Shown here piece after piece: positions 1 to 37,227 of a DNA stretch of 37,227 bases (positions are counted from its first letter, which is position 1; each line of letters begins with the position of its first letter). The DNA is taken from positions 1 to 37,227 of the forward strand of contig SCKK01000036.1 in the NCBI GenBank assembly GCA_004124475.1, given 5' to 3'. The translations under genes and the position numbers were made by a program. This DNA is from Fidelibacterota bacterium. Lineage in GTDB: Bacteria; Fidelibacterota; Marinisomatia; Marinisomatales; SCKK01. The notes below the pieces were generated by a model that was given only the letters and a program-made list of their open reading frames with translations, did not search any database and was not told the DNA's origin.

Positions 1-46
1 AAATGTCCTTTAAAGTCTTTTGGTGCCTTTTACCCAGTTTCACCAT
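1..46 (-). CDS. Partial ORF at window edge, possibly HicA-family toxin N-terminus
   Basis: On the minus strand an ATG at 46 opens a frame running off the left edge, giving MVKLGKRHQKTLKDI. It lies in the sixth cassette, about 80 bp after the cassette boundary at 126/127, where a cassette gene would be expected to begin. The KRHQKTL string resembles the start of many HicA-type toxins (KHxKTLxxIF), and toxin-antitoxin genes are common integron cargo. Only 15 residues are visible and there is no good Shine-Dalgarno sequence, so the identification is a guess. Confidence 0.3.
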   Translation of the reverse strand, partial: MVKLGKRHQKTLKDI

Positions 47-120
47 AGTATCAAGTTACAGTATCATATATTATACTGTAAAGAATTAATTTTAACTCAA
101 CTTTACTAAAACTGAAAACC

Positions 121-279
121 ATATAACAGGGTAGCTGAGGTGCGTGAAAATTATCACCACCCTGCCCGCCGTAGGCACGAAGGCGGGTCAACTTTTCCTT
201 TCCAATTTTATATCTGTAGAAATCCAAAACTTGAAATTCACGCCAAAGCTTTTCACGACAGCTCAAGCGAGGGTTATGT
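121..279 (-). other. attC site 5 (159 bp) of the integron array
   Basis: The site ends the large T9SS-cargo cassette. Read on the minus strand, the R'' box is ACATAAC (279-273) and the R' box is GTTATAT (127-121). Inner arms pair: GTGAAAA at 145-151 faces TTTTCAC at 250-256, and GTAGCTGAG faces CAGCTCAAGC. A second hairpin, CCCGCC...GGCGGG (about 165-187), is nested in one arm. Length and sequence closely match the attC at 3188-3346. Confidence 0.88.
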
Positions 280-292
280 GGCGACCGTCTTC

Positions 293-3103
293 CTATCTCA
301 TAAGTAGCATCTTTTTCGTTTGCATAAAATTACCAGCCTTTAACCGATACAGATAAAGTCCACTCGAAACCTGAATACCTGTATCATTTCTGCCATTCCA
401 TTGAACATAATGAAAACCAGCGTTTTGATATATTGTGACTAACGTACGAATTTTTTGACCAAGTGTGTTATAGATGACAAACTCAACACTGGATGCAAGT
501 GGCAGTTGATAATGAATCCGTGTTATTGAATTGAATGGGTTAGGGTAGTTCTGGTTTAAGGAATATAACTGTGGTACGTTTGACACAATAAGTGAATCTT
601 CTTCAATACTTGTTGTAATATAACTCCCTCTAAAGACACCCCCGCCTCGCACCGCGGCGTAAATTAGTCCTCCTGTGGCATCGAAAGCTAAATCTCCCAC
701 ATCCAAAGCAGTAAGACCTTGGTTGACTATGCTCCAATTTTCGCCACCGTCATTGCTTAGAAAGACCCCGGCCTGTTCCGTTCCGACACAAATTATGTTT
801 GAATTAGATGGATGAAAAGCAATGGAAGTCACTTCTAAACCAACAGGTCCATTATTTATTTTTGACCATAATTCTCCGCCATCGGTGGTTTTAAATAAAC
901 CAATATGAGTCCCGGCATAAACTGTGCTGGTGTTAAAAGGATCAATTGCAAGGGTATGTATGTTGAGGGTTGTAAGTCCCTGGTTTTTCTCTATCCAGGA
1001 ATTTCCACCGTCGGTTGACTTAAAGACACCAATGCCATAGCCCTGATTGTGAAAGATGTCCCACTTGTACGTTCCTAAATAGATTATGTTGGAATTTGAT
1101 GGGTCTATAGCGATGGTATGGACGCTAGAGCTATCAGAAGGGTAGCCGTCATTTATTTCAAACCACGTTGCGCCTGCATCGGTGCTTTTGTATATAGTAC
1201 CAAAGGGGGGAATTTGATGAGAGTTCCATGGCGGCCCGCCAACAGTTCCGGCGTAAACCACATTTGGATTGTTCGGATCAATAGCTAAGCCGTGAAAATG
1301 CACGTCTTGAAAAACCGGCTCATTGAGAATTGTCCAACTGTTTCCCCCATCCGAGCTTTTGAAAAGCCCATCATGATCGGCCAGGTATATAACCCTGGAG
1401 TTAAAGGGATCCATCTTTATGTTCATGACATAATGAAAGTGTTCAGGCAACCACTTCCAATCATCCCCAGCATTGGTGGACTTGAAAAGCCCCCTCATGC
1501 ACCAGGTGCCAGCATAGATAGTGTCCGGATTGGCCGGATCAAAAGTTATTTTCCAGATGTCAAGTTCAACGATGCCGTCGTTTATGGCCGTCCAACTGTT
1601 TCCTCCATCACTGCTTTTGGCCATGCCCTGCTCGTTTCCTGCATAGACACTATTCGGGTCAGTAGGATGGACCGCAATGGCTGGTTCAGGGCCTAAATCA
1701 AAACCAGAGTAATTAGTTAGAAACCAACTATAGCCCCCATCATTGCTTTTGAAAATCTCATCGTTTGTCCCTGCATAGAGTATGTTAGAATCGGATGAAG
1801 CGACTGCAAGCACGATGCGCTTATCAGTAAAGGTAGTGGAAATTTGCGTCCATGTATTACCCCCATCAATACTTTTATGGACGGCGTCATTGGCAGCAAG
1901 GTAGAGGGAGTTGGGATTGGTTGGGTTCATGACCAGCGAACCGTCCTGTAGAGGCAGATTGCTTACCTGTGTCCAGCTAACGCCGCCACTAGTACTCTTA
2001 AAAACGCCTGCTCCTGCTACACCTGCGTATATTATATTCGCGTTCGAAGGATTTATAAGCAACATACGCACGTCGTAGTTGAGACCGATATTACCCACAT
2101 TGCTCCAATTATCGCCCCCATCCACGGTCTTGTAGATGTCGCCTCTATCATCCCCGACGTAAATCAATTCTGGGTTCGATGGGAATATACCTATTGCTTG
2201 AACGCCCGCCGACTCCCCGCTGCCGATGCCCTGGCTCTGGAAGGTGGCTCCTCCATCGGTAGAAATGTTGACCACACCATTGCTGGTGTAAATGATGTCT
2301 GGATTGATTGGATGAATAGCGACAGGGGCGAAAATGTGAGACCCTAGTCTTGCGCCTTTAACCTCCCAACTCAACCCTCCGTTTATGGTGCTGTAAAGAT
2401 TGCTTTTGCGGGTGGCAATATAGATGGTTTGCGGATCCGATGGCGAGATGGAGATAGACCAAAATCCTCCCCCTGGTGGATAACCGGTCTGCATCCAAGT
2501 GATCTCTGAACTGCTGGGGATTGCGAGGCTGACAGTGACATCATCAAAATGGGTATGGCCACGGTTTTCGAAGGAAGAAATACCTCCGAAAAGAATAGGG
2601 TTGTCGGTGTCAGTGTAGTCAATGACAAGCGATCCCTCGACATAGATCCTGATCCTATTTTCGTTTCCATCGATTTTTACCTGATACCATTCATTCATAT
2701 TAAGAGGTACACTTGCCCCTGTGAGATTCTGATAATTTCCATTTATTTCTTTTGACAAACCCAAATAATTGGGTGACACATTAATCGAGTAGAATCCATA
2801 ACCACCTTGTTCAAAATAGGACCTATAAAAGATGCTTGCATCCTGTTCGATGAGTTTAATTTTGGTTTCAAAGATATAATTCCATCCTCCTTCTGTTTCG
2901 ATAGATATACTTCCCAAATTACTAGGGCTTACCCAACTATGTAAGACGTTGTTTCCATTGTCATTCTCGATATTCCAGCTTGGATCTCCACTCCATCCAT
3001 CTAATACGCCATCCTCAAAGTCATCCTGAAAAATAATGGTTTGAGCAAGAGTTAGTGAAGAAAAAAATAGCCAACAAATGATGAAAGGAAAAAGATTTTT
3101 CAT
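293..3103 (-). CDS. Secreted Asp-box (BNR/sortilin-like) propeller protein with T9SS sorting domain, integron cassette 5
   Basis: This is a protein of about 936 aa, taking the start at 3103. An AGAGGT Shine-Dalgarno lies 7 bases upstream, and the first residues, MKNLFPFIICWLFFSSLTLAQ, form a good signal peptide; the longer frame from 3151 lacks this. After the signal comes a concanavalin/LamG-like region (about 30-195). Then follow about 13 Asp-box motifs of the form S-x-D-G-G-x-x-W, typical of sialidase/sortilin-type beta-propellers. The last 90 residues hold LNQNYPNPFNS and end in LKAGNFMQTKKMLLMR, a type IX secretion C-terminal sorting domain. It is therefore probably exported across the outer membrane and either surface-attached or released. 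The ligand or substrate is unknown: Asp-box propellers include glycosidases, but no sialidase arginine triad could be assigned. It fills a 3067-bp cassette bounded by two near-identical attC sites, which is very large for a cassette. Confidence 0.88.
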   Translation of the reverse strand: MKNLFPFIICWLFFSSLTLAQTIIFQDDFEDGVLDGWSGDPSWNIENDNGNNVLHSWVSPSNLGSISIETEGGWNYIFETKIKLIEQDASIFYRSYFEQGGYGFYSINVSPNYLGLSKEINGNYQNLTGASVPLNMNEWYQVKIDGNENRIRIYVEGSLVIDYTDTDNPILFGGISSFENRGHTHFDDVTVSLAIPSSSEITWMQTGYPPGGGFWSISISPSDPQTIYIATRKSNLYSTINGGLSWEVKGARLGSHIFAPVAIHPINPDIIYTSNGVVNISTDGGATFQSQGIGSGESAGVQAIGIFPSNPELIYVGDDRGDIYKTVDGGDNWSNVGNIGLNYDVRMLLINPSNANIIYAGVAGAGVFKSTSGGVSWTQVSNLPLQDGSLVMNPTNPNSLYLAANDAVHKSIDGGNTWTQISTTFTDKRIVLAVASSDSNILYAGTNDEIFKSNDGGYSWFLTNYSGFDLGPEPAIAVHPTDPNSVYAGNEQGMAKSSDGGNSWTAINDGIVELDIWKITFDPANPDTIYAGTWCMRGLFKSTNAGDDWKWLPEHFHYVMNIKMDPFNSRVIYLADHDGLFKSSDGGNSWTILNEPVFQDVHFHGLAIDPNNPNVVYAGTVGGPPWNSHQIPPFGTIYKSTDAGATWFEINDGYPSDSSSVHTIAIDPSNSNIIYLGTYKWDIFHNQGYGIGVFKSTDGGNSWIEKNQGLTTLNIHTLAIDPFNTSTVYAGTHIGLFKTTDGGELWSKINNGPVGLEVTSIAFHPSNSNIICVGTEQAGVFLSNDGGENWSIVNQGLTALDVGDLAFDATGGLIYAAVRGGGVFRGSYITTSIEEDSLIVSNVPQLYSLNQNYPNPFNSITRIHYQLPLASSVEFVIYNTLGQKIRTLVTIYQNAGFHYVQWNGRNDTGIQVSSGLYLYRLKAGNFMQTKKMLLMR

Positions 3104-3187
3104 TGTGAATACCTCTTTTTTATTTTTAGGAGCTCTCAGAGAAAATGTCAATTTTCATTTGTATGCAATTCAGAAGATTGAACAGCC

Positions 3188-3346
3188 ACATAACGAGATA
3201 GCTGAGCTGCATGAAAATCATGACCACCCTGCCCGCCATAGGCACGTAGGCGGGTCAACTTCTCTTTTCCAAATCTACACTTGCAGAACCCAAAAACATG
3301 AAAATCACCGCAAAGCTTTTCACGTCACCTCCAGCGCGGGTTAGCT
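3188..3346 (-). other. attC site 4 (159 bp) of the integron array
   Basis: The site ends the TlpA cassette. On the minus strand R'' is AGCTAAC (3346-3340) and R' is GTTATGT (3194-3188). The outer arms contain AGCTGAG...TGAAAA on one side and TTTTCACG...CACCTCCAGC on the other. A CCCGCC...GGCGGG hairpin lies inside. It has the same length as attC 5 and most of the same sequence. Confidence 0.88.
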
Positions 3347-3363
3347 GGCTCGTAATGAAAATC

Positions 3364-3969
3364 TTATACATTCAATAGCTTGCGAATAAAACTTTCAACA
3401 GAATCTTCATCCCATTTGGCTCCACCAACGTGCTGGTATTCTATCATTCCTTCTTTCGATATAATAAAGGTCGCAGGGATACCCCTTGTCATCAACACTT
3501 TTGGTTTCCATCCTTTCATAATATATATAGGAAGATCATAACCTTTTTCCTTGATGAATTCTTCTACTTTTTCAGGGTTTTCATTAGATATGCAAACTAC
3601 TTCAAGACCTTCATCTTTCAATAATTCATAAAGTCTCTGGATGGATGACATTTCAGCTATGCAAGGGCGACACCAAGTTGCCCAAAAATTGAGAAATACT
3701 ACCTTTCCCTCATATGTAGAAAAATCGATTTCTGCGCCTTCTATTGATTGAATTTTCCAATTAAAGTCTAGTTTTTGTGTTGATGGAAGTGGGGGAGCGG
3801 GTAATGGAATCTCTTTTTTAGGCTGGTTACTTTTTTCTATCGCCATCGTAGATTCTACCGATTGTTTGAAGAGGTGGACTATAACAAATGTGCTGGCAAT
3901 GAGTAACATAATAGTCAAAATAATGCCAGAACTAAGTCCAATAAAGAATTGCTTGTTGAATACTTTCAT
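3364..3969 (-). CDS. Membrane-anchored TlpA/ResA-like thiol-disulfide oxidoreductase, integron cassette 4
   Basis: The protein has 201 aa. Residues 8-32 form a hydrophobic anchor, followed by a proline-rich linker (about 48-64) and a thioredoxin-fold domain. The redox motif is W99-C-R-P-C103 in the context FLNFWATWCRPC, typical of the TlpA/AhpC-TSA redoxin group, and a GIPATF cis-proline loop sits near residue 165. It is expected to act in the periplasm, reducing or rearranging disulfides of exported proteins or haem-binding proteins; the partner is unknown. The start is supported by GAGGG 7 bases upstream. It is the only gene of its cassette, with attC 4 directly downstream. WCRPC differs from the thioredoxin WCGPC, so the redox potential may differ too. 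Confidence 0.9.
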   Translation of the reverse strand: MKVFNKQFFIGLSSGIILTIMLLIASTFVIVHLFKQSVESTMAIEKSNQPKKEIPLPAPPLPSTQKLDFNWKIQSIEGAEIDFSTYEGKVVFLNFWATWCRPCIAEMSSIQRLYELLKDEGLEVVCISNENPEKVEEFIKEKGYDLPIYIMKGWKPKVLMTRGIPATFIISKEGMIEYQHVGGAKWDEDSVESFIRKLLNV

Positions 3970-4033
3970 ATCATTGCCCTCTCAAGTATTGATGAATCAA
4001 AATAATAATCAAGATCATAATATGTAGAGAGAC

Positions 4034-4095
4034 AGCTAACGGATAAGCTGAGATGCCCCGAACACTTTCGGGGTCACCTCCAGCGAGGGTTAGAA
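4034..4095 (-). other. attC site 3 (62 bp) of the integron array
   Basis: This is the shortest attC here and ends the toxin-antitoxin cassette. R'' is TTCTAAC (4095-4089) and R' is GTTAGCT (4040-4034). The stem pairs AGCTGAGATG with CACCTCCAGC imperfectly, and the loop end is CCCCGAA...TTTCGGGG. The R''/L'' half is nearly the same as in attC 4, so the two are related. Confidence 0.85.
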
Positions 4096-4098
4096 TGC

Positions 4099-4392
4099 CT
4101 ACTTGCTTGATACGTTATTGACTGTCTCTAATTCTTGATCAATACGCTCTTTCAAAAATATTTTCATTAAAGATTGATAGGGAACATCCCTTTTATTAGC
4201 GATAGTTCGTAATTCCTCTAACATATATTCAGGTATTCGTAATGAAATAGTTTTGGTAGTCGGTTTTAGTTTTGGAAATATCGCTGATTGACCTTTAGAC
4301 CATTCAATATATTCAGTTGAATCGTGGGTTGACCAAAATTCTCTTTCTTCCTCTTCGGTTTTAAACGTTGGAACGTTTTTCAATTTGTTCAT
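4099..4392 (-). CDS. brnA: BrnA/CopG-type antitoxin of a type II toxin-antitoxin pair, integron cassette 3
   Basis: The protein has 97 aa. The first part contains EEEEREFWSTHDSTEY, the hallmark of the CopG_antitoxin/BrnA family. The second half (about 45-85) is a ribbon-helix-helix region, TKTISLRIPEYMLEELRTIA followed by DVPYQSLMK, which should form a DNA-binding dimer. By family precedent it neutralises the BrnT RNase and represses the operon. The reading frame starts inside the 3' end of the toxin gene (32-bp overlap), and AAAGGAAAG lies upstream of the ATG, so the two are translationally coupled. The toxin-first order is the one usual for brnTA. The gene ends four bases from attC 3. Confidence 0.9.
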   Translation of the reverse strand: MNKLKNVPTFKTEEEEREFWSTHDSTEYIEWSKGQSAIFPKLKPTTKTISLRIPEYMLEELRTIANKRDVPYQSLMKIFLKERIDQELETVNNVSSK

Positions 4393-4678
4393 GATACGCT
4401 TTCCTTTCTTTGCGATTCATATCTCTTGCCGAAATAACACGAATTCTATTATTTCTGATTGTGAATGATATAAATAGAAACCGATTTGAATCTGTTCTTC
4501 CAAGAACATAATACCGCTTTTCTACATTTGAGTGTTTTGGGTCTTCGGAAACCAATATTGGTTGATTGAAAAACACTTCTTCACACTTATTTTTTGAGAC
4601 ACGATGTCTAATCCAGTTTTTGTCTCTGTTTCCTTTGTCCCATTCGAAGCCTTCACAATCACTAATTCTAATCGCCAT
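4361..4678 (-). CDS. brnT: BrnT-family ribonuclease toxin, integron cassette 3
   Basis: The protein has 105 aa, close to the usual BrnT (DUF497) length. Recognisable family blocks are FEWDKGNRDKNWIRHRVS near the N-terminus, a YYVLGRTDSNRFLFISFT strand pair, and IRVISARDMNRKER near the C-terminus. BrnT toxins have a RelE-like fold and cleave RNA, stopping growth when the antitoxin is lost. Here the toxin gene lies 74 bp inside the cassette boundary and overlaps the antitoxin gene by 32 bp. Toxin-antitoxin cassettes are known to stabilise large integron arrays by penalising loss, and this pair could do the same. The Shine-Dalgarno is weak. Confidence 0.9.
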   Translation of the reverse strand: MAIRISDCEGFEWDKGNRDKNWIRHRVSKNKCEEVFFNQPILVSEDPKHSNVEKRYYVLGRTDSNRFLFISFTIRNNRIRVISARDMNRKERKAYHEQIEKRSNV

Positions 4679-4751
4679 AGTCTACCGTATATTACAGAAA
4701 TATACACAAATTTCAAAAAGCTATATAACCAGTTCTAGAAATCTTTAGGCA

Positions 4752-4885
4752 TTCTAACGGAAAAACTCACCGCGCGTGAGACTTTGATTCTCAAAACTTT
4801 TGTTGATCAAATTAACTTTCATTTTTCTCCTAAACTCTAAAATTACGCTTCCAGTTCCTCACGTCCGGTGGAGTGAGTGTTAGGA
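4752..4885 (-). other. attC site 2 (134 bp) of the integron array
   Basis: The site ends the Kunitz-domain cassette. On the minus strand R'' is TCCTAAC (4885-4879) and R' is GTTAGAA (4758-4752). Inner arms pair ACTCAC (from 4765) with GTGAGT (4873-4878). The centre is AT-rich and less well paired. The sequence is not visibly related to the other attC sites. Confidence 0.8.
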
Positions 4886-4897
4886 TGCAGAATTATT

Positions 4898-5569
4898 CTA
4901 CTCATTACAAGCTGTATCGCATTCTTCATATGTTGCAAATGGAACGTAGCCACCACATCCACTCCATTCAAATTCTTTACATTCATGATCATTGAGGTCA
5001 TAATAATATTTAACTATTGAACTATCACATTTGCCATATTCAGGTTCTTGGAAGCAATTTTCAGAGTATTTGAGATAATTAATATATGAAGAATAAGGTG
5101 GATTAAACTTTATAGGTAAATCATGATCATATATTTTTACTAAATGGATTGGATAGATTTGAGCATAACAAGGTTCTCCTAGATAAAAATCAAAAACAAT
5201 ATGGAGTGTATCATTAAAAATAAATACTGATTTAATAGATTCTGAATAATCATCACAACCAGATGTTTCATTCCAAGTGACCCCTACTAGAATTGAATCT
5301 GTAAATTCTAATTGTTGACACGAAACTGTCGAAGGTGCCCGATATTTTCCACAAAAATCTAACCACTCATCATTTGAACTATAATAGAAGTATCCTTGTC
5401 TACCAACACGGAGTGCTTGATATACTGAATTTTGAACTTCGTTAAAATAAACGAAAGTCGTGTCTTGAATTTCATTATTTATTGAATCGGAGTTATCTTT
5501 GCAACAAAAAGAAATAAAACCAAACAAACTTAATATGATCGTTAATAATATAGATTTAAGATTGTTCAT
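4898..5569 (-). CDS. Secreted protein with PrcB-like and C-terminal Kunitz/BPTI-type domain, integron cassette 2
   Basis: The protein has 223 aa from the ATG at 5569. A longer frame from 5680 only translates the attC site and is rejected. The N-terminus (1-22) is a signal peptide ending FISFCCKD, possibly a poor lipobox. Residues about 66-156 resemble the PrcB-type domain (a strand pattern with a conserved Cys pair and closing LPIKF). Residues 172-221 fit a Kunitz domain: Cys at 172, 181, 197, 205, 217 and 221, spacings 8-15-7-11-3 against 8-15-7-12-3 in BPTI, with VKYYYD and EFEWSGCGG in the right places. Kunitz domains bind and block serine proteases and are rare in bacteria. The P1-equivalent residue is Asp182, not Lys or Arg, so a trypsin-like target is unlikely. 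The AGGA six bases before the ATG is part of the recombination core. The function as an inhibitor is inferred. Confidence 0.8.
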   Translation of the reverse strand: MNNLKSILLTIILSLFGFISFCCKDNSDSINNEIQDTTFVYFNEVQNSVYQALRVGRQGYFYYSSNDEWLDFCGKYRAPSTVSCQQLEFTDSILVGVTWNETSGCDDYSESIKSVFIFNDTLHIVFDFYLGEPCYAQIYPIHLVKIYDHDLPIKFNPPYSSYINYLKYSENCFQEPEYGKCDSSIVKYYYDLNDHECKEFEWSGCGGYVPFATYEECDTACNE

Positions 5570-5575
5570 ATTGAA

Positions 5576-5663
5576 TCCTAACGTCGCAAATAACCGGATG
5601 CCAAGAGATGCAGAGCGAAGCGGCGCAGCTTTTGGCAGTCCGAGTTGATTTGCCTTGTTGGGC
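5576..5663 (-). other. attC site 1 (88 bp) of the integron array
   Basis: This is the most textbook-like site. R'' is GCCCAAC (5663-5657) and R' is GTTAGGA (5582-5576). Inner boxes pair GCAAAT (5586-5591) with ATTTGC (5648-5653). The next arm pairs CGGATGCCAA with TTGGCAGTCCG, with one extrahelical region. It ends the Abi_alpha-like cassette and sets the left boundary of cassette 1. Confidence 0.92.
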
Positions 5664-5676
5664 GTAGGGATAAAAC

Positions 5677-6651
5677 TCACGCGTGAATCCTGTTCAATTC
5701 CTCAATGATCATGTCCACTATCTGGATTCTGAGATCGGTTCCGAGCGGTCGTTCACTATGCTTTGTGATTTGGTCCCCTTTCCAGATATACTTACGAAAA
5801 CCACTCCAAACAGCAGCTCGAACATCATTATCTGTCATATACCCATAAACTTCTTTCATAGCATCAAACAGAGTGTCCAGTGGTTTGCCATTGGGATCTC
5901 GAGCAACTTCTTCGATTTTATCCATACAAATAGCCCTGATTTTTTTCTTGTGCTGCTCGGTAAAAGGAATCCTGCATTTCTTGATCAGAGCCTGCCCCAA
6001 ATATGTTAATGAGGATTCTTCATAGCTTCTTTCTATCCCTACATTTTGTGTGTCAAAAGTATCATTTTCCTGACCAAGTTTTACATGAATCAAGTTTAGC
6101 CTCATAAGACTATCAAAAAGAACATGTAATTGATCATCAGCTATACTCAGGGCTAACTTCAAAGTGTGTGCTGACTGGTAGCTTGGCAACTGCCTCGAAT
6201 AGAGTCGAGCAGGGTAATCCCGCTCTTCATACATCACCTCCAAACACATTGCTTGAATGGGTGTTAGCTGACGAAGTAATTCAACATAAGTAACATAGTC
6301 GGTGGTACTCTCTCCTTGATTGGCCGCATTCGCTAGCAAAGCCGCCCATCTTGTTTGCATATCTTCATTTTCTTCCCAAGAACAGTTGTCAAGAAGGTTA
6401 GCTATGAATTTGAGAGGTACTTCTTGTGGTTTGCATCCAAAAAATCCATGGAATTTTTTTGCCTTCTTCAGAATTTTCAGCTGCGTCTTAAATCGGAAGT
6501 ACCTTACATGATCAGCGAGCAAGCCCCCCAATTCCTTTGCTGGCTGTCTTGTAATATCAGCTAAAAATCCAAAAACATTAGCTGCTGTCTCTTGACCAAA
6601 GGCTTTTGCTGCCTCCTTCTGAATTTCTTGGAATGGCACAATGTCGTTCAT
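5677..6651 (-). CDS. Abi_alpha (DUF4393)-like protein, first integron cassette, possible phage-defence gene
   Basis: The protein has 324 aa and no signal peptide, so it is probably cytoplasmic. The first 110 residues carry the pattern of the Abi_alpha/DUF4393 family: KELGGLLADHVRYFRFK (39-55), a K-rich helix LKILKKAKKF, then VPLKFIANLLDNCSWEEN (78-95) and MQTRWAALLANAAN. A helical middle region follows. Residues from about 230 to the end (IPFTEQHKKKIRAICMDKI, then RAAVWSGFRKYIWKGDQ) were not recognised. Some members of this family are linked to abortive infection, but the mechanism is not settled, so a defence role is inference. As the attI-proximal cassette it should be the most strongly expressed if a cassette promoter lies upstream. 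The ATG follows the attI core by 21 bases and the Shine-Dalgarno is weak (AGAAAAG). Confidence 0.75.
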   Translation of the reverse strand: MNDIVPFQEIQKEAAKAFGQETAANVFGFLADITRQPAKELGGLLADHVRYFRFKTQLKILKKAKKFHGFFGCKPQEVPLKFIANLLDNCSWEENEDMQTRWAALLANAANQGESTTDYVTYVELLRQLTPIQAMCLEVMYEERDYPARLYSRQLPSYQSAHTLKLALSIADDQLHVLFDSLMRLNLIHVKLGQENDTFDTQNVGIERSYEESSLTYLGQALIKKCRIPFTEQHKKKIRAICMDKIEEVARDPNGKPLDTLFDAMKEVYGYMTDNDVRAAVWSGFRKYIWKGDQITKHSERPLGTDLRIQIVDMIIEELNRIHA

Positions 6652-6672
6652 TTGATATCTTTTCTTTCTTAC

Positions 6673-6740
6673 GCCTAACTAATATTTATATAGAATTTTT
6701 AGTGGACTCATTATATTGATATTCTCCCTATTTCTGAATG
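6673..6740 (-). other. attI: primary integron recombination site (core 6673-6679)
   Basis: On the minus strand the core GTTAGGC (6679-6673) matches the G^TTRRRY consensus. It lies between intI and the first cassette gene, where attI belongs. Unlike the attC sites, the flanking sequence to about 6740 has no long palindrome, as expected for attI. The outer limit is arbitrary. The core differs by one transition from the complement of the R'' box of cassette 1 (GCCCAAC). Confidence 0.75.
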
Positions 6741-6763
6741 TGATATAATCAGTTACTAGTTAT

Positions 6764-6793
6764 AATATAATATCATTAAGGTGGTTAAAGCAA
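6764..6793 (-). promoter_or_regulatory. Candidate cassette promoter (Pc) reading into the array
   Basis: Reading leftward on the minus strand, TTGCTT (6793-6788) is followed after 18 bases by TATATT (6769-6764), a plausible sigma70-type pair. It sits between intI and attI and points into cassette 1. The region is AT-rich and other pairs can be drawn, so this is a suggestion from position and sequence only. Confidence 0.3.
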
Positions 6794-6833
6794 TTTGCTT
6801 TTCTCGTTTGCATATAGTATTATTCTAAATACC

Positions 6834-7814
6834 ATGACTGATAAATATTCTAAATATCATTCCAAGCCAAAACTGCTTGACCAAGTATCGCGACTGATGC
6901 AGAGACGCAATTATAGTCCGCGAACCATAAAAACCTATACCAGCTGGATCAAACGCTTTATTATTCATAATAACAAAATCCTCCCCTTAAAGTTGGGTGA
7001 AAAACAGGTCAGTGAGTTTCTTACCTTTCTTGCCGTGGAACGCAAAGTCTCTCCGTCAACTCAAAACCAGGCCCTCCAATCGATCCTGTTTCTTTATGCC
7101 CAGGTATTGAAGAAACCGGTCGGCTGGATTGATGGCTTTAAACGTCCCAGGCGTGCTATTCACCTACCCACTGTATTTTCTAAAAATGAAGTAAAACAAA
7201 TCCTGGATAATGTTAGTGGGATACATTGGTTGATCCTCAACTTGATATATGGTGCCGGATTGCGTCTGTCAGAATGCCTTCGACTCCGAATAAAAGATAT
7301 TGACTTTGAATACAAGCAAATTACGATTCATGATGGCAAGGGGCACAAAGATAGGATTACTGTACTCCCTGAACGGTTGATTCCACACCTGAAAAGGCAG
7401 ATTGAAAATGTAAGAATAGTGCATGATAAGGATCTTGGGCGGGGTTGTGGTGCAACAGTATTGCCCTATGCCCTTGCGCAGAAATATAGAAATATTGCTA
7501 GGGAATTTAGCTGGCAGTACATATTTATAGCCAAGAGTGTCATCAAGGACCAAGAAAATGATATGCTACGACGTTATCATATTCATGGCACTTCCGTACA
7601 AAAAGTGTTCAAACGCACTCTTCGGAAATCCGGAATTACCAAACACGGGTCTACTTACACCCTGCGCCACAGCTTCGCAACCCATCTCCTGGAAGATGGT
7701 TACGATATTCGGACAATACAAGAATTACTAGGTCATAAATCAGTTAAAACAACCATGTTGTACACGCATGTTATGAATAAAGGTGGAATGGGCGTGCGTA
7801 GTCCCCTCGATTAG
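6834..7814 (+). CDS. intI: IntI-family integron integrase (tyrosine recombinase)
   Basis: The protein has 326 aa from ATG 6834, the usual IntI length; a TTG-started frame from 6795 adds nothing family-like. It has an N-terminal SAM-like core-binding domain (about 10-100), then the catalytic domain with R144 in YGAGLRLSE, a Lys in GKGHKDR (167-173), R278-H279 in TLRHSFATHLL, H301 in LLGHKSV and nucleophile Y310 in TTMLYTHV. The extra IntI-specific segment is present (about 202-255: GRGCGATVLPYALAQKY, then FSWQYIFIAKS), which separates IntI from XerC/D. The C-terminus GGMGVRSPLD is also IntI-typical. It catalyses attI x attC and attC x attC recombination with single-stranded attC. One oddity: the box II HxxR histidine is replaced by Tyr275 (STYTLRH). 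The gene is divergent from its cassettes. Confidence 0.96.
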   Translation: MTDKYSKYHSKPKLLDQVSRLMQRRNYSPRTIKTYTSWIKRFIIHNNKILPLKLGEKQVSEFLTFLAVERKVSPSTQNQALQSILFLYAQVLKKPVGWIDGFKRPRRAIHLPTVFSKNEVKQILDNVSGIHWLILNLIYGAGLRLSECLRLRIKDIDFEYKQITIHDGKGHKDRITVLPERLIPHLKRQIENVRIVHDKDLGRGCGATVLPYALAQKYRNIAREFSWQYIFIAKSVIKDQENDMLRRYHIHGTSVQKVFKRTLRKSGITKHGSTYTLRHSFATHLLEDGYDIRTIQELLGHKSVKTTMLYTHVMNKGGMGVRSPLD

Positions 7815-7962
7815 GAACCTGGTAACTGCTTACTGTTTACTGCTGACTGGTTTTCTATAGAGTATCGAAGAAGTTCATTCCAAGGACAAACAGGAATCTT
7901 CCAATATAATAGTGACTTACGCATTATAAAAATATGTCATTTAAAGATGAACATCCGTTATA

Positions 7963-8208
7963 GTGAAAATCACACCTAACAAAGTATTTCTGGGAAATGC
8001 AATCCTTCAGACAGAAGGGATCGAAATTAACCATACTGATTGGCCAGAACTATTATATGAACGCCTAAGCCAACTAAATTTCACGCTGGTTCAGAAAGAT
8101 GTTCAGTCTTTTTTGAAACAACCAGACGACGCTCAACTGATTACCCAGGAGAATTTCAATATGCTTCTCAACCTGATTAATTCATGGCACATGAATTATT
8201 CAGGTTAA
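7963..8208 (+). CDS. Short ORF resembling the C-terminus of an AbiEii-type nucleotidyltransferase
   Basis: The ORF has 81 aa with a GTG start and no clear Shine-Dalgarno. Residues about 29-70 (LLYERLSQLNFTLVQKDVQS, then FL, then QLITQENFNMLL) resemble the tail of nucleotidyltransferases of the AbiEii/AbiGii toxin family, where a DVxPFL motif is followed by an LxxxNxxxLL helix. The catalytic GSxxxxD part is absent, so if the match is right this is a truncated remnant or a stand-alone tail, not a working toxin. It lies just beyond intI on the side away from the cassettes, in a stretch (7815-7962) that otherwise holds only imperfect TTACTG-type repeats. It may equally be an unrelated small protein or non-coding. 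Confidence 0.4.
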   Translation: MKITPNKVFLGNAILQTEGIEINHTDWPELLYERLSQLNFTLVQKDVQSFLKQPDDAQLITQENFNMLLNLINSWHMNYSG

Positions 8209-8253
8209 CAAGTATAATCAATAGCAAAATGCTTTAGCCAATGTGAGTTTAGA

Positions 8254-10251
8254 TTACTTCAAAAACCGGTCAAACCATTCTACAATAAAATTCAATCTTG
8301 CTTCCCTTCGATCTGGGCGACCATGACGTGACAAGCCATGAGGCTCCTCGGGAAATCGGACATATTCCACTTCCCGTTTCAGATACTTAAGAGCCATAAA
8401 CATCTGATCGTCCTGCTCCACATTACACCGCCAGTCGTGCTCGCTGTGAATGATGAGAAGAGGCGTCTTACACTGTTTGATGTATGTAATGGGTGACCAT
8501 TTAGCATACAACTCCGGATTATCCCACGGTGTGGATTTAAATTCCCAATCCACATCGAAACCCACGTCCGACGTTCCGAACATACTGGCAAGATTTGAGA
8601 CACTCCGCTGAGTAACCGCAGCTGCAAAACGATGGGTATGAGTTACCACCCAGTTGGTCATATACCCACCATAGCTTCCGCCGGTGACGCCCATCCGTTT
8701 CTCATCGACAAATCCCAATGATATTGCATAGTCCACGGCTGCCATTAAGTCCTTCATGGCAGGATCAGCCCATTTTGATGTGATGGCATCTGCAAATTTC
8801 TCCCCATATCCCTGACTCCCCCGGGGATTAGTGTACAACACCACATACCCATTGGCAGCTAAAATCTGCATTTCATGAAAGAAAAGCCGACCATACTGAC
8901 ATCGAGGGCCCCCATGAATTTGCAGGATAAATGGATAATTTTTTTGAGGGCTAAAGTGTGGTGGTTTCAAAAGCCAACCATGGATGTTTACCCTCCCACT
9001 TTTGAACCACACTTCCTTCGGAATATTAAAACCACGACTATTCAGGTAAGCTCGATTGAGGTAGGTCAACTGCTTAATTTTATCGCTTTTAATCGTGAGG
9101 GAAAAAATCTCATCCATATGTGACAGTTGCCCCCCGTGGAATGCCACCGTATTTCTCTCAGTATCGAAGGAGAATGTCACCACTACTTTGTCATTCACTA
9201 CCGTTTCTATCTCATCTGTTTGGGTGTTCACTCGATAAAGGGGTGAGCCTCCTTCCGATGTGGCGTTAAAATAAATCCACCTTCCTGACGGATCCCAAAC
9301 CGGGGAGGTGACGACAAAACTTGGTGTCAGGTCCCCTAACGTTACAGGATACGTTGTCCTGTCTAACTTGTCGGTGTGACTTTGGTAATCGTCACCATTC
9401 AATTTAACGGTTCTGACGGTATAATTGACCACGCCCCACCCTTCATAGGGTCTGGTATGACCAAAAAATGCCACTTTCTCTCCGTCTGGTGAAAAGGATA
9501 AACCTTCTTTAGGCCCCGCCAGCGCTGGAATATGACGAGGATTTCCCCCTTTGGTTGAGACCATATAAAGTTCATCCTCCTCAAGTCTGTATTGCCAATC
9601 CTTCCAGCGATTGGAAATAAATGCAATCTTTTTTCCATTGGGAGACCAATCGAAAAATGTGTCGTTATATTCGCCCTTCACAACTTGATGTGCCGCACCT
9701 GTACGAGCATTCGCTACCCAGACATGAGTATTTTCACTATCAAAAAACCCCTCTCCATCTAATCTATACCAGATGTTCTTGATATGGCGGTAGGCTGGTA
9801 CTTCCGGTTTACCTTCCTTATCGAACGATACTTCTTTCCCTACCGGGTGAAACAAAAATCCGATGGATTTACTATCAGAAGACCATTTTATTCCACTCAC
9901 CTCTCCTCTCGGTAGTTTCGTTAATGGATAAGCCTCCCCACCCTCCATGGGAAGGAGCCAGATCTGATCCGAAGGATCTTTTGAACCAGCGCCTTCCCGC
10001 TTTGAAATAAAGGCAAGTGTTTTCCCATGGGGGGACCAGCGTGGGCAACGGTCATTTTTCTTTCCATGAGTTAATTTTCTCACTCTTCCTCCCCTTGTGG
10101 GAATAAGATGGAGATTGGTGTAATACTTTTTATCCTTCTTGTGCATGGTTTCCACTACAAACGCAATCTGTTTTCCTTCAGGTGAAATCTGTGGATCGCT
10201 GACCAGTTTAAATCGATATATATCCGATATCCGGATTTTTTGCTTACTCAT
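8254..10251 (-). CDS. S9 family (prolyl oligopeptidase/acylaminoacyl-peptidase-like) serine peptidase
   Basis: The protein has 665 aa, the usual size for DPP/ACPH-type S9 peptidases. The N-terminal two thirds form a WD40-like beta-propeller with repeated blocks such as ISPEGKQIAFVV, WSPHGKTLAFIS and FSPDGEKVAFFG. The C-terminal alpha/beta-hydrolase domain (about 400-665) carries the catalytic triad: Ser526 in GVTGGSYGGYM, Asp606 in HSEHDWRC and His638 in EEPHGLSRHG. It cleaves short peptides or N-acylated residues, probably in the cytoplasm because no signal peptide is seen. The ATG is preceded by GGAAAAAGG. A hairpin lies in the leader at 10281-10315. The PAP2 gene ends 71 bases upstream on the same strand. 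Confidence 0.94.
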   Translation of the reverse strand: MSKQKIRISDIYRFKLVSDPQISPEGKQIAFVVETMHKKDKKYYTNLHLIPTRGGRVRKLTHGKKNDRCPRWSPHGKTLAFISKREGAGSKDPSDQIWLLPMEGGEAYPLTKLPRGEVSGIKWSSDSKSIGFLFHPVGKEVSFDKEGKPEVPAYRHIKNIWYRLDGEGFFDSENTHVWVANARTGAAHQVVKGEYNDTFFDWSPNGKKIAFISNRWKDWQYRLEEDELYMVSTKGGNPRHIPALAGPKEGLSFSPDGEKVAFFGHTRPYEGWGVVNYTVRTVKLNGDDYQSHTDKLDRTTYPVTLGDLTPSFVVTSPVWDPSGRWIYFNATSEGGSPLYRVNTQTDEIETVVNDKVVVTFSFDTERNTVAFHGGQLSHMDEIFSLTIKSDKIKQLTYLNRAYLNSRGFNIPKEVWFKSGRVNIHGWLLKPPHFSPQKNYPFILQIHGGPRCQYGRLFFHEMQILAANGYVVLYTNPRGSQGYGEKFADAITSKWADPAMKDLMAAVDYAISLGFVDEKRMGVTGGSYGGYMTNWVVTHTHRFAAAVTQRSVSNLASMFGTSDVGFDVDWEFKSTPWDNPELYAKWSPITYIKQCKTPLLIIHSEHDWRCNVEQDDQMFMALKYLKREVEYVRFPEEPHGLSRHGRPDRREARLNFIVEWFDRFLK

Positions 10252-10280
10252 CCTTTTTCCTCTCTATTTTCTCCGTAGAA

Positions 10281-10315
10281 GCTCCTTTGACCCGAAGGGT
10301 CTCCCTTGGAGGAGC
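10281..10315 (-). other. Hairpin in the leader of the S9 peptidase gene
   Basis: GCTCCT (10281-10286) pairs with AGGAGC (10310-10315), and inside it GACCC (10289-10293) pairs with GGGTC (10297-10301) around a GAA loop. No T-run follows in either direction, so a classical intrinsic terminator is unlikely. It lies between the PAP2 stop and the peptidase ATG and may act as an mRNA processing or attenuation element. Its function is unknown. Confidence 0.4.
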
Positions 10316-10322
10316 AATGTCA

Positions 10323-11174
10323 CTATATAGATAATAACAACATCAGATGGATGCCATCTCCACCTATTTTCGTATGAATAGTCATTCTACTATTAATGAC
10401 TTCTTTTTGATAGGCTTTACCAAACCCCCGTCCTATGATTGTTCCTAACGCCGCTCCTGCAATGACATCTGTCAACCAATGCTTATTGTCATGAATGCGC
10501 TGAAGACCCACAAACCCTGCCAACAAATAAACAGGAACACCCAACTTATGTCCATAAAGTTCATCCGCTACCGATGCCAACACAAAACTCCCGGACGTAT
10601 GCCCCGTGGGAAAGGAACGCGTACCCCGACCATTTGGTCGCTCTCTACCGACAGAACGTTTCAGAAAATCTGTGATTAAAGCCGTAACCCCCATAGCTGT
10701 GACATAATATTTCATATCCGAGACAACACTTTCCTTTCCACTCCTCAAATATGAAGTTATCCCTACAACCACCAAACCTACCGGATAGGCACGCCCGCCT
10801 CCATATTCATCAAGGAATCGGGATAAAGATTCAGACATCAACCCATTCTCACTAGCATACTCCTGAACATCATCATCGTAGGTATGCAACAGTAAAGTTG
10901 ACAACGCTGCACCACCAAGAATCCATTGATTGGTTCTGTCTGTAAGGATATTTTTAAATCCATGAGCCAGATAATTAGGATAACTCATGATAAAATTTTG
11001 ATCGGTATTGGGTGATAGCGCAAATGTTGCAGTGAAGGAACAGAATATTAATAGAAAGCAAAAAAACGTGGTGCAGTTTTTTACCACTAAGGACGTAGAG
11101 AAGGTGCAAAGGGCACAATGTAAATAACTATCTTGATAACCGTCTTGTATCCTTTGTGTTTTCTGCGGTTTCAT
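10323..11174 (-). CDS. PAP2-superfamily membrane phosphatase
   Basis: The frame gives 283 aa. All three PAP2 signature blocks are present: KRSVGRERPN, FPTGHTSGSF and the HDNKHWLTDVIAGAALG block. These form the vanadium-haloperoxidase-like active site of lipid phosphatases acting on undecaprenyl-pyrophosphate, phosphatidic acid or PGP. The early residues (about 30-53, VVKNCTTFFCFLLIFCSFTATFA) look like a signal peptide. The first 29 residues look like translated intergenic sequence, so the true start may be the GTG near codon 30. Several hydrophobic segments follow. The PAP2 active site would lie on the periplasmic face. The gene ends 71 bases before the S9 peptidase gene. The substrate cannot be told from sequence. 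Confidence 0.88.
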   Translation of the reverse strand: MKPQKTQRIQDGYQDSYLHCALCTFSTSLVVKNCTTFFCFLLIFCSFTATFALSPNTDQNFIMSYPNYLAHGFKNILTDRTNQWILGGAALSTLLLHTYDDDVQEYASENGLMSESLSRFLDEYGGGRAYPVGLVVVGITSYLRSGKESVVSDMKYYVTAMGVTALITDFLKRSVGRERPNGRGTRSFPTGHTSGSFVLASVADELYGHKLGVPVYLLAGFVGLQRIHDNKHWLTDVIAGAALGTIIGRGFGKAYQKEVINSRMTIHTKIGGDGIHLMLLLSI

Positions 11175-11178
11175 AATA

Positions 11179-13566
11179 TCAAGTCACAAGCTGGTTTAGA
11201 ATTTTCATGCTCACCTTTTTACTTTTTTCCCCCACTTCTTTTGCAGGTCCCACACATGATGGACAACCAGAGTCACACCGGCAATTCCCAATTAATTCCC
11301 TCGTCTGTTTAAGAATATCTTCATGAGTATCGTAAAGCTGTTGACTGAATCCAACTCCCCCTTGATAGTTGTCATAAATGAAGATGGTAGGTTGAAATTT
11401 GGTCAGATCTGTTGATTTGACCTGGTGATCTGAGAATCCTCCATTCGCTGTGGAATAAAGCCCCCGGGATCCAAAAACATTTCTGATGTACCATTCTGCA
11501 GATTTATCCCCTATACTCCGGTGAATATCCAATACGGTACACATTAGATTCAGAGCACACACATGGTGAAGTGCATTCGCCATTCCAAGAATACCATCAA
11601 TAATGTCCGCTCGTGAAAAGCGAAGTTTTTCCAGAAAGGATTCAGGTAGCGTAAACCAATAAGCAGTAGTTTGAATTTCCATATCCGGCAGGTTAATATC
11701 CCCATACCCCACATTTTCCATGGTGTAAAACTTGATTTTTTTAAATCCCACTGCCCGAGTAGTAACTTGCACTTCACCCAATGTAACATCAATTCCGCCT
11801 GCTCTCCGATTTTCAAACTCGTCTAATACTTTTACATTTGTGTATTCTACGGCATCGGTGTAGTAGTTCGAATCGGTATCACGCACTGTCGCTTTCCTTC
11901 CGTCCCAGTCCAACTCATCTACAATGTACTCATTTCCATCGGTCATATAGATGGCATCGGGGTATATCGTTGTGATAGAGTTGGTATAATCCACTTCGGC
12001 TATGATCCGGGACTCTTCCCCCCGTTTTACGACCACGAAGTTCCCCTTTTCTATTCTCCGCAAAGGAACATTTACAGCAGGATAAACGTCTTCCGTCCAA
12101 TGCCACAAATCACCGTCTCGAAGAATGACATTCCCCTCCTGAAGAAATTCAAGAATATCATTCAAATCATCAGCAGATACCTTTCCAAATGTCTCCCCTT
12201 TCCGGAATGGCAATTCAAAAGCAGCACACTTCACATGATCCACCAGGACAGGAAGATTGTCAGGATTTATCCGGGCATGTTCCGGGGAAGCGCCGAAAAA
12301 GTAGTCCGGTTGATTCATTAGAAATTGGTCTAAAGGATTTGATCTACCGATGAGAATAGCCACAGAGGATTTGTCTCGCCTCCCAGCTCGCCCCGCCTGT
12401 TGCCAGGTAGAAGCAATGGTGCCGGGATATCCTGCCAGCACAGCTGCCTCGAGGCTACCAATGTCAATGCCCAATTCAAGAGCGTTGGTTGTTACTACAC
12501 CTCTAATATCACCGGACCGAAGTCCTTTTTCAATTTCACGCCTCCGATTAGGAAGATATCCACCACGGTACCCTGCCACAACCTCGCCAGAAACGAGGGC
12601 AACTCGACTTGATTCGAATTCATCCTTCAAATATTTAGTGAGAATTTCAACATTAAGGCGACTGAGAGCAAAAACGATGGTTGATATATTTTTATTTAGT
12701 AGAACAGAAGCCAACTTGCGTGCCTCCTTAATGTAACTGCTCCGGATGCCTAATTGTCGATTCACTACAGGTGGGTTGTAAAAAATAAAGTACTTTTTAC
12801 TTGTGGGGGCTCCGGAATTATCTACCAGCTTCATAGGTAGTTCTAATAAAGCTTCCGCATGTTCCTTTGGATTAGCAATGGTAGCAGAACAGCAAATAAA
12901 TTGGGGTGAAGATCCGTGGAACTCACATACTCTTTTTAATCTGCGAATGACATTTGCCACATGACTACCAAATACTCCTCGGTAAGTGTGTAACTCATCA
13001 ATGACAACATATTTCAAATTCTGAAATAGAGAAATCCACTTTGTGTGATGAGGCAGAATACCTTGATGGAGCATATCCAGATTCGTTACCACAACATTTC
13101 CCTGTTTCCGGATAGCCTGGCGGGCATTCTGAGGCGTATCCCCATCGAAAGTGTACACTTTAATCGACTCCCCCATAACGTCTATCACGCCATTCAATTC
13201 CGCAACTTGATCCTGTGACAATGCTTTAGTGGGGAAAAGATAGAGGGCTCGACAGGTAGGGTCATCTAAAATAGCTTGAAGTACGGGGAGATTATAACAT
13301 AGTGTTTTCCCTGACGCAGTGGGCGTCACCACAACGAGGTTATCACCAGAACTCAGGATGTCCCAACACCTCTTTTGGTGAGAATATAATCTTTCAATCC
13401 CCCGGGATTTTAATGATCTGGCAATCCGAATATCCAAATCAGCAGGAAAATCCACATATTCGCCTTCATTGGCTTGAATGAAGTGAACGTACTCAATATT
13501 TGGACCTACGTCGGGATGAGCCTTGAGGAAATCGATTATTAAATTGGTGTCAGTTTTTTCGACCAT
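11179..13566 (-). CDS. mrfA: MrfA/YprA-like DEAD/DEAH-box DNA repair helicase with DUF1998 domain
   Basis: The protein has 795 aa. Helicase motifs are in order: Q-like region near YSHQKRCWDIL, Walker A TPTASGKT (81-88), TKALSQDQ (Ia), DELH (190-193), SATI (227-230), and motif VI QQAGRAGR. The C-terminal DUF1998/MZB region ends with C762-x-C764-x3-C768-x2-C771, the zinc-binding four-cysteine pattern known in Bacillus subtilis MrfA. MrfA works with the exonuclease MrfB in excision of mitomycin adducts and crosslinks; other relatives (Hrq1, Lhr-like) also unwind 3'-5' DNA. No mrfB-like exonuclease is visible next to it. The gene ends only 4 bases upstream of the first codon of the PAP2 frame. 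The symbol is by family similarity. Confidence 0.9.
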   Translation of the reverse strand: MVEKTDTNLIIDFLKAHPDVGPNIEYVHFIQANEGEYVDFPADLDIRIARSLKSRGIERLYSHQKRCWDILSSGDNLVVVTPTASGKTLCYNLPVLQAILDDPTCRALYLFPTKALSQDQVAELNGVIDVMGESIKVYTFDGDTPQNARQAIRKQGNVVVTNLDMLHQGILPHHTKWISLFQNLKYVVIDELHTYRGVFGSHVANVIRRLKRVCEFHGSSPQFICCSATIANPKEHAEALLELPMKLVDNSGAPTSKKYFIFYNPPVVNRQLGIRSSYIKEARKLASVLLNKNISTIVFALSRLNVEILTKYLKDEFESSRVALVSGEVVAGYRGGYLPNRRREIEKGLRSGDIRGVVTTNALELGIDIGSLEAAVLAGYPGTIASTWQQAGRAGRRDKSSVAILIGRSNPLDQFLMNQPDYFFGASPEHARINPDNLPVLVDHVKCAAFELPFRKGETFGKVSADDLNDILEFLQEGNVILRDGDLWHWTEDVYPAVNVPLRRIEKGNFVVVKRGEESRIIAEVDYTNSITTIYPDAIYMTDGNEYIVDELDWDGRKATVRDTDSNYYTDAVEYTNVKVLDEFENRRAGGIDVTLGEVQVTTRAVGFKKIKFYTMENVGYGDINLPDMEIQTTAYWFTLPESFLEKLRFSRADIIDGILGMANALHHVCALNLMCTVLDIHRSIGDKSAEWYIRNVFGSRGLYSTANGGFSDHQVKSTDLTKFQPTIFIYDNYQGGVGFSQQLYDTHEDILKQTRELIGNCRCDSGCPSCVGPAKEVGEKSKKVSMKILNQLVT

Positions 13567-13764
13567 AAAGGAATGATAATTTAAGGAACTACCACAATCT
13601 TTAAACAGGGTTTCATTACGGAGAATCCACTACACCCGAAAGAATCACTTATCTGCCATTTCCGTTCCCATACCCAAGGCGAAAATGACAGGGGGGATTA
13701 CACCACTTTCATGTATGGAAAAGATTAATGGTCTGAAAGCGGCTAATCTCAGCCTGATCTGCAT

Positions 13765-14367
13765 TCAATCACCAGGAGACAGCAATCTGGTCAGATCTTT
13801 TTTCATCTGGGCATCATTCTCATAAAGAATCGTATTTAACCCAAAAACCTGGGCTCCTTTGATGTTGTCAATATTATCATCAATAAAAAGGGTTGATTCA
13901 GCCTTAGCATCTGATATTTTTAATGCAGTTTTAAAAAACGTGAGATATGGCTTTCGTACTCCAATTTCATAAGAATAAATACAACCGGTAAATTTATCGA
14001 AAACCCCCTGAAGTCCATTTTGAATGTGATATGGATTTGTATTAGAGGTTAACCAAACTGAGTATTTATCTATCAATGAGAGAGCCAAATCCATGGTGTC
14101 CGTGGGCTCCCCCAAAAGTTGTAACCAGGCATGAAAAAAATCCGCTTCCGTAAGATGGTTAGAATGAGGAAAACATGCTTTTACCTGCTTGTAAAATTCG
14201 CTATCCGTCAGTTCACCCCGTTCATAGGCATGGTGAATCTCACCTACTAAGAGTGATTCAATCACTGATTTATCCAACCCGGTTTTCTCACATAAGTAGC
14301 GCAAAGTACGGTACGGATGAATATTCAAGAGTACTCCACCAATATCAAAAAAAATGGTCTTAATCAT
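13765..14367 (-). CDS. HAD-superfamily hydrolase, YihX-like subfamily IA
   Basis: The protein has 200 aa. Motif I is FFDIGGVLLN with nucleophile Asp8; the second Asp of the usual DxD is Gly, as in the FDxGGV-type HAD-IA branch (YihX and relatives). Motif II is LTSNTNPYH, motif III the lysine of GVRKPY, and motif IV FIDDNIDNIKGA. The helical cap between motifs I and II (about 20-90) fits subfamily I. Members dephosphorylate small phosphorylated metabolites such as sugar phosphates, and the specific substrate is not readable here. The start overlaps the stop of the methyltransferase gene by 4 bases (ATGA type), so the two are co-translated. Confidence 0.9.
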   Translation of the reverse strand: MIKTIFFDIGGVLLNIHPYRTLRYLCEKTGLDKSVIESLLVGEIHHAYERGELTDSEFYKQVKACFPHSNHLTEADFFHAWLQLLGEPTDTMDLALSLIDKYSVWLTSNTNPYHIQNGLQGVFDKFTGCIYSYEIGVRKPYLTFFKTALKISDAKAESTLFIDDNIDNIKGAQVFGLNTILYENDAQMKKDLTRLLSPGD

Positions 14368-15104
14368 TTTCTACACACATATATCTGTAATCTGCTGTTC
14401 TCATCAAAAGGATTACCATCGTAGTCGCCCAAGTTATCCCTAATAATCAATCCAGCCTCGGTAAGAAGCGTGTCCATTATATCGGGATAGATCATGTGCA
14501 TATCAAACTCATAAATCTCAGGTGTATCCGCACCTTCATTGTAGAAATACCACCGGATGTGGTTGATCTGTGTTTCAGGGTCATATCTATTTCTCTCACG
14601 TACCACACAGTGCGGTCCATTTGGATGGTCAAATTCCATGACCTCATAGAATCGCTTCTCATCCTTATAAAGAAATTCCGAGTCAGGCACAAAACAGTCA
14701 ATGAGGAAGGTGCCTGTATCTGTCAGGTGTTCTCTCACATGCTTAAAACAGGATAGTACCTGTTTATTCGTGTTCAGGAGGAGCAGAGAATTAAAGCCTA
14801 TAAATATAAACTCAAATGTTTGGTGTAAAGCGAAATTCTCCATGTCTTCGAGAACAATTTTCCCCCGTTCTCCGTACGTCTTTAACTTCTTCTCAGCCCA
14901 AGCGACAAATTCAGGACTGTTATCGATTCCCACATAGGTATATCCTTTTTCTAAAATGGGGATAGCCAATCGACCCGTGCCTGCTGCCAGTTCCAAAACC
15001 GGGCCCTCCACCCGATCTGCCCAATTGACGATGAAATCGATATCGTTTATTTTCCACCAGTGGGCGGTATCATATAAAGCAGGCTTAGTGAAAATATTAC
15101 CCAT
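14364..15104 (-). CDS. Class I SAM-dependent methyltransferase
   Basis: The protein has 246 aa. The SAM-binding glycine motif is VLELAAGTGRLAIPIL (about 36-51), followed by the acidic strand end YVGIDNSPEF and motif FEFIFIGFNSLLLL, the usual order in class I (Rossmann) methyltransferases. The N-terminal YDTAHWWKINDIDF resembles small-molecule methyltransferases of the Methyltransf_25 type. Nothing in the sequence fixes the substrate. It overlaps the HAD gene by 4 bases and lies 39 bases from the stop... start junction with the upstream peptidase gene, so it belongs to the same operon-like run. Confidence 0.9.
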   Translation of the reverse strand: MGNIFTKPALYDTAHWWKINDIDFIVNWADRVEGPVLELAAGTGRLAIPILEKGYTYVGIDNSPEFVAWAEKKLKTYGERGKIVLEDMENFALHQTFEFIFIGFNSLLLLNTNKQVLSCFKHVREHLTDTGTFLIDCFVPDSEFLYKDEKRFYEVMEFDHPNGPHCVVRERNRYDPETQINHIRWYFYNEGADTPEIYEFDMHMIYPDIMDTLLTEAGLIIRDNLGDYDGNPFDENSRLQIYVCRK

Positions 15105-15143
15105 AGATTTAGAACAATTGCGGGGAATTAAAAATCACATAAT

Positions 15144-16223
15144 TTAGTCTGTAACTATGAGCTCTTTCGGGGTTTGATTAAAGATCTCATATCCATCTCT
15201 TTTGACCAGCACATCATCTTCAATCCTGACACCCCCAAACTCTGGAATGTAAATCCCAGGTTCAATAGTGATTATGTAATTTTCGAGGACTACGTCCTTA
15301 CTCGACTGAGACAATTTAGGCATGGTGTGTATTTCCAGTCCCAAACCGTGACCCGTACCGTGGACGAAGTAATCCCCGTAACCATTTTCAGCGATATAGT
15401 CCCGGCAGGCTGTATCTACTTCTTTACAACTCACGCCATCCTTAGCCATAACAATGCCCCTCCGTTGAGCTTCAAGAACAATGTCGTAAATCTCTTTATG
15501 TTTGTCGGATGCTTCCTCCACCACCACCGTCCTAGTCATATCGGCATGATATCCCCGGTAGCGGGCACCGAAATCCAGTACGATAAAATCCCCACTCCTG
15601 AATTTCCGATCTCCCGGCGTTGCATGAGGTAGGGCTGAATTCGGACCCCCTGCCACAATTGGACTAAATGCATCGCCATCACCCCCCATCATCAGAATGG
15701 CATATGAGATCTTGGCTGCAATTTCTTTTTCAGTAACTCCTTCCCGAATTTCCGGGACTATCTGCTCAAACACTTGATCGGTGATCTGCACTGCTGTTCT
15801 GATGGAACGTATCTCTCCCTTATCTTTGACTGCAGCAATCTCTTCCACAAACCGGGTAGTAGATTCCCACTTGCAGAAAGGAAAAAACTCTTCCAACTTC
15901 TCCATTTGAGAAATAGGTAGAAAATCTGCCTCAACACCTAATTTCAACCCATTTTTTAATAATGTCTTTTTCTTAATGATGTCCAGGTGGGGATCGGCAT
16001 CAATAACAATATCCATCCCTTTCACCTGTTCTTTGGACTGTGTAAGATATCGACCATCTGATATGAAATAATTTTTATCAGGAAGAATGAGACACGTCCC
16101 TGCAGATCCTGTGAACCCGGAAAGATAGTGGACATTGGTCAAATTTGTTACCAACATCCCATCGAGAGATTCATTAGCTAATCTCTCTTTAAGTTTTTCT
16201 AATCTTTGTTCTATCAGTGACAT
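15144..16223 (-). CDS. Xaa-Pro aminopeptidase/dipeptidase, M24B family
   Basis: The protein has 359 aa, typical for the short Xaa-Pro peptidases (PepQ/YpdF-like). The N-terminal creatinase-like domain (about 1-125) contains MLVTNLTNVHYLSGFTGSAG. The pita-bread catalytic domain holds all five dinuclear metal ligands: two Asp in VLDFGARYRGYHADMTRTV, His in HGTGHGLGLEIHT, and two Glu in ITIEPGIYIPEFGGVRIEDD. It removes an N-terminal residue before proline, or splits Xaa-Pro dipeptides, in the cytoplasm. The TPR gene ends 3 bases upstream. Whether it is the aminopeptidase or prolidase subtype cannot be decided by eye. Confidence 0.94.
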   Translation of the reverse strand: MSLIEQRLEKLKERLANESLDGMLVTNLTNVHYLSGFTGSAGTCLILPDKNYFISDGRYLTQSKEQVKGMDIVIDADPHLDIIKKKTLLKNGLKLGVEADFLPISQMEKLEEFFPFCKWESTTRFVEEIAAVKDKGEIRSIRTAVQITDQVFEQIVPEIREGVTEKEIAAKISYAILMMGGDGDAFSPIVAGGPNSALPHATPGDRKFRSGDFIVLDFGARYRGYHADMTRTVVVEEASDKHKEIYDIVLEAQRRGIVMAKDGVSCKEVDTACRDYIAENGYGDYFVHGTGHGLGLEIHTMPKLSQSSKDVVLENYIITIEPGIYIPEFGGVRIEDDVLVKRDGYEIFNQTPKELIVTD

Positions 16224-16226
16224 GAG

Positions 16227-16889
16227 TTATACTTTCTCCCCACTGTTGAGAATCCGTAAGAGTTCTTCTTTCTCATCCTTAATTCTCTTTTTATCAGCGT
16301 CTTCTTTCCTTGCCATGAGTGAAAGAACTTCAATAGCTTGTTCATACAGTTTCTGACTCTTTAAAACCGCCACCAGTGTGAAAGTTGCCAATTGTGGACT
16401 GATAGGGAGTGATACAAGCTCATCTCTTGGCGTTTGCTTTTTCTCCTTTGAAGTTTTCTTGAGTGTAGGTGCTTTTTCCTTTTTCTTTCCAATATCTTCC
16501 AGCCATTTCATTGCTTTTTCATTCGTGCCGTCCATTTCAAGAATACGGTTGAACAACCTTTTTAAGGTCGTTTCTGACCGCTTCAATTCAACCTGGACTT
16601 CTGCAAGTTTAAGATGGGCATTCAGGTAACCGGAATCTTGTTTTATGATACGTTTGAACACCTTTTCAGCTTTTGTGAATTCTTTTTCCGCCAATAATGT
16701 TTGTCCTTGTAAAAAAAGTCCCGGAATATAATCCGGGTGGTATTCCAACCCGATTTCACAGACTTTTTTTGCTCTCTCTAAATCCTCTCTCAGCAGATAC
16801 TGTTCTGCAAGCATAGGAAACAGGAATGTATCAAAATGATATGCGAAATAATGTTCAAGGTCTTTAATATTGGTCAAGTCCATACTCAT
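16227..16889 (-). CDS. Tetratricopeptide-repeat protein
   Basis: The protein has 220 aa, without a signal peptide. TPR-like helix pairs are visible: [20 protein letters not shown] followed by [20 protein letters not shown], then [15 protein letters not shown] and [13 protein letters not shown] lysine-rich linker (about 133-153) follows, then another helical region with [20 protein letters not shown]. TPRs bind other proteins and the partner is unknown. It overlaps the carboxyltransferase gene by 4 bases and sits 3 bases before the peptidase gene. It may be co-expressed with either, but no direct functional link can be shown. Confidence 0.85.
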
Positions 16890-18439
16890 AGGGGAATATT
16901 CCCATGTTTTTTCTTGGGGTTGAAATCCACTTTATTTTCCAGCATCTTCAAAGCATTGATGAGATGGAGACGAGTTTTTTGGGGCTCAATAATTTCATCG
17001 ATATATCCTCGTTCTGCAGCGATAAAAGGGTTGGCAAATTTTTCTCGATATTCTTCAATCAGTCTTTCTTCAGTTGTTTCGGGGTACTTCGCCTTTGCAA
17101 TCTCTTTCTTAAAGATAATTTCTACTGCTCCTTTTGGTCCCATCACTGCAATTTCAGCCGTTGGCCAGGCAAGGTTGATATCTCCTCGGATGTGTTTGGA
17201 GTTCATCACATCATAGGCTCCACCATACGCCTTACGAGTAATCACCGTTACTCTAGGTACTGTCGCTTCGCAGAAAGCATATAGCAATTTTGCTCCGTGT
17301 CGAATAATCCCGCCCCATTCCTGTTCAGTCCCAGGTAGAAAACCAGGGACATCTTCAAATACAACAATTGGAATATTGAAAGCGTCACAAAACCGTACAA
17401 ACCGGGCACCTTTAACCGAAGAGTTAATATCGAGCACTCCCGCAAGGTGAGCTGGTTGATTCGCAACAACCCCAACACTTCTGCCGTCAAATTTGACAAA
17501 TCCCACAATGATGTTTTTAGCAAATTCAGAATGAACCTCCAAGAATTCACCATTATCCACAACCTCTGAAATAATATCGTACATATCATAAGGTTTACTG
17601 GGATTATCCGGTATGATAGTAACCAGTTTCTCATTTTCACGATCCACCGGATCGTTGCATTCTAATAGTGGTGGTTCATCAAGGTTGTTTTGAGGAAGAT
17701 AAGACAACAGTTTTTTCACCGTATTGATGGCTTCAACTTCATTGTCACATGCAAAATGGGCAACACCACTTTTGGTAGCATGGGTTATCGCACCACCCAA
17801 TTCTTCTAATGTAACATCCTCATGGGTCACTGTTTTCACGACATTGGGACCCGTCACAAACATGTAACTGGTTCCTTTCACCATTATGATGAAATCAGTG
17901 ATAGCAGGAGAATAGACAGCCCCGCCCGCGCACGGTCCCAGGACAAGGGAAATCTGAGGCACCACACCCGAAGCCAACGTATTCTTTAGGAAAATCTCGG
18001 CATAACCTCCCAGTGATGAGACTCCCTCCTGAATTCGAGCGCCCCCGGAATCGTTCAGACCGATAATGGGCGCACCGACTCGCATGGCATGGGCCATAAC
18101 TTTACAAATTTTCCCCGCATTGGATTTTGACAATGAACCACCGAGAATAGTAAAGTCCTGGGCAAAAACAAAGACCTGCTTGCCGTTGATAGTTCCGGCC
18201 CCTGTGACGACTCCGTCTCCGGGGTATCGTTTTTCATCCAGTCCGAATTCGGAGGATTGGTGCTTCACAAACATCCCCATTTCCTGAAAAGACCCTTTAT
18301 CCAGAAGAAGACTGAGGCGTTCCCGAGCAGTAAGTTTCCCCTTTTTATGCTGGATTTCGATGCGATCTTTTCCACCGCCCTCTAAGGCTTCTTTACGGTA
18401 GGTACGGATAGTTTCTATGTTACTACTCATTAATGCCAC
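16886..18439 (-). CDS. Acyl-CoA carboxyltransferase beta subunit (propionyl-CoA carboxylase / methylmalonyl-CoA decarboxylase type)
   Basis: The protein has 517 aa, the standard PccB/MmdA length. It contains the family start [19 protein letters not shown], the CoA-binding oxyanion region [20 protein letters not shown] and the second-domain region [20 protein letters not shown], and [17 protein letters not shown] near 405. It moves a carboxyl group between biotin and propionyl-CoA. It may act as part of a propionyl-CoA carboxylase or a membrane methylmalonyl-CoA decarboxylase. No biotin carboxylase, biotin carrier or decarboxylase membrane subunit lies in the window, so this cannot be settled. 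The start overlaps the end of the B12-binding mutase gene by 10 bases, which places it in methylmalonyl-CoA metabolism. Confidence 0.94.
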
Positions 18440-18837
18440 CGATTTTTTTTAACCCAATCCTGAATATAATCAATCGTCTCCTGAATAGGTGTGCCCGGAC
18501 CAAAAAGCTTTCCTACACCCTGTTTCCCAAGCACCTTCATATCTTTTTCAGGGATAATTCCTCCACCTGTAAGGAGCACATCATCCATACTGTTTTTTTT
18601 CATCAACTCCAATACATTCTGAAAAATTGTCATATGTGCCCCGGAAAGGATGGATAGGGCAATAACGTCTGCATCTTCCTGGAGGGCGGCATTCACAATC
18701 ATTTCTGGTGTTTGGCGAAGTCCGAGGTAAATCACTTCCATTCCCGCATCTCGGTAGGCCCTCGCCAACACCTTTATCCCCCTGTCATGACCATCCAATC
18801 CAGGTTTTGCCATGATGATCCGGATTATTCTGTTCAT
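18430..18837 (-). CDS. Methylmalonyl-CoA mutase small (B12-binding) subunit
   Basis: The protein has 135 aa from the ATG at 18837, chosen because GGGAG lies 7 bases upstream; the frame can be read from 18885 but the extra 16 residues are not family-like. It is a free-standing B12-binding domain: [12 protein letters not shown] holds the DxHxxG cobalt-ligand histidine, followed by SILSGAH and [12 protein letters not shown]. Split mutases pair such a subunit with a large catalytic subunit encoded elsewhere. It would interconvert methylmalonyl-CoA and succinyl-CoA. The downstream carboxyltransferase gene overlaps by 10 bases, giving a propionate/methylmalonate pair. Confidence 0.93.
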
Positions 18838-19134
18838 ATCTGACTCCCTTAATATAGTTTTCCCCACGAGGAAGGGGCTGGTCAATTTCGCACTTCTTTT
18901 GAAAAAAGTGAAGGGAAAACAAGATAAAAACGTAATGTCTCATTAATAGGTAGGAAATCGGTGTAAGTTTCCCACAAGGTCCTTCGGATAAGATGTAAGT
19001 AATCCCGATGACTTGGAGACTACACAGAAACCTGTTTTATATTACCCTCAAATATCTCATTTCCCATTTTCTAATTTGAATTTTACACACACAGAAGCTT
19101 GCCATTTCAAGAATGCGGAATTACATTTCAACCA
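18838..19134. other. Divergent intergenic region between the minus- and plus-strand gene blocks
   Basis: These 297 bases separate the mutase subunit gene (minus) from the outer-membrane protein gene (plus) and must hold the promoters of both. A hairpin-like stretch, CACTTCTTTTGAAAAAAGTG, lies near 18890-18910. No clear -10/-35 pair, riboswitch or small gene was recognised. Confidence 0.4.
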
Positions 19135-19938
19135 ATGAGATTGTTGATAGCCTATACTCTATGGACATCGGCTCTCTGTGCTGCATTTGAACGTGTTCCC
19201 CTATCATTTTCCCAGACAGCATGTGGATTGTCCAATTTTATGCCCACCTCCTCTCCCATAACATTTTTCAGCCATCCCGCAAATTTAGCCAGGTCTCAAT
19301 CCAAATCAGTCGCCATGTTTTTTGAGGCTCCTTTTCAGATCACCGAACTACACAACTTCGGTGCTGGGTTCACTATGCCATTAAAATTTGGACAATTCGG
19401 TGTGGGATTCCACGCCCTCGGGAATAATGTCTACCGGGAATCGACAGTTACAATCGGTGCGGGGAAAAAGTTTGGAGACTATTTTGAGGCAGGACTTGTT
19501 ATCAATGGGAACGAACTTTCCATAAAAAATTATGGGAGTACTCGGACAGTAAGTTTATCGGCTTCCTTAAATTATTCGCTCTCTGAGACCATACAATGGT
19601 CTCTACTCTATCAAAATTTTAATGGCCCTAAATTGGGTAATACAGATGAACTCCTTCCCCAAGTTATCGCCATGGGGTTTGTATTTTCTCCAACGTCTAC
19701 AATACAGTCAGTCATCGAACTTGAAAGAGATTTAGAGTTCGAAACCCGCTATAAATTTGGTGTGTTGTGGCAATTATTCAAAAGCTTAACACTCGCTACA
19801 GGATTTATTAATCATCCTGCTCAGATGACAACAGGTATTTCCTTTAAAATAAAAGGTCAACGAATCAGTTATGCGTTTTCTACTCATCCGGAACTGGCTT
19901 TCAGTCAGTTACTTACTATTCAATTTTCTCTACCTTAA
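19135..19938 (+). CDS. Outer-membrane beta-barrel protein, PorV/PorQ-like
   Basis: The protein has 267 aa from ATG 19135; a TTG frame from 19099 adds 12 non-family residues. MRLLIAYTLWTSALCA is a signal peptide. The mature part has alternating polar/hydrophobic strands typical of a barrel. The block SSPITFFSHPANLARSQSKS resembles the N-terminal plug region (xxNPAxLA) of PorV/PorQ/FadL-like proteins of FCB bacteria, and it ends in a strand with aromatic character (LLTIQFSLP). Its role may be in type IX secretion (PorV/PorQ act there) or general transport; the evidence does not decide. The next gene starts inside this one, 68 bases before its stop, in another frame. Confidence 0.65.
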   Translation: MRLLIAYTLWTSALCAAFERVPLSFSQTACGLSNFMPTSSPITFFSHPANLARSQSKSVAMFFEAPFQITELHNFGAGFTMPLKFGQFGVGFHALGNNVYRESTVTIGAGKKFGDYFEAGLVINGNELSIKNYGSTRTVSLSASLNYSLSETIQWSLLYQNFNGPKLGNTDELLPQVIAMGFVFSPTSTIQSVIELERDLEFETRYKFGVLWQLFKSLTLATGFINHPAQMTTGISFKIKGQRISYAFSTHPELAFSQLLTIQFSLP

Positions 19939-21742
19939 TCCCCTTCAAGGACAAACATTAGAAGAAATCCTTGCATCGATTCAGATTGAGGAGGACGGTG
20001 ATCTTCTCACGGACGATGAACTGCTCATCCTTGAAGAAATGGTACAGCGACCATTGGATTTAAATAGAGCCACCAGAAATGATTTAGAGATAATACCCCT
20101 CCTTGCTGCAGAAGAAACAAGCCTGATACTACGTGCAAGAAAGCGTTTGGGTAGTTTTTCATCCATGGAACAAATCACCTCTATACCAGGACTTTCATCA
20201 TTAACTGTTCTTCTATTACCGATGATAACAACTGTAAAATTTTCCCCTCCTCTCAAAATGAAACTGCGTAGTCGATGGGTTTCCTCCGGCGAGGACGTCC
20301 GCATGTTGACACAAGCCACCTTTACACAATCGTCCATCTCTGGTGGTTTTCTGTTGGAACGTGATCCCAATGAACCATCGCTTGGAGATTATGTATCAGC
20401 TTTCTTTTCAACTACGAGAAAAAACAACACACGCATTATCTTTGGGGATTACCAGATTATTCATGGTTATGGTCTTCTGTTTGGCCGGTCTGCCCGAACC
20501 ATCAAGGGACAATCAAGTATATCCCGATTGACCAAACCGGGGAAAAGGATAAAACCTTACCGTTCAGCCATGGAATATTGGACTCTTCGCGGGATTGCAG
20601 TTGAACACACAAACTCTATAGGAAGGTGGCTGTTTTCACTCTCTGCTTCGCCAAAAGATGCAACTCTCGATTCAAACAGGGTAATCTCCTTTGCCACTTC
20701 AGGTCTTCATCAGACTGAAAATTCACTATCCAGGAAGCATAACCTCAGAGAAGACCTGGCAATTGTCAGTTGGGGTAAAGAGATCAACGATGTAGGAGAG
20801 ATAGGTGTTTTAATAGCTCGGGACAGGTTAATCGTCAATGGGGTAAGTCCGGTAAACCGAGATCCCAAGTCATACGGATCAATTTATGGACGAACCATGT
20901 TGTCAAATCTGACACTTTTTGGGGAAGTTGCTACATATATTGGTGGAAAACCATCAGCAATCGGCGGGTATGTTTTGACAGAAGATAATCTTCGTTGGGT
21001 AGCAACTGTTAGGTATTATACACAAGGATTTCAGGGACCCAGATCTCAACCATTTCGAGAGTGGAGTAGTCACAAATTAAATGAAATAGGTTTTTACCAG
21101 GCTCTTTCCATCAAGATGGGACGCCATAGAGTTCACACGTATGGTGATATCTATCGCCAAAATGCCTCAGCGAACCCATCAGTAAAACCAATAAAGGGAT
21201 ATGAGACAGTGGCGATCTGGAGCTATAAATGGCAAAAAGACCCAATCACATTTAGATGGAAAAGAGAAGAAAAAACCGTAGAAAATGATATCACATATGT
21301 AGAAACATTACTCGATGAGGTATTAAGTCGAAACTTCTTTAGACTTCAATTAGTTCGTACATTATCTTCTCATTTTCGATTTCAATTACAGGGGGATTAT
21401 ACATACATTAGTGAAGGAGATTCAATAGACTTTGGGTACGGACTATCCACAAAAATCCATTATTATGGCAAACAGTATCATTTTAGCGCTAACTGGGTTG
21501 GATTTGTAGCAGATGACTTTAAATCCAGAATCTACGTTTGGGACGTGAACCTTCCCGGTGAACTTAGAAGCAAAGCGTTTTTCCCAACTGGGCAGTCCGT
21601 TGCGCTCCTATTTCGGGTGAAAACCATCACAAATGCAACTATATCCGCTCGAATTCGTAGTACCTGGGAATTTTCCCGTTATACTGGAAAATGGTATAAA
21701 CCCGATGTAGTGGGGGGGGTTCAGATGGATATTGCTTTATAA
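19871..21742 (+). CDS. Helix-hairpin-helix outer-membrane protein of FCB type
   Basis: The protein has 623 aa. The first 28 residues (MRFLLIRNWLSVSYLLFNFL, then YLNPLQGQ) form a signal peptide. Residues about 55-115 carry a ComEA-like helix-hairpin-helix: LDLNRATRNDLEIIPLLAAE, then MEQITSIPGLSSLTV. The rest, from about 125, is strand-rich with many aromatic and charged alternations (IIFGDYQIIHGYGLLFGRS, WTLRGIAVEH), consistent with a barrel. Proteins with this combination are widespread in Bacteroidota and relatives and are annotated only by the HhH domain; their function is unknown to me. The gene overlaps the preceding barrel gene by 68 bp, so the two are probably co-transcribed and translationally coupled. 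Confidence 0.75.
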   Translation: MRFLLIRNWLSVSYLLFNFLYLNPLQGQTLEEILASIQIEEDGDLLTDDELLILEEMVQRPLDLNRATRNDLEIIPLLAAEETSLILRARKRLGSFSSMEQITSIPGLSSLTVLLLPMITTVKFSPPLKMKLRSRWVSSGEDVRMLTQATFTQSSISGGFLLERDPNEPSLGDYVSAFFSTTRKNNTRIIFGDYQIIHGYGLLFGRSARTIKGQSSISRLTKPGKRIKPYRSAMEYWTLRGIAVEHTNSIGRWLFSLSASPKDATLDSNRVISFATSGLHQTENSLSRKHNLREDLAIVSWGKEINDVGEIGVLIARDRLIVNGVSPVNRDPKSYGSIYGRTMLSNLTLFGEVATYIGGKPSAIGGYVLTEDNLRWVATVRYYTQGFQGPRSQPFREWSSHKLNEIGFYQALSIKMGRHRVHTYGDIYRQNASANPSVKPIKGYETVAIWSYKWQKDPITFRWKREEKTVENDITYVETLLDEVLSRNFFRLQLVRTLSSHFRFQLQGDYTYISEGDSIDFGYGLSTKIHYYGKQYHFSANWVGFVADDFKSRIYVWDVNLPGELRSKAFFPTGQSVALLFRVKTITNATISARIRSTWEFSRYTGKWYKPDVVGGVQMDIAL

Positions 21743-21765
21743 ATCCTCATCACAATAAATTTACC

Positions 21766-23265
21766 ATGATGAAACATATTATTCCAATCGCTCTAATTCT
21801 TTTATTTTCGCAAACAGTCTCCGCTGTTACAGAAGTGCAGGTTTATTTCCCAAATGATCCCTCTAAAAAAGAATCTGTTAAATCATTCGAAATTGGTAGT
21901 TCTATCTATATTTCTACAAAGGACTTTGTTAGAATTCTTTCAGCCGGAATTTTTGAAAACATTGAAAGGAGTAAAATCGTTATCTATTTCAGTGGACACA
22001 AAGTAAAAATTTCTGCCAACTGCAGCTTTATTTTAATTGACGACAAAGTTTACCAGATGGGAACTCACGCTTTGTTTGATGGCAATGATATATATCTTCC
22101 CATGAGGACATTCCTATCACTTTTCCACCGCCACGCAGCACCTGGAGTCTTATATGATAACAATAAAAAAATGATCGTAGTAGAACTCCTCACATACAAT
22201 ATTACGGGTCTAACCATTGAAGAAAAGGTAAACGGGACAATTATCCGAGTGAAAACGACTCGATTATTTGATGGGGGTTCTTTCACTGCCTGGGCTGCAA
22301 AGAACGGATGGTTTTATCTTACCATTGCCGGCGGAGTTGCTGACTCATCCGCTATTCGCCAGACGAGACTTCATGGCATCGTTAGAGCAGTTCAAGTTGA
22401 TCAGGTAGGAAAAACCACACAGCTTGCCTTTCGCCTTCGTGGGGAAGTGGAAAATCACGAACTTTACCAGAATTCAGCTCCGAACGAGATTGTCCTTAGT
22501 CTCAGAACACCCCTTAGTTTCAGTGCGGCAAAGATTAAAAAGATACGGGATTCGTGGTATATCGACACCATCATAATCGATGCAGGACATGGCGGAAAAG
22601 ATGGAGGTACTGTTGGGAAATATGGTTTGAAAGAAAAATTCATCGCCCTGGACATTTCCAAACGGGTAGGAAGATTATTGGAAAAATATACCAATGTGAA
22701 GGTGATCTATACCCGGGATGAAGATGTGTTTATCCCCCTCTGGAAACGGACTAAAATGGCGAACGAAAAGATGGGGAAATTATTTGTCAGTATTCACGGG
22801 AATGCAAATAAAAACCGCAGGATTCGGGGATTTGAAACTTATATCCTCAGCCCGGGTAAAACTGCTGATGCTGCTGCTGTAGCTGAGCGAGAAAATGCTG
22901 TAATAAAATTAGAGGAAGAGACATCCAGGTACGAAAAATTAACAGAGGACAACTTTATAATCGCCTCTCTTGTCCAGAATTCGTTTATGAAAGAGAGCGA
23001 AGACCTTGCAGCCATGATTCAGCATGAACTAAGAAAAAGTATCCCATCACCTGACCGTGGAGTAAAACAGGCTGGTTTTTTTGTCCTCATTGGCGCTTCC
23101 ATGCCCAATGTTTTGGTAGAGGTTGGATATCTTTCAAACCCTCAAGAAGAGAAGCAACTCCGGAAACCCGGATATAGGCAGAGTATTGCACAATCCATTT
23201 ATCAGGGAATACGAAGATTTAAAGATAAATACGAAAGAGTCTTGGATGAGGAGTCAAAAGGATGA
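21766..23265 (+). CDS. N-acetylmuramoyl-L-alanine amidase (Amidase_3)
   Basis: The protein has 499 aa with signal peptide MMKHIIPIALILLFSQTVSA. An N-terminal copper-amine-oxidase-N/AMIN-like region (about 25-245) precedes the catalytic Amidase_3 domain (about 265-495). Zinc ligands are His275 in DAGHGGKDGG, Glu290 in GLKEKF and His344 in SIHGNA; Glu452 in VEVGYLSNP is the catalytic base. It cuts the bond between N-acetylmuramic acid and L-alanine in peptidoglycan, in the periplasm, for cell separation or remodelling. The stop overlaps the murI start by 4 bases, so a hydrolase and a precursor enzyme of peptidoglycan are translated together. Confidence 0.95.
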   Translation: MMKHIIPIALILLFSQTVSAVTEVQVYFPNDPSKKESVKSFEIGSSIYISTKDFVRILSAGIFENIERSKIVIYFSGHKVKISANCSFILIDDKVYQMGTHALFDGNDIYLPMRTFLSLFHRHAAPGVLYDNNKKMIVVELLTYNITGLTIEEKVNGTIIRVKTTRLFDGGSFTAWAAKNGWFYLTIAGGVADSSAIRQTRLHGIVRAVQVDQVGKTTQLAFRLRGEVENHELYQNSAPNEIVLSLRTPLSFSAAKIKKIRDSWYIDTIIIDAGHGGKDGGTVGKYGLKEKFIALDISKRVGRLLEKYTNVKVIYTRDEDVFIPLWKRTKMANEKMGKLFVSIHGNANKNRRIRGFETYILSPGKTADAAAVAERENAVIKLEEETSRYEKLTEDNFIIASLVQNSFMKESEDLAAMIQHELRKSIPSPDRGVKQAGFFVLIGASMPNVLVEVGYLSNPQEEKQLRKPGYRQSIAQSIYQGIRRFKDKYERVLDEESKG

Positions 23266-24062
23266 ATCGCAATGCTCCTATCGGCGTTTTCGATTCCGGT
23301 CTGGGTGGACTTACTGTTGTTCATTCCATAAAACAGAGCCTCCCTAATGAGTCTATCATCTATTTTGGTGACACAGCAAGAGTCCCTTATGGTGCCAAAA
23401 ACGCTAATACCGTCACCCACTTTTCACGACAGATTATTAATTTTCTTATTGACCGTGGAGTAAAAATGGTGGTAGTTGCATGTAATACTGCCTCAGCTCT
23501 TGCACTCACCACTTTAAAAAAACAAAATTCCATCCCAATCATCGGGGTTATTGAGCCAGGAGCAGAAGCTGCCGTAAAGCTGACCCGAAATAATCACATT
23601 GGAGTCATCGGCACTACGGCAACCATTCAATCTGATGCCTATTCCACTGCCCTGAAAAACATGAAGTCAAACCTTATGATTTCAACCGCTGCTTGTCCTC
23701 TATTCGTTCCACTGGTGGAAGAAGGGTGGACTAATGAGCCCGTCTCCCTAATGATAGCAGAAATCTATTTAAAACCACTTTCAGACAATGGTGTTGATAC
23801 AGTAATTCTTGGCTGTACACATTATCCTATAATAAAAACGATAATTCAAAGCACATTACATTCTTCCGTAAAACTTGTGGATTCTGCCGATGCGGTTTCC
23901 GAAAAAATTGCCGAGATTTTAACACTGAAAGATGCACTATCAGAACCAGGTAACTCTGATTTGACATGCTATGTCACTGATCTTCCTCAAAAATTCGAGG
24001 AGTTGGGCGAACGGTTTCTCGGAGAGAAACTGGCTAATGTGGTACTTGTTCAACTGGACTGA
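23262..24062 (+). CDS. murI: Glutamate racemase
   Basis: The protein has 266 aa, the normal length. The two catalytic cysteines are Cys74 in VVACNTASA and Cys185 in ILGCTHYPI. The N-terminal signature GVFDSGLGGLTVV (with Asp11) and FGDTARVPYG are also present. It makes D-glutamate for peptidoglycan from L-glutamate in the cytoplasm, without cofactor. The start codon overlaps the amidase stop (ATGA). Confidence 0.97.
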   Translation: MNRNAPIGVFDSGLGGLTVVHSIKQSLPNESIIYFGDTARVPYGAKNANTVTHFSRQIINFLIDRGVKMVVVACNTASALALTTLKKQNSIPIIGVIEPGAEAAVKLTRNNHIGVIGTTATIQSDAYSTALKNMKSNLMISTAACPLFVPLVEEGWTNEPVSLMIAEIYLKPLSDNGVDTVILGCTHYPIIKTIIQSTLHSSVKLVDSADAVSEKIAEILTLKDALSEPGNSDLTCYVTDLPQKFEELGERFLGEKLANVVLVQLD

Positions 24063-24101
24063 AAGTTCAAATAAACCGGCTTACCAACGTATCCCACAAT
24101 A

Positions 24102-25373
24102 ATGCTCGATAGAGAGACACAAAACTATCTATTTACCTTAAGACGGCGCGGCATTAAGATTGGACTCCACCGCACAGAAACGCTTCTTGATAAGTGTGGG
24201 AATCCTCACTATAATATTCCCGTCATTCATATAGCGGGTACCAACGGAAAAGGATCCACTGCTGCCATGATCGCCTCCATACTTCGTGAATCCGGAAGAA
24301 AAGTGGGTCTCTACACTTCTCCTCATCTCATCAGGTTTAACGAGCGAATTCGTGTAGACGGTAAACCAATCAAGGACGATCAAATCACAAAATTTCTCAA
24401 TCGTTATCGAAGCGACATTGATAGCCTCAGCTCAACATTTTTTGAAGCCACGACTACCCTCACTTTTTCCCACTTTTATCACAGTGATATTGATATTGCG
24501 GTCATCGAAGTAGGATTAGGTGGACGGCTCGACTCTACCAATGTCTCAAAATCTGTTTTATCGGTCATCACTCCAATCGATTATGATCATATGGAATTTC
24601 TTGGGCATAATCTTAAATCTATTGCTAAAGAAAAATTTGGTATTATTAAACCTCAAACTTCCGTGGTATCAAGTCTGCAACACCCGGAAGTAATGGATAT
24701 TTTGGAAGAGACCGTTAAGAAGTATAAATCCGATCTCAATATATCAGTGATATCCACTCCTATAGAGAACTCAGTTTGCACAAATAACGGATCCACCTTT
24801 TATATCCATGGACAAAAATATTATCTACCCCTTCTTGGCAAACATCAAATCAGCAATGCCCAAACAGCCATTACAGCTTGTAAAGTTTACGATTGGCAGA
24901 TAGAAACCCAATCTATTAAAGAGGGGTTAGCGAAAGTTTCGTGGCCTGGGAGAATGCAAAAATTATCCGAGAATCCAATAGTATTTTATGACGTAGCCCA
25001 TAATCCACACGGTTTACAGGCAGTCTTAGAGTCTACACGGGAACTTTATCCGGGATTTAACATTGCATGTATTTGTGCTTTAAAAAAAACAAAGTCTATA
25101 GAAAACATTGTAGAGCTTGTAAAAAAATATTGTAAAAACATCATTACAACGATGCCCGGCCACGGTGATTTTTTCACCCCCCGGGCTTTATGGAAAGAAT
25201 TTAAAAAACAAGACATTAATGCCAAATTTGCAGAGACTGTTGTAGATGCACTTTCATTCCACACTCATACAAAGGAAAATAGACGTTGTGTTTTGCTGAT
25301 TTTTGGTACGCATTATTTTGCTGAAGATATTTTTACCTACTTTAATTTTTCCTTTGACAATGGCGAGATTTGA
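24102..25373 (+). CDS. folC: Bifunctional folylpolyglutamate synthase / dihydrofolate synthase
   Basis: The protein has 423 aa. The Mur-ligase-type P-loop is HIAGTNGKGSTAAM (43-56), followed by SPHLIRFNERIRVDGKPI and the glycine-rich AVIEVGLGGRLDSTNV. The central FPGS signature TPIDYDHMEFLGHNLKSIAKEK contains the conserved D and H. The second domain starts near VSWPGRMQKL with YDVAHNPHG. It attaches glutamate to dihydropteroate and to folates, using ATP, in the cytoplasm. It lies 39 bases after murI on the same strand, probably in the same transcript. Confidence 0.96.
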   Translation: MLDRETQNYLFTLRRRGIKIGLHRTETLLDKCGNPHYNIPVIHIAGTNGKGSTAAMIASILRESGRKVGLYTSPHLIRFNERIRVDGKPIKDDQITKFLNRYRSDIDSLSSTFFEATTTLTFSHFYHSDIDIAVIEVGLGGRLDSTNVSKSVLSVITPIDYDHMEFLGHNLKSIAKEKFGIIKPQTSVVSSLQHPEVMDILEETVKKYKSDLNISVISTPIENSVCTNNGSTFYIHGQKYYLPLLGKHQISNAQTAITACKVYDWQIETQSIKEGLAKVSWPGRMQKLSENPIVFYDVAHNPHGLQAVLESTRELYPGFNIACICALKKTKSIENIVELVKKYCKNIITTMPGHGDFFTPRALWKEFKKQDINAKFAETVVDALSFHTHTKENRRCVLLIFGTHYFAEDIFTYFNFSFDNGEI

Positions 25374-25467
25374 CCTAAATTAATTTAGACAATCAGTCTG
25401 TTAGCAGTGTTATTTTTATTCCGCTAGCTATAGAAAATCTCCCAAAGTTTTATCAAAGGTAATTTTT

Positions 25468-26715
25468 ATGGATATTAACCAACTTCAAGGGTTGAAGATC
25501 AAGGAACTTGCTATACTCGCCAAGGAAATAGAAGTCCCTGGGTACTCGGGTCTTAAAAAACAGGATCTTATAATTAAGATACTTGAGGCCAGAGCAAAAA
25601 AGGATGGGATTCTACTTTCCAAGGGAGTCTTGGAAGTGATGCCGGAGGGGTACGGGTTTTTACGCTCACAAAGCTACAATTATCTTCCTGGACCCGATGA
25701 TATTTATATTTCACCTTCTCAAATCAAGCGGTTCGGTTTGAGAACCGGACATCAAGTCTCAGGTCATATTCGTCCACCAAAGGAAAATGAACGGTTTTTT
25801 GCTCTTTTAAAAGTAGAGACAGTCAATAATGTCCCACCAGATGATGTGAGAGATGCAATACTTTTTGATAACCTGAAACCCTTATATCCCAACGAGAAAA
25901 TCCACTTGGAGAACGGTCAAAAGGGATATTCCATGCGAATCATGGATTTGATGTGTCCTATAGGGAAAGGACAGCGCGGTCTAATCGTTGCACAGCCTAA
26001 AACGGGTAAAACAATTTTACTTCAGAAAATTGCCAATGCCATTACAACAAATCAACCTGAAATTAAACTCATTGTTTTACTAATAGCAGAACGTCCGGAA
26101 GAAGTAACAGACATGGAAAGAAGTGTAGAAGCAGAAGTTATCAGTTCCACATTTGATGAGCCTCCTGAAAGGCATGTTCAGGTTGCAAAAATGGTTTCTG
26201 AAAAAGCCAAACGAATAGTAGAATTTGGTACCGATGTTGTGATATTATTAGATAGTATTACCCGTTTAGCTCGAGCACATAATGCCATAGCACCTCACAG
26301 TGGAAGGGTTTTATCAGGGGGGATCGATGCCAATGCATTACATAAGCCAAGAAAGTTTTTCGGATCAGCCAGAAATACAGAAGAAGGGGGAAGTCTTACT
26401 ATTATTGCGACTGCTTTAATAGACACAGGTAGCCGCATGGATGATGTGATCTTCGAGGAATTCAAAGGTACCGGTAATATGGAACTGGTCCTGGATAGAA
26501 AACTTAGTGATAGAAGAATTTTTCCGTCCTTTGATCTCATTCGATCAGGTACAAGAAAAGAAGAACTTCTTTTAACAAAAAAAGAACTTGCAAGAATGTG
26601 GATTTTAAGAAAAATTCTTAACGAAATGACGCCAGTTGAAGCTATGGAATTTTTACTTGATCGAATGAAACGAACTCAAACCAATCAGGAATTTTTAGAT
26701 ACAATGAGTCACTAA
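25468..26715 (+). CDS. rho: Transcription termination factor Rho
   Basis: The protein has 415 aa, a standard Rho without large insertions. The N-terminal Rho_N helices (about 1-45) and RNA-binding cold-shock-like domain (about 50-120, [15 protein letters not shown]) are followed by the ATPase: Walker A AQPKTGKT (175-182), [16 protein letters not shown], Walker [17 protein letters not shown], and Q/R-loop [15 protein letters not shown]. It is a hexameric RNA-dependent helicase that releases RNA polymerase. The leader (25374-25467) contains a perfect 14-bp palindrome CTAAATTAATTTAG at 25375-25388. Rho leaders are often autoregulated, but nothing specific can be shown here. Confidence 0.97.
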
Positions 26716-26751
26716 TCTATTTTTAACAATGTAGTTGTTTTATATTTTTAT

Positions 26752-27627
26752 ATGACAAAAAATCAAAATTCAATTCCCACCATAGTTGCAAGGCTTGACA
26801 CAGACAAGCCTGTAAGGAAAACACCCTATCAAGTCAAAGGAGTAATCATACGTGATTTCCCTGATCACCCGATCGTTCCTTTTATTAATGGTGCATACCG
26901 GGATAATTTTCTTTATCCACGTATCCAGGTAAAAATACTAAATGAACAAATTAATTTTATCGGAATTAAAGAAGGGGTAAACCCGATTAAATCGTTAGTA
27001 AAAAAGCTAAAGATCATGAATTTTGGCAATATAACTTTTGAAGTTCTTGATCATAATATCGATCTGGCAACCAACCGATTTGCGCTTGCGTCTCATCTAA
27101 TCAGGTACCGTTTTCTGACACCCTGGGTTGCTCTCAATGAACCCAATCTCATGAAATATAAATACTTATATGGAGAAGAGCGGCTGAAATTCCTTACACG
27201 CCTTTTAAGCCAGAATATCGTCTTCCTTGCCAAAGAAATGGAATTGGAATTGCATTCAAAGGTTTTCTCCAAATTGAAACTTGATTCTCTTTACCCAAGA
27301 ATGGTCGATGATGGAAAAATGGGGGCGTTTTATGGCGATTTTCACATCAATTTTATTCTACCAAATTTTTTAGGTATTGGTAACGGAATTACCAAAGGAT
27401 ATGGAGTTGTTTTCAGCCAATTCAATCCTTCTGATTTTACCTTTGATGAATCGGAAGTGAAAGAAGACGCTGACAATGGTTCATTTGTGGAAAAATTGCC
27501 AGAAAATTGGGAGGAAGAAGGTCTTTCCGAGGATGATATTCCAAAGAGTCGACGTGAAAAAAATCAGGTTCATGAGCCTGATGAACCCAACTATAATACA
27601 TTGAAATATCACAGCCGTAAGTTGTAG
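26752..27627 (+). CDS. Orphan Cas6b-like RAMP-fold protein
   Basis: The protein has 291 aa. The middle and end of the folded part match the Cas6 pattern: PWVALNEPNLMKYKYLYGEE (124-143), then LLSQNIVFLAKEMEL (151-165), and the glycine-rich RAMP loop LPNFLGIGNGITKGYGVVF (203-221), which is diagnostic for Cas6-type RNA-binding ferredoxin folds. Cas6 enzymes cut CRISPR precursor RNA at repeats. No CRISPR array or other cas gene is found in the 37 kb, and the gene lies between rho and aminotransferase. The last 70 residues are a charged, acidic tail (DESEVKEDADN and EEEGLSEDD) not usual for Cas6. No catalytic residue was assigned, although H101 and several Lys exist. It may be a domesticated RNA-binding protein with a housekeeping job. 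It is 36 bases from rho and 23 from the next gene. Confidence 0.65.
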   Translation: MTKNQNSIPTIVARLDTDKPVRKTPYQVKGVIIRDFPDHPIVPFINGAYRDNFLYPRIQVKILNEQINFIGIKEGVNPIKSLVKKLKIMNFGNITFEVLDHNIDLATNRFALASHLIRYRFLTPWVALNEPNLMKYKYLYGEERLKFLTRLLSQNIVFLAKEMELELHSKVFSKLKLDSLYPRMVDDGKMGAFYGDFHINFILPNFLGIGNGITKGYGVVFSQFNPSDFTFDESEVKEDADNGSFVEKLPENWEEEGLSEDDIPKSRREKNQVHEPDEPNYNTLKYHSRKL

Positions 27628-27650
27628 TTACAAATCACCCTAAAACTTTT

Positions 27651-28835
27651 ATGATTTCTAATCGAGTTAGTCGGATTCAACCTTCCTTTACGCTTGAAAT
27701 GACCGCCCGTGCAGCAGATCTTCGCAATCAAGGCAAAAACGTCATCGATCTTGGTGTTGGGGAACCAGACTTCAACACTCCCAAACATATCCGCGAAGCT
27801 GCAAAAAAAGCGATGGATGATGGATTCACAAAGTATACTCCCGTATCCGGTATGTTAGAATTGAGACGGGCAATATGTGATAAACTGGAAAGGGATAATG
27901 GTCTAAAATTCTCTCCTGAACAAGTTATTGCTTCAAATGGAGCAAAGCACTCACTCAGTACCGCTTGCCAGGCGCTCTTTAATCCGGGTGATGAGGTCAT
28001 TATTTTTTCACCCTATTGGGTTTCTTTCCCTGAATTTGTCCGACTGGCAGATGCGGAACCTGTTATCATCCAGACAATGCAGGAAAGAAATTTTACGCCG
28101 GATTTTGACGAACTTGAATCGAAAATCACATCTAATATCAAAGGGGTCATTCTCAATTCACCTTCCAATCCAACCGGAGCTGTCTGGGATGATGAAACAA
28201 TAAAAAGAATTCTAAACTACGCCGCTGAAAATAATTGGGTGGTGATTTCAGATGAATGTTATGAACAGTTGGTTTATGACCAATCATTCACAAGCACAGA
28301 ATTCTTGAATGATGGCGATGTGCAAGTTTTAACGATACAAAGTTTGTCAAAAACCTATGCGATGACCGGATGGCGTATCGGGTATTGTGCCGGCGATGTG
28401 GAAATTATCAAAGCCATGGGAAAAATTCAGGGCCAAGCCACTTCCTGCCCCAACTCTATTGGTCAAAAGGCTGCAATTGAGGCATTGATGGGAGATCAGA
28501 GTACTGTAAAAAAGATATTGGAAATCTTTTCCCATCGCAGAAATAAAATGCTTGAAAGACTGAATAAAATTCCTGACGTAACTTGCACTTATCCTGGAGG
28601 AGCGTTTTATGCCTTCCCCGATGTGAGCTCTTATATTGGTCTTAGTGGGAATGGAAAAAAAATATCCTCTTCTTTCGATCTCAGTGATTATATTTTAGAT
28701 TGTGCCAGAACGGTAACCGTAGCTGGCAGCGGATTTGGTCGGGATGGCCATATCAGGTTATCCTATGCCACCAATGAAGAAACATTTTTAGAAGGGTTGG
28801 ATAGAATTGAAACAGTTTTAAATAAATTATCATGA
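27651..28835 (+). CDS. PLP-dependent aminotransferase, class I (aspartate aminotransferase type)
   Basis: The protein has 394 aa, the usual size of subgroup I-gamma enzymes. The PLP lysine is Lys234 in QSLSKTYAMTGWRIGYC. Other family marks are GVGEPDFNTPKHI near the N-terminus, LNSPSNPTGAVW, SDECYEQLVYD, and GFGRDGHIRLSYA at the C-terminus. It transfers amino groups between aspartate (or a related amino acid) and 2-oxoglutarate in the cytoplasm; some members also use prephenate. The adjacent rpmE starts 13 bases later. Confidence 0.93.
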   Translation: MISNRVSRIQPSFTLEMTARAADLRNQGKNVIDLGVGEPDFNTPKHIREAAKKAMDDGFTKYTPVSGMLELRRAICDKLERDNGLKFSPEQVIASNGAKHSLSTACQALFNPGDEVIIFSPYWVSFPEFVRLADAEPVIIQTMQERNFTPDFDELESKITSNIKGVILNSPSNPTGAVWDDETIKRILNYAAENNWVVISDECYEQLVYDQSFTSTEFLNDGDVQVLTIQSLSKTYAMTGWRIGYCAGDVEIIKAMGKIQGQATSCPNSIGQKAAIEALMGDQSTVKKILEIFSHRRNKMLERLNKIPDVTCTYPGGAFYAFPDVSSYIGLSGNGKKISSSFDLSDYILDCARTVTVAGSGFGRDGHIRLSYATNEETFLEGLDRIETVLNKLS

Positions 28836-28847
28836 AAAAGGGACAAA

Positions 28848-29081
28848 ATGAAAAAAGATATACATCCGGAATATAAGCTCGGTACCGTAATCTGTGCTTG
28901 TGGAAATACTTTTCAGGTGCGAAGCATTGTCGGAGATATGCGAGTAGAAATCTGTTCAGCGTGTCACCCGTTTTTCACAGGGAAACAGAAATTAGTCGAT
29001 ACAGCTGGCCGTATTGAAAAATTCAGAAGAAAGTACAGCCTACAAACCGAAGAAAAACAGACCGTAGAATCTGGCGGATAA
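28848..29081 (+). CDS. rpmE: 50S ribosomal protein L31
   Basis: The protein has 77 aa. It begins [20 protein letters not shown] and contains [20 protein letters not shown], the L31 signature. The CxC plus CxxC arrangement makes it the zinc-binding (C+) form, which in many bacteria is exchanged for a C- paralogue under zinc limitation. AAAGGGA lies upstream of the ATG. A strong stem-loop follows at 29091. The C-terminal extension (about 66-77) is slightly longer than in Escherichia coli. Confidence 0.97.
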
Positions 29082-29090
29082 CTATAACTA

Positions 29091-29143
29091 AATAACGGTT
29101 TCCACCTTCCAATATTTAACTGGGGGAAGCCGTTATTATTTTG
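29091..29143 (+). terminator. Probable intrinsic terminator after rpmE
   Basis: AATAACGGTTTCC (29091-29103) pairs with GGAAGCCGTTATT (29125-29137), with further CC/GG pairing inside, around an AT-rich loop. ATTTTG follows directly. The T-run is short, so termination may be partial. It would separate rpmE from prfA. Confidence 0.7.
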
Positions 29144-29159
29144 TCCGAAATCATTAGAT

Positions 29160-30224
29160 ATGCGAAATAAAATCGAAAATATAATCGAAAAGTATGATGC
29201 TTTAACCATACAACTTGGAGAGCTATCATTAATCGGTGATCATAAAACCTATGGTGAATTGGCAAAACAACATCATAACATGGAACCCATGGTACATAAA
29301 GGACGGGAATACCTGGAATTATTGAATCACATCGATGATGATAAAACCATTTTAGAAGGGGACGACGAAGAGCTAAAATCCATTGCCAAGGAAGAACTGG
29401 AAGAGCTGCTCAGTAGACAGGAACAGTTGGAAGAAGAACTTAAAATCCTGCTCATACCGAAAGATCCTCGGGATGATAAAAGTACGATTGTGGAGATCAG
29501 AGGTGGCACAGGAGGTGAAGAAGCAGCTATCTTTGCTGCAGATCTTTATAGAATGTATACCAAGTATGCAGAACGCAAGAAATGGTCTATTGAAGTTCTG
29601 TCAAGCAATGAAACAGGAAGTGGAGGACTTAAGGAAATCATTTTTTCTTTAAATGGGAAAGGCGCCTACGGGGCAATGAAATTTGAGGGGGGGGTACACC
29701 GAGTTCAAAGAGTTCCCGTTACAGAAACGAGTGGCAGAATTCATACCTCTGCTGCAACTGTGGCTGTTCTACCCGAAGCCGACGAAATCGATATTGAAAT
29801 AGAACCCTCCGATTTGAGGATTGATACATATCGAGCGCAAGGCGCTGGTGGTCAACATGTAAATAAAACCGAATCCGCCGTGAGAATTACTCACATTCCA
29901 ACAGGAGTTGTAGTCATCTGCCAGGATGAAAAATCCCAGCATAAAAATAAAGCCGCCGCAATGAAGGTCCTACGTTCACGCCTTTTGGCTCTTGAAGAAG
30001 AAAAACAGCGTTCTGAAATTGACAAGGCACGCAAATCCATGGTATCCACCGGAGACAGAAGCGCCAAAATCCGCACGTATAATTTCCCCCAAGGTCGAGT
30101 CACTGATCATCGAATAGAACTAACCCTTTATAAACTTCAAAGTATCATGGATGGTGATATCGAGGAATTGATTGAGCAACTCCGTATTGCGGATCAATTG
30201 AATCGTTTAAACGAAGAAATGTAG
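29160..30224 (+). CDS. prfA: Peptide chain release factor 1
   Basis: The protein has 354 aa, the usual RF1 length. The peptidyl-hydrolase motif is GGQ at 230-232 in [15 protein letters not shown], and the codon-recognition region is [20 protein letters not shown] (about 183-202). RF1 reads UAA and UAG. The N-terminal 100 residues are a helical domain as expected. The gene itself ends with TAG, an RF1-only codon, and the stop lies within a perfect inverted repeat shared with the prmC start. Confidence 0.97.
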
Positions 30225-30247
30225 AACAAGATGGCATCTTGTTCTAC
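30221..30247 (+). promoter_or_regulatory. Perfect 13-bp inverted repeat across the prfA stop and prmC start
   Basis: GTAGAACAAGATG (30221-30233) and CATCTTGTTCTAC (30235-30247) are exact reverse complements with one base between them. In mRNA this would form a stable hairpin holding both the TAG stop of prfA (30222-30224) and the presumed ATG of prmC (30231-30233). There is no T-run, so a terminator is unlikely. Translational coupling of the two genes is an inference. Confidence 0.6.
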
Positions 30248-31127
30248 AAAAGCCTCTTTAAAACAAAAAAAACAGCACTGGCGAATTATCGAAATCCTCA
30301 AATGGGGGGAAGAATATTTCGCCTCGAAAGGATTCGAGTCTCCCAAAAGAGAAATTGAGTGGCTCTTGGTAGACCTTTTATCCCTGCCCAGAATAGACCT
30401 CTATTTACAATTTGATCAACTTATCAATAGTACAGACCTCAGCAAGCTTAAATCATGGATCAAAAGGCGATTGAATCACGAACCCCTCCAATACATCACA
30501 GGTAAGACAGAATTTTATGGCTTACCCATTGAGGTCAATTCCCATGTACTTATCCCAAGACCTGAGACAGAGCGGCTGGTGGAAATTGCTCTGAAGTTGG
30601 CTGAGGATATTGACGCCAAGGAAATAGTGGACGTTGGGACGGGAAGTGGATGTATTGCCATTGCCTTAGCCGCGAATCTGAAACATGTCAAAATCCTTGC
30701 CACAGATAACAGCGAACGGGCATTACAGGTTGTACAAAGAAATGCCGAACAGAATGACGTGGCAAAAAATATTCAATTTGCTAAGTTGGACATCCTAACA
30801 GAGGATTTGGAAGGACCATTCGACATATTAGTAAGCAACCCCCCATATGTGCGAAAAGATGAGATTCCAACACTTATGCCGGAGATTCGAGATTATGAAC
30901 CAATCGGTGCTTTGACAGACGGCGCTGACGGGTTAGACTTCTACCGTCGATTTGCTGTAATTGCAAGAAAGTGTGTGCGGGAAGGGGGATTCCTCGTGTT
31001 GGAGGTTGGATTAAACCCTCATCCCCAACAGGTAAAGGAAATTTTCGAGGAGGGTAGTTTCGAAGCAATTGAATTTTTTAAAGATTATAATGGGGATGAT
31101 AGAGTGATCACCATCAGTGTCCAATAA
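30231..31127 (+). CDS. prmC: Release factor glutamine methyltransferase
   Basis: The protein has 298 aa. The N-terminal helical domain has the PrmC look (IIEILKWGEEYFASKGFESP). The SAM motif is VDVGTGSGCIAIALA, and the catalytic NPPY is at 203-206 in VSNPPYVRKDEIP. It methylates the glutamine of the GGQ motif in RF1 and RF2, in the cytoplasm, and follows its substrate gene prfA by 6 bases as in many bacteria. The first 16 residues (MASCSTKASLKQKKQH) are not family-like, so the true start could be a later non-ATG codon. Translation from the ATG would begin inside the inverted repeat. Confidence 0.94.
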   Translation: MASCSTKASLKQKKQHWRIIEILKWGEEYFASKGFESPKREIEWLLVDLLSLPRIDLYLQFDQLINSTDLSKLKSWIKRRLNHEPLQYITGKTEFYGLPIEVNSHVLIPRPETERLVEIALKLAEDIDAKEIVDVGTGSGCIAIALAANLKHVKILATDNSERALQVVQRNAEQNDVAKNIQFAKLDILTEDLEGPFDILVSNPPYVRKDEIPTLMPEIRDYEPIGALTDGADGLDFYRRFAVIARKCVREGGFLVLEVGLNPHPQQVKEIFEEGSFEAIEFFKDYNGDDRVITISVQ

Positions 31128-31212
31128 AGATACCATGATCCCACTGTAAGATTATTTTCTAAAAGAAGTACCTTGAAGGTTCCTATGCACCTTTTCAGGA
31201 TATATACGACTT

Positions 31213-34200
31213 CTATCGAATTAAAAGCAATTTCTTCGCAGCGGTAAAGTCCCCTGAGCTGATTGTGTAGATGTACACTCCGGAAGGTACATTCTTCCCT
31301 TGTTCGTCCTTTCCGTTCCACAACACAGTCCTTTTGCCTGCTTCTTGATATCCATTGAGGAGTGTGGCTACTTCTCTGCCCAACAGGTCAACGATGGTGA
31401 GAACAACGAATGCATCCTCAGGAAGGGAGTAGGTGATGGTAGTTGCAGGATTAAACGGATTCGGGTAATTATTATGAAGAGCATAGCGGTCCGGAAAGCT
31501 GACATCAGCAGTCTCAGGTTCAATGACAGGTTTATTCAATGACCAACTTACTTTCTCGCCCATTGCTTCGCGTGCCATATAGGTCAATTCATCATCAGGA
31601 TATTTTTCCCTTAATAAGACCATATATCTTGATGCTTCCTCAATATCATTCAAATCATTCAGACAAGCCAATACCAAATAATAAAGCGCTGTTTTCTCTA
31701 CATAGGTATCCGAAAATCTGTACATTATCGTTTCAATAGTATTCAAAGAGCTATTGATATCCTTATTGTTGAGAGATGTGTTCAATAATAATAAATACAA
31801 AATCCGATGAATATTTTCATCAATTTTAGAATTATTCAACAATCCGTTCAAATAGTCGGCCAATCCGTCTTTTCCTGTCTCACGATAGAGGTGATAGATT
31901 TTAACCAGGGCGCGATTTGCATAATTGTCGTCGGAGAATTTGCTAACAAGCATTTGATATACGTCAATGGCTTCTTCAAGTTTGTCATTTATAAACAGAT
32001 AATATCCCCAAAGCCAGAGATAGGAGAGACTGTTAATATCGGGATTATTGGGATCAAAACCAGCCCACCTGTCTTCATTTTCCCATCCGGAATTGTCTTC
32101 AGTTATAACAACTATCTTACCTAAAGATGAACCGCCGCCGGGATCACTCCCAAGTGCGTACGAATAATTAATTGAGGAACCGTAGCTGGCCAATCTAACC
32201 GGCGATGTCCCCCACCAATTATACTCTGCTTCAATATCTGTGTAAAAGTAAGCTGTTGCATCTCTGACAGAATTATCACAAATACTGTTATATCCGCCAA
32301 TCCTGTCACCCGGGTAGTAACCGTGACTTCCCAGAAAGGGCTGTGAATAATACTGGGCATATATCCCGTAGGAGTTTTCAGTAATAACATTATTTCCTTT
32401 ACCAGCTGTCCCGGTTGGTCCAAATTTCGGACTGGATCCAGATACAAAATAAGCTCCAAAAGAATTTTTATCAAAAGTATTGTCATAAAAAATAGGCGCC
32501 CCTCCGGAGAATGAAACGCCGCTTGAACTATTATCCCGAAACAAATTATCTGTAATATTAGGGCTTGAGGAAATCCCTTTAATACCGGTAGAATTATTTG
32601 TAACTGAGTTTGTTTCAATATTAACCGGCGAGGAATAATATAAATAGATGCCATAATTACAGTTAGTTATTGTATTGTTTTGAATCTTCGGCTTAGCCCG
32701 ATTACAGTAGATGCCATATGTAGCATATTCAATATTCGCATACTTGATAATACAATTGGCATCCACACTTGAATTTTCAAACCTGATTCCATACCAACTG
32801 CCGGATGAACCGGATCGGGTGAATGTTATGTTATTACTGGCAGTACCTTCAGCTATTAATGTCCCATAAATTCGCAGTTTTTTACCATTATTGAATTTTA
32901 CAAGCGTACCGGGTTCAATCGTTAACGTAACTCCATTTGCTATTGTTACATCTCCTGAAACATAAATATTATCAGTCCATACTTCATTTGCATTTATTGT
33001 GCCAGATTTTAGCAGATTGAGTGCTTCATAAGCATTTATTCTACCGTAGCCAAGATACTCATTCCAACCATTTGCGTTATAGGGATGATTAATATCGTCA
33101 ATTTTATCTGCTGAAGAGGTAATAATATCGGTAATATCCATAACACTACCGGAATATTCAGATAAGATTAATCCCGCTAGTGCGGAAACTAATGGGGCAG
33201 AGAATGATGTTCCATCTTTACTAGTATAACCTCCGTCTGTATGTGTTACTAATATATCTACTCCTGGTGCAGATATATCTATAAAATCACCATAGTTCCA
33301 GTCTTCGTTGAATATTTCTTGACCGCCATCTAGCATCGTCCCACTCACAGCGATTACATCATTATATTGCGCCGGATATGACTCAAAAGGGAAACTCATT
33401 GGATTACAGTCTTCCTCGTCAGGACCTGTTTTATGTATCTTTCCATTACCACCTGCAGCTATACAAATCACTCCCATCGCAATAGCGTCCTCAATAGCAT
33501 CCTCTACTTCTGGATAACTCTCTGGGATAACATGCGGGCGAATAGCCCACCATTCAGGATAATCACAACCAGGTAGTTCTAAATAATCACCGATAGTTGC
33601 TAATCTAAATGTCCCCCAATTCATATTTATCACATCACACTCTTCACTTGCGTCTCCTATTTTTTCTACCAGTGAAATATATTCATTCTCAACATCATCA
33701 TAATTACCATCTGGGACACCATATGTACGAAGACTAAGATCCCATCCTCTAAGCTGGCAATTCCTATTCCATCGTTATCAGTATCTGCTCCAGCCACACC
33801 TGATACCCATGTACCATGTTCTCCTTCAATTTCATCTCCGCCAATAATTTTACCCACTAAATCCTCGTGATCTTGCATAGTTCCTTCATCCACAATTCCA
33901 ACAACTATATTAGCATTCCCTATAGTAATATCCCATGCAGATGATGCCTCAATGGCAGACAGATTCCATTGATCTGGGTAAAACTCATCATTTGGTGTCT
34001 CATACAACACAATAGATATAGGTTCATGTGCATATTCTACTACATCCAAGTTCTTAAACATTGAAATAGTGGACACTAAGGGTACTGGGTTAGAAAATTT
34101 TAATGTAAATAATTGAGAAAAATCATGTATATATATCTCTTCTCCAGTCCTTCTGTTGAATCGTCTTAAATCTCCTGGTGAAGCATCTTTAACTTGTTTA

Positions 34201-34511
34201 ATAATTATAATCTCACCAAACTGAGACTCTATATCATTTAATAAACCCCTAACATTTTCATAATTTTGTTCTACATTGATAATTTGTGCAGCTCGATGAC
34301 CACTCGGCACCTCAATCACATTTTGATTAAATTTTACAACAATACTATTTGTGTATAAAACGCTGTCGGCACTATTATAGTAAAATCGACCACTAGAAAA
34401 CACATTCTCATTTACTACCTCTACTAACTGAGAAAAAGCGCTTCCTAACAATAATAGATGAAGCATGATTCCGCTTAATATATATATCAAAGACCTATGT
34501 ATTATCATCAT
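31213..34511 (-). pseudogene. Frameshifted gene: S8 subtilase + parallel beta-helix + TPR-like + T9SS sorting domain
   Basis: Two minus-strand frames form one gene of about 1100 codons. The first (34511 to about 33750) has a signal peptide (MMIIHRSLIYILSGIMLHLL...), an inhibitor-like propeptide, and the subtilase Asp208 (GIVDEG) and His232 (GEHGTWVSGVAG). It runs out of frame at IASLEDG. The other frame carries on as LRGWDLSLRTYGVPDGNYDD, then MNWGTF and the catalytic Ser of GTSFSAPLVSALAG (codon at 33205-33207). Restoring one base near 33750-33757 (GCCAGCTTAG to GCCAGCCTTAG) joins them. Downstream are right-handed beta-helix repeats (about 33000-32150, with AEYNWWGTSP), a TPR-like helical region and a T9SS tail with NNYPNPFNPATTI, ending AAKKLLLIR. 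All three catalytic residues are intact, so the break may be recent or a sequencing error. It would otherwise encode an exported, surface-associated protease. Confidence 0.85.
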
Positions 34512-34532
34512 TAGCCTCCTTCAATTATTTAT

Positions 34533-36026
34533 TCAATTCAGTAAAACCATTTTTTTAGTTATCTTTTGATTATGTATCTCTAATCGATAAAAGTAAATCC
34601 CACTAGCTACATTGCTGGCGTCCCATCGGACTTTATGTAATCCTAGGGACTTGATTTCATTTATCAAAACATCGATCTCTCTTCCAAGCAGATCGTAAAT
34701 AGTTAGAACCACCTGTGTATGTTCCGGGAGATAAAACTGGATGGTCGTGATGGGATTAAAAGGGTTTGGGAAATTTTGAGTAAGTGAAAAATCATCCAAA
34801 AAATTATCTCTTTCATTGTCTATTTCCACCGGTGGATTATTAAAATCTATAATACTCACCTTTATCGATGATTCGGGAGTAGTCCAGGATGTATAAATAT
34901 TACCATTCCAAATATCCACGGTGGGGACACTATAGTTGATTCCCCCTCCTTCACTTAACCGGGCAACGATAAAATTATTACCCAATAGGTTGATGTCACT
35001 ACCAAATCGTTGAGCGGCTACCAGAGAGGTGTTCGTAGCAGTATCAATCCCCTCCCAAACTATGACTCCCCAATCAGCTTCATCAATTGCAAGCTCGACA
35101 GTCGCTGCACCTAATGCTGGATAATCATTTATTGCAGCGCTTGACCCAACAAATGATCCATCCGGATTTATCACTCTCAAGTATACATTCCAATGTGAAT
35201 TATTTATTTCAGCAGTATAGCAGACAATCGCTTGACCGTTTGAATTGACGATAACATCGTGTCCCCAAGAGTAAGTCATATCGGGAATTTCACTAACCAG
35301 ATGACTGGAATCCATCGGGGTTCCGTCGTTAGTGAATAACCTGTAATAAACCTTTGGAATTTCAGTCCGGTCGTCTATCCATGTAATAACAAATGTAGAA
35401 TCCGATCGATTACTTCCCAGTCTTGGGTTTCCAGGTGGATATTGATAAGTGGCAATATTTTCACTAAGTAATAAATCATTTCCGTCAAAATTGAGATTAC
35501 TATCTATTAATTGACCATAAATACCATCATATTCCGGTCCATCCGCTTCCCATGCTACAATCGCTGTGGTGTCAGAAATATATGATACTCATGGTACCCA
35601 GCGGTAATAATCAAAATCCGGATCATTATACTGAATAACTTCGCCTAATGTTTCTCCATTGAGATTCAGGAATCGACCGCGTATATAAGAATTAAAAGTA
35701 AATGACCCCCGCTCCCATGCAAATATCAGGTTTGATGACCCACAATCGAAATGATGAGAAAAAACATTGGCAGAATTTGATATTTTATAGGGTGGGATTA
35801 TTTCGTTACCCGCAGTGTCAAAAATACAATAATAAATCCCATGAAAATTGCTGCCGCCGCTGTGTTTAATCCATGAACAATGGAGATTTCCATTATTGTC
35901 AAATTGTATAATTGAAAATACAGCCGAATCAGCAAGCGTAAAGCTTTCCGGTTGCTGGGCAAATATTATAACAATTGAAGCACAACAGAATAAATGTAGA
36001 AAGACTATTTTTTTATAACATCTCAT
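34533..36026 (-). pseudogene. Exported T9SS-tail protein interrupted by an in-frame TGA
   Basis: A single minus-strand frame runs from an ATG at 36026 to 34533, broken only by TGA at 35589-35591. The first part starts with a signal peptide (MRCYKKIVFLHLFCCASIVI, then IFAQQ), then strand-like repeats such as GIYYCIFDTAGNEI. After the stop the frame carries on cleanly (VSYISDTTAIVAWEADGPEY, then GIYGQLIDSNLNFDGNDLLL) and ends with a T9SS sorting domain (TQNFPNPFNPITTIQFYLP and ITKKMVLLN). The repeats (about 45-60 residues with W and D) suggest a propeller-like secreted protein of unknown activity. The stop falls after RWVP, where a Trp codon (TGG) is one change away. TGA is an ordinary stop elsewhere in the window, for example at the end of murI. 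Confidence 0.75.
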
Positions 36027-36089
36027 AAATATTGTTACAACCTTATAATGAAGTTTACCATATTTTGAAATAATTCTCAATAGGGAAGT

Positions 36090-36321
36090 TGACCCCCTAG
36101 TTTGTACAGATTTTGTAGAAACTTAGGTGTCAAAGTTCCGGTGTTTATCATGCTGCAAGATTCCTATCGGCTGTCTGCGAGTATACCTCATCAGGAGTAA
36201 TTCTATCAAGTGATTGATAAGTTCTTTCATAATTGTAAAAATTCATCCATGTTTTGATAGATGCTCTGGCCTCCTTAACTGATTCGTAGGCTTTCAAATA
36301 AACCTCTTCATATTTTAAGCT
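36090..36321 (-). mobile_element. Remnant of an IS3-family insertion sequence (3' end of transposase and one terminus)
   Basis: On the minus strand, codons 36321-36148 read SLKYEEVYLKAYESVKEARA, then IKTWMNFYNYERTYQSLDRI and TPDEVYSQ up to a TGA. This is the C-terminal end of an IS3-group transposase (rve integrase core), with the typical KYEEVYL, FYNxxRxxQ and TPxE blocks. The end of the element is probably TGACCCCCTAG (from 36090). The rest of the transposase and the other terminus are missing. It is fused directly to the beta-helix pseudogene and lies just upstream of the T9SS-tail gene start. Confidence 0.8.
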
Positions 36322-37154
36322 TCATGATATAGCGATACCAACCACATTAGCGCGCGACGTGCTTCCTTTGAATGTGGATGTTTTCTTATCAAAACCTTAT
36401 TAGCATGTATAGCTTTCTCGGTCATTCCAAATGCCCACAAGTCTTGAACCCATGCGGTTAGCCAATCGATAGAATTTGTATCAGGTTCATCTTCACTATC
36501 ATCACCTGTGTTTCCTAAGGTCTTCCCTAAGCTACTTCCGCTATTGGCTGGCTGGGAAGATAACCAGGGATCATAGTCAACCCAATCCGGAGTCCATAGC
36601 TTCGATCTAATTGCCTATTCGCTTGTTGTGCCCCACCATGTATGCTCTGCGTCTATGATCGTACTTTGAAAGTTTACATCAACCCGGATATTGTAATCAT
36701 TCGCTCCATCATGCCCAAAAATGCTGTTACCCCCTCCAATCTGTCCACCGTACGAATCAGTGCTGCCCAAAAAGGGAGTCGCGTCCCGCACAAATATACC
36801 ATAGGTGACATTGTTCTTAATCAGATTGTTCCCCGGATAACTCCAATCAGGTAGAGCAAACCTTGGAGTACTGCTCCAGGCAGCTACAGCTCCATACCTC
36901 CCATTATAAGACATCGTACTTTGATAAATATTTGGGCTAGAGGTATTAATGGCAACAACTCCATATAAGGCGTTACTACTAATCAGATTGTTTTCAATTG
37001 TGATAGTAGAATTGTTAAACCAGATACCTGTATAAGAATTGTTCTCTATCACATTGCTCACTACTGTTGGAACCATTGCGTCATGAGCAATTGAATATGA
37101 CGGCGAAATTTTTAATCGATGTCGCGAAACAGAATTTAATTCGCTACAAGCCAC
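36315..37154 (-). pseudogene. Truncated beta-helix/TPR exported-protein gene with an in-frame TAG
   Basis: From about 37090 to 36620 the frame encodes right-handed beta-helix repeats (SNVIENNSYTGIWFNNSTIT, then NTSSPNIYQSTMSYNGRYG) and the motif AEHTWWGTTSE, which parallels AEYNWWGTSP in the subtilase gene at 31213-34511. A TAG at 36615-36617 interrupts it. The frame then carries on for 99 codons (AIRSKLWTPDWVDYDPWLSS, later ALMWLVSLYHEA, a TPR-like helix) to the IS3 remnant at 36321, where it stops. The C-terminal part, including any T9SS tail, is lost. The 5' end is also doubtful: the frame is closed by a TAA just before the GTG at 37154 and no signal peptide is seen. This is a broken relative of the neighbouring exported protein. 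Confidence 0.75.
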
Positions 37155-37176
37155 TTTCGGTTATTTGATTTTTACT

Positions 37177-37214
37177 TGACCAATACAATTTACGCAATCT
37201 GCGTTGATTGGTCA
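37177..37214. other. Hairpin with nested inverted repeats at the right window edge
   Basis: TGACCAAT (37177-37184) pairs with ATTGGTCA (37207-37214), and inside ACGCA (37192-37196) pairs with TGCGT (37200-37204). It may be an operator, an IS end or a processed terminator. It lies just beyond the truncated beta-helix gene and nothing else identifies it. Confidence 0.4.
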
Positions 37215-37227
37215 TACATTCCTTTCT

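What the first reader, a model, noticed from the sequence alone, without database searches (positions are those of the whole stretch)
4898..5569. Kunitz/BPTI-type domain on an integron cassette, joined to a PrcB-like domain
Six cysteines (172, 181, 197, 205, 217, 221) fit the Kunitz spacing to within one residue, with YYYD and EFEWSGCGG in place. Kunitz domains are mainly animal proteins and rare in bacteria. The P1 position is Asp, so the target would not be trypsin. The domain in front resembles PrcB, a protein linked to an exported protease in Treponema. Together this suggests a secreted protease inhibitor or modulator that moves as a cassette.
Basis: partly seen in the sequence, partly recalled or inferred. 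Interest (0 to 1): 0.78.

Follow-up and report, generated by a model that had tools for sequence, protein, structure and literature searches.

The report
Integron-borne Kunitz inhibitor-like lipoprotein
A marine bacterium carries, on a swappable integron gene cassette, a probably exported protein whose tail is a true Kunitz (aprotinin-type) protease-inhibitor domain; it belongs to a little-studied but widespread bacterial branch of a family best known from animals, here joined to a front domain in a combination found nowhere else in our searches.

Summary
The 223-aa ORF at 4898-5569(-) has a Pfam Kunitz domain at residues 172-221 (38.1 bits, cut-off 21), and an alignment-based AlphaFold model (pLDDT 90.6) matches dendrotoxin, textilinin and BPTI (TM about 0.75-0.83). 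It is an integron cassette: integron integrase (TIGR02249, 405.8 bits), five attC-like sites, exactly complementary cassette ends. In a sister species the backbone is 95-97% identical but similarity stops at the attI junction and the array differs. The front domain is a divergent PrcB_C relative: invisible to Pfam, supported through a bridging Marinimicrobia protein and shuffle controls.

32 of 245 Marinimicrobia genomes have one, and one degenerate pattern found 144 loci in GTDB genomes, mostly Bacteroidota. The one-residue shortening is the hallmark of this bacterial branch, and acidic P1 is common in the phylum (21 of 33 domains). P1 is hypervariable while P1' is nearly fixed as Ala/Gly, as expected of canonical inhibitors. 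The window's domain is an outlier (P1' Ser, position 36 Ser). Best reading: a cell-surface or periplasmic anti-protease with unknown target. Function is inferred, not shown.

The parts
4898..5569 (-). ORF of 223 aa: hydrophobic N-terminus ending Cys22-Cys23, PrcB_C-like domain (about residues 37-158), Kunitz domain (172-221)
4907..5056 (-). Kunitz/BPTI domain, residues 172-221; P1 Asp182, P1' Ser183, Ser203 at BPTI position 36
   Evidence: PF00014 38.1 bits, AF2 pLDDT 90.6, Foldseek to PDB Kunitz domains
5096..5461 (-). divergent PrcB_C-like domain, about residues 37-158, with four cysteines (73, 84, 105, 134), the last two shared with L032
   Evidence: profile and shuffle tests, hhalign 82.5%
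4758..5581 (-). integron cassette 2 (Kunitz cassette), 824 bp between the two crossover points
   Evidence: R' GTTAGGA at 5576-5582 and R'' TCCTAAC at 4879-4885 are exact reverse complements
5576..5663 (-). attC site of cassette 1, 88 bp, strong hairpin (-32.7 kcal/mol)
4752..4885 (-). attC site of the Kunitz cassette, 134 bp
4034..4095 (-). attC site of cassette 3, 62 bp
3188..3346 (-). attC site of cassette 4 (R'' AGCTAAC 3340-3346, R' GTTATGT 3188-3194)
   Evidence: by eye
121..279 (-). attC site of cassette 5 (R'' ACATAAC 273-279, R' GTTATAT 121-127)
   Evidence: by eye
6795..7814 (+). integron integrase intI, divergent from the cassettes (longest frame; a later ATG is possible)
   Evidence: TIGR02249 405.8 bits, cut-off 265
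6673..6679 (-). GTTAGGC, attI/first-cassette junction; similarity to the sister species stops at 6676
5677..6651 (-). cassette 1 gene, Abi_alpha (PF14337)
4099..4678 (-). cassette 3 genes, BrnT toxin and CopG-type antitoxin
3364..3969 (-). cassette 4 gene, TlpA/ResA-like thioredoxin-fold protein
293..3151 (-). cassette 5 gene, secreted beta-propeller protein with type IX sorting tail

Best explanation
The gene is an integron cassette encoding an exported, probably membrane-anchored, disulfide-rich protein. Its PrcB-like domain acts as a platform or partner-binding module; its C-terminal Kunitz domain presents a canonical reactive-site loop that plugs the active site of a chymotrypsin-fold (S1) serine protease accepting Asp at P1. 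The target is most likely an extracellular protease of another organism (competitor, predator or grazer), because the S1 hits in its own genome score like the hits found in nearly every genome of the phylum (taken to be HtrA/Deg-like). Shown: fold, cassette structure, family membership, loop conservation. Inferred: export route, inhibition, target, benefit of carrying it as a cassette.
For: Kunitz match and fold. In 101 bacterial domains P1 is the third most variable of 46 columns while Gly12 and Cys14/Cys38 are invariant and P1' is Ala/Gly in all but the window's domain, the pattern expected of canonical inhibitors with varying targets. The window's two odd residues are compatible with binding: Ser at P1' was among residues selected in BPTI against trypsin (PMC4092071) and Ser36 occurs in the working chymotrypsin inhibitor NACI (PMC6270371). 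Most relatives are small lipoprotein-like exported proteins. Own-genome S1 hits are only E about 5e-20, a level seen throughout the phylum. Cassette evidence.
Against: No assay of any member of this bacterial branch was found. The window's domain is the only one with P1' Ser and Ser36 and has a long branch, so it may have lost inhibition. Asp is a poor P1 for common S1 proteases (own knowledge). The lipobox is atypical. Variable P1 could also reflect relaxed constraint at an exposed position.
Confidence: 0.5

Rival explanations
1. The Kunitz domain is a non-inhibitory, disulfide-locked binding module (as in dendrotoxins or collagen VI C5), used for adhesion or partner recognition at the cell surface.
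For: The window's domain departs from the branch at P1' and position 36; many relatives carry Kunitz domains as C-terminal add-ons behind dockerin-like repeats or other domains; fold neighbours include dendrotoxin, calcicludine and collagen VI C5.
Against: Canonical loop frame is conserved across the branch and P1 varies much more than P1'; Ser at either odd position is tolerated in known binders.
Confidence: 0.27
2. The protein works like Treponema PrcB: a lipoprotein subunit that stabilises or matures a surface protease of its own cell, with the Kunitz domain as a regulatory or docking part.
For: Remote PrcB_C similarity; PrcB is needed for the PrtP subtilisin (PMC8167434); a domain X occurs with PrcB-like domains (L132, L133) and with Kunitz domains (L079, L083), which links the two loosely.
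Against: No PrcA or subtilisin gene beside it; a cassette is unlinked from any fixed partner; Kunitz domains act on S1, not typically on subtilisin-family proteases (own knowledge); similarity is below Pfam's cut-off.
Confidence: 0.13
3. A decaying or accidental fusion captured as a cassette, without a maintained function.
For: Only one copy of the architecture was found; long branch; absent from the same-genus genome.
Against: Intact ORF with an AGGA start signal, all six Kunitz cysteines kept, four further cysteines in the front domain of which two are shared with L032, confident fold.
Confidence: 0.08

Closest known systems
Kunitz/BPTI family (Pfam PF00014; MEROPS I2)
   Same: Six cysteines, Gly12, YYYD and GxxC motifs, fold (TM about 0.75-0.83 to solved members), above Pfam cut-off
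   Different: One residue fewer between C4 and C5 with a VPF-like motif, Trp at position 35, P1 Asp, P1' Ser, Ser36
Stand-alone bacterial Kunitz lipoproteins of Marinimicrobia and Bacteroidota (annotation-level family, about 80 aa)
   Same: Same C4-C5 spacing and VPF motif, similar signal/lipobox region, 42-62% identity over the domain
   Different: They lack the PrcB-like domain; none in the fetched flanks lies beside an integron integrase
PrcB / PrcB_C (Pfam PF14343), Treponema denticola dentilisin subunit
   Same: Remote full-length profile similarity of the front domain; exported lipoprotein-like protein
   Different: Below Pfam detection, extra cysteines, no protease operon, fused Kunitz domain
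Acinetobacter baumannii protein F6W77 Kunitz peptides (PMC11511053)
   Same: Kunitz domains reported from a bacterium; recombinant peptides inhibit coagulation proteases
   Different: Five domains, key P1 Arg, animal-like according to the authors, no PrcB-like part, no integron
Integron gene cassettes
   Same: intI, attI junction, attC sites, one gene per cassette in fixed orientation, array turnover
   Different: Cargo is a Kunitz-domain protein; no paper in the held library contains both words

Membership tests
Kunitz/BPTI (PF00014) | profile match over the curated cut-off | tested here: met
   38.1 bits against 21; 41.8 bits in the genome search
Kunitz/BPTI (PF00014) | six cysteines at BPTI spacing | tested here: met
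   8, 15, 7, 11, 3 against 8, 15, 7, 12, 3 in BPTI; the 11 is shared by 102 of 106 bacterial domains
Kunitz/BPTI (PF00014) | Kunitz fold | tested here: met
   AF2 with 44 rows, pLDDT 90.6; Foldseek TM about 0.75-0.83 to PDB Kunitz domains
Kunitz/BPTI (PF00014) | 1-6, 2-4, 3-5 disulfide pairing | not testable with these tools
   coordinates are not returned; expected from the fold only
Kunitz/BPTI as an inhibitor | canonical loop: Gly12, Cys14-Cys38, small P1' | tested here: met
   Gly179, Cys181, Cys205 present, P1' Ser183 is small but unusual for the branch
Kunitz/BPTI as an inhibitor | inhibits a serine protease | not testable with these tools
   needs an enzyme assay
PrcB_C (PF14343) | profile match over the curated cut-off | tested here: not met
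   no hit at E<10; own genome has none
PrcB_C (PF14343) | remote homology by profile comparison | tested here: inconclusive
   10.8 bits, 23.4 with the bridging L032, best of 2000 shuffles 7.7 and 8.0; hhalign 82.5%
PrcB of the dentilisin complex | operon with prcA and prtP (subtilisin) | tested here: not met
   neighbouring cassettes are unrelated
Integron gene cassette | integron integrase gene and attI | tested here: met
   TIGR02249 405.8 bits; junction at 6673-6679
Integron gene cassette | attC with R' and R'' complementary to the cassette's own ends | tested here: met
   exact for cassettes 2-5, one mismatch (G-T) for cassette 1
Integron gene cassette | exchangeable array at a fixed attI | tested here: met
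   sister species G070 shares the backbone up to 6676 and then has other genes
Bacterial lipoprotein | signal peptide with lipobox | tested here: inconclusive
   hydrophobic N-terminus ending in FISFCC by eye; -1 residue atypical; no predictor available

The most novel reading that the evidence does not exclude
Marinimicrobia exchange protease inhibitors as integron cassettes: a hypervariable-P1 bacterial Kunitz branch is an anti-protease armoury against extracellular proteases of grazers, predators or competitors, and integrons supply interchangeable members of it.
Probability: 0.15. Interest if true: 0.78.

Novelty: new variant of a known kind. Interest (0 to 1): 0.5.

Why it matters
It points to a broad bacterial branch of Kunitz domains with the sequence signature of working inhibitors, for which the open-access library held almost no experimental work, and to at least one member carried on an integron cassette. 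If the domain inhibits, it would add protease inhibitors to the known cargo of integrons and give a first functional handle on these lipoproteins.

Tried and rejected
Single-sequence AlphaFold of the whole protein gave an unusable model (pLDDT 41.6). No full-length relative was found in IMG/VR, plasmids, 245 Marinimicrobia genomes (front domain only) or 32 Kunitz-bearing genomes (front domain). The Kunitz domain found nothing in phages, plasmids or viral contigs. No other fetched Kunitz locus carries an integron integrase in its flanks (flanks of 1.5-6 kb, so distant arrays could be missed). A presence/absence link with PF00089 proteases was uninformative because 236 of 245 genomes have a hit. 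A tree on 46 columns could not place the window's domain. The idea that Ser183 or Ser203 must abolish inhibition was dropped after reading PMC4092071 and PMC6270371. Rfam found nothing in the window. Paper searches combining Kunitz with integron found nothing.

Full report
What is there. The minus-strand ORF 4898-5569 encodes 223 residues. The N-terminus is hydrophobic and ends in Cys22-Cys23, a loose lipobox also seen in a stand-alone relative (L013, STFFCCKED), so lipoprotein export is likely but not certain. Residues 172-221 match Pfam Kunitz_BPTI at 38.1 bits (cut-off 21, E=1.8e-9), and PDB sequence searches hit SmCI, TFPI, boophilin, dendrotoxins and BPTI. An AlphaFold model of residues 165-223, built on 44 bacterial domains, has pLDDT 90.6. 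Foldseek places it with textilinin, dendrotoxin, TFPI, APPI and BPTI at query TM about 0.74-0.83 and rmsd about 1.3-2.1.

The cassette. The gene at 6795-7814 is an integron integrase (TIGR02249, 405.8 bits, cut-off 265). On the minus strand five attC-like sites follow: 5576-5663, 4752-4885, 4034-4095, 3188-3346 and 121-279 (the last two were delimited by eye). For cassettes 2 to 5 the R'' box is the exact reverse complement of that cassette's own 5' boundary; for the Kunitz cassette these are TCCTAAC and GTTAGGA. The Kunitz cassette runs 4758-5581 and carries its own AGGA start signal just before the ATG. In the same-genus genome G070 the locus is present: window 6676-11182 and 11178-13907 align at 94.9% and 97.1% identity, integrase included (93% protein identity). 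The alignment stops at 6676, inside the attI/first-cassette junction, and beyond it G070 has different genes. G070 has no Kunitz gene. This shows array turnover at a fixed site, and argues against a mis-assembly on that side.

A bacterial Kunitz branch. PF00014 is found in 32 of 245 Marinimicrobia genomes and in none of 14 control genomes. One degenerate pattern in GTDB genomes returned 144 confirmed loci, of which 80 were kept: many Bacteroidota (Hymenobacter, Runella, Flavobacteriaceae, Saprospiraceae), Marinimicrobia, Alcanivorax, Syntrophaceae and a few others, some of them MAGs where binning errors are possible. Most are lipoprotein-like proteins of about 80 residues; one Saprospiraceae protein has six domains. 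Almost all (102 of 106 distinct domains) have 11 residues between C4 and C5, where BPTI has 12, and a VPF-like motif, so the window's shorter spacing marks it as one of this branch. The pattern fixes the F.WGGC.G stretch, so conservation there is partly by choice of sample. P1 lies outside it, and the Marinimicrobia set (L002-L030, found with PF00014) also shows variable P1 with mostly acidic residues: D 11, E 10, K 7, R 3, Q 1, L 1.

Loop statistics. Over 101 domains (about 71 effective), P1 is the third most variable of 46 columns, Gly12 and Cys14/Cys38 are invariant (the cysteines by the search pattern), and P1' is Ala or Gly in all but the window's domain, which has Ser. The window's domain is also the only one with Ser at position 36. 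Both changes are known in working binders: Ser was among the preferred P1' residues in BPTI selections against trypsin (PMC4092071), and NACI, a chymotrypsin inhibitor, has Ser36 (PMC6270371). Hypervariable P1 on a fixed frame is what canonical inhibitors show (own knowledge), so I favour inhibition, with the target open. Asp at P1 would suit a protease with acidic or unusual specificity (inference).

The front domain. Pfam gives nothing. A Marinimicrobia lipoprotein (L032) is related at E=1.2e-4 (29% over 77 residues), and it matches a PrcB profile built here from Bacteroidota PF14343 proteins at 42 bits, although Pfam's own short model does not list it. The window's domain scores 10.8 bits against that profile and 23.4 when L032 is included, against a best shuffle of 7.7 and 8.0 among 2000; hhalign gives 82.5%. 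I call it a divergent PrcB_C-like domain, not a member by Pfam's rule. Domain partners form a loose chain: a domain X follows a PrcB-like domain in L132 and L133, and related X domains precede a Kunitz domain in L079 and L083 (blastp E=1.5e-6 between L079 and L132). In Treponema PrcB supports a subtilisin (PMC8167434), but nothing here ties this gene to such a protease.

Target. Own-genome PF00089 hits (best E=5.3e-20) resemble those in nearly every genome of the phylum and are taken to be HtrA/Deg-type housekeeping proteases, so an external target is more likely. Three genomes (G177, G178, G181) have strong trypsins and all three also have Kunitz domains, but they come from two families, so this is a lead only.

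Verdict and limits. Membership in the Kunitz family and in an integron array is secure; PrcB kinship is probable; function is inferred. Only one sequence of the full architecture is known here, there is no assay, and the genome is an incomplete draft in 77 contigs. The phylum name (Marinimicrobia, Fidelibacterota in GTDB) rests on named GTDB contigs that match the anonymous ones in length, for example UBA1134 with 13266 bp.

Noticed in passing
G000 contigs C57, C71, C54, C65, C13 (L143-L147) and window 6795-7814: The genome has six integron integrase hits over the TIGR02249 cut-off, only about 40-54% identical to the window's (two look interrupted or truncated); 42 of 245 genomes of the phylum have at least one.
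   Followed up: partly
window 4099-4678 and 5677-6651: Neighbouring cassettes carry a BrnT/CopG-type toxin-antitoxin pair and an Abi_alpha (abortive infection) gene, typical defence or maintenance cargo.
   Followed up: no
window 127-3193: A cassette of about 3 kb carries a 952-aa beta-propeller protein with a type IX sorting tail, unusually long for a cassette gene.
   Followed up: no
L023, L024, L025, L027, L030: Kunitz domains sit at the very C-terminus behind dockerin-like GDVNxDxxxNxLD repeats in large Marinimicrobia proteins, often with two extra cysteines.
   Followed up: no
L068: A Saprospiraceae protein made of six tandem Kunitz domains with differing P1 residues.
   Followed up: no
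L052, L081, L100 and L079, L083: Flavobacterial lipoproteins with two other kinds of N-terminal domain fused to a C-terminal Kunitz domain; the L052-type front domain has no Pfam match.
   Followed up: partly
G070:C128 (L149) 1-6830: The sister species' array at the same attI begins with a GNAT-like acetyltransferase gene, and a resolvase-like fragment lies further along.
   Followed up: no
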